Source: Geobacteraceae bacterium
Lineage (GTDB): Bacteria; Desulfobacterota; Desulfuromonadia; Geobacterales; Pseudopelobacteraceae
Assembly: GCA_025355325.1 (NCBI GenBank)
Contig: JANXZX010000142.1
Location: 1-53,245, forward strand
Reading direction: 5' to 3'
DNA: 53,245 nt
The notes under the pieces are model-generated. The model saw only the letters and a list, made by a program, of their open reading frames with translations. It made no database searches and was not told the DNA's origin. The translations under genes were made by a program, and so were the position numbers. This document shows, piece by piece, positions 1 through 53,245 of this stretch (within the stretch, counting starts at the first letter, position 1; the number at the start of each line of letters is the position of its first letter).

Positions 1-2
1 TG

Positions 3-503
3 TTTCTGTATCTGCTGAAACGGCAGACCATGCGAACACTTTCGATGGTCGGTTTCGTTTTGAAGCCTTTTCCCGCAGGGGTTTCAGGCAAAATTATCCC
101 CCTTCTCGGATCTTTTATCGGGGGAATCAAGCTGTCGTCGCGTTTAAGGCACCATGCTGCTCTATTGGCTTCATCTGCAGGAATCTGGTTCTTTTGTGTC
201 CTGCCGGTAGATATGACGTTACGGGCTTTCAATGTTCACTTGCCGATAACGGCCTCCGTATTTATTTTAATACTTCTGGTTTTTGCTGTTATGGTGCCTG
301 CTTCTCCCGGATTCATCGGCACATATCATTATGCATGCTACAAGGGACTCTCAGTTTTTGGTATTCCGGAAACCACCTCCGTAAGCATTGCACTGATTAT
401 GCACGGCACCGGGTTTTTCCCGGTAATTATTGCCGGTATGTATTACTTGTGGAAAAACAAAATATCTCTAAATGAACTTAAAGGGACGGAAAAAGTCAGA
501 TGA
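3..503 (+). CDS. Flippase-like / LPG-synthase TM-domain membrane protein (5' end missing)
   Basis: The reading frame is open from base 3, so the gene starts outside the window and only its last 166 codons are visible. The fragment is very hydrophobic with about four membrane segments. It has the general look of the UPF0104/lysylphosphatidylglycerol-synthase transmembrane family: a segment with PASPGFIGTYHY followed by a helix and a short lysine-rich tail. Such proteins are flippase-like or lipid-linked envelope proteins; the substrate cannot be read from the sequence. It overlaps the next gene by ATGA (500-503), so the two are probably translationally coupled and may work on the same lipid-linked glycan. 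Family assignment is moderate because the N-terminal part is absent. Confidence 0.7.
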   Translation, partial: FLYLLKRQTMRTLSMVGFVLKPFPAGVSGKIIPLLGSFIGGIKLSSRLRHHAALLASSAGIWFFCVLPVDMTLRAFNVHLPITASVFILILLVFAVMVPASPGFIGTYHYACYKGLSVFGIPETTSVSIALIMHGTGFFPVIIAGMYYLWKNKISLNELKGTEKVR

Positions 504-2368
504 GTTTACCCGGATTCAGTAAAATAAAGATGGATATATTTCTTGTACTTTCGTTCATTATCCCGTTTGCTATATACATGGCAACCTTGGCTCCATCAGT
601 AACTTTTTTTGACAGCGGCGAGTTCCTGACCGCATCTGCCTCACTCGGATCCGCGCACTCTCCAGGCTATCCCCTCTTTTTGATGTATGCTAAATTATTT
701 ACCTGGTTGCCGCTTGGCAATATCGCATTTCGCATTAACGTTGCAACGGCTGTTTCTTCATCATTAGCTTGTATGGTGGTATATGTTCTGACACTATTTT
801 TACTGAAAAAGGAAGAACTACTCGATGATGCACAGTTTAATCGTATTACAGTTAAATGTGCCGGTCTGGCTGCAGCGATTTCTTTTGGTGTAACGCCCCG
901 TTTGTGGCTACAGTCCAATCACGATAAACCATATCCGCTGTTGGCGTTTATTTCAGCGATCATTTTTTATTTGTTGCTGCAATGGCAGGAAAAGTATCGG
1001 GAAGGTGAGGAACAGCCTTCTTACATCTACGTCTGCACTTTTTTGGCAGGTCTTGCAATGGCCGTCCATCAGACCATAGTTTTATTGCTGCCGGCCTGGT
1101 TTTTAATGATAGTGCTAACTGACTGGCGAATGATAAAACGGATAAAGGAACTTGTCCTTGCAACAGCTTTTGCTCTTCTAGGGTTCGCTGTTCACCTGTA
1201 TTTGCCGCTCCGGGCTCTCAGTAATCCTCTTCTTAATTGGGGTGATACCAAAACAGTTGAGCAGTTTCTGTGGCATTTTCTTCGCAAGGGTTACCCGTCT
1301 GAACCTCCGGTACGAGGTGCAGAACTTTTATGGGCACAAATCAAAGCATTCAGCATTGCGCACGAGTTTACCTGGCTTGGCGCGGCCTTGACACTTCTTG
1401 GGCTCACGTATCTCTGGAAAAGAAACAAAACCATTTTAATAGCTTATATTGTTGCAATTCTGGTATTTCTTTTGGTGATTGTTGGTTATTTCAATACACC
1501 TATGGAAGTAATTTTTCTTACGGAAGAATTTTTTACGCCTTTGTATTTACTTACTGCCGTCATGATCGGAATAGGTCTCTTTGATCTGCTTGGATATGCG
1601 ATACGAACGACATCTCTGCCTAAGCGTTTAGGGAATCCGATATACTGCGTTGTTGGTCTGATGTTTTTTTGTCTTCCTTCCGCATTATGTGCCGTTAACT
1701 ACTTCGAGAACGATCAGCATAACAATTATATCGCGTTTGATTATGCTTCCAATTCGTTACGATCCTTACCGCAGAATGCCATTATGTTTACCTGGGGCGA
1801 CAGCGGGGCGTTTCCTCTCTGGTATCTGCAAGGAATTGAACGGATGCGGGAAGATGTGGATTTGCCTCACACACCTCATCTTGTATTTAACTGGTATCTT
1901 GATTCACTGCCGCGCATATTTAAAAACAGCAACCTGAGAAAGTTTGATATAGCATCGTTAGGCCCTGAATCTGCATTACGGATCGCGGTAGCTGAAAACC
2001 TCGGAATCAGGCCGGTTTACATTGATTTTTCAACCCGCTATTCAATGGAGTTCAGAGATTTTTTACCTACTCAACGAGGAATTGTATACCGAATTAGGAG
2101 GAGTAATGAACCTTCAGGAATTCCGGATATTTCTATATACGATAATTATATTGATCGGGGAATTTTGGAAAAACAGTCTTTTCTCGATCTTGATACCGGA
2201 AAGGCAATCCTGATTTATGCAAACAGTTATCTTGAAGCCGGAGATTTCCTAGCCGGAATAAACCGTCAGCAGGAGGCGGTCATGTTTTTGGTGAAATCAG
2301 AGAAAATTTCTCCCGAAATGAGCGCTTCTGTTAACCAGGTACGAATGCGCTATAACTTGGGACGCTGA
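500..2368 (+). CDS. DUF2723 family membrane protein (GT-C glycosyltransferase-like)
   Basis: A 622-residue polytopic membrane protein. The N-terminus has a first helix followed by TFFDSGEF (D38, E41) and an AHSPGYPLF segment, typical of DUF2723/TMEM260-like proteins related to protein O-mannosyltransferases, which use lipid-linked sugars outside the cytoplasmic membrane. About ten hydrophobic segments fill residues 10-400. A soluble C-terminal domain of about 200 residues follows, containing a TWGDSGAFPLWYLQ segment. The start codon overlaps the upstream flippase-like gene, suggesting a joint role in transferring a lipid-linked sugar. The acceptor and sugar are unknown. The family call is good; the glycosyltransferase activity is inferred from the family. 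Confidence 0.8.
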   Translation: MSLPGFSKIKMDIFLVLSFIIPFAIYMATLAPSVTFFDSGEFLTASASLGSAHSPGYPLFLMYAKLFTWLPLGNIAFRINVATAVSSSLACMVVYVLTLFLLKKEELLDDAQFNRITVKCAGLAAAISFGVTPRLWLQSNHDKPYPLLAFISAIIFYLLLQWQEKYREGEEQPSYIYVCTFLAGLAMAVHQTIVLLLPAWFLMIVLTDWRMIKRIKELVLATAFALLGFAVHLYLPLRALSNPLLNWGDTKTVEQFLWHFLRKGYPSEPPVRGAELLWAQIKAFSIAHEFTWLGAALTLLGLTYLWKRNKTILIAYIVAILVFLLVIVGYFNTPMEVIFLTEEFFTPLYLLTAVMIGIGLFDLLGYAIRTTSLPKRLGNPIYCVVGLMFFCLPSALCAVNYFENDQHNNYIAFDYASNSLRSLPQNAIMFTWGDSGAFPLWYLQGIERMREDVDLPHTPHLVFNWYLDSLPRIFKNSNLRKFDIASLGPESALRIAVAENLGIRPVYIDFSTRYSMEFRDFLPTQRGIVYRIRRSNEPSGIPDISIYDNYIDRGILEKQSFLDLDTGKAILIYANSYLEAGDFLAGINRQQEAVMFLVKSEKISPEMSASVNQVRMRYNLGR

Positions 2369-2466
2369 TCAGACAGAGAGAGTCTCTGGAGCAACAGAGC
2401 CTCAAAATTGGATTGGCAAAAAACTGCCTGAAGGTGTAATTCGAAGGGCTTTAAGTAGTATTTGAT

Positions 2467-2484
2467 GATGTTAACCGTAACATC
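2467..2484. promoter_or_regulatory. Perfect 7-4-7 inverted repeat next to the pilB -35 box
   Basis: GATGTTA (2467-2473) and TAACATC (2478-2484) form a perfect dyad with a 4-base spacer. It ends directly against the TTGACA box at 2485. The placement suits an activator or repressor site for the pil operon. This is seen in sequence; function is inference. Confidence 0.45.
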
Positions 2485-2513
2485 TTGACAATAATCGTTT
2501 TTCTCCATAATAT
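2485..2513 (+). promoter_or_regulatory. Candidate sigma-70 promoter for the pilB operon
   Basis: A perfect TTGACA (2485-2490) lies 17 bases upstream of TAATAT (2508-2513). Transcription would start near 2520, about 20 bases before the pilB start. No sigma-54 -24/-12 element was seen here. Confidence 0.55.
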
Positions 2514-2542
2514 GGCGGCTTATACACGAAAACGGAGCTAGC

Positions 2543-4249
2543 ATGCAGTCAAACCGACTGGGAGAAATCCTCGTAAAAAATAACCTGATCAGTCGTGATC
2601 AGCTAGGTAAAGCGCTGGAAGAACAAAAACTTTCCGGTAGCCAGCTTCGTCTTGGTACTATTCTAATTAATCAAAAATCAGTTACAGAAGATCAACTTAC
2701 CTCATTCTTATCCAAACAATATGGCGTTCCAAGTGTAAACCTTTCCGATTATGAGATTGATCCGGGCGTAATTAAAACCATTCCGCCGGAAGTAGTTCAA
2801 AAGTATCAGTTAATGCCGGTTAATAGAGCAGGGGCGACTCTGATTATTGCTGTCAGTGATCCATCAAACCTGTTTGCAATTGAAGATATTAAATTTATGA
2901 CCGGCTACAATATTGAAACGGTCGTAGCTTCAGAACGTGATATTAAAGCATCGATAGACAAGTACTACGATCAGTCCGCATCACTTGCCGACGTCATGAG
3001 TGACCTTGATGTTGAGGACATGGAAATTATTGGCGAGGAAGAGCAGGTAGACATCGGTAATCTTGAGCGGGCAACTGAGGATGCTCCGGTTGTCAAGATG
3101 GTCAATGCAATTTTGCAGGATGCTATCAGAAAAAAAGCAAGCGATATTCATATAGAACCGTATGAGAAGCTTTTCAGGGTTCGCTTCAGGATCGATGGCG
3201 TTCTCTACGAAATCATGAAGCCACCTTTAAAACTGAAAAATGCCATCACATCTCGTATCAAGATTATGGCTGAACTGGATATCGCCGAACGCCGTCTGCC
3301 ACAGGATGGGCGTATTAAAATCAAACTTGGCGGCGGTAAGGACATGGACTTTCGTGTTTCATGTCTTCCGACGCTATTCGGCGAGAAGATCGTTATGCGA
3401 CTTCTCGACAAAGGCAACCTGCAAACTGATTTGACTAAACTTGGGTATGAACCTGATGCCTTAGCACATTTTATGCACGAAATACATAAACCGTTCGGCA
3501 TGGTTTTAGTTACCGGACCAACGGGAAGTGGTAAAACAGTATCCCTTTATTCAGCGATATCCGAACTGAATAAAGTTTCAGAAAATATTTCCACGGCCGA
3601 AGATCCGGTTGAATTCAACTTTGCCGGAATTAACCAGGTTCAGATGCATGAAGACATTGGCCTCAATTTTTCGGCGGCGTTGCGATCTTTTTTACGTCAG
3701 GATCCTGATATTATTATGATCGGGGAAATCCGCGATTTTGAAACTGCTGAAATTGCCATCAAGGCCGCGTTGACCGGTCATATGGTGCTTTCAACATTAC
3801 ATACCAACGACGCACCGGCTACCATTAACCGCCTGCTTAACATGGGTATAGAACCATTTCTGGTAGCTTCGGCAGTAAATCTGATAACAGCCCAACGTTT
3901 GGCACGTCGCGTCTGTGGTGAATGTAAACAACCGGAGGAGATTCCGCTTCAGGCATTAATTGATGCCGGTGTTTCTCCTGAGGAAGCGCCTTCGTTTGTC
4001 TGCATGCGCGGCAAAGGGTGTCCTGTCTGTAACAATACCGGATACAAGGGGCGCGTTGGTTTTTATCAAGTTATGCCGATGCGTGAAGAAATTAAGGAAC
4101 TGATTTTAAATGGCGCCAATACTGCTGAAATCAAACGTGAATCCATGCGAATCGGCATCAAGACAATGCGTCAGTCCGGATTGACAAAACTAAAAGAAGG
4201 TGTAACCTCCTTTGAAGAAGTTTTGAGGATAACAGTTTCCGACGACTAA
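2543..4249 (+). CDS. pilB: Type IV pilus extension ATPase PilB
   Basis: A 568-residue hexameric ATPase of the GspE/PilB family that powers pilus assembly at the inner membrane. The N-terminus carries two tandem RLG-x2-L motifs (about residues 5-28 and 36-59), the MshEN arrangement that in several PilB/MshE proteins binds c-di-GMP. The catalytic part has Walker A GPTGSGKT (325-332), the Asp-box TAEDPVE, a Walker B region IIMIGEIRD (390-398) and a His-box around TLHTNDA. Cysteine pairs C458/C461 and C493/C496 form the usual zinc site. GGAG at 2534-2537 supports the ATG. It opens a run with pilT, pilC and pilS. Length and motifs are normal, so the call is secure; c-di-GMP binding is inferred from the motif. 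Confidence 0.95.
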   Translation: MQSNRLGEILVKNNLISRDQLGKALEEQKLSGSQLRLGTILINQKSVTEDQLTSFLSKQYGVPSVNLSDYEIDPGVIKTIPPEVVQKYQLMPVNRAGATLIIAVSDPSNLFAIEDIKFMTGYNIETVVASERDIKASIDKYYDQSASLADVMSDLDVEDMEIIGEEEQVDIGNLERATEDAPVVKMVNAILQDAIRKKASDIHIEPYEKLFRVRFRIDGVLYEIMKPPLKLKNAITSRIKIMAELDIAERRLPQDGRIKIKLGGGKDMDFRVSCLPTLFGEKIVMRLLDKGNLQTDLTKLGYEPDALAHFMHEIHKPFGMVLVTGPTGSGKTVSLYSAISELNKVSENISTAEDPVEFNFAGINQVQMHEDIGLNFSAALRSFLRQDPDIIMIGEIRDFETAEIAIKAALTGHMVLSTLHTNDAPATINRLLNMGIEPFLVASAVNLITAQRLARRVCGECKQPEEIPLQALIDAGVSPEEAPSFVCMRGKGCPVCNNTGYKGRVGFYQVMPMREEIKELILNGANTAEIKRESMRIGIKTMRQSGLTKLKEGVTSFEEVLRITVSDD

Positions 4250-4264
4250 ACAGGAGGGCACTCA

Positions 4265-5362
4265 ATGCTCAACCTTCATCAGTTGCTTAAAACTCTCGTT
4301 GAAGCAAATGGCTCAGATCTTCACATAACAACCAACTCCCCTCCGCAAATGCGTGTCGATGGCCACCTGCAGGTCATGGACTTTCCACCCATGAATCCGG
4401 TTGAAACGAAACAGCTCTGTTACAGCGTGCTGACAGATGCTCAAAAACACAAATTCGAAGAGGAAAATGAGTTAGATCTTTCATTTGGGGTTAAAGGTCT
4501 TTCTCGCTTCAGGGGAAATATGTTCATTCAACGGGGTGCCGTGGGTGGCGTATTCAGGGTTATTCCGTACAAGATTCTTACATTTGAAGAATTAGGTTTG
4601 CCACCGATCGTCCCCGAGCTGGCCGCCAGACCACGTGGTCTGATTCTTGTGACCGGTCCAACCGGAAGCGGCAAGTCCACGACGCTTGCTTCTATAGTCG
4701 ATTATATCAACATCAATAGACGCGAGCATATCGTCACAATAGAGGATCCGATTGAATATCTGCATCCCCACAAAGGCTGTCTTGTAAATCAGCGTGAAGT
4801 TGGCTCTGATACTAAAGGATTTAAAAACGCGCTCAAATATGTCCTGCGCCAGGATCCTGATGTTGTTCTGGTCGGAGAGTTGCGCGACCTTGAAACTATT
4901 GAGGCGGCCCTGACACTGGCCGAAACCGGTCACCTTTGTCTTGCCACGCTTCACACCAATTCGTGCGCCCAGACCATAAACAGAATTGTCGATGTCTTCC
5001 CTCCTTATCAGCAGACACAAATACGAGCGCAGCTTTCATTTGTTCTTGAAGGCGTCATGTCACAGACCCTCATTCCTCGGATGGGCGTAAAAGGCCGTGC
5101 TCTGGCTCTTGAAATCATGGTTCCCAATGCTGCAATCAGAAATCTGATTCGTGAGGACAAGGTTCATCAAATATATTCCCAGATGCAGATTGGACAGGAA
5201 AAATTCGGGATGCAGACCATGAATCAATCACTTTTTTCCCTTTTCAAAAAACGTATGATTTCTCTGGAAGAGGCTCTCGGGCGTTCGCAGGATCCTGAAG
5301 AACTGAAGCAAATGATGAGCAACCCAGCTGCAGGTATGCAGCGTCGCCCCCAGATGAACTGA
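4265..5362 (+). CDS. pilT: Type IV pilus retraction ATPase PilT
   Basis: A 365-residue cytoplasmic ATPase that drives pilus depolymerisation and twitching. It shows Walker A GPTGSGKS (131-138), the Asp-box TIEDPIEYLH, a Walker B region VVLVGELRD, and the PilT-specific C-terminal AIRNLIRE (290-297). It lacks the long N-terminal domain and zinc cysteines of PilB, as expected. An AGGAGGG Shine-Dalgarno lies in the 15-base gap after pilB. Being between pilB and pilC, it is probably made with the rest of the motor. Confidence 0.95.
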   Translation: MLNLHQLLKTLVEANGSDLHITTNSPPQMRVDGHLQVMDFPPMNPVETKQLCYSVLTDAQKHKFEEENELDLSFGVKGLSRFRGNMFIQRGAVGGVFRVIPYKILTFEELGLPPIVPELAARPRGLILVTGPTGSGKSTTLASIVDYININRREHIVTIEDPIEYLHPHKGCLVNQREVGSDTKGFKNALKYVLRQDPDVVLVGELRDLETIEAALTLAETGHLCLATLHTNSCAQTINRIVDVFPPYQQTQIRAQLSFVLEGVMSQTLIPRMGVKGRALALEIMVPNAAIRNLIREDKVHQIYSQMQIGQEKFGMQTMNQSLFSLFKKRMISLEEALGRSQDPEELKQMMSNPAAGMQRRPQMN

Positions 5363-5382
5363 AATAATGAAGGAGTATCATA

Positions 5383-6600
5383 ATGCCAAAATTTAACTGG
5401 GAAGCCCGTACCAAAACCGGTGGCACGCAAAAAGGTGTTATCGAAGCGGCAACTGTTGATGTTGTTGAAGCGCAGCTGAAAAAGTATGGTTTCAATAATA
5501 TTTCTATCAAAGAACAATCAAAGGGTCTGGGTTTCAAGTTGCCGAGTTTTGGCGGCGGTAAAAAAATCATTGAAAAAGATCTTGTTATTTTTACCAGGCA
5601 GTTTTCGACAATGATCGACTCCGGCCTGCCGCTTGTTCAATGCCTCGAAATCCTGGCCAGTCAACAGGAAAACAAAGCTTTTCAGGAAATCTTATACAAG
5701 ATCAAGGAAAGCGTAGAGAGCGGTTCTACATTTGCCGATGCCTTGGCAAAACACCCGAGAGCATTTGACCAACTGTTCGTAAACCTTGTTGCTGCCGGTG
5801 AAATAGGCGGTATTCTGGATACCATTTTAACACGACTGGCTGCCTATATAGAAAAGTCGATGAAGCTGAAGAAACAGATCAAAGGGGCAATGGTCTATCC
5901 AATTACCATCATGTCCATTGCTGTGGTTGTTGTCGGTGTCATTCTTGTGTTTGTTATCCCGACTTTTGCCAAAATGTTTGCAGATTTTGGTGGTGAACTC
6001 CCCGCGCCAACAAAAATTGTTATTGCTCTCAGTAATTTTCTCGTTAAATACATTTTCTTACTTATTGGCGGGTTCTACGCCATTGTCTGGGGTATTAAAA
6101 AGTATTATGCCACTCCGGGCGGGCAGAAAAATATTGACCGTATGGCGCTCAAAGCCCCCATAGCAGGTCCGCTGATCAGGAAGGTTGCGGTTGCAAAATT
6201 TACCCGGACATTAGGTACAATGGTCAGCTCCGGTGTGCCAATCATGGATGGTCTTGAAATTGTTGCTAAAACTGCCGGAAACAAAATTATCGAAGAAGCG
6301 ATTTATGGAGTACGTCAGGCAATTTCGGAAGGTAAAACGATGGCTGAACCGCTTGCAGCCTGCGGAGTTTTTCCTCCGATGGTAGTCCAGATGATTTCGG
6401 TAGGTGAGGCGACGGGTGCTATGGACGCCATGCTGAATAAAATCGCTGATTTTTATGATGATGAAGTAGATGATGCGGTAGGAGCAATGACCGCCATGAT
6501 GGAACCGTTATTGATGGTGTTTCTCGGAACGACCGTCGGTGGACTGGTTGTGGCCATGTATCTGCCGATATTCAAATTGGCGGGAGCTGTCGGCGGTTGA
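5383..6600 (+). CDS. pilC: Type IV pilus inner-membrane platform protein PilC
   Basis: A 405-residue GspF/PilC protein that couples the PilB and PilT motors to pilin movement in the inner membrane. It has the N-terminal W-E-A-R-T-K-T-G entry segment, two homologous GspF repeats (about 70-195 and 270-395, each starting with a FTRQFSTMIDSG- or FTRTLGTMVSSG-like sequence) and three hydrophobic helices near residues 175-200, 220-240 and 375-400. The length is typical. An AAGGAG site precedes the ATG, and the gene overlaps the 5' end of pilS if pilS uses its TTG. Confidence 0.94.
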   Translation: MPKFNWEARTKTGGTQKGVIEAATVDVVEAQLKKYGFNNISIKEQSKGLGFKLPSFGGGKKIIEKDLVIFTRQFSTMIDSGLPLVQCLEILASQQENKAFQEILYKIKESVESGSTFADALAKHPRAFDQLFVNLVAAGEIGGILDTILTRLAAYIEKSMKLKKQIKGAMVYPITIMSIAVVVVGVILVFVIPTFAKMFADFGGELPAPTKIVIALSNFLVKYIFLLIGGFYAIVWGIKKYYATPGGQKNIDRMALKAPIAGPLIRKVAVAKFTRTLGTMVSSGVPIMDGLEIVAKTAGNKIIEEAIYGVRQAISEGKTMAEPLAACGVFPPMVVQMISVGEATGAMDAMLNKIADFYDDEVDDAVGAMTAMMEPLLMVFLGTTVGGLVVAMYLPIFKLAGAVGG

Positions 6601-8210
6601 TCATGAGTTCTGAACGAAGGCTCAGGCTCTTCATCTATGCAAGGATACTGGTTTCTTTTCTTTTTCTTGTTGCAACACTGATTCTCGAATACCAAAACTC
6701 TTTTGTCGTAACGGAACGCTTTCAACCTGGTGTCATCAGATTGATGGCGTTTTCTTTTGTATTCTCCATCATTTCTTTATTCATCTTAAAGAAACGAAAA
6801 TTCATCCAGTTTGTTACCAATCTTCAAGTCATCTGGGACTTGTCTTTTGTCACGGTTCTCGTATTGTTTACCGGAGGAATTCTCAGCCCCTATTCTTTTC
6901 TTTATCTTTTATCTATTATGATTGCCGGCATGCTGCTTGGACGGCGTCAGGCTCTTTATACCGCATCGCTGTGCGGAATTTTGTATGGGACTATTCTTGA
7001 TTTTCAGTATTTCGGTTACCTTTCCTTCATTGGTCTTGGCCAGGAAGAAGCTCGACAGGTTGGTGCCCTACAGCTGTTTTACACTATATCGTTCAACCTG
7101 ATAGCGTTTGGTTTGACGGCTTTTGTTACCGGATTATTGGCTGAGCGCGCCCATGTGAGCGAGGAGGCTCTCCAACGCTCTTCCATTGATTACTCTGAGC
7201 TGGCACAGTTGAACTCGGCCATTGTTGCATATAGTGAGAGTGGCCTGTTGACAACCACCGTAACAGGCAGGATCAGGGTTTTTAATCCGTATGCCGAAGC
7301 TATTGTCGGACTTAGTCAGTCCGATGCTTATGATAAACAGATTGAATCAATTTTTCCGCAGTTATCGGATCATTTTTTCCCGAGCAAAGACTCAAAAAAA
7401 CTGGAATTTGAATTCCGGGCCCCGGACGGTACTGCTGTGACTTTGGGGTACCGTGTTGCGCCTTTTACTGATAGTGAAGGAAAATTGAACGGATATATCG
7501 TGAATTTCAGGGATATTACCAATATTCGTCAAATGGAAACAGCATTGAAAAAAGCTGATCGCCTGGCGGCGTTGGGTGAACTCTCTGCCCGTATGGCTCA
7601 CGAAATACGTAATCCGCTAGCTGCGTTATGTGGATCGGTGCAGCTGTTGTCAAGTTCTGCAGATATAAAAGAAGCCGATGCACGTCTCCTGACAATTGTT
7701 ACCAGAGAAGCTGAAAGGCTTGAAGGATTGATTTCGGAATTTTTACTGTATGCCCGTCCGGCAAAACCACAGATGGAGCGGATTGAACTCCAATCTTTTG
7801 TAGAGGATGAATTCCATTTTCTCGCCAATGACCGTCGATTTGTTAATATTACACTTCATAATCTTGTAACAAATCCTGTCGAAGTTGCAGTTGATCGAAA
7901 CCAGCTTCATCAGGTTATGATTAATTTGCTGCAAAATTCAGCTGATGCCATGTCGGAAAAAGGGGAAATCAGGATAGAGTGCCGAACAACCTCTTCAGCC
8001 GTCAGCATTATTATCTCCGATACCGGCGCCGGAATAACCAAGGATGCCGCTCAACATGTTTTTGAACCTTTTTGGACAACAAAACCTGCCGGAACCGGTC
8101 TTGGTTTGGCTATCAGCTACCGTATAATTGAAGCGCACGGCGGAACACTGTCTGTCGATACTCCTGCCGATGGTGGCAGCAGGTTTGTCATTTCGCTTCC
8201 GTTACCCTGA
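6597..8210 (+). CDS. pilS: Membrane sensor histidine kinase PilS-like
   Basis: About 537 residues: six closely packed hydrophobic helices in the first ~190 residues, a PAS domain (about 205-310), a HisKA domain with HEIRNPLAA (phospho-His about residue 335) and a HATPase_c domain with N-box NLLQNSADA, DTGAGI and GTGLGLAI. This is the PilS layout; PilS normally phosphorylates PilR to control pilin transcription. Start: TTG at 6597 overlaps the pilC stop and sits 10 bases after GGAG; ATG at 6603 is the alternative. The usual next genes pilR and pilA are not here; an FtsX-like permease follows three bases later. The kinase call is firm; the PilS name rests on topology and position. Confidence 0.88.
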   Translation: MIMSSERRLRLFIYARILVSFLFLVATLILEYQNSFVVTERFQPGVIRLMAFSFVFSIISLFILKKRKFIQFVTNLQVIWDLSFVTVLVLFTGGILSPYSFLYLLSIMIAGMLLGRRQALYTASLCGILYGTILDFQYFGYLSFIGLGQEEARQVGALQLFYTISFNLIAFGLTAFVTGLLAERAHVSEEALQRSSIDYSELAQLNSAIVAYSESGLLTTTVTGRIRVFNPYAEAIVGLSQSDAYDKQIESIFPQLSDHFFPSKDSKKLEFEFRAPDGTAVTLGYRVAPFTDSEGKLNGYIVNFRDITNIRQMETALKKADRLAALGELSARMAHEIRNPLAALCGSVQLLSSSADIKEADARLLTIVTREAERLEGLISEFLLYARPAKPQMERIELQSFVEDEFHFLANDRRFVNITLHNLVTNPVEVAVDRNQLHQVMINLLQNSADAMSEKGEIRIECRTTSSAVSIIISDTGAGITKDAAQHVFEPFWTTKPAGTGLGLAISYRIIEAHGGTLSVDTPADGGSRFVISLPLP

Positions 8211-8213
8211 TAC

Positions 8214-9380
8214 ATGTCTATTCCTCTATCATACAGTATTCGCAATATTTCTTCCCGCAGATTAACAACATTTTTAACAGCTTCGGGAATGGCTCTTGTC
8301 GTGTTTGTCTTTGCCTCCATCCAGATGCTGTCAGCTGGGCTGGAAAAAACATTAATAGACACCGGCTCCGACGATAACGTGATAATTACCCGCAAATCAG
8401 CCAACTCTGAGGTGCAGAGCGGAGTTGAACGATCTCAGGCGGCAATTATTGAAAGCCTGTCTGATATTGCCACCGGCAGTCAGGGTGAACCATTGGTGGC
8501 CAAGGAACTGGTGGTGTTGATAAGCCTTCCGAAAAGAGGGAGTGACAAACCGGCTAATGTAGTAATTCGTGGTATTCAGCCGGCATCCTTGCAACTCAGA
8601 CCCCAAATTACTTTGCGCGAAGGTCGGATGCCCCGGACAGGCTCATCTGAAATTATGGCGGGCAGCAGTATTGCCGCCCGGTTCAAGGGGGGAGGAATAG
8701 GTGAAACCCTCCGTTTTGGGATGCGTGATTGGAGGGTTGTGGGAGTATTTGATGCTGGCGCAACCGGATTCAGTTCCGAAATATGGGGTGATTCAACACA
8801 GTTGATGCAGGCATTTCGCCGACCGGTTTACTCTTCGCTTACCTTTCGTCTGCGAGATAGCGCTGATTTCCCCGCAGTTAAAGCGAAACTGGATTCTGAC
8901 CCACGTCTCACGGTTGATGTCCGCCGTGAAACCCGATATTACCGCGACCAATCTGAAGCAATGGCAAAATTTCTTCGGATTCTCGGATTGTCTTTAACCG
9001 TTATCTTTTCTATAGGAGCGATAATCGGAGCTATGATAACCATGTATGCCGCTGTAGCAAACAGGGTAGGGGAAATCGGGACTCTTCGTGCCCTCGGTTT
9101 TAAAAGATCTAGTGTACTGGCGGCATTCCTGTTTGAAGCACTGTTTCTTGGTCTGATTGGCGGGATAAGCGGCCTGTTCTGTGCTTCATTCATGCAGCTT
9201 ATCACCATTTCAACTATGAACTGGCAAACCTTTTCCGAGTTGGCATTCTCATTTACGCTTACTTTGGAAATTATTTGGAAATCATTGCTGTTTGCCATCA
9301 CAATGGGCTTCATTGGCGGTGTTATTCCGGCCATAAGGGCTAGCAGGCTTTCTATTGTCGATGCACTCAGGGAACATTAA
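8214..9380 (+). CDS. ABC transporter permease, FtsX/MacB-like
   Basis: A 388-residue permease with the MacB layout: an N-terminal helix (about 18-40), a periplasmic MacB-type core (about 45-255) and three C-terminal helices forming an FtsX domain (about 260-380). The TLRALGFKRSSVL segment after the second helix is characteristic and contacts the ATPase. Such proteins act in mechanotransmission, efflux or lipoprotein release. The cognate ATP-binding subunit is neither upstream nor downstream, so the substrate cannot be told. It starts three bases after pilS, which places it in the pil transcript. Confidence 0.85.
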   Translation: MSIPLSYSIRNISSRRLTTFLTASGMALVVFVFASIQMLSAGLEKTLIDTGSDDNVIITRKSANSEVQSGVERSQAAIIESLSDIATGSQGEPLVAKELVVLISLPKRGSDKPANVVIRGIQPASLQLRPQITLREGRMPRTGSSEIMAGSSIAARFKGGGIGETLRFGMRDWRVVGVFDAGATGFSSEIWGDSTQLMQAFRRPVYSSLTFRLRDSADFPAVKAKLDSDPRLTVDVRRETRYYRDQSEAMAKFLRILGLSLTVIFSIGAIIGAMITMYAAVANRVGEIGTLRALGFKRSSVLAAFLFEALFLGLIGGISGLFCASFMQLITISTMNWQTFSELAFSFTLTLEIIWKSLLFAITMGFIGGVIPAIRASRLSIVDALREH

Positions 9381-9408
9381 TACGGACAATATTAAAGGAG
9401 AAATACCT

Positions 9409-10155
9409 GTGTTACGCAAGCTGATACTTAATAAGTGGTTAATGGTAAGCTCCCTGTTTTCTCTCTCACTGATTTTTTACGGCATGGATTATGTGCTGAT
9501 TGGCAGTGCAAAAGAATTGGCCATCTGGTTTCTCGGCAACCTCGCTTTTCTGCCGATTTATGTCATTATCGTTACACTGATGATTGAACGGGTGCTTAAA
9601 GAGAGAGAACGTCAGGCTGTTATGCGTAAATTGAATATGGTAATCGGAGTTTTTTTCAGCGAAGTAGGTAATAGACTTCTCAAAGAGTTATCAGCGTATG
9701 TTGTTTCCTGTGACCAACTGAAAAAGCATCTGCTGATTAACGGAAAATGGAATGAACACGAATTTTCTATAGCACTTGAACATCTTCGTACAAGCAATAT
9801 TTTGATTGAATCAAGCCGGTGTGAGATGATTGGGTTAAAGAAAGTACTTGTTGAAAAGAGGGGGTTCCTGGTCAGTTTGCTGGAGAATCAAAATCTTTTA
9901 GAGCATGAAGAGTTTACCGATTTGCTCTGGGCCGTATTTCATCTGGTTGAGGAGCTGGAAGCACGGAATACGTTTGAAAATATGCCGCAGAGCGACATAG
10001 ATCATATCAATGGCGATATAAAAAGGGTCTTTGGGCACCTTTCCCGAGAATGGGTCATGTACATGCAGCACTTAAAACATGACTATCCGTACCTTTTTTC
10101 TCTTGCAGTACGCCTTAACCCAATGATCGAATCACCTGATCCTGCCGTCTATTAA
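9409..10155 (+). CDS. Uncharacterised two-TM protein with helical cytoplasmic domain
   Basis: I do not recognise a named family. The 248-residue product has two hydrophobic segments near the N-terminus (about residues 10-28 and 36-60) separated by a short loop. The remaining ~185 residues are charged, mostly helical and end in MIESPDPAVY. The GTG at 9409 is preferred because AAAGGAG lies at 9394-9400 with 8-base spacing. An in-frame ATG at 9355 lies inside the permease gene and has no such site. The position between the permease and the second GspE-like ATPase suggests an envelope-associated role. No catalytic motif is visible. Confidence 0.7.
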   Translation: MLRKLILNKWLMVSSLFSLSLIFYGMDYVLIGSAKELAIWFLGNLAFLPIYVIIVTLMIERVLKERERQAVMRKLNMVIGVFFSEVGNRLLKELSAYVVSCDQLKKHLLINGKWNEHEFSIALEHLRTSNILIESSRCEMIGLKKVLVEKRGFLVSLLENQNLLEHEEFTDLLWAVFHLVEELEARNTFENMPQSDIDHINGDIKRVFGHLSREWVMYMQHLKHDYPYLFSLAVRLNPMIESPDPAVY

Positions 10156-10333
10156 GGGAAGGGAAATAAAAAAATTATAACAAGACAAAACATTCGCCAG
10201 TATTCCATACAATAGACGCAATAATCTCAGTTAGTTTTGGTGGATTATGTCGGAGAAATCTGATACTAAAGTGTACTATAGGCCTCAGCGATTATAGTTT
10301 ACTGTTCATACCGTTATATTAATTTCATATTTA

Positions 10334-10364
10334 CATTATAAGTCTTATAACCCAGCATTATAAG
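10334..10364. promoter_or_regulatory. Three-copy TTATAAG array upstream of the GspE-like gene
   Basis: TTATAAG (10336-10342), its reverse complement CTTATAA (10344-10350) one base later, and a third TTATAAG (10358-10364). The 9-mer CATTATAAG repeats at 10334 and 10356, 22 bases apart (two helical turns). It lies just before the start at 10372, in the ribosome-binding region, and may be an operator or an mRNA structure. No convincing promoter was seen in the AT-rich 10156-10371 gap. Confidence 0.4.
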
Positions 10365-10371
10365 GTAGGAT

Positions 10372-12267
10372 ATGGACACTCATTCCACAGAAGATCCCGC
10401 TGCTTCCCCTGTAAAAGGTACAATTGTAAACTTGCTGCTCAAAGAGAACATTATCACTGCTAAGCAGCTTGATTATGCTGTCCGGGTTCGCAGCAAGATT
10501 ATTTCTCCCAAAACCATGATTGCTACACTGGTTGATCTTGGGTATGTAACGCTTGATGCGCTACAAGAAGCCTTGAGGAACAACCGGGTAAACATCCGCC
10601 TTGGTGATTTTCTTGTAGAACTTGGCTACCTTCGTGAAGCTGATCTGAAACAGGCGCTTGGTATGCAGTCTGAATCAAAAAGCAAGCAACGTTTGGGAGA
10701 GATCCTGGTTGATCGAGGATTCATCGAAGAGCGGAAACTGTTAGAGGCCTTATCCTACCAACTGGGATATCCTCTGATTGAGTTGACCTTCGTGTCCATA
10801 GACCGCACGCTGCTTTCAATCCTCCCGCTCACAATCTGTCAGGAGTTGGAAATAATACCGGTTCGCCGCGAAGATTCCATGATTCTCCTTGCTGTCTCGG
10901 ACCCGCTTGACCAATCATTGCTTGATCGTTCCAGAAAATATCTTGGAGATAATGTCAGTATCGCCATTGCTTCTAAGGAATCAATCCGCAACGCACTCAA
11001 GGCTCTTGAAAGGTCTGCGAATCAGCCGGTTCTCTCCGACGAAAATACGATCATAGGCATGATCAACTCCCTTATGGACGAAGCTATTCAGGATGGTGCC
11101 AGCGACATACATATCGAACCATTGAAGGACCGGCTTCGAGTCCGATTCAGGCTGGATGGAGTAATGCACCACCATAAAGATTTTCCGAAGGAGATTGCCC
11201 CACAGCTTTCCACTCGAATTAAAGTCATGGCTCAATCCGATATCGCTGAAAAACGCCGTCATCAGGATGGCAGAATTCTCTATAAAAGCCATATTCACGG
11301 AATTGATCTCGATCTTCGTGTATCAATATTTATCACCATTTTTGGCGAGAAGATTGTTATGCGGCTTCTCAATAACAAAACGTCACTTCTGGATATCAAG
11401 GAAATCGGCATGGCTCCCCGCATGCTGGATCATTTTATCTACGAGGCGGTTGAAGTTCCAACCGGTGTCATGATTATTACCGGCCCGACCGGATCAGGCA
11501 AGACATGTACTCTCTACAGTTGCGTTAATTATCTGAATAACGTCAATACCAGCATTATAACGGCCGAAGATCCGGTCGAAATTGTTATCGATGGTATTTC
11601 CCAATGTTCCATCAATTCAAAGATTGGCGTTACCTTTGAAGAGACATTGAGGCATATCGTCAGACAAGATCCCGACGTTATCGTTCTCGGAGAAATTCGC
11701 GATCATTTTTCTGCAGAAACTGCTATTCAGGCTGCCTTGACCGGTCATAAGGTTCTAACCACGTTTCATACCGAGGACAGTATCGGTGGTTTAATTCGTT
11801 TGATGAATATGGAAATTGAAGCGTTCCTTATTTCTTCAACGGTAGTCTGCGTCGTTGCGCAGCGCCTGTTGCGCCGGATCTGCCCCGAATGTTCCGAACC
11901 ATATATCCCTACACCACTGGACTTAAGCAGGCTTAATGTAACGGTCAATGATCTGGTTGGCGCCGAATTTAAAATCGGGCGGGGTTGCAAAGCCTGCCGA
12001 TTTACCGGTTATAACGGGCGGGTAGGGGTGTTCGAATTGCTTGTAATGAATGAAATGGTCAAAAATGCCATACTCAACAAAAGGAGTTCTTACGACATCC
12101 GCAAAATCAGTATTGAAACCTCGGGGATGGTTACATTGCTTGAAGACGGCTTGGTCAAAGGAGCCCGCGGAGAGATTTCATTGAATGAAATAATCACCGA
12201 TCTTCCGCGACTTGGCAAACCACGATCTTTGGCAGAATTGCGCAGAATATTGGGAGTAATTGAATGA
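10372..12267 (+). CDS. Second GspE/PilB-type secretion ATPase with extended MshEN region
   Basis: A 631-residue GspE/PilB ATPase. The core has Walker A GPTGSGKT (371-378), Asp-box TAEDPVE, Walker B VIVLGEIRD and paired zinc cysteines (CPEC and CKAC). The N-terminus is longer than in PilB: two clear RLG-type MshEN motifs (76-99 and 107-130) are preceded by a degenerate copy at about residues 16-71. It differs from PilB at the His-box (FHTEDSIGG in place of LHTNDAPAT), so it is not a recent duplicate. It probably drives a type II secretion or second pilus-like machine. ATGA overlap couples it to the HDOD gene. Confidence 0.88.
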   Translation: MDTHSTEDPAASPVKGTIVNLLLKENIITAKQLDYAVRVRSKIISPKTMIATLVDLGYVTLDALQEALRNNRVNIRLGDFLVELGYLREADLKQALGMQSESKSKQRLGEILVDRGFIEERKLLEALSYQLGYPLIELTFVSIDRTLLSILPLTICQELEIIPVRREDSMILLAVSDPLDQSLLDRSRKYLGDNVSIAIASKESIRNALKALERSANQPVLSDENTIIGMINSLMDEAIQDGASDIHIEPLKDRLRVRFRLDGVMHHHKDFPKEIAPQLSTRIKVMAQSDIAEKRRHQDGRILYKSHIHGIDLDLRVSIFITIFGEKIVMRLLNNKTSLLDIKEIGMAPRMLDHFIYEAVEVPTGVMIITGPTGSGKTCTLYSCVNYLNNVNTSIITAEDPVEIVIDGISQCSINSKIGVTFEETLRHIVRQDPDVIVLGEIRDHFSAETAIQAALTGHKVLTTFHTEDSIGGLIRLMNMEIEAFLISSTVVCVVAQRLLRRICPECSEPYIPTPLDLSRLNVTVNDLVGAEFKIGRGCKACRFTGYNGRVGVFELLVMNEMVKNAILNKRSSYDIRKISIETSGMVTLLEDGLVKGARGEISLNEIITDLPRLGKPRSLAELRRILGVIE

Positions 12268-13109
12268 ATTCAGATCAAAAGCCACTTGTTGAGTTAATTA
12301 AAGAACGCCTTCAGGGAGATCAACTGGATCTGCCTGTGTTTAATTCTGTAGCGGTAAAACTTCAGCAAATGCTGGCTCATCATGATTTCAAGATTGACGA
12401 CATTATTGATTTAATTAGCGAAGATCAGTCTTTGGCGAGTAAGGTGCTCAGAGTAGCAAACTCGACCTACTACTCCGGTCTTTCAACCATTGCCACTATC
12501 AAAGATGCTATCGTTAGACTGGGTGCCCAGGAAGTTGCCAATATGGTAATGGTTGCATCTCAATCTGAACTTTTTCATTCTGAGAATGATGCGTTGAATA
12601 ATTTGATGCAGAAGCTCTGGATACACTCAATCGCATGTGCAAAAGGTGCCCAATGGCTGGCTAAAAAAACCGGGTATATCAATCTGGCTGCGGAAAGTTT
12701 CATGGGTGGTTTGCTGCATGACATTGGACAACTTGCATTACTAAAGGTGCTCGATGACATCTATCGCAGTATGGAGGTAAAGACCACATTCTCGGATATT
12801 TTAATCTGCGAGGTTCTTGAGAGAATGCACGAAGAAGTCGGACATCAATTAATGAAATCCTGGTGTTTGCCGGAAGTATACTGTTCTATTGCTGCCAATC
12901 ATCATAGCATTGATTTTGACACCAATGACATCCTATTGGCGGTTGTAAGGCTGTCTGACAAGGCCTGCAAAAAAGTCGGAAAATCACTCAATCCTGAGTC
13001 TACTTTATCGCTTGTTTCCTCTTCTGAAGCGTTGGTTCTTCGGGTAAACGAGATAACTCTGGCAGAACTGGAAATATTTGTGGAGGATTCAGGTGAACTT
13101 GAAGAATGA
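12264..13109 (+). CDS. HDOD domain regulatory protein
   Basis: A 281-residue protein dominated by an HDOD domain (about residues 15-215), an HD-related signalling fold that lacks a full HD phosphodiesterase site. The typical LPVFNSVAVKLQQML start, LASKVLRVANSTYYSG and IVRLGAQEV segments are visible, with GGLLHDIGQLALL and ANHHS in the second half. HDOD proteins connect to c-di-GMP, motility and stress circuits in several bacteria. The start overlaps the stop of the GspE-like ATPase by ATGA, which argues that the two products act together. Enzymatic activity is not expected. Confidence 0.85.
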   Translation: MNSDQKPLVELIKERLQGDQLDLPVFNSVAVKLQQMLAHHDFKIDDIIDLISEDQSLASKVLRVANSTYYSGLSTIATIKDAIVRLGAQEVANMVMVASQSELFHSENDALNNLMQKLWIHSIACAKGAQWLAKKTGYINLAAESFMGGLLHDIGQLALLKVLDDIYRSMEVKTTFSDILICEVLERMHEEVGHQLMKSWCLPEVYCSIAANHHSIDFDTNDILLAVVRLSDKACKKVGKSLNPESTLSLVSSSEALVLRVNEITLAELEIFVEDSGELEE

Positions 13110-13180
13110 GGTAACGTGAAAACGTAGCTGAATTGCTTTTATTTAACTGTAACAGCAGAGAAACAGGAGAATTCCTCGTC

Positions 13181-13555
13181 CTAAATCTTCCCGATATTTA
13201 CTTTATCAAAGTCACCGCTCTGCACCAAAATCCCCGGCGGATCACGGAAGTACATCCAGGCGGTATATAATGTACCTCCAACTGTTACGGATATTTCCCT
13301 GCGCTCATAATAACGTGGATGTCCTTCCATTCTGTCTAATAAATTCAACGTCTCATCATCTACGCCATACAATTCACCGACAATTGGATATCGAGTTTCA
13401 GAAGAGGTAATATAAGGATATCCGCTGACCAGGTACATGGCATAACTGGACTCAGTACTGCCAATTCCATAGCAATAGGCATCTTTCAGTAGATGATGGT
13501 TACAGTGACCATTTCGCAGCGTGCCGTATACAAATATCAGGTTCTTTTGTTCCAT
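13181..13555 (-). CDS. Gamma-glutamylcyclotransferase-like protein (GGCT/YtfP family)
   Basis: A 124-residue protein with the N-terminal FVYGTLR (about 8-14) that forms the substrate pocket, and DRMEGHPRYYER with E77 in the position of the catalytic glutamate. Members cyclise gamma-glutamyl groups to 5-oxoproline or act on gamma-glutamylamines; which applies here cannot be read. Length is normal for the YtfP/AIG2-like branch. A GTGAGG site precedes the ATG on the minus strand. It stands convergent to the HDOD gene with a 71-base gap. Confidence 0.85.
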   Translation of the reverse strand: MEQKNLIFVYGTLRNGHCNHHLLKDAYCYGIGSTESSYAMYLVSGYPYITSSETRYPIVGELYGVDDETLNLLDRMEGHPRYYERREISVTVGGTLYTAWMYFRDPPGILVQSGDFDKVNIGKI

Positions 13556-13615
13556 GAAAGATATACCTCACTTAAATACTGCATATATATCTTACTGAAA
13601 TCCTTAACGGAATAT

Positions 13616-13873
13616 TTATATTTTTACCGAAAAAGCTTTGTATAAAGCCTTCATTTCTGCATGAGAAACAGGTATTGATGGCGCGGAGGACGTTGAACGT
13701 ATGTTCTCCGTTTGAGGCGCAGACAGGGTTACCGTATCTTCCTGGGAAATTTCTTTACCTTCATCGGTCTTGATGGAGTGGGGGATGATTTGCTTCTTAT
13801 TCGGCTCAGATCGTTTCTTCTGCGCCGTTGGTGTTATTTGGTTCTGCACATTGCGCGTAGTTACCGGTTGCAT
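13616..13873 (-). CDS. Small hydrophilic protein, unrecognised
   Basis: An 85-residue product with no signal peptide or membrane segment. It is rich in Gln, Thr, Ser and Pro (probably disordered over residues 1-60). A D-T-V-T-L-S motif lies near residue 46 and a short helix-like end, HAEMKALYKAFSVKI, follows. Such short tails after a D-x-V-x-L-S motif recall anti-sigma or flagellar-associated small proteins, but that resemblance is too weak for a name. AGAGGA at 13883-13888 (minus strand) with 9-base spacing supports the start, which favours a real gene. Confidence 0.6.
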   Translation of the reverse strand: MQPVTTRNVQNQITPTAQKKRSEPNKKQIIPHSIKTDEGKEISQEDTVTLSAPQTENIRSTSSAPSIPVSHAEMKALYKAFSVKI

Positions 13874-14181
13874 ATGTAAAAATCCTCTGGAATGTGCTTA
13901 AATCAATCGTTATGTCCAGACAGTTTAATCCGTGGTTTCTCATGGTACTGTTACATTATTTTTTGTAATTATTTTGAGTCTGAATTTTTTATATATTTTT
14001 TAAATATCACGGCAGGTGACTTATTGCAATTTCCTATTTCATGTACTTGACATAATATATCTTATGGGACATTTCCTGAAATCCTTAATAACTACTTTGT
14101 ACAATTATCTTGCATTTTCAAGGCACTATCAGTAATGTATCGAAGTTCGCATCAAATGCATTATGAGGAGCAGGTCTACGT
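13874..14181. other. AT-rich intergenic region between the 85-aa gene and infA
   Basis: A 308-base gene-free stretch. It holds the ribosome-binding site of the minus-strand gene at its left end, a TTGACA at 14047-14052 without a good partner, and the infA promoter candidate at 14110-14138. No tRNA, hairpin terminator or small ORF with a credible ribosome-binding site was seen. Confidence 0.6.
14110..14138 (+). promoter_or_regulatory. Candidate promoter for infA
   Basis: TTGCAT (14110-14115) and TAATGT (14133-14138) are separated by 17 bases, about 43 bases upstream of the infA start. Both boxes are partial matches, so this is a moderate call. Confidence 0.4.
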
Positions 14182-14400
14182 ATGAGTAAAGAAGAAGCAA
14201 TTGAAGTTGAAGGCACCGTCATCGAGCCGTTACCAAATGCGATGTTTCGCGTTAAGCTGGAAAATGAGCATGTGGTACTAGCTCATATCTCCGGTAAAAT
14301 GCGCAAATATTTCATCAAAATTCTGCCAGGCGATAAGGTTACTGTGGAACTTTCTCCTTACGATCTCAGCCGAGGCCGTATTACCTATCGCGCCAAATAA
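14182..14400 (+). CDS. infA: Translation initiation factor IF-1
   Basis: A 72-residue S1-fold protein that binds the 30S A site with IF-2 and IF-3. The sequence shows the family landmarks [43 protein letters not shown] and the terminal GRITYR. Length and ends are exactly as expected. A GAGGAG site lies at about 14165-14170, slightly far from the ATG. It precedes efp by 84 bases that contain a hairpin. Confidence 0.96.
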
Positions 14401-14425
14401 ATTATTACTATCTTGTTTATATAGA

Positions 14426-14460
14426 ACAGGCCCGTCCATTCTGGAGGGCTTGTGTTGTTT
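14426..14460 (+). terminator. Hairpin between infA and efp, possible partial terminator
   Basis: ACAGGCCC (14426-14433) pairs with GGGCTTGT (14446-14453) with one G-T pair. The stem is extended by TCC/GGA after a bulged G and has the loop ATTCT. It is followed by GTTGTTT, a weak T-tract. It could end infA transcripts or act as a partial attenuator before efp. Confidence 0.45.
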
Positions 14461-14484
14461 AAAAATATATTGCGTGAGGAACGA

Positions 14485-15048
14485 ATGTACACTGTAGCCG
14501 ACTTGAAAAAAGGATTGAAGATTATTCTGGATGGCGATCCGTATCTGGTTATTGCCTTTGATTTTGTAAAACCGGGCAAAGGCCAGGCTCTCTATCGCAC
14601 CAAGATGCGTAACATGATCAACGGATCGCTTCTTGACCGTACGTATCGCTCGGGTGAATCGTTCGAGCCAGCCAGCCTCGAAGAACGTACCATGGAGTAT
14701 CTCTACAAGGAAGGCAATCACTATACGTTTATGGATCAGCAGACGTATGAACAGGTCGTGATGGAAGAAGAAGTTTTGGGCGATTCCAAAAATTACCTTC
14801 TTGAGAACCTGAAGGTTGAAGTCATGCTCTTCGGAGAAAAAGCCATCGGTATTTCCCTCCCGAACTTCGTAAACCTGCGGGTGTCTGAAACTGAGCAGTG
14901 GGCCAAGGGTGACACCAGTGGCAATGACTCCAAGCCGGCCACCGTTGAAACTGGCTATGTGCTGCGCGTACCCCCTTTCATTGAAGAAGGTGAGCTGATC
15001 GTAATCGATACTCGTACCGGCGAATATTCAACACGCGTCAAGGGGTAA
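14485..15048 (+). CDS. efp: Elongation factor P
   Basis: A 187-residue three-domain factor that rescues ribosomes stalled at polyproline. The domain I loop reads K-P-G-K-G-Q-A with K32 as the lysine expected to be beta-lysylated by EpmA/EpmB, whose genes follow. The C-terminal ends with LIVIDTRTGEYSTRVKG, which is standard. The ATG at 14485 is chosen over an in-frame upstream codon at 14452, because GAGGA at 14476-14480 precedes it and the conserved N-terminus (M-Y-T-V-A-D-L-K-K-G) starts here. Confidence 0.95.
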   Translation: MYTVADLKKGLKIILDGDPYLVIAFDFVKPGKGQALYRTKMRNMINGSLLDRTYRSGESFEPASLEERTMEYLYKEGNHYTFMDQQTYEQVVMEEEVLGDSKNYLLENLKVEVMLFGEKAIGISLPNFVNLRVSETEQWAKGDTSGNDSKPATVETGYVLRVPPFIEEGELIVIDTRTGEYSTRVKG

Positions 15049-15052
15049 TCCC

Positions 15053-15961
15053 ATGAAAAAAGACGCCTTGTGGTTGCGGGCGAATGTAATTAAAGCAATA
15101 CGTGATTTTTTTTGGATGCGGGGGTTTCTTGAAGTTGAGACCCCCCTTCTTATTCCCGCAAACGCCCCTGAAGAACATATCAATCCGATTACCACCCTCT
15201 CCTCCTGGCAGCTTCAGACTTCTCCGGAAATCTGCATGAAGCGTCTTCTCTGTAACGGCCACCAAAAACTGTTTCAAATATCACGCTGCTGGCGTTCTGA
15301 TGAACGCGGCACTCGACATCTCTCTGAGTTCACCATGCTGGAATGGTATCGGTCCGATTGTGATTATCAGACTTTGATGACTGATTGTGAAGAGCTCCTG
15401 CAATATGTTGCCGCCGTGTGTCAACCTGATCGGCGCACGTTTATGCGAAATTCATTGCAAATCGATCCATTTTCCCCCTGGCAACACATAACAGTCCAGG
15501 AGGCTTTTATACGATTTGGACAGGTGGATGTATGGGATTGTCTGAAAAAAGGGCTCTATGAGGAAATTCTGACGTCAGTAATTGAACCGGCTCTGGCTGA
15601 ATATAATACCCCGGTGATTTTGAAGGACTATCCTGCGGAGTTGGCCGCCCTGGCTCGAACAAAACCGGGAAACCGCAAACTGGCGGAGCGTTTTGAACTG
15701 TATATTGGCGGGTTGGAGCTGGCCAACGGTTTTAGTGAACTAAACGATCCGGAAGAACAGCGTCGGCGCTTTGAAGAGGCAAACCGTGTCCGCAAAAATG
15801 CCGGTCAGGCTGTCCTGCCACTACCGGAGCCTTTTCTCGCAACTCTTGCGACAATGCCGGAATCAGCGGGAATTGCCATGGGAGTTGACCGCCTGGTAAT
15901 GTTGACGTCCGGAGCTCACACTATCGATGAAGTTGTAGCGTTTACTCCTGAGGATTTATAA
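15053..15961 (+). CDS. epmA: EF-P lysine ligase EpmA (GenX/PoxA)
   Basis: A 302-residue class II lysyl-tRNA synthetase-like enzyme without the anticodon-binding domain. It attaches (R)-beta-lysine to EF-P. Motif-type segments include FLEVETPLL, QTSPEICMKRLL, FQISRCWRSDERGTRHLSEFTMLEWYR and the C-terminal GIAMGVDRLVML. It is slightly shorter than the E. coli enzyme. It starts four bases after efp, so it is surely co-expressed with its substrate. Its 3' end overlaps the convergent epmB by 20 bases. Confidence 0.94.
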   Translation: MKKDALWLRANVIKAIRDFFWMRGFLEVETPLLIPANAPEEHINPITTLSSWQLQTSPEICMKRLLCNGHQKLFQISRCWRSDERGTRHLSEFTMLEWYRSDCDYQTLMTDCEELLQYVAAVCQPDRRTFMRNSLQIDPFSPWQHITVQEAFIRFGQVDVWDCLKKGLYEEILTSVIEPALAEYNTPVILKDYPAELAALARTKPGNRKLAERFELYIGGLELANGFSELNDPEEQRRRFEEANRVRKNAGQAVLPLPEPFLATLATMPESAGIAMGVDRLVMLTSGAHTIDEVVAFTPEDL

Positions 15962-16970
15962 TGTCCTGATATGTCACCCGTTCTCCGGTATAGGTCTGGA
16001 GATGAAGTGTGTTCCCCCTGATTTCTACATTATCCGGCAGCACGGCAACCTTCCCCTTCCCTCCCGGCAGATCAATGACATAGTGCGGTACTGCAAGACC
16101 TGATATGTGGCCACGTAATCCCTGCATTATTTCAAGGCCGGCACGAACCGAGGTTCTAAAATGAGCCGTGCCTTGAACGAGATCCATTTGATGCAGATAA
16201 TAGGGCTTGACGCGATGCGCAAGCAGTCCGGTCATCAGGCGTCGCATCGTTTCAACTGAATCGTTTACACCTTTGAGCAGCACGGTCTGATTTCCGAGTG
16301 GAATCCCGGCATCCGCCAGTAGTGCACAGGCAGCTGCGGATTCAGCTGTTAATTCATCAGGATGATTAAAGTGGGTATTGATATACAGTGGGTGAAACTT
16401 TTTCAGCAGACTGCATAAATCCGGCGTTATCCGCGAAGGCAGCGTAACCGGCACCCGTGTTCCGATACGAATGATTGTGACATGGGAGATTGCCCGAATG
16501 CCGCTCAGGATGCCAGACAGTGACTCGTCGTCAAGCATCAGTGGGTCGCCGCCTGACAGGATCACATCATGAATTTCCGGATGAGCAGCGATGTACTCCA
16601 GAGCTGTGCGAAGCGCGTTATCACTCATTGGAGCATCACCACTGCCAACAAGCCGTTTCCTCATGCAAAAGCGGCAGTATACCGGGCAGCGATTGGATAC
16701 AAGCAGAACCACCCGGTCCGGGTAGCGGTGAATAAGGCCAGGAATCGGACTGAGGGAATTCTCGTTCAATGGGTCCGCGCTCTGGAAATCATCGTCCAGT
16801 TCCCTGTCATCCGGCATACACTGTTTCCAGATAGCATCGTCTGTTCGCGTGATAAGGTTGGCATAATAAGTGGACAGACGGACGGGATATCGTGCCGAAA
16901 CGCGATCATTAAGTGCACTATTATTCTTTATTATATAGCTATTTGTTGAATAATCTGTAAAGTATTGCAT
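15942..16970 (-). CDS. epmB: EF-P (R)-beta-lysine 2,3-aminomutase-type radical SAM enzyme EpmB
   Basis: A 342-residue KamA-family radical SAM enzyme. C95-x3-C99-x2-C102 (CPVYCRFC) binds the 4Fe-4S cluster and PGGKGK near the end carries the PLP lysine. It converts lysine to (R)-beta-lysine for EpmA. The ATG at 16970 is preferred over an in-frame TTG at 17006: the AGGA lies between them and the resulting length equals the typical EpmB. It lacks the long N- and C-terminal extensions of catabolic lysine 2,3-aminomutases. It is convergent with epmA, so the two are on separate transcripts. Confidence 0.92.
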   Translation of the reverse strand: MQYFTDYSTNSYIIKNNSALNDRVSARYPVRLSTYYANLITRTDDAIWKQCMPDDRELDDDFQSADPLNENSLSPIPGLIHRYPDRVVLLVSNRCPVYCRFCMRKRLVGSGDAPMSDNALRTALEYIAAHPEIHDVILSGGDPLMLDDESLSGILSGIRAISHVTIIRIGTRVPVTLPSRITPDLCSLLKKFHPLYINTHFNHPDELTAESAAACALLADAGIPLGNQTVLLKGVNDSVETMRRLMTGLLAHRVKPYYLHQMDLVQGTAHFRTSVRAGLEIMQGLRGHISGLAVPHYVIDLPGGKGKVAVLPDNVEIRGNTLHLQTYTGERVTYQDIINPQE

Positions 16971-17143
16971 TAATATGTTTCCTGCCTGATATTGACGCGG
17001 GGTCAATCTAATAGGTAATCTTCAACTATGATTCTTCTTGAAAATAGTCAGCTTTTATGAATAATACAACCTCTTAATAATCTTACTTTCCAAATAAAGT
17101 AACCTGACCACTAACGCGAACCTGCCCAAATCGGTTACCAGCC

Positions 17144-18796
17144 ATGTACACAAAATATTTTGGATTCAACGAAAAGCCCTTTACGCTGACGCCCAATCCC
17201 CGTTTCATTTACCTCAGCAAGCACCATAAGGAAGCTTTTGCCCACCTCCTGTACGGTATCAACAACCATTATGGTTTTATTGAGCTCATCGGTGAGGTTG
17301 GCGCCGGCAAAACAACTGTGCTGCGAACGCTTCTTGGCCAACTGAACGAAGAAAGCTACCGCTCGGCACTGATTTTTAATCCGTGCCTCACCGGAGTGGA
17401 GCTGCTTCGCAGCATCAACCATGAATTCGGGTTGAATTCTTCGAGCGAATACGCCAATGAGTTGCTTGGAGAGTTGAATACGTTTCTGGTTCAGGAAAAT
17501 ACACGGGGAATAACTGTTGTCCTCGTTATCGACGAAGCACAGAATCTGTCTCCGGAGATTCTCGAACAGTTGCGGCTTATATCCAATCTTGAAACTGAAA
17601 ATGATAAACTTATTCAGATTATACTGGCTGGTCAACTTGAACTGTCAGCTCTGCTGGAACTGCCTCAATTAAGACAACTGAATCAGCGAATCGCTGTGCG
17701 GTACCGACTGAGAACCATGAGTAATGACGAAACCTGTGCATATATCCGTCACCGTATGGTGATAGCAGGCGAAACCGGCGGAGTTTCTTTCAGCCAGTCA
17801 GCGTATACATTAATCCATTTATACTCTCACGGATTGCCCCGACTGATCAATAATCTGTGTGACCGGGCGCTGTTGATAGCATATGGCGACGAACAACGGC
17901 GTGTAACTGCAAGTATCACCATCAGAGCCATCAGGGAGCTCCTGAACGCGACTCAGGCCAGACGGCTTGCACTGGTATGCGTCGGCGTAACAGCCATTGT
18001 TGTATGCCTTGCATTGGCCTTAAATATAACCGGAGGGATGGCGAGCAAGCAGATTTCTAAATCGGCAGACACTTCACCTCCTGAATACGCCTCAACGGCC
18101 AAATTGCCAGCTGCTTCTCCGGTAGTGACAGATCATCCTTTTTTACAGCTTCAGCAGGAAATTCTGCTTCATAACCAGAATGATTTTCAATTGCGGACTT
18201 TTAACGCGATTGCCGAAAAATGGGGTGCCTTGCCGATAAAAACATTCAGCGGTGACTTCACCGTTCCGGATGTGTATTCGCGCTTTGCTGCAAATAGAAA
18301 TCTTCGCGTCACCGCTTTTACGGGGACTCTGACTGACGTAATCCGATTTAATATACCATTTATGGCTCTGACAAAAGTACCCGGCAGGACTGGAAGGTAC
18401 TGTCTGGCGGTGACGTCAGTCAGACAAAATACTGCCATGGTGTCTCCACCACTGTTTGGTAGCAGTACACTTTCAATCAACGACCTTGGTTCAATAGCTG
18501 CCGGGACATTTTATCTTGTATGGCAGAATCCTGATCATATCCCTTACCGGATAAAAATGGGAGACAAGCGTTTTGAGGTGCGGGCACTTCAAGCGCTTCT
18601 TCGGCAAGCCGGCACCTACAGAGATGCCATTGACGGTATCTACAGCAATATAACAGCCAAAGCGGTCACAGATTTTCAGAGTTCAGCCAGAATTCCTCGT
18701 GACGAAATGGTAGGAGAATTGACTCTTGCGGCCCTTGCTCGATACAGTACCAATCCGAAAGCGCCGTCAATTTCTTCAACTGAAGGTTCACCATGA
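17144..18796 (+). CDS. gspA: ExeA/GspA-like AAA ATPase with peptidoglycan-binding domain
   Basis: A 550-residue inner-membrane ATPase of the GspA/ExeA type, which with GspB helps pass the secretin through the cell wall. The cytoplasmic AAA domain has Walker A GEVGAGKT (50-57) and Walker B VVLVIDEAQ. One membrane helix lies near residues 274-296. The periplasmic part has an extended region and a C-terminal peptidoglycan-binding domain (about 475-535, with LQALLRQAG and GIYSNITAKAVTDFQ). The ATG begins MYTKYFGFNEKPF, the usual ExeA start. It overlaps gspB by ATGA. The core secretion genes are not nearby. Confidence 0.9.
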   Translation: MYTKYFGFNEKPFTLTPNPRFIYLSKHHKEAFAHLLYGINNHYGFIELIGEVGAGKTTVLRTLLGQLNEESYRSALIFNPCLTGVELLRSINHEFGLNSSSEYANELLGELNTFLVQENTRGITVVLVIDEAQNLSPEILEQLRLISNLETENDKLIQIILAGQLELSALLELPQLRQLNQRIAVRYRLRTMSNDETCAYIRHRMVIAGETGGVSFSQSAYTLIHLYSHGLPRLINNLCDRALLIAYGDEQRRVTASITIRAIRELLNATQARRLALVCVGVTAIVVCLALALNITGGMASKQISKSADTSPPEYASTAKLPAASPVVTDHPFLQLQQEILLHNQNDFQLRTFNAIAEKWGALPIKTFSGDFTVPDVYSRFAANRNLRVTAFTGTLTDVIRFNIPFMALTKVPGRTGRYCLAVTSVRQNTAMVSPPLFGSSTLSINDLGSIAAGTFYLVWQNPDHIPYRIKMGDKRFEVRALQALLRQAGTYRDAIDGIYSNITAKAVTDFQSSARIPRDEMVGELTLAALARYSTNPKAPSISSTEGSP

Positions 18797-19497
18797 GTTC
18801 GATACTAAAAGCCCTGAAAAAACTCGAACATGATAAAGCTTCATACCACCCTGATGAGTTGAAGATCGATGCAGAAATACTTCGAACTGACAGCTCGTCC
18901 CGTTTTTCAACCTCACGCGTCATGGTAGCGTCCTTATTGCTCCTGGCTGGCGGTTCCGGTGCTACCTATCTGTATATGAATCATGACAGGGCATCCGAGC
19001 GTACACGCTTAAACACACCAGTTATCGCCGTATCAAAAGTCGCCCCTGTATCAGGTACCTCAGGTATTCCGGATATCAAAACGGAACAGCTTCCTCCAGC
19101 CATTGAGATAGTACCGGCACAGCCGGGAAAAAACGTTACTGCCAAAATTCAAGCGCATAACGTGTCAGCGGTTCCCGCCAAAACACCGCGCTCTATTAAT
19201 ACCCAAAAACCAGCTCAATTGAATCCGGTTTCAGGCCCTGGCAGCAATGGCAAAACTCCTGAAGCCATCAATAACTCCGCGCCCTCCTCTGTCAGTAAGG
19301 TTATACCGCCGCTCAGAGTAAGCGGCATTGCCTATCAGGGCGAAGGCGCTGACAGTGTTGCTATGATCAACGGCGTTCCGTTGTCACGCGGAGAAGTTAT
19401 CAACGGGGTGAAAATTGAGGAAATCCATAAAACCATGGTGAGATTCAGCTATAACGGGGAAAAATTTGATATTCCGCTGGGTCAATCAAACAAGTAG
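18793..19497 (+). CDS. gspB: GspB-like general secretion protein
   Basis: A 234-residue bitopic protein. It opens with MSSILKALKKLEHDK, typical of GspB/ExeB, has one membrane helix (about 39-58), a Pro/Ser-rich periplasmic linker, and a C-terminal T2SSB domain (about 173-230) with LRVSGIAYQ and PLSRGEVINGVKIEEI. It partners GspA in secretin assembly. The ATGA overlap with gspA supports a stoichiometric complex. The stop is 12 bases from the convergent pgsA. Confidence 0.88.
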   Translation: MSSILKALKKLEHDKASYHPDELKIDAEILRTDSSSRFSTSRVMVASLLLLAGGSGATYLYMNHDRASERTRLNTPVIAVSKVAPVSGTSGIPDIKTEQLPPAIEIVPAQPGKNVTAKIQAHNVSAVPAKTPRSINTQKPAQLNPVSGPGSNGKTPEAINNSAPSSVSKVIPPLRVSGIAYQGEGADSVAMINGVPLSRGEVINGVKIEEIHKTMVRFSYNGEKFDIPLGQSNK

Positions 19498-19509
19498 TGT
19501 TGGTGGGGG

Positions 19510-20103
19510 TTAGCGGGTAATGACTTTAATAAATCTTGCCAGGTAATCAACGCCTGACCAGATCGTCAGAAGAGTTGCAATCCAGAGAAAAAACATGCCG
19601 ATGTTGTGCATATTAACCGTAAGAAGCGGATGCGAAATACCAAAGAACCAGTTGTAATCGTAATGAAGCACCAGCCCTAATATTGCTACGATCTGGAATA
19701 TGGTCTTGAATTTGCCCAGATCACTGGCCTGAATTACAATGCCCTCGCTCGACGCAATTCCTCGCAATCCGGTAATAATAATTTCACGCCCCAGAATTAC
19801 CAGTACCATCCAGGCAGGAACCCGGTCAAATGGAAGAATCATAATCAAGGCTGCCATGACGATCAGTTTATCGGCGATGGGATCCAGAAACTTACCAAAT
19901 ATGGTTACAATACCCATGCGGCGGGCCAGATACCCATCCAGCCAATCGGTAATTGATGCCACTGCGAAGAGTGCTGCAGCCCAAAAACCGGCAGATCTGC
20001 CGGGCGACATCAGGAGCGCTGCCAGGAGCGGAATGGCCGCAATGCGCATCATGGTGAGCATGTTTGGTATATTCATGACCTGATTTGGTCGAGTTATAGT
20101 CAT
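19510..20103 (-). CDS. pgsA: CDP-diacylglycerol-glycerol-3-phosphate 3-phosphatidyltransferase
   Basis: A 197-residue membrane enzyme of phosphatidylglycerol synthesis. It makes phosphatidylglycerophosphate from CDP-diacylglycerol and glycerol 3-phosphate. The CDP-alcohol phosphatidyltransferase signature D-G-x2-A-R-x8-G-x3-D-x3-D is complete in DGYLARRMGIVTIFGKFLDP plus the following IADKL. Four to five hydrophobic helices are present. It starts three bases after the transglycosylase stop. A second in-frame ATG at 20076 is possible, since neither has a strong ribosome-binding site. Confidence 0.9.
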   Translation of the reverse strand: MTITRPNQVMNIPNMLTMMRIAAIPLLAALLMSPGRSAGFWAAALFAVASITDWLDGYLARRMGIVTIFGKFLDPIADKLIVMAALIMILPFDRVPAWMVLVILGREIIITGLRGIASSEGIVIQASDLGKFKTIFQIVAILGLVLHYDYNWFFGISHPLLTVNMHNIGMFFLWIATLLTIWSGVDYLARFIKVITR

Positions 20104-20106
20104 TAT

Positions 20107-20739
20107 TTAAATACCACTTTCCTGGTAGGATTTCATATAGGAAAGAACCCGGTTCACATAGGTTCGTGTTTCGTTATAGGGAGGGATTCCGCCATATTTG
20201 GCTACCTTGTTAAGTCCGGCATTATACGCTGCCACAGCCAGTGAAACGTCGCCACGGAATGTATCCAGCAGAAAACGAAGGTATTTCACCCCACCCTCAA
20301 CATTGTCCTTCGGATTGAAACGATCAGCAACTTTAAGCGACTTGGCGGTACCAGGCATCAACTGCATCAAGCCGCTGGCACCTTTACTTGAAACGGCGTT
20401 CGGGTCGTAACCGGATTCAGCGTGAATAACTGCCTTTACCAAACATTGATTAACTCCGTATTTTTCGGAACAGGTCTTGATGAGCTGTTCAAATTCTGCA
20501 GGATTAACAGATGACGCATATTTAAGTTTGGTGCGGAGCTCCTTATCCTTTTTGAGGTCGCGCATAAATATTTTAAAGCGTTTATCGGTGGGAGCATCGG
20601 TAAAATGAGTGATGTCATCCTCGTCAACATACCGGTAGATATCGGCCACGGCATTGCCTGCCATTATCATCCCACAGAAAAACAGTGAGCAGAGGCATAA
20701 CACAACGCAGGGAACATATGAGGAGATTTTCAGAGTCAT
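20107..20739 (-). CDS. Lytic transglycosylase (SLT) with DUF4124 domain
   Basis: A 210-residue exported enzyme that cleaves peptidoglycan glycan strands. It has a signal peptide (about 1-32, ending near GNAVA-D), a short DUF4124 segment (IYRYVDEDDITHFTDAP) and an SLT domain with catalytic E108 in HAESGYDP, followed by GLMQLMP and AYNAG motifs. An upstream in-frame ATG at 20763 would add eight residues, but a -35-like TTGACA lies directly before it and a -10-like box falls inside it, so 20739 is preferred. It is followed closely by pgsA. Confidence 0.85.
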   Translation of the reverse strand: MTLKISSYVPCVVLCLCSLFFCGMIMAGNAVADIYRYVDEDDITHFTDAPTDKRFKIFMRDLKKDKELRTKLKYASSVNPAEFEQLIKTCSEKYGVNQCLVKAVIHAESGYDPNAVSSKGASGLMQLMPGTAKSLKVADRFNPKDNVEGGVKYLRFLLDTFRGDVSLAVAAYNAGLNKVAKYGGIPPYNETRTYVNRVLSYMKSYQESGI

Positions 20740-20746
20740 CCTGTTA

Positions 20747-20774
20747 ATAATCCCAAAACACATGGATTTGTCAA
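20747..20774 (-). promoter_or_regulatory. Candidate promoter overlapping the transglycosylase 5' end
   Basis: On the minus strand, TTGACA (20774-20769) and GATTAT (20752-20747) are separated by 16 bases. The predicted transcript would begin near 20740, at the ATG, suggesting a very short or leaderless mRNA. Confidence 0.4.
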
Positions 20775-20814
20775 GATAAATTCTATTAAATGTGTTTCTG
20801 ACACCAGTTTGAAA

Positions 20815-20843
20815 TTGACATTTCAGAGGTCATGATCTACAAA
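20815..20843 (+). promoter_or_regulatory. Candidate promoter for purM-purN
   Basis: TTGACA (20815-20820) and TACAAA (20838-20843) are separated by 17 bases. The start point would be near 20850, 20 bases before purM with AAGGGGAG between. No purine riboswitch fold was noticed. Confidence 0.5.
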
Positions 20844-20869
20844 GATTCTTTACGTAAAGGGGAGATGAT

Positions 20870-21925
20870 ATGAGTGAAAAGTCTGTTACCTATAAAGATT
20901 CCGGCGTTGATATTGCTGCCGGGAATAGTTTTGTCAACCTGATTAAGCCATTGGTCAAATCTACGTCACGTCCGGAAGTTCTGGCTGATATTGGCGGGTT
21001 TGGCGGTCTTTTTTCTCTCAACACTGCAAAATATAAAAACCCGGTTCTGGTATCGGGAACTGACGGAGTCGGAACAAAGCTTAAAGTCGCGTTCCTGACG
21101 GATCGCCATGACACTATTGGCATAGATCTGGTGGCAATGTGCGTGAACGACATTATTGTCCAGGGGGCCGAACCGCTCTTTTTTCTTGATTATCTTGCCA
21201 CCGGAAAGCTGCTGCCTGAAAAAGGCGCCGAAATTGTAAAAGGAATCGCTGAAGGATGCAGGCAGGCCGGCTGTGCGCTGATTGGTGGAGAAACCGCAGA
21301 GATGCCGGGCTTTTACGCCGATGGTGAATATGATGTAGCCGGATTTACTGTCGGTGTGGTTGACCGTGAAAATATAATCGACGGTTCGTGTATTTCTGTC
21401 GGCAACAGGCTGATAGGTATTGCATCCAGCGGGTTGCACAGCAACGGGTATTCTTTGGCACGAACGTTGATATTCAATCATCTTAAACTTTCCATAGACG
21501 ACCGATTCCCAGGTGCTGATGGCGTTTCAGTAGCCGATGTTCTTCTGACCCCGACCCGGATTTATGTGCGCTCAATTCTAAACCTGCTTAAAGATTTTGC
21601 CATTAACGGCATTGCCCATATTACCGGAGGCGGGTTGTTGGAAAATGTTCCGCGTGTTCTGCCCAAAGGGTGCCAGGCTCATATTCAGACAAACAGCTGG
21701 CAATTGCCAAATCTTTTCACCGTACTGCAAAAAGCCGGTAATGTTGAACGCGATGAAATGTACCGCACCTTCAATATGGGAATCGGAATGGTACTTGTTG
21801 TGGCAGAAAATCAGGCTGAAGAGATAATTGATCGCTTGAAAGGATTAGGAGAGTCAGCCTGGATCATCGGCGACATTGCAGCTTGTGAAGACGGTAATGA
21901 GTGTGTAGAGCTGGTGGAAAAGTAA
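20870..21925 (+). CDS. purM: Phosphoribosylformylglycinamidine cyclo-ligase (AIR synthetase)
   Basis: A 351-residue ATP-dependent enzyme that closes the imidazole ring (FGAM to AIR) in purine synthesis. Landmarks are [60 protein letters not shown]-like [13 protein letters not shown] and FNMGIGM. Length is typical. It precedes purN by one base, an arrangement that couples two consecutive-branch steps of the pathway. Confidence 0.96.
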
Positions 21926-21926
21926 G

Positions 21927-22553
21927 ATGACTGACAATGGCAATGCACCCTGTCGGTTGGGGGTCCTGGTTTCAGGTGGCGGAACAAACCTGCAAGCCAT
22001 CATCGACCGGATAGAAGCCGGTGAGATTCGTGCCGAAGTGGCTTGTGTTATCAGTAATAAGGCCGATGCTTATGCCCTCACACGTGCATCACAGCACGGA
22101 ATTACGGTTGTTGTTCATGAAAATGCCAACTTTTCCAATCGTCAGTCGTACGATACTGCAACTGTGGAAATACTGCGCAGCCATAACGTAGATCTTGTAA
22201 TTCTGGCCGGTTTCATGAGGATTCTGACGGACGTTATGGTTAACGCGTATCCGAATGCGATCATGAATATCCACCCTGCCCTGCTTCCGGCTTTTCCCGG
22301 TCTCCACGCCCAACAGCAGGCGCTCGACTATGGAGTTCGATACTCAGGGTGCACTGTACACTTTGTTGATTGTGGAACGGACACCGGGCCGATTATTATG
22401 CAATCGGTTGTTCCGGTTGAGCAGGATGATACGGAAGAAACGCTGTCTGCAAGGATTCAGAAGGCTGAACATCAAACCTTCGCTACAGCAATCAAGCTGT
22501 TTGTAGAAGGGAAAATCCGGGTTGACGGTCGGAAAGTCAGAATAGCCGCTTAG
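21927..22553 (+). CDS. purN: Phosphoribosylglycinamide formyltransferase (GAR transformylase)
   Basis: A 208-residue folate-dependent enzyme that formylates GAR with 10-formyl-THF. The catalytic triad residues are visible: N114 and H116 in NIHPALLPAFPG, and D152 in TDTGPII. The N-terminal LVSGGGTNLQAI binds the phosphate. It begins one base after the purM stop. The 3' end is convergent with ychF. Confidence 0.95.
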   Translation: MTDNGNAPCRLGVLVSGGGTNLQAIIDRIEAGEIRAEVACVISNKADAYALTRASQHGITVVVHENANFSNRQSYDTATVEILRSHNVDLVILAGFMRILTDVMVNAYPNAIMNIHPALLPAFPGLHAQQQALDYGVRYSGCTVHFVDCGTDTGPIIMQSVVPVEQDDTEETLSARIQKAEHQTFATAIKLFVEGKIRVDGRKVRIAA

Positions 22554-22582
22554 CCAACGCCGGATTTACATTACATCACTAC

Positions 22583-23677
22583 TTATACGTTAAAACGGAA
22601 ATGCATAACGTCGCCATCTTTGACGACATACTCTTTCCCTTCCAGTCTCATTAATCCCTTTTCCTTGGCCCCTGCTTCTCCGTTACAATTGATGTAATCG
22701 GCAAACGCAATAACTTCGGCTCGAATAAATCCTTTTTCAAAATCGGTGTGGATCACGCCCGCAGCCTGCGGCGCCTTGGTGCCGTTGGTTATTGTCCAGG
22801 CACGAACTTCCTTGACTCCGGCAGTAAAGTACGTGATGAGCCCTAACAAGGCATAGCCGCTGCGAATAAGGCGGTCAAGTCCCGCTTCCGGCAGACCCAT
22901 GTCATCAAGAAATGCCTTCTTTTCTGAACCGTCAAGCTCAGCAATTTCCGCCTCTAGCTTGCCGCAGATAACCACGACTCCAGCCCCTTCAGATGCGGCA
23001 ATTTCCCGAACCTTGGCAACATTGGGATGGTTGCCTTCCAGGTCATCTTCCGCCACATTGGCAACATAAAGCACCGGTTTATCGGACAGAAGATGAAGGT
23101 CCCTCATCCATGCCCTCTCGTCCTCATTCTGGGCGGTTCCCTGAAGTTTCTTTACCTGTTCGAGAAGAGCTCTGACCCGGATATAAAAATCAACCTCATC
23201 CTTTGCTTTATTATCACCACTGCGAGCCAGTTTTTCTGCACGCAACACTTTCTTCTCGATAGTATCAAGGTCTGCCAGAGCAAGCTCGGTGTTTATAACT
23301 TCAATGTCATCAGCCGGAGACACCCGACCATTTACGTGGACAATATTGTCGTCGTCGAAGCAGCGCACCACATGCACAATAGCATCGACACTCCTAATAT
23401 GACCGAGAAACTGGTTGCCGAGACCTTCACCCTGGCTGGCACCTTTAACAAGTCCGGCGATATCGACAAATTCGATGGTCGTTGGTTGTATTTTTTGGGG
23501 GATGACGATTGCCGATAATTGATCCATCCGTGGGTCAGGCACCTGTACGATGCCGACATTCGGCTCAATTGTACAAAATGGATAATTGGCAGATTCAGCA
23601 CCGGCTGATGTGAGAGCATTAAAGATGGTGGACTTGCCGACATTCGGCAGTCCAACTATTCCGCAGTTAAAACCCAT
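22583..23677 (-). CDS. ychF: Redox/ribosome-associated ATPase YchF (Obg family)
   Basis: A 364-residue Obg-like P-loop protein. It has G1 GLPNVGKST near residues 8-16, a [18 protein letters not shown]3 region, NVAE in place of NKxD (which explains ATP preference in the family), a coiled helical insert and a C-terminal TGS domain. It binds ribosomes and affects stress responses. It follows pth by five bases; GGAAGGA at the end of pth serves as its ribosome-binding site. Confidence 0.95.
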
Positions 23678-23682
23678 ATAAT

Positions 23683-24261
23683 CTATCCTTCCAGAAAGTT
23701 CTTATTATGATAAAGACTCATTGACTTAGGGAGTCCTTCTTTAAGCATTACTTCAAGCATTTCCCTGCCGCCGTCAAGTACTCGGGAAAGCACTTCCATC
23801 TGTTCAGGGGGGATCCTGCCAAGAACATGGTCGGTTGTGTCTCCGTATGGTGATTTTCCGATGCCAATGCGAAGCCGGTAAAATTCTTTACCAATGGTCT
23901 CCATTATTGAGCGCAAACCATTGTGCCCGCCATGTCCCCCTCCCTGTTTGAATCGCACGGATCCAAACGGAAGATCAAGCTCGTCATGAATAACGATAAG
24001 ATTTGAAATCGGGACTTTATGGAACTGGAGGGCCTGCATAACCGACTTTCCCGACAAATTCATAAACGTTTGCGGTTTAAGTAATATCAGGCGGTTGCCG
24101 GCACATTCCCATTCTCCTGAAAAGCCGGAGAAAGCCTTTTTTGAGATGGAAATATTTTCCAAATGGGCGAGACGATCCAAAAAAAGAAAACCCGCATTAT
24201 GGCGGGTCCACTGATACGTGGGGCCGGGATTACCCAGCCCCGCAACGATATAAGTACTCAT
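23683..24261 (-). CDS. pth: Peptidyl-tRNA hydrolase
   Basis: A 192-residue enzyme that recycles peptidyl-tRNA. N11 (GLGNPGP), H21 (TRHNAG) and the aspartate of HDELDLP are the catalytic and binding residues. [12 protein letters not shown] and RLRIGIG-K are also present. The rplY-pth-ychF order is a common bacterial arrangement. Confidence 0.96.
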
Positions 24262-24280
24262 ACTCGATTATTGCTCTCAG

Positions 24281-24871
24281 TTATGCGACAGCAGCCGGAG
24301 CTTCTTCTTCCTTGGCTCTGCCAAGAACGCTGACAACTGGTATCTTAGGCTGATCAAGAATTACTATGCCTTCAGGAAGCGGAATCTCACTAACGTGAAT
24401 TGAATGGGCAATCTTGAGATCAGTGACATCAATAACAATGCTGTCAGGAATATTGCCCGGCAAGCATTCAATGTGCAGTTCATGGTGAGCAAGGTCAAGT
24501 AGACCACCCTCTTTTACTCCTACAGCAGTACCAGTAATAACAACCGGGACGGTAATACGAAGTTTTTCATTCGGATTGATGCGATGAAGATCAACGTGCT
24601 TGAAGGTACGCTTGATCGGATCGCGTTGAATATCAGCAACAATAGCGATATTCTGATCCAGGCTTCCGCCGCCGATCAAGGTAATCAGATTATTCTGTCC
24701 GCCTGCGCCGGAAATGGCATCCTGCAGATCGCGGCTTTTAACACTTACTGTTATCGGGTCAAGACCCTTGCCGTAAACAACACCCGGAACCATATCGGCA
24801 TTACGGAGTCTCCGGCTTACGCCTGTACCGGTCTTGGTGCGCAGTTCAATATTCATTTGTTTCTGTTGCAT
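24281..24871 (-). CDS. rplY: 50S ribosomal protein L25 (CTC form)
   Basis: A 196-residue long form of bL25, with an N-terminal 5S rRNA-binding domain (about 1-92) and the C-terminal TL5/CTC beta domain. The ending is Ala/Glu-rich ([11 protein letters not shown]). The ATG at 24871 is chosen because GGAGGA ends four bases before it; an in-frame GTG at 24883 overlaps that site. It lies between prs and pth, as in many Proteobacteria. Confidence 0.93.
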
Positions 24872-24931
24872 ACGTTCCTCCACGTGTAGTGACGGGTCAA
24901 CCCCGTCCTATTCATAAACAATTATTTGATA

Positions 24932-25876
24932 CTATACAAATAGTGAACTTACCGATTCATCTTCATGAATACGCCTGATCGCTTCGGCCAACAGGTCCGC
25001 AACCGAAAGCATCCTAATTTTGGTAGTTGCCGTTTCGCTGTTGCCATCAGGTATTGTATCAGTCAAAACGATTTCTTCAATATCAGAATTATTGATGCGC
25101 TCGATTGCAGGGCCGGACAGAACCCCATGCGTAGCACAGGCAAAGATGGCTTTTGCACCATTTGCCTTGAGTGCCTTAGCCGCTTGAGTCAGTGTGCCTG
25201 CCGTATCTACCATATCATCCAGGATAATGGCAACTTTGTCGCGAACATCACCAATCAGGTGCATAACTTCGGCAACATTAGGACCGGTGCGGCGTTTATC
25301 AATAACGGCGAGAGTACATTCCAGGCGTTTTGCAAAGGCGCGGGCTCTTTCGGTACCGCCGGCGTCCGGGGAAACCATGACAACTTGTTCTCCGCTAAAA
25401 CGCTCTTTAAGATAAGTAAGAATGACGGGGGCGGCATACAGATTATCAACCGGAATATTGAAAAAACCCTGAATCTGCCCAGCGTGCAGGTCAATTGTAA
25501 CAACCCGGTTGACACCAGCGGTTGTTATAAGATCAGCAACCAGCTTAGCGGTAATCGGAGTACGCGGAGCAGCTTTTCGATCCTGACGGGCATAGCCGTA
25601 ATATGGAATTACAGCTGTTATCGTCGCGGCTGACGCCCGTTTCAAGGCATCTGTTATGACAAGCAGTTCCATCAGGTTGTCGTTGGTCGGTGCACACGTT
25701 GACTGAACAACATACACATCACGCCCGCGAACGTTCTCGCCGATCTCCACCATAACTTCGCCATCGGAAAAGCGCCGGACCCGGGCTGCCCCAAGAGGGA
25801 CACCAAGGCTTTCACATATTTTTTGGGCAAGGTTCGGATTCGAGTTGCCGGAAAAAATCTTTATTTTATCGTGCAT
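24932..25876 (-). CDS. prs: Ribose-phosphate pyrophosphokinase
   Basis: A 314-residue enzyme that makes PRPP for purine, pyrimidine, histidine and tryptophan synthesis. It shows [12 protein letters not shown] at the start, [26 protein letters not shown] and the PRPP loop [12 protein letters not shown]. The ATG at 25876 has AAGGTG ten bases upstream and gives the usual length; an in-frame TTG at 25885 is less likely. It heads the rplY-pth-ychF run. Confidence 0.95.
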
Positions 25877-25933
25877 GGTGTTCAAGCACCTTTCAAATGG
25901 GAGCGGTGAAAAACAAGTGCTAAAGAAAAGAGA

Positions 25934-25962
25934 GCTATACTAAAATATTCACCGAAATGCAA
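25934..25962 (-). promoter_or_regulatory. Candidate promoter for the prs operon
   Basis: On the minus strand, TTGCAT (25962-25957) and TATAGC (25939-25934) are separated by 17 bases. This would leave a leader of about 50 bases before prs. Confidence 0.45.
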
Positions 25963-26009
25963 CCACTTTCGAAACATGGTGGCAAATCAACAGACATAAT
26001 TCCGGCATT

Positions 26010-27854
26010 TCAGGCATCTTTCACAACAATTCCTTCCTGTAGTGCAAAGACAATAAATTCGTCGGCTTCATCGGAAGTGAGCCCGGTTCCGGAGGCCAGG
26101 TCCCCACTGTTTCCATCACGTATATTTTCCAAAAAAAGAATATACGGAATTGCCAGGGATTCTGTGCACACCATACCGTTATTGTTGTAGATAACCGCTT
26201 GAGATCCTGTTGGGGTAAGGTGCTGGTACATTGAGGAAATCTGGGGTTCCCCGCACTCAAGCAGTTCATCGATTTCGTATGAGAAGTGGATTATTCCGGC
26301 AGATGGAGCGAGCTTCAGGCAGGCATTGCGTACATTCAACGAACGGTCAAAAGCTCCTGATGCGTCTGGTCGGGGAGCGAGCAGCGCAACCGCATACTGA
26401 TGGTGGTACTGTACAAGATCAAGCACAAGCGGCAGAAATTTTTTCACTTTTTTGCTGCTGAACAGATGTTTAAGAAACAGTTCCTGTATCTGCCAGACAT
26501 CGTCATCGCCGAGATCAGACTCTTTGGTGATACGCCCTCGATAATCATGCAACCAGACACTAAACTTTTGAAGTAATTCAGACGGTTTCAAACCAATAAC
26601 CCTGATTATCGCATTAAACCATGCAACCGCTTTGCCTCGGGTATAAAAGATATCGCAAGCCGTGGCAAGTTCTGCAGCGGCTGCCATGTCAGCAACGCTG
26701 AAAGTACCGGTTTCTTCGAGAATGTAGGGTGGTTTTGGATTCCAGCGCATATCCAGGGCTGTGCCGCGTTCTGCCAGTTTGGTCCCTGGCAAAACAGCAA
26801 GAGGGAAAATATCAAGATGATTGGGATAAAGTGCCAGAGCAAAGTCAAGCGTATCGAAAAATCCTTTCAGAGTATCTCCGGGCAGACCATAAATCAGATC
26901 AAATCCGAAAGTTGCCCCGCTATCATTCAACAGGCCGACTTTTGCTGAAAAATCAGCTTTTTTGAATGATCGTCCAACCAGTCTGAGGACTTCATGATCC
27001 GCACTTTGCAGGCCGATTTGCAACGAACAGGTAATTTGGGCAAAGAGTTTTGCCATTTCACGATCAATAAATTCGCTCCGTACCTCAAAATGAAAATGAA
27101 TGTCCGGAGCAATGTTTTTGATCATCTTCAATATTTTCTTGGCTCGAACTGGATTCAGGTTGAACGTTGAATCAAGCACAAAAACCTGTGAAACTCCTGT
27201 TTCTGTAAAATGATGTAATTCAGATTCTATTCGTGTCAGGGAAAAATGGCGTACTCCGTGTATTCCACGCGAATCAAAGCAAAAATCACAGGTAAAACTG
27301 CATCCTCGCGACAATTGCCAGAGTATACCCGGATTGGAATTCGTATCGATCACTCCCGTTAAATATGGCGACGGCAACAAATCCAAATCAGCTACGGGAG
27401 GCTGGATTAGGGGCTTTATGGTGCCAGGAAGGTGAACTCCCGGAATTTCGGAGACATCCAACCCTTTTGACAGAGCGCGACAGACTGATAGAAAGGGCAC
27501 CTCTCCTTCCCCGACAATTACGAAGTCAAAAACTCCCCCATTTGCAACAGAATCAGGATCGGCAGTTACTTCCGGGCCACCACAGAAGAGTGTGAGCGCA
27601 GGATGATTGCGACGCAATTCTGCGGCGATGTCACAGATACGTTTTCGGTTCCAGACGTACATGGAAAAACCGACCGCATCAGGAAATGGATCGACAAGTT
27701 TCAAAGCGCACGAACCGGCATCGTCTTCAAGAAAAAAATCAATCAAAGTAATCGAAACAGAACTCTTAAGGGCGAATGCCTTAAGAAAGGCATTCGCCAG
27801 AGGAATTGATTGCGGGGAAGGAGCGGTATGGATTGAAACGAGGTTGATCAACAT
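26010..27854 (-). CDS. B12-binding domain radical SAM protein of unknown reaction
   Basis: A 614-residue protein. An N-terminal B12-binding fold (about 1-130, with [17 protein letters not shown] and [10 protein letters not shown]) is followed by a radical SAM domain whose cluster motif is C185-x3-C189-x2-C192 (GCSFTCDFC), then ~170 C-terminal residues of no recognised type. Such proteins methylate unactivated carbons or rearrange lipids, cofactors and natural products. The substrate here is not deducible. It stands alone between prs and the divergent secA. The N-terminus, with [12 protein letters not shown], is typical. Family secure, function open. Confidence 0.85.
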
Positions 27855-27905
27855 GTCAATGTGCGTCCCCGGTATGTTGTCGCAGTATGTTATCGACCTT
27901 TTTTA

Positions 27906-27934
27906 TTGAGCAACATAACGAGTTATGCTATCAT
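27906..27934 (+). promoter_or_regulatory. Candidate promoter for secA with a dyad in the spacer
   Basis: TTGAGC (27906-27911) and TATCAT (27929-27934) are separated by 17 bases. The spacer holds a perfect dyad, CATAAC-GA-GTTATG (27914-27927). The predicted leader is about 40 bases. Confidence 0.5.
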
Positions 27935-27979
27935 ATGAAGCTATTTTGTCAAATATTTAACCTTCGGGAGATAATCAAT

Positions 27980-30673
27980 ATGTTCGGTTCACTTATCAAA
28001 AAGTTTATCGGTAGCAAGAATGAACGTGAACTAAAAAAATTGTGGCCGATTGTTGCGCAGATTAATGCCCTTGAAGCTTCACTTTCCGCGCTTTCAGATG
28101 ATCAACTGAAAGGTAAAACGGGCCAGTTCAAAGAGCGATATGCAAAGGGAGAGTCTCTTGACGCATTGCTCCCTGAGGCATTTGCTGTGTGCCGTGAAGC
28201 AAGCAAGCGAGTGCTTGGCATGCGCCATTTTGATGTCCAGTTAATAGGCGGCATGGTTCTGCATTCAGGGAAGATTGCCGAGATGAAAACCGGCGAGGGG
28301 AAAACGCTGGTTGCCACCCTCCCCGCCTACCTTAACGGTATTTCTGGCAAAGGAGTTCATGTTGTAACGGTTAACGACTATCTGGCAAAACGTGACTCCG
28401 AATGGATGGGCCAGATATACAATTTCCTTGGGCTGACGGTAGGAATCGTTGTTCACGGTATAGAAGATGATCAGCGCCGCATCAATTACGCCGCCGATAT
28501 TACGTACGGAACGAACAACGAATTTGGTTTCGACTATTTGCGGGACAATATGAAGTTTGATCTGGATGATTATGTGCAGCGCGGGTTCAACTACGCTATC
28601 GTGGATGAGGTTGACTCCATCCTGATCGATGAAGCCCGTACCCCGCTGATAATTTCCGGCCCCACCGAAGATTCGACCGACAAATATTACGTAATTAATG
28701 CCATTATTCCAAAACTGGAAAAGGGCGAAGTTATTGATGTGGAAGCAAACACACTTTCCGGAAAGCGCAAACAATATACCGGTGACTTTACTATTGATGA
28801 AAAAGGCAAAAGTGCTGCTTTGACCGAACAGGGCGTTCTGAAGGTTGAAAAACTCCTGAAAGTCGACAATCTGTATGACCCCAGAAATATTGAGATACTT
28901 CACCACGTCAACCAGGCTCTGCGCGCTCACGCCATGTACAAGCTGGATGTGGATTATGTGGTAAAAGACGGCGAAGTCATGATTGTTGATGAGTTCACCG
29001 GTCGTCTCATGCCCGGTCGCCGCTGGTCTGACGGCCTGCACCAGGCGATTGAGGCAAAGGAAGGGGTCAAAATCGAAAATGAAAACCAGACCCTGGCAAC
29101 GATTACCTTCCAAAACTATTTCCGCATGTACAGTAAATTGTCCGGAATGACCGGAACTGCTGATACTGAGGCGGAAGAATTTCATAAAATCTACAAACTC
29201 GAAGTTAGCGTCATTCCGACGAATCGACCGCTTCTCCGTCCTGACTTCCCCGATGTAATTTACAAAACGGAGAAGGAAAAATTCAAAGCGGTTATTGAAG
29301 ATATCAAAGAGCATTATGCCGTTGGTCAGCCTTGTCTGGTCGGCACCATTTCAATTGAGAAATCCGAAGTGCTTTCAGAGTTACTGAAACTCCAGGGTGT
29401 TCCGCACAGCGTTCTTAACGCCAAACAGCATGAACGTGAAGCCGAGATTGTCTCTCAGGCCGGTCGTAAAGGCGCCATAATGATTGCCACAAACATGGCG
29501 GGCCGTGGAACCGATATCGTGCTGGGCGGCAATCCGGATGCGCTTGCCAAACAGTGGCATCGGGCTAATCCTGAGGCAACTGACGAGCAATATGAAGCTA
29601 TTGTTGCCAAGTATAAGGCTGATTGCCTTGCAGAACATGATGAAGTTGTCAGTCTGGGTGGTCTGCACATTCTCGGAACAGAGCGCCACGAATCACGCCG
29701 CATTGACAACCAGCTCCGTGGTCGCTCCGGTCGCCAGGGTGATCCGGGTTCATCTAAATTCTATCTTTCATTGGAAGATGATCTGTTGCGAATTTTTGGA
29801 TCAGAACGTGTCTCAAAAATCATGGATCTTCTGAAAATTGAAGAAGGTGAAGCTATTACCCACAGCATGATTTCACGGTCGATTGAAAATGCGCAGAAAA
29901 AAGTTGAAGCACACAACTTTGATATTCGTAAACATCTCATCGAATATGATGATGTCATGAACAAGCAGCGTGAAGTAATTTACACCCAACGTCGTGAGAT
30001 TCTTGCCGGTCAGGATATTCGCGGGACGTTTCTGGATTTGCTGGATGAAACCATAGAAGAAATTGCCTCTACCTTTGCCGTTGACAAGGTATCACCGCAC
30101 GATTGGGATTGGCAGGGATTAAGCGAAAGCGTTTACAAGTGTTTCAACCTTCAACTTGATCTGCCGAAAGACATGATAAGCCGCCTGAATCCGGTTAACT
30201 TTCATGACACCCTTAAAGAACAGGCCCATGCAATATTTAACGGGCGGGTTACGGAGATGGGTGATGAACTTATGGATCACCTTATCAAAGTTATGCTGCT
30301 GCAAGCGATCGACACTCACTGGAAAGACCACCTCCTGAACATCGACCACCTCAAGGAAGGTATTGGCTTGCGCGGGTACGGTCAGAAAGACCCGAAACAG
30401 GAATACAAAAAAGAGGCTTATAACCTTTTTATGGAGTTGATGGTTCGTATCCGTGTAGAAGTTGTTGAACGTATTTATTGGGTTCAGATTAACCACGAAG
30501 GCGAAGAAATTGCGGAAATCGAAGAAGAATTACAAAGCAAGAAACTGATTTTCAATCTTGGTGGCGGTGAAGAGCATGCCCACGAACCGTTAAAAAGCCA
30601 GAAGGTTGCCGGACGTAACGATGCCTGTCCCTGTGGAAGTGGTAAAAAATACAAAAAATGTTGCGGGAAGTAG
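27980..30673 (+). CDS. secA: Preprotein translocase ATPase SecA
   Basis: An 897-residue motor of the Sec export pathway. Walker A is TGEGKT (104-109), and the DEAD-type box is DEVD (209-212) followed by [16 protein letters not shown]. The second nucleotide domain carries [11 protein letters not shown] and [31 protein letters not shown]. The extreme C-terminus [13 protein letters not shown] (C883, C885, C894, C895) is the zinc-binding SecB contact. The ATG at 27980 is chosen because GGGAG lies nine bases upstream and [19 protein letters not shown] is the standard start; an upstream in-frame codon at 27887 would precede the promoter. Confidence 0.97.
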
Positions 30674-30721
30674 CAACTGATTTCCACCGTGCATCATGAT
30701 GAGTAACAAGAGGACATCCTT

Positions 30722-31903
30722 ATGAATATACAGGGATTTTTGTTTTCAACAGTTGAAGCGGCAATAAAGAAGCCCGGCCGCAGGGACCTTGCGCTTATTT
30801 ACTCTGAAGTGCCTGCGACAGCAGCGGCGGTTTTTACTACCAGCACCGTCAAGGCGGCACCGGTATTGGTTTCCTGCGAACATATCGCCTGTGGAACAGC
30901 TCAGGCGCTTATCGTTAACAGCGGTAATGCCAACGCATGTACCGGCGAACCCGGTATGATAGTCGCGAAAGAAACGGCACATCTTGTTGCTCATCGTCTC
31001 GGTATCGATGATTCAGCGGTACAGGTCTGTTCAACCGGAGTGATTGGCGTACCACTACCTCTGGAACGCATCAGCTCGGCTATACCGCAGCTGGTTGAAG
31101 GGCTGTCATCAGGCACGCTGGATGATGTTGCCCAGGCAATAATGACGACCGACACCTTCCCGAAAATGGAAGCGGTCTGCGGTACAGCAGGAGGCAAGAC
31201 TTACAGTGTTGCCGGCATCGCCAAAGGGGCCGGCATGATCATGCCTAATATGGCAACCATGCTTTCGTTCATAATAACTGATGCGGCTGTAGATTCAGAC
31301 TTTCTGCAAAAGTTATTCAGGAATGCGGTTGATTGTTCATTTAATGCCATCACTGTAGATGGCGACATGTCAACCAATGACACCTGCCTGATAATGGCCA
31401 ACGGCATGGCTCAAAATCCGTTGATCAGGGAAGGATCAATTGAGGGAGAGACTTTTGCGGCACTAGTATGTGACGTATTACTTTCTCTGGCCAAACTGAT
31501 CGTAAAAGATGGCGAAGGCGCAACAAAATTTGTCGAAATACGGGTGAGCGGCGCCAAAGACAATTCAGACGCAAAGCGGGCCGCCATGGCGATTGCCAAC
31601 TCAAGTCTGGTCAAGACCGCTTTTTTTGGACAGGATGCCAACTGGGGACGGATTTTTGCCGCCGTCGGGTATTCTGGTGCCGAGGTCGATCAATCACGAC
31701 TTTCATTGCGCTTTGATGATGTCTGCATGGCCAGGGATGGCATATTTGCCGGTGGAGACGCAGAAGCACTCGGCACAGAAATACTCAAACAGAAAGAGTT
31801 TACCGTTTCGGTAGATCTTGGCATCGGGAGTGGCACTGCCACAGTGTACACCTCGGACCTGACACACGAATATGTCAGTATAAACGCCGATTACCGATCT
31901 TGA
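30722..31903 (+). CDS. argJ: Bifunctional glutamate N-acetyltransferase / amino-acid N-acetyltransferase
   Basis: A 393-residue Ntn-type enzyme of arginine synthesis, which recycles the acetyl group from acetylornithine to glutamate. The self-cleavage site is in KGAGMIMPNMATM, with T179 as the new N-terminal nucleophile. NSGNANACTG near the N-terminus and ATKFVEIRVSGA are typical. AAGAGGA precedes the ATG. It lies 48 bases after secA, as in several Geobacter-type genomes, and ends with a strong terminator. Confidence 0.95.
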   Translation: MNIQGFLFSTVEAAIKKPGRRDLALIYSEVPATAAAVFTTSTVKAAPVLVSCEHIACGTAQALIVNSGNANACTGEPGMIVAKETAHLVAHRLGIDDSAVQVCSTGVIGVPLPLERISSAIPQLVEGLSSGTLDDVAQAIMTTDTFPKMEAVCGTAGGKTYSVAGIAKGAGMIMPNMATMLSFIITDAAVDSDFLQKLFRNAVDCSFNAITVDGDMSTNDTCLIMANGMAQNPLIREGSIEGETFAALVCDVLLSLAKLIVKDGEGATKFVEIRVSGAKDNSDAKRAAMAIANSSLVKTAFFGQDANWGRIFAAVGYSGAEVDQSRLSLRFDDVCMARDGIFAGGDAEALGTEILKQKEFTVSVDLGIGSGTATVYTSDLTHEYVSINADYRS

Positions 31904-31925
31904 TTTAATACACAAACCATCTTCG

Positions 31926-31949
31926 AGCCCCCCACTTGCGGGGGCTTTT
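31926..31949 (+). terminator. Intrinsic terminator after argJ
   Basis: AGCCCCC (31926-31932) pairs with GGGGGCT (31940-31946) around a seven-base loop, followed by TTTT. It would end secA-argJ transcription. Confidence 0.8.
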
Positions 31950-31978
31950 GTCGTAATTCAGTACTCCAGAGATACCTC

Positions 31979-33151
31979 GTGACTATTTTTAAAATTATTC
32001 TTACCGTAGTACTTCTTTCACTTTCGACCAATCTAAAAGCCGCTGATGACCTTATGGATGTGGGTCGGGCTGTATCCATCGATGCCATGCTTGAAAACGC
32101 CATTCGTCGTGGAATGATTGCCGGCGGCGTAGTGGTTGTCGGGAATCATTCCGGGCAGCTGTATAGTACCGCGCAAGGCCGATTGTCTCCGGACGCCGCT
32201 TCACCCCGGCTTACCGAGCGAACGCTCTTTGATATAGCTTCACTTACCAAAGTAATAGCGACAGCACCCGCAATAATGAAATTACTGGAAAAGAATGAAG
32301 TCAATCTGCTTGATCCGTTGTCCCGCTGGTTTCCGGAATTTGAAGAAACAGATCGAGAAGAAATCACTATTCTCAATCTATTAACACACACGTCCGGAAT
32401 TGATGATATTGATATTACGACCGAAGATCCGCTTAATAAACTGATAGAAAAACTTCGATTTCAACACAACGGCATATATCCCGGAAACCGCTTTCGATAT
32501 GCCGACATTAACTTCATTTTGTTGGGAGAACTCGTAAAACGGGTTTCCCACATTCCTCTTGACAGCTTTTGTTCCGAATATATTTTCGCTCCGACAGGTA
32601 TGGCAGAAACCGGTTTTCTGCCTCAAACCGGATCAGGCGTTATCGCACCCACATCTACTCAGAGCAAAATGGTTCCGGTCGGAATGGTGCAGGATATGAA
32701 CGCGCGCCGACTGGGAGGGGTTGCAGGACATGCCGGTTTATTCAGTAATGCCAACGACCTGAGCAGATTTTCAGCCATGATCCTCAACCGGGGAACATAC
32801 AATGGTAACCGGATATTTTCAGAACGCGTCATAACACAAATGACGTCTCCGTACTTTGCCAACCATGGGAAGATAATGAGAGGGCTGGGCTGGGACATTA
32901 ATTCGCCTTTTTCATCGCCGAGAGGAGTCTATTTTTCCGACATGTCTTTCGGCCATACCGGATATAGCGGTTCATCGATCTGGATTGACCCTGATCAGGA
33001 CCTCTATGTAATTCTTTTGACCGTGCGTCTGGATTACTCAAAAGTTCGTCAGTTTAATCAATTACGAAGTGATATATCGAGCCTTGCCGTATCCATTTTT
33101 TCTAACCCGAAAATCGTATCAGAAATTACCAACAGCTTCAAAATCCCCTGA
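31979..33151 (+). CDS. Exported serine hydrolase, beta-lactamase class C-like
   Basis: A 390-residue protein of the serine beta-lactamase/transpeptidase-like family. It has a signal peptide (about 1-21), S88-x-x-K91 (SLTK) with the nucleophile and base, a Y172-A-D174 segment in place of Y-x-N, and H324-T-G326 as the KTG-box equivalent. Such proteins are usually esterases, D-aminopeptidases or cell-wall hydrolases, not resistance enzymes. The GTG start at 31979 is taken because the signal peptide begins there. It is separated from argJ by a terminator and only 29 bases. Confidence 0.82.
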   Translation: MTIFKIILTVVLLSLSTNLKAADDLMDVGRAVSIDAMLENAIRRGMIAGGVVVVGNHSGQLYSTAQGRLSPDAASPRLTERTLFDIASLTKVIATAPAIMKLLEKNEVNLLDPLSRWFPEFEETDREEITILNLLTHTSGIDDIDITTEDPLNKLIEKLRFQHNGIYPGNRFRYADINFILLGELVKRVSHIPLDSFCSEYIFAPTGMAETGFLPQTGSGVIAPTSTQSKMVPVGMVQDMNARRLGGVAGHAGLFSNANDLSRFSAMILNRGTYNGNRIFSERVITQMTSPYFANHGKIMRGLGWDINSPFSSPRGVYFSDMSFGHTGYSGSSIWIDPDQDLYVILLTVRLDYSKVRQFNQLRSDISSLAVSIFSNPKIVSEITNSFKIP

Positions 33152-33240
33152 AACGCTAATACCTTGACACGATATTACGCCTGTGCTAGTTGTTCCTAAG
33201 AAGTTTTATCCTGCGTACCCACTCAGCAAGGGAGGGATCG

Positions 33241-34383
33241 ATGAGCATTAAAGTGCTGGTAGCCGACGACAGTATCACCATTCAAAAAGTAATCGGCATC
33301 ATATTCGGCGGAGATGAATATTCATTGACGGTTGTCGACAATGGCAAAGCCGCAATTGAAAAAGCCCGGGAAATTAACCCGGATATACTTCTTATAGATG
33401 CCCTGATGCCGGGTATGACCGGTTATGAAGTTTCTGAAGTGGTTCGTGCAACGCCGTCTCTAGCTGACAAGCCGATTCTGATCCTTACCGGATCTTTTGA
33501 GCCATTTGACGAGGAAAAGGCAAAAAAATGCGGAGCTGACGATTTTATTGCCAAGCCGTTTGAATCGCAGCAGATAATCACCAAGGTACAAGAGCTATTG
33601 GAACTTGGAAAGAATAGAGCCCAGTCAACTCTGGCCTCGCAGGCACAGACTGAAATAAGTGCTGAACAGCCTCCAATAGCAACTGCTCCCACATTTGATG
33701 TATCGGCTCAGGTGGCTTTTGTTCAGCCTGAAGCTCCGAAGTCAGCAGATCCTGCCGATATATGGGGCGCTTTTACTCCTGAAGATGCACCGTTTGCTGA
33801 AGTCACAGAAGTTCCGGTTACTGAAGATCTTTCTGCTTCATCCTTCGATCCCGATGTTTTTGCCATCGTATCCGAGGAAGAAGATGTACAGTTCACAAAG
33901 CCCGCCCCGGTAACAACTCCATCATTTCAAAGCACCGGTACTCAATGGCTTCCTGTTGAGGAAAGTACTTTTGAGTTTGAAGAAGAAACCGGATCTGGTA
34001 TCGCGACTACAGTTGTGGAACAGTCGATTACAATCCAGGAACCATCCATCGATGACATTTCTTTTGAGGATGAGACTGAATTTCAAACAGTACAAACTCC
34101 TCCGGAGGCTGATTATACTTCTGCTCCCGCTCCGGAAAGTGCCGACTTCACCGTTCCACCGTCGATGTATGAAGAGCCACCAGTGCTTGAACCGGTTGCT
34201 GCCGCAATGGTTGCATCCACCGAAACACCCCCTGCTCCGCTCAGTCTGACTGAAGAACAATTGAAAGCTGCAATCTCAAGCGCATCAAAAGAAGTTATTG
34301 AACGAATCGTTTGGGAAGTTGTTCCCGACCTTGCTGAAGCCCTGATCCGCGACGCAATCAGAAAAATTAAAGAAGGGATTTAA
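33241..34383 (+). CDS. Receiver-domain protein with long acidic Pro-rich linker and conserved C-terminal helix
   Basis: A 380-residue protein. The REC domain (about 1-120) is complete: D9/D10, phospho-D53 (LLIDALMPG), T83 and K105. Residues ~130-330 are rich in Glu, Asp, Pro, Ser and Thr with few hydrophobics, and are probably disordered. The last ~45 residues form a helix block, SKEVIERIVWEVVPDLAEALIRDAIRKI. The order REC, Pro/acid-rich linker, terminal helix is like RomR, and the linker-plus-helix part resembles PopZ; both are polar organisers. The ATG at 33241 has AAGGGAGGG just upstream. No output DNA-binding domain is present. Polar function is inference. Confidence 0.82.
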   Translation: MSIKVLVADDSITIQKVIGIIFGGDEYSLTVVDNGKAAIEKAREINPDILLIDALMPGMTGYEVSEVVRATPSLADKPILILTGSFEPFDEEKAKKCGADDFIAKPFESQQIITKVQELLELGKNRAQSTLASQAQTEISAEQPPIATAPTFDVSAQVAFVQPEAPKSADPADIWGAFTPEDAPFAEVTEVPVTEDLSASSFDPDVFAIVSEEEDVQFTKPAPVTTPSFQSTGTQWLPVEESTFEFEEETGSGIATTVVEQSITIQEPSIDDISFEDETEFQTVQTPPEADYTSAPAPESADFTVPPSMYEEPPVLEPVAAAMVASTETPPAPLSLTEEQLKAAISSASKEVIERIVWEVVPDLAEALIRDAIRKIKEGI

Positions 34384-34410
34384 TTCCCCGCGTGTGCATA
34401 GCAACTATGA

Positions 34411-34436
34411 GGGGGTGGAAACATCCCCTTTTTTTT
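34411..34436 (+). terminator. Intrinsic terminator / candidate attenuator immediately before trpD
   Basis: GGGGGTG (34411-34417) pairs with CATCCCC (34422-34428; one G-T pair) around a GAAA tetraloop, followed by eight T. Only 16 bases separate it from the trpD ATG, so it may end the receiver-gene mRNA, attenuate trpDC, or both. Confidence 0.85.
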
Positions 34437-34452
34437 GTACGGAGAAACCGAC

Positions 34453-35508
34453 ATGATAAAAATAGCCATAGCCAAAGTTGTTGAGCGTAAAAATCTGACC
34501 GAGGGCGAGATGATCGAGGTCATGAACCAGATCATGTCCGGCGAGTGCACCCCCGCTCAAATCGGCGCTTTCATTACCGCCCTGCGTATGAAGGGGGAAA
34601 CCGTTGATGAAATCACCGGCGCTGCCCGGGTTATGCGTGAACGGGCGACCCCGATCCGGGTCGGCAAAGGCGTGTTGGACATCGACCGCGACGACATCAA
34701 TATCGACCGGGAAACCATTCTCGATGTGGTCGGTACCGGCGGTGACGGGACCAATACGTTTAATATATCCACCACTGTATCCTTCGTTGTTTCAGCCTGT
34801 GGAGTCAAAGTCGCCAAGCACGGCAACCGTTCCGTATCCTCTTCCTGCGGCAGCGCGGACGTACTTGAAAAGCTGGGCATTAACCTTGACGTAACTCCGG
34901 AAACGGTTGAAGGGTGCATCGACCGGATCGGTATCGGTTTTCTTTTCGCCCCTGCCCTGCACGGCGCCATGAAACATGCCATAGGACCGAGGCGCGAGAT
35001 CGGTATTCGCACGATATTCAACATACTCGGCCCACTGACCAACCCGGCTGGAGCCGATTGCCAGGTGATGGGGGTATATCAGGCCGATCTGGTTGAAAAG
35101 CTTGCAGGTGTCCTGCAAAAGCTTGGCTGCGCACACGGTTTTGTCGTACACGGTTCGGACGGAATGGACGAAATGACGTTGACCGGCGAAACGCTTGTTG
35201 CCGAGGTTACCAAGTTCGGTGTTACACTGAGCACCGTCTCCCCTGAGCAGTTCGGACTGAACCGCTGCACAATGGAGGCGCTCAAAGGAGGCGATGCCGT
35301 TGTAAACGCTGAGATAGTTGCAGCGGTGCTGAAGGGCGAAAAAGGACCCCGACGCGACATTGTACTGCTGAATGCCGGATTTGCCCTGGTAGCAGCCGGG
35401 AAGGCAACCTCTCCATCTGAGGGAATGCTTCTTGCGGCTGAGGCCATTGACTCGGGACGTGCCCTGCAGCAAGTGCAAAAACTGGCAGAACTGACGAACA
35501 AGGATTAG
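34453..35508 (+). CDS. trpD: Anthranilate phosphoribosyltransferase
   Basis: A 351-residue enzyme of tryptophan synthesis joining anthranilate and [17 protein letters not shown] binds pyrophosphate, [18 protein letters not shown] and the anthranilate-site R in [10 protein letters not shown] are present. The ATG at 34453 has GGAG nine bases upstream; an in-frame TTG at 34435 lies in the terminator T-tract. It is followed by trpC with a 15-base gap. trpE and trpG are not in the window. Confidence 0.95.
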
Positions 35509-35523
35509 AGGGAACCATTTACC

Positions 35524-36330
35524 ATGACCGCCAACACTCCCGACATTTTAAACAAAATTGTCGCCTGCAAACGTGAAGAAGTTGCAGCAGCCAAAGCCGC
35601 AGCACCAATTGGAGAGCTGAAGGCACGCATTGGCGATCTGGAGGATGTTCCACGCGGCTTTGCGCGGCACCTTCGTGAAGCCGCAGCTTCAGGTTGGACA
35701 GCAATCATTGCAGAAGTCAAGAAAGCTTCTCCGAGCAAGGGGATCATTCGAGCCGATTTCGACCCACTGGAGATTGCCGGGATCTATCAGGAAAATGGAG
35801 CCACCTGCCTGTCGGTTCTCACCGACGAGCATTTTTTTCAAGGGCACCTCCGCTACCTGGCTCTGATTCGTGAGGCTGTATCGCTGCCGTTACTGCGCAA
35901 AGACTTTATCTGTGACCCGTATCAGATCTATGAAGCTCGCGCCGCCGGTGCTGATGCGATCCTGCTGATTGCCGCGATGCTTGATCTGAACGAGCTACGT
36001 GAATTCCATGCAGTGGCACGGGACCTTAATCTTGATGTGCTGTTGGAAGTTCATGATGAAGCTGAAATGGAAACTGCTCTTCATACTGATTGTTCGCTGA
36101 TAGGTGTCAATAATCGTAATCTGCGCACGTTTGAAACCGATCTCGGCACTACCGGTGTCCTGGCCCGCATGCTGCCCACGGATCGTTTGCTGGTTACCGA
36201 GAGTGGCATTGAAAATCGTGCAGACATCGTCCGGCTGCAATCTGAAGGAGCCAGGGCCTTTTTGATCGGCGAGTCGATGATTCGTGAAAACGACATTGGG
36301 GCGAAGTTGCGCGAACTATTAAACGACTGA
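35524..36330 (+). CDS. trpC: Indole-3-glycerol phosphate synthase
   Basis: A 268-residue TIM-barrel enzyme that closes the indole ring. IIAEVKKASPSKGII carries the catalytic lysine, LRKDFICDPYQIYEARAAGADAILLI and GVNNRNLRTFETDL follow, and VTESGI near the end binds phosphate. Length is normal. It is monofunctional, with no fused TrpF. It sits in the same transcript as trpD. Confidence 0.95.
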   Translation: MTANTPDILNKIVACKREEVAAAKAAAPIGELKARIGDLEDVPRGFARHLREAAASGWTAIIAEVKKASPSKGIIRADFDPLEIAGIYQENGATCLSVLTDEHFFQGHLRYLALIREAVSLPLLRKDFICDPYQIYEARAAGADAILLIAAMLDLNELREFHAVARDLNLDVLLEVHDEAEMETALHTDCSLIGVNNRNLRTFETDLGTTGVLARMLPTDRLLVTESGIENRADIVRLQSEGARAFLIGESMIRENDIGAKLRELLND

Positions 36331-36348
36331 TAGACTGGGGAATTACAG

Positions 36349-36576
36349 ATGGCAAAAAAACAGGGCATCGGATTGGCAATTATTGCCTTTGCAGTATATA
36401 TCATCGGCGGAATCGGAACTTTTGGCGGCTTGGCCTTGATCTTCTTCATGAAAAACAAGGATCTCATGGGATGGGGTGAAGGAAGGTCAATCGGGTATCT
36501 TTTTCTCTGCGTGGGACTCTGTCTTTCGATTATGGGTGTTATCCTGATGCGGGTGTTCAGGAACCGGGGACTTTGA
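36349..36576 (+). CDS. Small two-TM membrane protein, unrecognised
   Basis: A 75-residue product with two hydrophobic helices (about residues 8-33 and 47-68), joined by a polar loop KNKDLMGWGEGRS, and a basic C-terminus. No family is recognised. GGGGA precedes the ATG at normal spacing, and it lies 18 bases after trpC, so it is probably translated. It is convergent with ctpA. No functional link to tryptophan synthesis is evident. Confidence 0.6.
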   Translation: MAKKQGIGLAIIAFAVYIIGGIGTFGGLALIFFMKNKDLMGWGEGRSIGYLFLCVGLCLSIMGVILMRVFRNRGL

Positions 36577-36602
36577 ATCATCTTCCTGAATTTTGATCAT
36601 AT

Positions 36603-37955
36603 TTACATAAACCCACCCTCTTTCAACACATTGAGCGAATTCAGCAATTCAAGTGCCCGCCTGAGCTGAATGTCTTTCCGGGCATCGGCGTCGTTGGCTG
36701 CTCCACCGCCAACACTGCTGGAATACGTCTTGTGAACCATCTGGGAAGCACCGTCCTCTTTGCCATCTGAGGCAAGACTCTTTTCCAGATCCTTTTCCTT
36801 GATTTCCATTCCCTTCACTTTAGCCGGAAGCGGCATGACATTCGATACTTCCACATCCGGAATAATCCCTTTCGCCTGAATTGATCGACCAAGCGGCGTG
36901 TAATAGCGTGCTGTTGTCAGTTTGAGTGCTGCGCCGCCTTTCATCGGTACTATTGATTGAACCGATCCCTTGCCGAAACTCTGCGTCCCCATTATTATCG
37001 CTCGTTTATGATCCTGAAGGGCACCGGCGACGATTTCAGATGCGCTGGCACTGCCGCCGTTGATGAGGACCACTATCGGATAGTGCGGCTCCTTTGCTCC
37101 CACAGACGCGTTATAGACACGATTTGAATCGGAGGTACGCCCTTTCATACTGACAATTGCGGTATTATTGATATTTTCCCCGACAAAACAGTTGGCTACT
37201 TCAACGCATGAACTTACCAAGCCACCCGGATTGTAACGAAGATCCAGAATAAGCCCCTTTAGTGTTCCGCCGGATTTGGTATGGAGCGCTTTCAACGCTT
37301 CCTTGAACTCACTTCCGGTACGCTCCTGAAATTGGGATATCCGAATGTACCCATATCCGGAATCAAAGAGCTTGGTTTTCAAGCTCTTAACCTTGATAAG
37401 GTCACGCACAAGTTTAAATACCAGCGGCTTTGCGCTTTCGGCACGAACTATTGTCAGAGTTACCGGCGTACCCTTCACACCGCGCATTTTTTTAACTGCT
37501 GCCGTAATATTCATCCCGTTGGTTGACGTTCCGTCTATCTTCCATATGTAATCATTAGCCAGAATTCCAGCCCGTGAGGCCGGTGTATCGTCAATCGGGG
37601 CGATAACCATCAGCTTGCCGTCTTTTGTTCCAAGCTCGATTCCGACGCCGCCAAACGCTCCCGATAGCTGCACTTCCATCTCATGATACGGTTCAGGAGG
37701 AAGGTAGGCGCTATGAGGATCAAGTGTTGCGAGCATGCCATCAACCATGCTTTTTACAAGTTTCTTGGAGTCAGGTTTTTCCACATAGTTTTTAAGAACT
37801 GCTGCATACGCTTGCCGGAGAAGGTTTATCGAATCAGCTTCGGAAGTGACATTTTGGTGTTTACGGGCAAAAAACAAAACAGAAAGACAGATCATCACCA
37901 GACAAACTAACAGTACTAACAGCTTGGGAACAGGTTTCTTAAAAACAGACAGCAT
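36603..37955 (-). CDS. ctpA: C-terminal processing peptidase (S41 family)
   Basis: A 450-residue periplasmic protease with an N-terminal signal/membrane anchor (about 10-30), a PDZ domain (about 95-170) and the S41 core. The Ser/Lys dyad is S304 (in GGSASASEI) and K329 (SFGKG). It trims or degrades proteins from the C-terminus. Its TAATG start overlaps the ntrX stop, so it belongs to the ntrY-ntrX-ctpA transcript. A link between signalling and envelope proteolysis is implied by position only. Confidence 0.92.
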   Translation of the reverse strand: MLSVFKKPVPKLLVLLVCLVMICLSVLFFARKHQNVTSEADSINLLRQAYAAVLKNYVEKPDSKKLVKSMVDGMLATLDPHSAYLPPEPYHEMEVQLSGAFGGVGIELGTKDGKLMVIAPIDDTPASRAGILANDYIWKIDGTSTNGMNITAAVKKMRGVKGTPVTLTIVRAESAKPLVFKLVRDLIKVKSLKTKLFDSGYGYIRISQFQERTGSEFKEALKALHTKSGGTLKGLILDLRYNPGGLVSSCVEVANCFVGENINNTAIVSMKGRTSDSNRVYNASVGAKEPHYPIVVLINGGSASASEIVAGALQDHKRAIIMGTQSFGKGSVQSIVPMKGGAALKLTTARYYTPLGRSIQAKGIIPDVEVSNVMPLPAKVKGMEIKEKDLEKSLASDGKEDGASQMVHKTYSSSVGGGAANDADARKDIQLRRALELLNSLNVLKEGGFM

Positions 37956-39325
37956 TATGATTGTCTCCGTACGTCAATGCCGTAACTTTTAATTTTACGG
38001 TGCAGATTACTGCGCTCAAGTTCAATCAAATCAGCCGTGCGGGATATATTCCAGTCATTTTCTTCGAGTTTTCGTATAATAAACTCTCGCTCAAAATCTT
38101 CCCGTGCATCTCTGAGTGCAGACCGTGAAAGAGAACTGCCAGGCTTCACAGGAGACGCAGCTGATTCTCCTGACAGCTGGGGTATATCCTCTGCCGAGAT
38201 AACTCTTCCGGGCGATACGATAAGAAGACGCTCAACCATGTTTTTTAATTCACGCAAATTGCCGGGCCACGAGTATTGCTGCAATTTATCGAGTGCTTCC
38301 GGGAGAAAAGCCTTTGCATCGCCACCTTCGCGGCGAAAGAACTGAAACACGAAATGCTGGACAAGCAGACCAATATCCTCCATGCGCTCCCGAAGCGCCG
38401 GGGCCTTAAACAGAATGGTGCTCAGTTGATAATAAAGATCGGTACTGAATGTACCTGAAACAATATCCTTATCAAGTGACCGGCTGGTGGCTGAGACTAT
38501 TCTGACGTCAGCGGTAAGCCGGCGGGTTCCACCGACCCTCTCAAAAGAGTGATCCTGGATAAAGCGAAGAATTTTCCCCTGAGTGCCTGGCGGCAATTCA
38601 CCAATCTCATCCAGAAACAGGGTGCCCCCGTCAGCATGATCAATACTTCCCTTCTTGTGAGAGGTTGCGCCAACGAATGCCCCCTTCTCATGTCCGAACA
38701 GTTCACTCTCAATCAGCTCTTCCGGAATGGCGGAACAGCGAACGGCAACAAACGGACGTTCACGGCGCGGACTGTTGCAATGAATGGAACAGGCGATTAA
38801 TTCCTTGCCGGAACCGTTTTCGCCGTTTATCAGTGCCGGGGCTGACGTTGGTGCGACTCGCCGGATCTGCTCCCGTATGGCATTAATAACCGGCGACTCG
38901 CCAACAAGTTCGGATTCGGCTGATACTGATCGTTTGAGTTCGGCATTTTCAACTTTCAATTCCTGCAACTTCAGAGCATTGGCTACGCTGATCAGCACTT
39001 TTTCGAGAGAAAGCGGCTTTTCAATAAAATCAAAAGCCCCCAGCTTGGTTGCGCGGACAGCTGTCTCAATAGTGCCATGTCCGGAAATCATGATGACCGT
39101 CACATGCGGAAACAATTTTTTCAATCTTCCAAGAGTTTCCAGGCCATCCATGCCTGGCATCCAGATATCCAGCAGAATAAGATCTGGAGATTCCTGCCGG
39201 GCACACTCAATGCCATCTGCACCACTTTCCGCAGTCAAAACCTGGTAATCTTCATCCTCAAGAATCCCCGTCAAAGCGGTTCTGATATCTTTTTCATCAT
39301 CAATTATGAGTATGGTATGTTGCAT
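37955..39325 (-). CDS. ntrX: NtrX-like response regulator with degenerate sigma-54 activator domain
   Basis: A 456-residue NtrC-family layout. It has REC with phospho-D53 (LLDIWMPGMDG), an AAA+ domain with Walker A GENGSGKE (168-175) and Walker B GGTLFLDE (233-240), and a Fis-type helix-turn-helix at the end. Oddities: the sigma-54 contact loop reads GAFVGA (215-220; V218 replaces the Thr), and the arginine-finger segment reads F-S-T-D-L-Y-Y-Q-L (293-301), where the family has Arg at the second and eighth positions. ATP-driven sigma-54 activation is therefore doubtful. It may act as a plain DNA-binding regulator. It lies between ntrY and ctpA. Confidence 0.9.
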   Translation of the reverse strand: MQHTILIIDDEKDIRTALTGILEDEDYQVLTAESGADGIECARQESPDLILLDIWMPGMDGLETLGRLKKLFPHVTVIMISGHGTIETAVRATKLGAFDFIEKPLSLEKVLISVANALKLQELKVENAELKRSVSAESELVGESPVINAIREQIRRVAPTSAPALINGENGSGKELIACSIHCNSPRRERPFVAVRCSAIPEELIESELFGHEKGAFVGATSHKKGSIDHADGGTLFLDEIGELPPGTQGKILRFIQDHSFERVGGTRRLTADVRIVSATSRSLDKDIVSGTFSTDLYYQLSTILFKAPALRERMEDIGLLVQHFVFQFFRREGGDAKAFLPEALDKLQQYSWPGNLRELKNMVERLLIVSPGRVISAEDIPQLSGESAASPVKPGSSLSRSALRDAREDFEREFIIRKLEENDWNISRTADLIELERSNLHRKIKSYGIDVRRQS

Positions 39326-39350
39326 AACTGCTCCTCAAAACTGGTATATT

Positions 39351-41567
39351 TCACCCGACCGGTAATTCAACAACGAAAATTGCACCACGGGGTATATTGT
39401 CGCGAACCCGAACAAATCCCCCATGATCCGTCACGATACTGCTTACAATAGCCAATCCGAGACCCGTCCCGCTCTTTCTGGTTGAAAAATACGGTTCAAA
39501 CAGGTGCGGTTTATCCTCCGGCAGAATTCCAGGCCCATCATCAGCAACGTTTACAACAGCCATTTTCAGTACATCATCAAATGAAGTTGACAAGGTAACC
39601 GTGCCTCGTTCTGACAGTGCTGCAACAGCATTTTCAAGGAGATTTATCAACACACGCTTGATCTGATCGTGATCAATCATTATCAGCGGCATTTTGTCAT
39701 CCAGATTGATATCGAATCTAACTCCGCGATGTGCCTCCTGATAGAGAGTTAAAGATTCTCGAATCAGCTTGTTAAGATCATTCGGCTCAGATTGTATTGC
39801 AGGCAATCGGGCAAAATTGGAAAATTCGTTAACCAGATTTTTTAACTCATCGACAGATTTAATGATCATTTCGGTACATTCGTCAAAGACCGTCTCATCA
39901 TCACTGAAACGGGCAAGATACCGTTTTCTGAGTCGCTGGGCAGAAAGCTGGATTGGAGTCAACGGGTTCTTGATTTCGTGAGCGATTCTGCGGGCGACCT
40001 CTCGCCACGCGGCCATGCGCTGAGCACGCATCATCTGTGTCAAATCATCAAGAACGGAAACCATACCGATGACCTCTCCGCTACTGGAGCGCAGCAGCGT
40101 CAAGTGCATTTGCAGAGTGATGCGGGAACCGCGAATATCCAGAAAAACCTGTTTGCTGATCGTCCCCTGTTTTGACTGCAGCAGCTCACGAATTGATCCC
40201 GTAGCCATTTCAAGGTGGTGTTCCAAAACAACTTCGCGGTAGTTTTTACCCAGAACTTCCGTAGCGTTCAAGCCAAGCAGTCGCTCGGCTGAGGTATTGA
40301 TGGTGCGCAGAATCCCTTCACTGTCCATCGAGATTACACCCGCAGCAATGTTGTGCAGTACAATTTCCATATATTGCTGCCGCCGTTCAATTTCCTGGCT
40401 ACTCCGCAGCAATTCAAGATTTGATGCATTCAGAGCATCCTGTTTTGCGCGTAAATCGTCCGTCATGGTATTGAATGACTGAATCAGCATTCCGATTTCA
40501 TCCGCAGAATACGACTCAATCCGAACATCAAGGTTGCCGTCCGCCACGGCACGGGTTGCATCAACCAGATCCTGAAGCGGCCTAGTCATGCTGTTCGCCA
40601 GATACACTCCCATCCAGTAGGCAAAGAAGACAATAACCATTGTGATTAAAAACAGCGTGAGAATATATCCGGTCCGGATCGGGTTTTTCATGATCTTGAG
40701 CTGACGAAACTCGTGGTAAGACGCAGTAATTTCCTTCATTTTGTTAACAAGGGAATATGGCACATAATAATTAACAACAACAACACCGACAACATCCGAC
40801 TCGTTCCAGGTCGAACGAACAGGCACGATTCCCCTGATCAGATCAGCCTTTCCTGCCGGATTAATTCTGGTCAGCTCCTCACCCGCCAGCCCACGTTTAA
40901 TGTCCTCTGAAGATGGGTTGGTAAATTCCCCTTTGGGAACTGCCGGGTTTGAAGAACGGACAAGTTCCTCTCGCTGGGCGGAATACACCTCAACGACCCC
41001 AAGATTATACTCAACCTGTTTCTGGCGGATCAGTTGTTTAAGCTGGGGAAGATTTGCCTCATTGAGCAGCTTTTTATCCTGGATAAAGGTGCTGATCTGT
41101 TTTCCGTAGTAGAGTGAGTTTGAAGCAGAATTTTTATAATACGTCTGAGCCACTTCAAGCGATTCGCTCAAAGATGTTTCTACCTGGGTGTTAAACCAGT
41201 TGTGAACGGTGTTGTTAATAAAACCGGCGGCAGCAAAAAAAAGCAGCAAGGTAGGAACCAGCGAAAGACCAACAAATGAAAGGACAAGTTTTGTGCGTAG
41301 TTTTTTGGCAAACGGATTGGCCCGGCTTTCGACAAAGAGCTTTACTACATTACGACTAACCAGATATACCAACAGAATTACCAGCAGAATAACAACATTT
41401 ATCACCGCAAAAATGGCGATATTGCTCCCCATTTTGGCATCGGCAGTCAGCCTGGTCAGGTTTATTTCCGCCCTGGTCAGGAAAATAATAAGAATGACTG
41501 ACAATAAAATTACAATTGTTTCACGGAGCCTTTTTTTCCGCTCTTCCAATGGAACGCTGTTCTTCAT
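39351..41567 (-). CDS. ntrY: NtrY-like membrane sensor histidine kinase
   Basis: A 738-residue kinase. It has two N-terminal membrane helices (about 20-70), a third helix near residue 95 with VGLSLVPTLLLFFAAAGF, a periplasmic sensor region, another helix near 300-325, HAMP, PAS, HisKA with HEIKNPLTPIQLSAQRLRKRY, and HATPase_c with DDGPGI and GTGLGLAIV. All kinase boxes are intact. The ATG at 41567 has AAGGA ten bases upstream; an in-frame TTG just before it is less likely. It should phosphorylate the adjacent NtrX-like protein. Confidence 0.9.
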   Translation of the reverse strand: MKNSVPLEERKKRLRETIVILLSVILIIFLTRAEINLTRLTADAKMGSNIAIFAVINVVILLVILLVYLVSRNVVKLFVESRANPFAKKLRTKLVLSFVGLSLVPTLLLFFAAAGFINNTVHNWFNTQVETSLSESLEVAQTYYKNSASNSLYYGKQISTFIQDKKLLNEANLPQLKQLIRQKQVEYNLGVVEVYSAQREELVRSSNPAVPKGEFTNPSSEDIKRGLAGEELTRINPAGKADLIRGIVPVRSTWNESDVVGVVVVNYYVPYSLVNKMKEITASYHEFRQLKIMKNPIRTGYILTLFLITMVIVFFAYWMGVYLANSMTRPLQDLVDATRAVADGNLDVRIESYSADEIGMLIQSFNTMTDDLRAKQDALNASNLELLRSSQEIERRQQYMEIVLHNIAAGVISMDSEGILRTINTSAERLLGLNATEVLGKNYREVVLEHHLEMATGSIRELLQSKQGTISKQVFLDIRGSRITLQMHLTLLRSSSGEVIGMVSVLDDLTQMMRAQRMAAWREVARRIAHEIKNPLTPIQLSAQRLRKRYLARFSDDETVFDECTEMIIKSVDELKNLVNEFSNFARLPAIQSEPNDLNKLIRESLTLYQEAHRGVRFDINLDDKMPLIMIDHDQIKRVLINLLENAVAALSERGTVTLSTSFDDVLKMAVVNVADDGPGILPEDKPHLFEPYFSTRKSGTGLGLAIVSSIVTDHGGFVRVRDNIPRGAIFVVELPVG

Positions 41568-41603
41568 CAAACGAATATCCTTTCTTCGAACAAAAACGTG
41601 GCA

Positions 41604-41632
41604 ATACTAGCATGGATAAAATATGTTTAAAA
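41604..41632 (-). promoter_or_regulatory. Candidate extended -10 promoter for ntrY
   Basis: On the minus strand, TGCTAGTAT (41612-41604) is an extended -10 type element. The -35 position (41632-41627) is poor, TTTTAA. Confidence 0.35.
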
Positions 41633-41656
41633 CCCATTGTTGCATTTTTGCATCAA

Positions 41657-41685
41657 TTGCCGATTGAACTCAGGTGTGATATGGT
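41657..41685 (+). promoter_or_regulatory. Candidate promoter for the yaaR-like gene
   Basis: TTGCCG (41657-41662), a 17-base spacer and TATGGT (41680-41685) preceded by TGA, an extended -10 form. Confidence 0.45.
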
Positions 41686-41690
41686 CGAAG

Positions 41691-41708
41691 CGTAATTCAC
41701 CAATTACG
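41691..41708. promoter_or_regulatory. Perfect 7-4-7 dyad in the yaaR-like leader
   Basis: CGTAATT (41691-41697) and AATTACG (41702-41708) are separated by CACC. It lies between the predicted start point and the gene, overlapping the ribosome-binding area. It could be an operator or an mRNA hairpin. Confidence 0.4.
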
Positions 41709-41718
41709 AGGTCTTGTT

Positions 41719-42165
41719 ATGCGTATTCAGGATTCATCATCAGTTCGGGAACTTGATAAAAACACGAAGAGTTCTTCACCGGTAAAAAGCATCATGAATT
41801 CAATTTTTTCTGAGGAATTGAATTTTAAAAAGTCTGAAATCGAATCGTATCAGGATGATATTGAATCACTCAGGGCAAAAATTGAACACGCTGGAAACCT
41901 CCTGACAACAGATCCGACACTTGCAAACTTCAAGCAATTTCGCGATCTGTTGAGCACTCTGGCAAAAAAGATAAATGTCGAAGCATACAGACTGGAAAAG
42001 TTTGGCGGGACGCCCCAAAACCCCCGTTATTTCGAAATTATCACGGTAATAAACCGGGAGGCCGACAACCTCTACAATCTTATTGTCAAAGAGAACAAGG
42101 ATTCCATGGCGATTACAGCTAAAGTGATCGGAATCAAAGGGCTGGTTGTTGATTTAATCACCTGA
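41719..42165 (+). CDS. YaaR/DUF327 family protein
   Basis: A 148-residue soluble, mainly helical protein. Residues 30-145 match the DUF327/YaaR pattern, with DDIESLRAKIEHAGNLLTTDPTLANFKQFRDLL, VEAYRLEKF and NREADNLYNLIVKE-like segments. The family is best known from Firmicutes and spirochaetes, and no biochemical role is established. GAGG lies upstream of the ATG. It starts a plus-strand run with a TPR protein and a TatD-radical SAM fusion. Confidence 0.75.
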   Translation: MRIQDSSSVRELDKNTKSSSPVKSIMNSIFSEELNFKKSEIESYQDDIESLRAKIEHAGNLLTTDPTLANFKQFRDLLSTLAKKINVEAYRLEKFGGTPQNPRYFEIITVINREADNLYNLIVKENKDSMAITAKVIGIKGLVVDLIT

Positions 42166-42203
42166 GTGAAACTACTAATATAATGTATCAAAAGGAGCCG
42201 ATC

Positions 42204-43001
42204 ATGAGCGACGCTGGAATGAACGCAACAATACAAAAAGGGCTGGAGCTTCTTGATCAGGGTGAAGTCGCACAGGCACTGTGCATCTTCGAAAAATACT
42301 GGGAAGGAAATAAAAATCTTCCTGACAGCTGGTTTTATCTCGGCGATGCACTGGCCGAAGACGGACGTCTCGATGACGCCATTGCCCGCTATCGGGAAGG
42401 CCTAAAACTTTCCCCTGAAGATGCCGATGCCCTGACGACGCTTGGCGATATGCTTCTTGAAGCCGGAAACCATAAAGAGTCGCTCGCATGCTATAAAAAA
42501 GTCCGGGACATTGATCCGAAAGATGCGGATGCGCTTGTGAGTATTGGCCTTGTTTATAACACTCAGGATCGTTTTGATGATGCAATCAAGGCTTTTCGGG
42601 AAGCACTGGAAATTGAACCGGACAATGTCTTTGCGCTTAACGCCCTGGGAGATGCTCTGTACGGACAGGGGGACGTAGATGGAGCAATCGAAGCCTTCAC
42701 CAGAGGCGTGGAGATTGATCCGGAAGACCCTGCGGCCCATTTCAATCTGGGCGAACTGTACTATGACCTGGAAGAACTTGAAGAAGCTGAGGATGCCTGT
42801 TGTGAAGCGGTCAAGTGCGACCCGACCTACAGTATGGCTTATCTGACACTTGGCGGCATCTGTATGGATATGGATCGCACTGCTGATGCAATACGGTATT
42901 TTGAAAACTATTTGAAATATGAAAAATCAATTCAGGCTGCCGATATGATCGCCGAAGTCAAGGCGGTTATCGAAGGTCTTAAAGAAGAATTGAAGGGATA
43001 A
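42204..43001 (+). CDS. Tetratricopeptide repeat protein
   Basis: A 265-residue soluble protein made of about six TPR units of 34 residues (roughly 15-215), with recurring A-x4-G-x2-L and P-x-N/D-A-x-A-L patterns such as LSPEDADALTTLGDMLLEAG and IDPKDADALVSIGLVY. It is probably a scaffold. No signal peptide is present, so it is cytoplasmic. The ATG at 42204 has AAGGAG five to six bases before it; an upstream in-frame ATG at 42183 has none. It is followed by the TatD fusion with a two-base gap. Confidence 0.88.
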   Translation: MSDAGMNATIQKGLELLDQGEVAQALCIFEKYWEGNKNLPDSWFYLGDALAEDGRLDDAIARYREGLKLSPEDADALTTLGDMLLEAGNHKESLACYKKVRDIDPKDADALVSIGLVYNTQDRFDDAIKAFREALEIEPDNVFALNALGDALYGQGDVDGAIEAFTRGVEIDPEDPAAHFNLGELYYDLEELEEAEDACCEAVKCDPTYSMAYLTLGGICMDMDRTADAIRYFENYLKYEKSIQAADMIAEVKAVIEGLKEELKG

Positions 43002-43003
43002 TA

Positions 43004-44389
43004 ATGTCGCAGCAAAAGCCTGTTTTGATTGATTCACACGCTCATATATACTATCGCGATTTTATCGCTGATTTTGACGACATGCTCAAACGCGCCGAAG
43101 ATGCCGGTGTATCGGCTATTCTAGTGGTGGGCACAGATATAGAATCTAGTCGTGAATCGGTCATGCTTGCAGAAAAATACCCGCACCTGTATGCCGCCGT
43201 CGGCATCCACCCCCATGACGCAGGGAGAGTCACTGAAGCCTGTTACGACATCATTCGTACTATGGCCGTTTCCAGCCAAAAAGTTGTCGCCATTGGTGAG
43301 ATAGGACTTGATTTCTATCGCGACCGCTCGCCGCGAGATGCACAGGAAACTGTCTTTCGCCGATTTCTCCGGATGGCGGCAGAGCTGAACAAACCGGTTA
43401 TTATCCATGATCGTGACGCTCACGACCGAATCATGTCTATTCTAAGGGAGGAACCGGCACGGAAAGGCGTGCTGCACTGTTTTTCCGGAGATGCCGCTAT
43501 GGCCTCCGAAGCAGCCGCACTCGGCTTCCATATATCAATACCGGGCACAATCACGTATCCCGGCAATGAGAGCCTGAGGGATGTCGTACGTGCCGTCAGC
43601 ATTGATCGAATGCTCGTTGAGACTGACTGCCCATATCTGACCCCTACCCCGCATCGCGGCAAACGAAACGAACCTGCTTACGTACGGCTGGCTGCCGAAA
43701 AACTTGCCGAAGTCAAAGGTTTGACTCTGGATGACGTCGCCCGGATCACCACCAAAAATGCCAGTGACCTGTTCGGAATCAACCTCTGGGATCAGTCAAC
43801 AAAGATAGCCTACCGGATTCGCAACTCGCTGTACCTGAATATCACCAACCGCTGCTCAAACCGGTGCACGTTCTGTCCCAAATTTGATGATTTTACGGTC
43901 AAGGGACACAATCTGATGCTGGATAGTGAACCTTCATTTGAGGAAGTTATGGCGGCAATCGGTCAACCGGAAGGAATTGATGAAATAGTTTTCTGCGGCT
44001 TCGGTGAGCCGTTAATCCGGCTTGATCTGGTGAAAGAACTGGCAACTGTACTTAAACAACGGGGTTTCTGCATACGTATTAATACGGACGGGCAAGCCAA
44101 CAAGGTCTATAAGCGCGATATACTGCCAGAACTGGCCGGACTGGTTGACAGTCTCTCAGTCAGCCTGAACGCGCCCGATGCGACTACATACAGTCGACTT
44201 TGCAACACCCCCTTCGGCGAAACCGGCTTCTCTGCTGTCTGCGATTTTATCCGCGCTGCCGCAAATCATATACCACAAGTAATCGCCAGTGCCGTTACCG
44301 TTCCGGGTGTCGATATCGAAGCGTGCCGAATATTGGCAGAATCACTCGGAGCAGAGTTCAGGGTAAGAGAATATACCGAAGTTGGATAG
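43004..44389 (+). CDS. TatD-family hydrolase fused to a TatD-linked radical SAM domain
   Basis: A 461-residue fusion. Residues ~5-260 are a TatD metal-dependent deoxyribonuclease with H12-x-H14, E99, H135, H158 and D208 as likely metal ligands. Residues ~270-461 are a radical SAM domain with C284-x3-C288-x2-C291 (NRCSNRCTFC). The two types also occur as neighbouring separate genes in other bacteria, supporting a joint function. The radical SAM reaction is unknown. All TatD metal ligands appear intact, so nuclease activity is plausible. It follows the TPR gene directly. Confidence 0.9.
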   Translation: MSQQKPVLIDSHAHIYYRDFIADFDDMLKRAEDAGVSAILVVGTDIESSRESVMLAEKYPHLYAAVGIHPHDAGRVTEACYDIIRTMAVSSQKVVAIGEIGLDFYRDRSPRDAQETVFRRFLRMAAELNKPVIIHDRDAHDRIMSILREEPARKGVLHCFSGDAAMASEAAALGFHISIPGTITYPGNESLRDVVRAVSIDRMLVETDCPYLTPTPHRGKRNEPAYVRLAAEKLAEVKGLTLDDVARITTKNASDLFGINLWDQSTKIAYRIRNSLYLNITNRCSNRCTFCPKFDDFTVKGHNLMLDSEPSFEEVMAAIGQPEGIDEIVFCGFGEPLIRLDLVKELATVLKQRGFCIRINTDGQANKVYKRDILPELAGLVDSLSVSLNAPDATTYSRLCNTPFGETGFSAVCDFIRAAANHIPQVIASAVTVPGVDIEACRILAESLGAEFRVREYTEVG

Positions 44390-44441
44390 TTTGTTTGAAG
44401 ATGAACGACAAAATCAATCGTGCTGTTGAAAGGAAAATTGA

Positions 44442-45176
44442 ATGCGTTTTGGTACCATATTTATTTCCAGTTTAAGGAATAGTGCCTTTGTCATGATGTT
44501 ATCGCTGATTTTGCCTCTGTGTGTAGCAGTAGCAGCCCCCGAGACTGCCGGTGCAACCGATTTTGAAATTCCCATAAGCGAACTGAACAAGGTAAAGAAG
44601 AAAACTCCGGTAAAACGGACGACTCACGAGTCAAAAAGGAAGAACAGAAAAGATAGCAGACATCAGGATTCGTCTGCGTCAAAGCAGATCTCCGGCCAGT
44701 CGCCACTGATTTCCGAGTTCATTCAGATTCACCACTCCCCCTATAGTTTTGTGATTGCAGACAAACAAATTTTCCTTCACGCCGTTATCAGCAGCAAGTC
44801 TGATATCCGTGAGGTTCTCTGCAATATTCTGACAGATAAAGGCGAGTCGCAAACACAGATTAAAATGACACTCGTAAGCGGTACACAATTCACCTATACC
44901 GCTGCACTTCCTGCCTTGACTACTAAAAGCCCCGCTCTTCGCTATTCGATCATCGCCGCTGATACTCTGGGCAGAAGGACCCGAAGCCAGGATTTCGTAA
45001 CACCGGTAACGTCGTCATCTGTGGTGCCTCTGTGGCAGCAGGAAAACACCACTGTCGAGATTTCTCCTAAAGTGGATAATTTAAATTCATCAAAGTCGGA
45101 AGAAAGTGAGGAAGATGATGGAGATGAGGACGAAGAGTCTGAAGAAGGTGGCTCTGGCCCCACATTGACACAATAA
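44442..45176 (+). CDS. Exported protein with basic N-terminal region and acidic tail, unrecognised
   Basis: A 244-residue product with a signal peptide (about 1-39, ending near AGATD). A basic region (KKKTPVKRTTHESKRKNRK, about 52-70) follows, then a central domain of about 100 residues with an Ig-like beta pattern (KQIFLHAVISS, MTLVSGTQFTYTAALP). The tail is nearly all Glu/Asp/Ser (about 218-240). No family name is recognised. The split charge is striking. The stop lies 25 bases from the convergent glnQ. The DNA encoding the tail is a purine tract (about 45095-45150). Confidence 0.7.
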   Translation: MRFGTIFISSLRNSAFVMMLSLILPLCVAVAAPETAGATDFEIPISELNKVKKKTPVKRTTHESKRKNRKDSRHQDSSASKQISGQSPLISEFIQIHHSPYSFVIADKQIFLHAVISSKSDIREVLCNILTDKGESQTQIKMTLVSGTQFTYTAALPALTTKSPALRYSIIAADTLGRRTRSQDFVTPVTSSSVVPLWQQENTTVEISPKVDNLNSSKSEESEEDDGDEDEESEEGGSGPTLTQ

Positions 45177-45201
45177 CACAGGACATTTTTTCGAAACTGA
45201 A

Positions 45202-45933
45202 TCAATACCGCATTACCCGTCCCAGAAACTGTTGCAGTTCCCTGCTGTGCGGTTCCGTAAACAGGCTCTCGACGGGGCCATTTTCAACGATTTTACCACC
45301 ATCAATAAACAGGCAGTGATCCGCCACCATGCGGGCAAACCCCATGTGATGAGTGACCAGTACCAGATCACGCCCTTCATCACGTAACTCTCCGATAATA
45401 TCGAGCACCTCTGAGGTCATCTCCGGATCAAGGGCCGAAGTCGGTTCATCAAACAGCAAAAATTTTGGTTTGATGGCTATTGCCCGGGCTATGGCGACCC
45501 TCTGCTGTTGACCGCCCGACAATTGGGCCGGTTTTTTGTCCGCATGTGACATCAATTGAAAGCGACTTAATATAGTCTCTGCCACTTCTACTGCCTGTAT
45601 ATGATCATATCCATGAACCCTCTCCAGCGGCAGGACAACATTCTCAAGTGCGGTCAGATGAGGAAACAGGTTAAACGCCTGAAACACGGTACCGATGCTG
45701 CGCCTGTGCAGAAGAAGGTGTGTTTCATCAAAATTCAACGCCACGCCGTCAATATTCACCTCACCGGAATCAGGCCTCTCAAGGCCGGCAATTATCCGCA
45801 ACAGGGTTGTCTTGCCGCCGCCTGAAGGGCCGATTACAACAAGGGCATGGGCATCAGGCATGTCTATGGAGATATCGTCCAGAACCGGACACTGACCATA
45901 TGATTTGGTGAGATTTCTGAATCTAAGTTGCAT
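45202..45933 (-). CDS. glnQ: Polar amino-acid ABC transporter, ATP-binding subunit
   Basis: A 243-residue ATPase with Walker A GPSGGGKT, signature LSGGQQQR and Walker B LLFDEPTSALDPE followed by the switch H in VTHH. It has the GlnQ-type length and strong resemblance. It overlaps the permease gene by 11 bases. It energises uptake of an amino acid bound by the neighbouring periplasmic protein; glutamine is only the family's best-known substrate. Confidence 0.93.
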   Translation of the reverse strand: MQLRFRNLTKSYGQCPVLDDISIDMPDAHALVVIGPSGGGKTTLLRIIAGLERPDSGEVNIDGVALNFDETHLLLHRRSIGTVFQAFNLFPHLTALENVVLPLERVHGYDHIQAVEVAETILSRFQLMSHADKKPAQLSGGQQQRVAIARAIAIKPKFLLFDEPTSALDPEMTSEVLDIIGELRDEGRDLVLVTHHMGFARMVADHCLFIDGGKIVENGPVESLFTEPHSRELQQFLGRVMRY

Positions 45934-46705
45934 AGCGGTATTTTTTTTCGAGGTAGCGGCTGAACAGTGAAATAGGGAAAGTCAGCAGAAGATAGCCTAC
46001 CGCCAGCGGGAGGTAGCTTTCAAGGGTGCTGAAGGTGTAGGAGTTAATTTCCTGGGCATTAAGGGTAAACTCACTGACTGCGATAATCGACAGCAGCGAA
46101 GAGTCCTTGATCAGTGAAGCGAACTGCCCTGCCAACGGCGGCAGAATCCGCCGCATCACCTGTGGAATGATGACAAAACGGTAAATCTGGAAGCGGGTCA
46201 GTCCGATAGATCGCGCCGACTCAAGTTGCGACTCACCGATGCTCTCGATGCCTGCTCTGATGATTTCACTCAAGTAAGCACCTGAAAAAAGTGCCAGTGT
46301 CAGAATTCCGACGGTGTAGCGATTGGTGACACCAAAAGCGTCCGCAACCACGTAGAAAAAGACCAGTATCTGCACCAGAAGCGGGGTTCCCCGAACCACC
46401 TCGATGTACAGCAGAGCAAAATAGCGGAGAAGCAACAGACGGGAGCGCCGTGCAACGGCGAAAAAAATACTTATCAGAAGACTGAGGCAAAGTGCGGCGG
46501 CAGATATCATCACGGTAACCAGCCACCCCTGCATAAATTTTTGGCGGTATTCCCATACGGCGTGCCAGTTCCAGCCATACATCAACTTGCTGAAGGCAAA
46601 CCAGAACAGCGCCGACAACAGCAAAGACACAACGGTAAACACTACAATTCTGGAAATCAGCGGTATGTCGCTGCCATCATCCGGTTCAAGCCATGTCACA
46701 GACAT
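45923..46705 (-). CDS. glnP: Polar amino-acid ABC transporter, permease subunit
   Basis: A 260-residue permease of the HisM/GlnP type. It has an N-terminal extra helix (about 20-42) and a five-helix permease core containing the EAA-type loop ESIGESQLESARSIGLTRFQIYRFVIIPQ. The ATG at 46705 is preferred because GGGGAG lies five bases before it; upstream in-frame codons overlap the binding-protein gene. It lies between the binding protein and the ATPase. Confidence 0.9.
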   Translation of the reverse strand: MSVTWLEPDDGSDIPLISRIVVFTVVSLLLSALFWFAFSKLMYGWNWHAVWEYRQKFMQGWLVTVMISAAALCLSLLISIFFAVARRSRLLLLRYFALLYIEVVRGTPLLVQILVFFYVVADAFGVTNRYTVGILTLALFSGAYLSEIIRAGIESIGESQLESARSIGLTRFQIYRFVIIPQVMRRILPPLAGQFASLIKDSSLLSIIAVSEFTLNAQEINSYTFSTLESYLPLAVGYLLLTFPISLFSRYLEKKYRYAT

Positions 46706-46725
46706 CAATCTCCCCATAATGCTAT

Positions 46726-47547
46726 TCACAGGAAGAACGGATACCCAAGCCGCTTGAATTCCAGCTTCTGCTCTTTCAGCCACGTATCGCCGAGCTTGTC
46801 AAAACCACCCTTGGCACGGTATTCCTTAAGAAATGCGTTGATGCGTAATTTCAGAGGATCGTTCCCCTTGCGGATGCCGATTGCCCAGGATTCATACTGA
46901 AACGGCTTCAAAATGGCGCGGGTGGTCGGCTGGTTTCGCTGCCAATTACTGTAGGTGGACATTTGATCGTAAATAAATGCATTTGCTTTACCCTGCACTA
47001 CTTCCAACACGGCAGCCGCCTCCTTGTCCAGAACAAGTACCTGGGCATGTTTCAGCCGTTTGCCGGCATAGCTGTGACCGGTGGTCCCTTTTTTTACCGC
47101 CACTGTCATGCCTGGCTTATCCAGATCAGAGATGTCCTGAACAGGGGAATTCTTCTGCACCAGAAGGCAAAGGCCGGTCTGCAGATAGGAATCGGAAAAA
47201 TCAATCGACTGGGCGCGTTCCGATGTAGCGGTCATCGACGATATGATCAGGTCAATCTTGCCCGTTTTGAGGGATGGAATCAAACCGTCAAATGACATAT
47301 TTTGAATCTGTATCTTCATGCCGAGCGCTGCGCCGAGCGCATTGGCCAGGTCAACACTCACGCCGATCGGGTGACCTTTGGTATCAGTCATCTCAAAGGG
47401 TGGATAGGCAAGTTCCATCCCGACGATCAACGTATCTTTTTTTTCAGCACCAAAGCCGGATCCGCATATCAGTACATTGGCCATCAGGATACACAGACCG
47501 ACAATAGTGACCCGAATGAAACGACTCGCAAAGTGTACAGATCTCAT
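46726..47547 (-). CDS. glnH: Periplasmic amino-acid-binding protein
   Basis: A 273-residue solute-binding protein (family 3). It has a signal peptide (about 1-33, cleaved near GFGA) and the family start DTLIVGMELAYPPFEMTDTKGHPIGVSVDLANALG, with FDGLIPSLKTGKIDLIIS following. The ATG at 47547 has GGGAGGA upstream with 8-base spacing; an in-frame codon at 47607 does not. First gene of the transport operon. Specificity is not readable. Confidence 0.93.
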   Translation of the reverse strand: MRSVHFASRFIRVTIVGLCILMANVLICGSGFGAEKKDTLIVGMELAYPPFEMTDTKGHPIGVSVDLANALGAALGMKIQIQNMSFDGLIPSLKTGKIDLIISSMTATSERAQSIDFSDSYLQTGLCLLVQKNSPVQDISDLDKPGMTVAVKKGTTGHSYAGKRLKHAQVLVLDKEAAAVLEVVQGKANAFIYDQMSTYSNWQRNQPTTRAILKPFQYESWAIGIRKGNDPLKLRINAFLKEYRAKGGFDKLGDTWLKEQKLEFKRLGYPFFL

Positions 47548-47578
47548 CGATAGTCCTCCCGAACACGAATTTATCCAA

Positions 47579-47607
47579 AGAGTATCGCAAAGATCACCAT
47601 GTTTCAA
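47579..47607 (-). promoter_or_regulatory. Weak candidate promoter for glnH
   Basis: On the minus strand, TTGAAA (47607-47602), a 17-base spacer and TACTCT (47584-47579). The -10 match is poor. Confidence 0.3.
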
Positions 47608-47649
47608 TCGATTAGCAAAAAATATATCTGGAACCCGACAAAGTGTAAC

Positions 47650-47667
47650 GAAATAATGCTTTATTTC
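47650..47667. promoter_or_regulatory. Perfect 7-4-7 dyad between glnH and the divergent membrane-protein gene
   Basis: GAAATAA (47650-47656) and TTATTTC (47661-47667) are separated by TGCT. It is a candidate operator for either divergent unit. AT-rich dyads of this size also occur by chance. Confidence 0.3.
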
Positions 47668-47764
47668 ACTCCAGGTTGCTACAGCCTTAACCTTGATGTA
47701 TTATCCCCTACCCGTCCACATATCGGATTTGGTTAAAGTACCTTACAAGTGAGATCGACTATTC

Positions 47765-48136
47765 ATGTTGCTACAAGCTGTCATCTGGATGAACCTTGCA
47801 TTGATTTTTTACACCTGGGCTGTGTTCAGCGCACGTAAGATCGGTTTATTCAGAAAGCATCTGGTCCTGTTCGGGGTTGGTTTACTCTGCGACTATCTGG
47901 GGACGCATCTGATGCTGCTCTATGGTCTCTCTACCGGCGTTGTACCCGAGTGGCACATAGCAATCGGCATCGCCTCACTGTCCGGTATGGCATTTCATTT
48001 TCTGTTGGCATCAGTTGCGTCTTTAGTCAGTCAGGCTGAATCGGTGAACCGCATATTCCATCGAGTGAGTCTCTATATTTATTCGGCCTGGTTAATCGCA
48101 TTCATAACCGGGTCAATTGCCGGAATTGCCGGGTAA
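47765..48136 (+). CDS. Small polytopic membrane protein, HsmA/TIGR03987-like
   Basis: A 123-residue protein with four hydrophobic helices. It matches the general pattern of the HsmA/TIGR03987 group: an N-terminal NLALIFYTWAVFSARK and a middle FGVGLLCDYLGTHLM segment with buried charged residues. Function in this organism is unknown. It is followed by a nucleoside transporter 13 bases later, so the two are probably co-transcribed. Confidence 0.65.
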   Translation: MLLQAVIWMNLALIFYTWAVFSARKIGLFRKHLVLFGVGLLCDYLGTHLMLLYGLSTGVVPEWHIAIGIASLSGMAFHFLLASVASLVSQAESVNRIFHRVSLYIYSAWLIAFITGSIAGIAG

Positions 48137-48149
48137 CAGGGAGTTTTGA

Positions 48150-49385
48150 ATGATTCATGGTGTTTTTGGAATGTGTGTGTTGCTTGGAGTCGCCTGGCTG
48201 TTCAGCGAAAACCGTCACGTAATTCATTGGCGGCTTATTGCCTCCGGGGTAATCCTGCAGTTGCTTATCGCCCTGATGATGTTGAAGGCTCCACTGTTCC
48301 GGGATATGTTCTTCGGTCTGAATGCTGTTGTTGCCGCTCTGGAAACCGCGACCAAGGCCGGTACGTCATTCGTTTTCGGCTATCTGGGAGGAGGCCCGCT
48401 GCCGTTTGTCGAGACCACACCGGGGGGATCATTCTCTCTGGCATTCCAGGCTCTGCCGATGGTGCTGGTAATTGCCGCTTTAACTGCTCTGCTCTATTAC
48501 TGGCGAATTCTGCCCAGGGTCGTACAGGCATTTTCATGGGTACTGCGCAAGAGTATGGGAATCGGTGGAGCGCTCGGCGTTGCAGTATCCGGCTGCATTT
48601 TTCTGGGAATGATTGAATCTCCCCTGCTGATACGGCCATATCTGGCCAGAATGACCCGCAGCGAGATCTTTGCCATGATGGCCACAGGTTTATCCTGCAT
48701 CGCCGGCACCATGCTGGTGTTGTATGCCACGGTACTACAGCGCGTTATCCCGGATGCACTCGGTCATATTCTGACAGCTTCCATCATCCACGCACCAGCC
48801 GCACTGGTTATAGCTTCCATCATAATTCCGGAAACGGAACACCAAACTCTTGGAGGAGAGATATCATCATACAAGGCATCAAGTGCCATGGATGCGTTGG
48901 CGAAAGGAACTTTTGACGGTCTCAAGATCCTCTTCAATATTGTGGCGATTCTGATAGTGTTTGTTGCGCTGGTAAAACTTGTCAATATCGGGCTCGGGCA
49001 GATGACGGATATAATGGGTACCCCCCTGACTCTTGAGCGCATTTTGGGGGCGCTGATGGCTCCGGTTGTCTGGATAATCGGCGTGCCGTGGGAAGAAGCA
49101 AAAACCGCCGGTGCGCTCATGGGCACCAAAGTAGTGCTGAACGAGTTTCTGGCGTATATCCAATTTTCCGCCCTGCCGGAGGCGGCATTAAGTCCGAAGA
49201 GCAAAATAATAATGACCTATGCAATGTGCAGTTTCGCGAATCTGGGCAGCCTGGGCATTCTGATCGGCGGACTCAGTTCTCTCTGCCCCGAGCGTAGTGA
49301 AGAAATCGTAGCAATGGGTTTCAAGGCCCTGCTTGCCGGGGTGCTGGCCTCGCTGATGACAGGAGCAATCGTGGGGATGCTTTGA
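48150..49385 (+). CDS. NupC-type concentrative nucleoside transporter
   Basis: A 411-residue membrane symporter of the CNT family. It has the WRLIASGVILQLLIALMMLK start, a Gate-type VFGYLGGGPLP segment, SGCIFLGMIESPLLIRPYLARMTRSE and a C-terminal LCPERSEEIVAMGFKALLAGVLAS. About ten helices are visible. It takes up nucleosides with Na+ or H+; the ion and base preference are not clear. Ribosome-binding GGGAG lies in the 13-base gap after the preceding gene. Confidence 0.88.
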   Translation: MIHGVFGMCVLLGVAWLFSENRHVIHWRLIASGVILQLLIALMMLKAPLFRDMFFGLNAVVAALETATKAGTSFVFGYLGGGPLPFVETTPGGSFSLAFQALPMVLVIAALTALLYYWRILPRVVQAFSWVLRKSMGIGGALGVAVSGCIFLGMIESPLLIRPYLARMTRSEIFAMMATGLSCIAGTMLVLYATVLQRVIPDALGHILTASIIHAPAALVIASIIIPETEHQTLGGEISSYKASSAMDALAKGTFDGLKILFNIVAILIVFVALVKLVNIGLGQMTDIMGTPLTLERILGALMAPVVWIIGVPWEEAKTAGALMGTKVVLNEFLAYIQFSALPEAALSPKSKIIMTYAMCSFANLGSLGILIGGLSSLCPERSEEIVAMGFKALLAGVLASLMTGAIVGML

Positions 49386-49412
49386 GTTTTACGTGTGGCG
49401 GATGACAAATTT

Positions 49413-49453
49413 AAACAGGAAAATATTCAAACAGGAAAATATTCAAACAGGAG
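49413..49453. repeat. Tandem repeat, 16-base unit, about 2.5 copies
   Basis: AAACAGGAAAATATTC occurs at 49413-49428 and 49429-49444, with a partial third copy (AAACAGGA) from 49445. It lies in the gap between the convergent nucleoside-transporter and kinase genes, directly against the kinase stop. Confidence 0.9.
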
Positions 49454-49454
49454 A

Positions 49455-50627
49455 TTATACCTCAATCCGAAACTCTGCCCCCTCCCCTACATTGCGAGCC
49501 ATCAAGTGACCATTCATATTCTTTTCGATAATAACTTTTGACATATACAACCCCACCCCTGTTCCCCTTTCCGGGCCACGGGTGGTGAAATAGGGATCAA
49601 ATATTTTAGTTATTATCTCGTCCGGAATACCGCCGCAATTGTCTCGTATGTAGAGCACAGAACAATCATCCTCCCGGGTTATGCGTACAACAATGCAGGG
49701 ATTGGAAATAGTACGTTCGGCTGCTGCTTCTTGAGCGTTGTTGATGATGTTTAGCAAAACCTGCGCATATTCATTCCGGTAGCCAACAGTGGACACTTCA
49801 TCGTCCGCTTCAATTTTTACCGTAATGTCATTGCAGATCAGGGACTCGGAAATCAGTGACAAAACATGGTCAATCAATTTACATAGGGAAAACTCCTGTT
49901 TTTCCTTATCCTCCCGGAAAAAATTCCGAAAATCATCGATTGTACGCGACATGAGCATAATGAGATCCATCATGCTTTTAGTGTCACTTTCCATTTCTTC
50001 TTTGGTGAGTGTGCCGGAGTTATATTGCATCTGCACGTTCTGAACGATAAGCCCGATATTATTAAGCGGCTGACGCCATTGATGGGCGATATTGCCGATC
50101 ATCTCGCCCATGGAAGCCAAACGGCTCTGCTGTATCAGCATCTGGTCCTTGCGGCGAAGCTCCGAAACAACTTCAGCGACACGTGTTTCCAGAGTCTTAT
50201 TAAGCTGTACGATCTCTTTCTCAGCCAAGCGGCGGGCTGTGCGCTCCCTGACCTCATCGAGCGCCCGCTGAATTGCCAGGGGGAGCTTGTCCAGACGGTT
50301 TTTCAATACATAATCAGTAGCGCCCAGCTTTAGAAGTTCGACAGCTTTCTCCTCGCCAATTGCACCGGAAATACAGATAAAAGGTATGCCGGGACAGAGT
50401 TTTTGAGCCACCCGGAGTGCCTCAGGAGCGGTGAAACCTGGCAAATGATAGTCGGCAAGAATAAGATCGTAACCGCCGCTTTGCAGAAAATTTTTGAAGT
50501 CATTTTCGTTGGCAGCCCAATCAATTTCCGCCAATAAACCGGTATCGGCCAGCCGTTCCCGTATAATCTCGGCATCCAGCGCTGAATCTTCTATATGTAC
50601 AATCCGTAGTGGCTTATCAGTCAGCAT
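49455..50627 (-). CDS. Hybrid receiver-histidine kinase (REC-HisKA-HATPase)
   Basis: A 390-residue soluble kinase. The N-terminal receiver has IVHIEDSALD and phospho-Asp in LILADYHLPG. A coiled coil follows, then a HisKA-type H-box HQWRQPLNN and an ATPase domain with NIINNAQEA, DNCGGI and GTGVGLYMSK. The HQWRQPLN box is common in Geobacter-type genomes. The ATG at 50627 gives an 11-base overlap with the upstream receiver gene, and an in-frame ATG at 50657 is possible. With its own receiver at the N-terminus, it may be a downstream kinase in a relay. Confidence 0.88.
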   Translation of the reverse strand: MLTDKPLRIVHIEDSALDAEIIRERLADTGLLAEIDWAANENDFKNFLQSGGYDLILADYHLPGFTAPEALRVAQKLCPGIPFICISGAIGEEKAVELLKLGATDYVLKNRLDKLPLAIQRALDEVRERTARRLAEKEIVQLNKTLETRVAEVVSELRRKDQMLIQQSRLASMGEMIGNIAHQWRQPLNNIGLIVQNVQMQYNSGTLTKEEMESDTKSMMDLIMLMSRTIDDFRNFFREDKEKQEFSLCKLIDHVLSLISESLICNDITVKIEADDEVSTVGYRNEYAQVLLNIINNAQEAAAERTISNPCIVVRITREDDCSVLYIRDNCGGIPDEIITKIFDPYFTTRGPERGTGVGLYMSKVIIEKNMNGHLMARNVGEGAEFRIEV

Positions 50628-51075
50628 GCGTGCTTGAACCCTCCGGCGGTAGTTCATTCAGCACCGCCCAGAAACCGCCTAACTGCTTAACAGCTTTGAC
50701 AAACTCGGAAAAATTTACCGGTTTGACCACATAGGCATTGATCCCCAATTCATAGCTTCGGATCAGATCCTGCTCTTCACGCGAAGAGGTCAGCATTACC
50801 ACGGGTATCATTTTGAAAGCGGGATCAGAACGGATGGCCCGCAGAACTTCGATGCCGTCCATGCGGGGCATCTTGATATCAAGTATCGCCACCGCCGGAT
50901 TGAGCGGCTTGCGTGACTGGTATTTCCCCTCACAGCGAAGAAACTCCATCGCCTCAACACCGTCAGACACGTGGGTAACCCGGTTGGCCAGGTTGTTGTC
51001 GGCCAGAGCCTCAAGGGTCAGTTCTGCATCATTCGGGCTGTCTTCGGCAAGCAAAATCGGTCTCAGTTCAGACAT
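50617..51075 (-). CDS. Single-domain response regulator, Rcp1-like
   Basis: A 152-residue receiver with no output domain. ILLAEDSPNDAELTLEAL begins it, phospho-Asp is in VAILDIKMPRMDG, and K in YVVKPVNF closes the site. The extra loop RCEGKYQSRKPLNP is typical of Rcp1-type regulators that work with phytochrome-like kinases. ACGGAGGA precedes the ATG. It lies between the sensor kinase and the hybrid kinase, so it probably carries phosphate from the former. Confidence 0.9.
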   Translation of the reverse strand: MSELRPILLAEDSPNDAELTLEALADNNLANRVTHVSDGVEAMEFLRCEGKYQSRKPLNPAVAILDIKMPRMDGIEVLRAIRSDPAFKMIPVVMLTSSREEQDLIRSYELGINAYVVKPVNFSEFVKAVKQLGGFWAVLNELPPEGSSTHAD

Positions 51076-51090
51076 GGTACTGTTCCTCCG

Positions 51091-53037
51091 TTAAGATGGT
51101 ATTGTGAAATAGAATTTGGCTCCCCAGTTCAATTCGCCTTCGGCCCACACCCGACCTCCATGCCGGTTGACAATGCGCTGGACAGTTGCCAGACCGATCC
51201 CGGTTCCCTCGAATTGTTCCTGAGAATGCAGGCGTTGAAAGACACCAAAAAGCTTGCCGACATACTGCATGTCGAAACCTACCCCGTTATCCTCGACGAC
51301 AAAGACGTCCTCACCATTTTCTTTATACGTGCGGATTTCAATGTGCGCAACGTCTCTCGTTCGGGTATATTTAACGGCATTCCCGAGCAAATTGGCCCAG
51401 ACCTGACGAAGGAGGGCATAGTCACCACGTACCGGTGGAAGATCAGAGATGACCCATTCAATGGCACGTCCGGCAGAGCTTTCCTGACACAGCGCCAAGG
51501 CTTCCTGCATTGCCAGATTCATATCCATGTTCTCATGATGCATTTCCGCACGACCGGTTCGGGAAAACTGCAGCAAATCATCTATTAACGTTCCCATCTG
51601 ACGCGCTGAAGCGGCGATAGTATCAACGTAGTGAAGTCCTTTTTCGTTAAGGCCGTCACGACAGCGCGAAATCAGCAGATCAACGTAGCCATCAATATGC
51701 CGCAATGGAGCCCGCAAGTCGTGGGAAACAGAATAACAGAATGCCTCCAGTTCCTTGTTGGCCGTCTCCAACTGAGCCGTCCGCTCGACCACCCGCTGTT
51801 CCAGTTCGATGTTCAATCGATGGATTTCATCTTCTGCAAACCTTCGTTCAGTGATATCCCTGTTACTCGCCCGCTGACCCGAATATTTTCCGGCACCATC
51901 ATAGACCGGCTGGCAGACATGGGAAAACCACCTCTCTTCGCCACCGCGGGTAATAATTCGGAAGTCAATATGGTGCTGATGCGATTTTGGTGCTTCATCC
52001 TGATCAACAACTACATGGCCTGCAAGATGATCTCTGTCATCCGGATGGGTGATTTTATTCATCAACGTTGGGTCTTGTTGGAACTCTTCGGCGGTATACC
52101 CCGTGTGCCGTTCACATGATGGAGATATGTAACGCAGGTTGCCGTCCGGAGCCAGCCAGTATTCCCAGTCATACGTAAAATTAGCGACAGTGCGGTATGC
52201 TTCTTCACTCTCACGCAGCGTTTCCTCGACCTGCTTTCGTTCGACTATCTCTGCTTCAAGTGAAGCAGTTCGATCACCAACCAGTACTTTGAGACGCTTG
52301 TTAAAGAAAAACAGTAGAAGCATAACTGCAAAGCCGACCGAGAGTGAACAGGTCAGAATCAGAGCGGTTGATATCTCGCTGTTGATCGGCATCTTGATCG
52401 ATTCAATCGCCCGATAAACTCCCGCTTTTTCGTTAAAGCCGCCCTCTCCCGGATACAGCGCCTGAAGTCCCGGCGGCGCATCCTGTCGTTTACCATGACA
52501 TTTTAAGCACTTGGTCTCTGTTTCCAGAAAAGGAATCGCATAATAGAGATATTTTGTACCATCAACCGTAATTACTTTTCGAAACTCTCTGACGTCTCGA
52601 TGCTCATTGAAATATTTGATCATCGATGCTTCAAACTCATCAGCAATATTGACCGGATTACGCGGATTTACCGAGGCCATCTTGTAATATACTTCAGGAA
52701 GTCCGGCTTTTTTCATCTCTTCATTATAATATGCATGCATATTCCGAACGATGAATGATGAAGAAAATAATTCAGGGGTATAAAAACTTTGAGCTACATC
52801 TCCATTGTCCCGTGCCTTGTAAAATGTCGGGAGCATGTTTCTTTGGATGTAATGGTGGAAACTTTTGTGTGACAAGAGAATATTTCTTACTTTGTCCTCG
52901 GCATCTTTTAAGAAGAATGCCGATAACGCGTAATAAATGGCAGCCGCCACAACTATCATGGTCACTACAGCGAATAAAACCGGCTTTATGTACGGATGCA
53001 ATTTACCCGGACGAATACTTTGGTTGTCGCTACTCAC
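51091..53037 (-). CDS. Membrane sensor kinase with DUF3365 haem-type periplasmic domain
   Basis: A 648-residue kinase. One N-terminal helix (about 18-43), a periplasmic DUF3365/Tll0287-like domain (about 44-222) with C177-x2-C180-H181 (CLKCH), a c-type haem attachment motif, then a second helix (about 224-246), a PAS domain (about 275-395), HisKA with SVSHDLRAPLRH and HATPase_c with NLLGNAVKY, DNGVGF and GTGIGLATV. The haem suggests redox or gas sensing; the ligand is unknown. It heads the three-gene minus-strand run with the single receiver and the hybrid kinase. Confidence 0.9.
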   Translation of the reverse strand: MSSDNQSIRPGKLHPYIKPVLFAVVTMIVVAAAIYYALSAFFLKDAEDKVRNILLSHKSFHHYIQRNMLPTFYKARDNGDVAQSFYTPELFSSSFIVRNMHAYYNEEMKKAGLPEVYYKMASVNPRNPVNIADEFEASMIKYFNEHRDVREFRKVITVDGTKYLYYAIPFLETETKCLKCHGKRQDAPPGLQALYPGEGGFNEKAGVYRAIESIKMPINSEISTALILTCSLSVGFAVMLLLFFFNKRLKVLVGDRTASLEAEIVERKQVEETLRESEEAYRTVANFTYDWEYWLAPDGNLRYISPSCERHTGYTAEEFQQDPTLMNKITHPDDRDHLAGHVVVDQDEAPKSHQHHIDFRIITRGGEERWFSHVCQPVYDGAGKYSGQRASNRDITERRFAEDEIHRLNIELEQRVVERTAQLETANKELEAFCYSVSHDLRAPLRHIDGYVDLLISRCRDGLNEKGLHYVDTIAASARQMGTLIDDLLQFSRTGRAEMHHENMDMNLAMQEALALCQESSAGRAIEWVISDLPPVRGDYALLRQVWANLLGNAVKYTRTRDVAHIEIRTYKENGEDVFVVEDNGVGFDMQYVGKLFGVFQRLHSQEQFEGTGIGLATVQRIVNRHGGRVWAEGELNWGAKFYFTIPS

Positions 53038-53110
53038 ACAATCCTCCTTTCTCTACGAAAGTCAGGTTTCACTGGGTGTTCGACAAAAATGTTGGTGGAT
53101 TCAACAACAA

Positions 53111-53150
53111 CCTCCCCTCCCCTTGCGGGAGGGGATTGAGGGGTGGGGGA
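53111..53150 (+). repeat. GC-rich hairpin repeat, copy 1
   Basis: CCCCTCCC (53114-53121) pairs with GGGAGGGG (53127-53134) around CTTGC, followed by a G-rich tail AGGGGTGGGGG. It is related in inverted orientation to the element at 53186-53222, 35 bases away. Confidence 0.8.
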
Positions 53151-53185
53151 AGCGGATTGTAACACTTCTAATATTACAACAACTT

Positions 53186-53222
53186 CACCCACCCCCTGAC
53201 CCCCTCCCGTCTAGGGAGGGGG
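53186..53222 (-). repeat. GC-rich hairpin repeat, copy 2 (inverted)
   Basis: CCCCCTCCC (53200-53208) pairs with GGGAGGGGG (53214-53222) around GTCTA, preceded by CACCCACCCCCTGA. Reverse-complementing it gives the same stem and G-rich tail as copy 1. Confidence 0.8.
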
Positions 53223-53245
53223 AAAATAAAAACATAAAAGTGGTG

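Follow-up and report, generated by a model that had tools for sequence, protein, structure and literature searches.

Which kind of protein is a response regulator whose receiver is followed by a long acidic linker and a terminal helix block, and with which partners would it work? We asked this of a 380-residue protein encoded in a stretch of 53,245 nucleotides (hereafter the window) from the draft genome of a Geobacteraceae bacterium. A sequence-only reading of the locus had called its layout RomR/PopZ-like and had proposed a polarity factor for pili. Our analysis indicates that the gene very probably encodes RomR, a response-regulator-type protein that acts as recruiter in the front-rear polarity module of MglA, MglB and MglC. 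RomR helps define the cell front in Myxococcus xanthus, which moves by gliding, and the window protein would be its counterpart in a Geobacter-like bacterium. RomR proteins with the conserved RomR-C region in Geobacter and Pelobacter were already on record in 2012 (PMC3441718), so the gene is a further member of a known protein kind, and those homologs probably belong to the same orthologous group. In a literature search, we found no localisation, genetic or functional study of RomR in a Geobacter-like lineage. The features of the locus are collected in Table 1.

Table 1. Features of the probable romR locus, in window coordinates
Feature	Position	Strand	Basis or remark
romR coding sequence (probable)	33241..34383	+	380 aa; ORF list, profile and alignment against M. 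xanthus RomR, receiver tree
Receiver domain, residues 5-116	33253..33588	+	PF00072, E = 9e-22; complete
Disordered-looking acidic linker, residues 126-328 (203 residues)	33616..34224	+	composition; low complexity
RomR-C helical block, residues 329-380	34225..34380	+	54% identity over 39 aa to M. xanthus RomR-C
Predicted MglC-binding core, E354, R355, W358, E366	34300..34338	+	alignment; M. xanthus residue roles from PMC12719032
Terminator-like hairpin with T-tract	34409..34430	+	between romR and trpD; pattern match only

Domain layout and relation to RomR

The gene starts at an ATG closely preceded by GGGAGG, a Shine-Dalgarno-like sequence that makes a plausible ribosome-binding site. As the sequence-only reading had stated, the receiver is complete, with D9, D10, D53, T83 and K105 all present, and no output enzyme, DNA-binding domain or other domain was found beside it in Pfam and NCBIfam searches. 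The linker is indeed highly acidic, with 40 D/E and 3 K/R (net charge -37), 24 P and 26 A. When 29 relatives of the same family were compared with the window protein, the median identity was 84% for the receiver and 39% for the linker, and it rose again to 82% over the last 45 residues, where a conserved helix had been noticed. Hence both ends are constrained, and the middle acts as a spacer.

A search profile was built from 19 C-termini of the family and run against the 9.1-Mb genome of M. xanthus strain AM003. Exactly one match was obtained (E=3e-13), in a protein of 419 residues whose receiver is followed by a Pro/Gly/Arg-rich linker and which has LREALSKASREVIEKIAWEVVPQLAETIIREELERL as its C-terminus. 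Published RomR has 420 residues, a receiver, a Pro-rich linker and a Glu-rich helix with Trp394 (PMC12719032, PMC3441718). Since the layout fits this description, the AM003 protein was taken as RomR; residue numbers in AM003 are one lower than in the published protein. The comparison of the C-terminus with RomR that had been proposed thus gave a clear match, and in direct alignment the RomR-C regions of the two proteins were related at E=5e-15. The alignment score of 113 lay at z = 16 relative to 5000 shuffles (mean 26, sd 5, maximum 60), so the resemblance of the C-termini is not due to chance. Two Pfam matches of the C-terminus, DGCR6 and RuvA_C, fell far short of the cut-offs (E>=0.01) and were regarded as noise.

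The receiver was compared separately. It shared 45% identity over 136 residues with the M. xanthus RomR receiver (133 bits), whereas the best of the receivers from the same genome that were compared with it reached 75 bits. In a maximum-likelihood tree, the RomR receivers of Myxococcota and Desulfobacterota (27 sequences), together with that of the relative G009 described below, formed one clade with a stem length of 1.59 and support of 100/99, from which 23 other receivers of the window genome were excluded. The receiver and the C-terminus, the two conserved regions, thus both match RomR, and the RomR half of the earlier label can be raised to full membership, as supported by profile, pairwise alignment and receiver tree.

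Like M. xanthus RomR (MXAN_4461; PMC3441718), the window protein combines a receiver, a disordered-looking linker and RomR-C, and the phospho-acceptor D53 carries the same residue number in both. The proteins differ in length (419-420 residues in M. xanthus) and in the charge of the linker, which is reversed: Pro/Gly/Arg-rich with a net charge of +9 in M. xanthus, acidic here. That the composition of the RomR linker is group-specific was already pointed out in PMC3441718, and the window protein has such a linker of lineage-specific composition, apparently unstructured as judged by composition only. RomR of Bdellovibrio bacteriovorus (Bd2761, PMC6428892) belongs to the same family by its receiver and C-terminus. 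However, it starts past the key receiver residues, which are intact in the window protein, and its genome is without MglB, which is intact in the window genome (PMC6428892).

RomR-C occurs once in the window genome, as it does in M. xanthus, and it is single-copy in 55 of the 60 family genomes. Across the phylum, the C-terminal profile found matches in 72 of 247 genomes; for Myxococcota the figure was 90 of 97. In two other genomes (L070 of G139, and G068:C63), one receiver protein was seen to finish with two RomR-C-like motifs in a row (EKVAWEVIPDL ... EKVAWEVVPDLAERLI).

The predicted MglC interface and the partner genes

In M. xanthus, RomR needs its RomR-C region in order to oligomerise, to bind MglC and to localise to the poles (PMC10329633). 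Residues 371-420 alone bind MglC at nanomolar affinity, W394 is required, and E390, K391 and E402 lie within the modelled MglC contact (PMC12719032). These four residues correspond, at identical spacing, to E354, R355, W358 and E366 of the window protein, with the conservative change of K to R. The Trp and Pro that are invariant in the helical RomR-C are likewise retained, as W358 and P362. A Trp was found at the place of W358 in all 75 aligned members (a set that leaves G009 outside), even though Y, F or R was allowed there. A single-sequence AlphaFold model of the protein had a mean pLDDT of 41, with the receiver unfolded and the C-terminal helices at about 70-80; a model of such low confidence supports no conclusion.

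We then looked for the partners of RomR in the same genome. The genes mglB and mglA are adjacent on another contig (L035; MglB 1456-1947, MglA 2042-2629), and their products matched the M. xanthus MglB and MglA structures at E=3e-64 and E=1e-107, respectively. A profile of 10 Myxococcota MglC sequences identified an MglC of 120 residues (G000:C158:17666-18022, E=2e-26) with 36% identity to M. xanthus MglC, in which K104/R106/R110 bind RomR and F25/D26/I28 bind MglB (PMC10329633). The window-genome protein has Y25-D26-G27-I28 together with K104, R106 and K110, that is, two conservative changes relative to F25 and R110. A short roadblock protein with both residue sets is therefore encoded alongside RomR in the genome at large, and the window genome resembles that of M. 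xanthus in containing MglA, MglB and MglC. The mglC gene lies in the row aroB-TPR-mglC-aroQ-pepP, an arrangement shared by most related genomes that were examined.

It may be noted that the end of the TPR protein gene (L152, 8717-9676) overlaps the start of mglC, and that this protein stands alongside mglC in most related genomes examined; it is possibly an extra partner of the polarity module. Another roadblock protein of 118 residues, encoded near ftsY (L037, 1417-1773, minus strand), had been the first MglC candidate through the generic Robl_LC7 model. It was dropped because it reached only 22 bits against an MglC profile and is without the FDI and KRR residues, and because the MglC at G000:C158 is a much better match. 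It is distinct from both MglB and MglC.

Across Desulfobacterota, MglC was found in 37 of 44 RomR-bearing genomes (23/24 in one set and 14/20 in a second) and in 0 of 20 RomR-less genomes (Fisher p = 5e-11, a value that overstates independence because the genomes are related). MglB was present in 23 of 24 RomR-bearing genomes as against 3 of 20 RomR-less ones, where the matches were just 33-42% identical. In nearly all of the family, E takes the place of K14 of MglB, which is among the three residues reported to take part in binding MglC; the residues E84, R115 and K120 are retained.

RomY, which stimulates the GAP activity of MglB, was searched with a 188-aa M. xanthus ORF. This ORF lies some 26 kb away from mglC and was taken to be RomY because its length and layout agree with what PMC9481161 describes. 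It was detected in 22 of 24 Desulfobacterota genomes searched, including all congeners searched. In the draft window genome, neither the M. xanthus nor a congener RomY gave a match, a difference from M. xanthus that may reflect an assembly gap or a real loss.

One relative in the same family, G009, has a small, nominally complete genome in which romR is kept at the same place before trpD (L050). Its RomR retains the receiver, and in its C-terminus, ERVAREVIPDLAE, the Trp is replaced by Arg. Profile and sequence searches of this genome found no match for MglB, MglC or RomY. The joint loss of the RomR Trp and of MglC is what an interface model predicts, in a single case. Taken with the co-occurrence of RomR and MglC, it lends independent evolutionary support to an interface that was shown by mutagenesis in one species.

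Proposed mechanism and alternative readings

By analogy with M. xanthus, RomR would oligomerise via its C-terminal helix and sit at the poles, where its Trp/Glu face would dock on a positively charged groove that the MglC dimer forms. MglC would also bind MglB, which acts as GAP on the Ras-like GTPase MglA, so that RomR, MglC and MglB would form a positive feedback. The receiver may help keep MglA-GTP at the opposite (leading) pole, together with RomX if that protein is present, and MglA-GTP would most likely set the pole of type IV pilus assembly. The acidic linker would be a flexible spacer and may add a lineage-specific polar-targeting signal. Against a RomR module of this kind stand the RomY that was not found, the change of MglB K14 to E and the reversed charge of the linker.

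The neighbourhood of romR says little about its output. Its conserved neighbour is trpD (29 of 29 relatives), and this adjacency, behind a terminator-like hairpin, carries no information on RomR function. The earlier proposal had also drawn on pil genes in the window. These are present (pilB, pilT and pilC at 2543-6600), but they lie about 27 kb from romR; they are no evidence of a link to it and were given little weight. Elsewhere in the window, inspection by eye suggests a second PilB/GspE-like ATPase at 10372-12267, besides pilB at 2543-4249, followed by an HDOD-like protein, and a single ORF at 43004-44389 that seems to join a TatD-type hydrolase to a radical SAM domain.

The conserved ends of the protein could be read in two other ways. 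With PopZ, the window protein shares only a generic layout, in which an acidic, Pro-containing and apparently disordered stretch is followed by a helix at the end; to our knowledge, PopZ contains no receiver domain. A self-assembling polar hub of this type, in which the C-terminal helix would polymerise to a matrix and the acidic Pro-rich linker would set its fluidity independently of MglA, MglB and MglC, would also be in keeping with the oligomers, up to trimers, formed by M. xanthus RomR-C (PMC10329633). However, neither the whole protein nor its last 60 residues nor the C-termini of 19 relatives matched a PopZ/DUF2497 Pfam model at E<=10 (HMMER's filters drop very weak matches), and the C-terminus matches RomR-C instead. 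We therefore gave up the PopZ half of the earlier label and consider such a hub highly improbable. Only some 40 residues are conserved at the C-terminus, and they could in principle belong to an orphan receiver with an unrelated binding partner and resemble RomR by convergence. Receiver and C-terminus indicate RomR independently, though, and the co-occurrence with MglC is strong; such convergence is scarcely credible.

A different question is whether RomR, by descent, serves a module that positions something other than type IV pili, such as flagella, envelope growth or the respiratory/nanowire machinery. The constant neighbour trpD in place of pil genes, a linker chemistry unlike that of M. 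xanthus and the report that Bdellovibrio RomR is essential and more than a simple motility switch (PMC6428892) all speak for this. The last case, an essential RomR with a truncated receiver, indicates that RomR roles can drift. On the other side, pilB, pilT and pilC exist in the genome, and in M. xanthus MglA-GTP promotes the assembly of pili at the leading cell pole (PMC9481161). We regard a non-pilus output as unlikely, yet as an alternative to be reckoned with. The joint presence of RomR with MglA, MglB and MglC gives good support, at the level of sequence, to the proposal that it is a polarity factor; a pilus-specific role, transferred from M. xanthus, is plausible.

The loose RomR/PopZ-like label can thus be replaced by a firm assignment to RomR, tied to MglA, MglB and MglC of the same genome. 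From the sequences compared, the RomR-MglC interface appears to extend far outside the myxobacteria; this broad distribution of MglC alongside RomR may already have been described. We tentatively suggest, with a little short of even confidence, that the RomR-MglC-MglB recruitment chain, for which detailed descriptions come from myxobacteria alone, is an older circuit common to many Desulfobacterota, in which RomR retains its Trp wherever MglC is retained and polar targeting by the linker has been rebuilt on the opposite charge. If the module works here, it would offer a system for studying how a bacterial Ras-like GTPase picks the pilus pole, in organisms that are studied for their pili and extracellular electron transfer.
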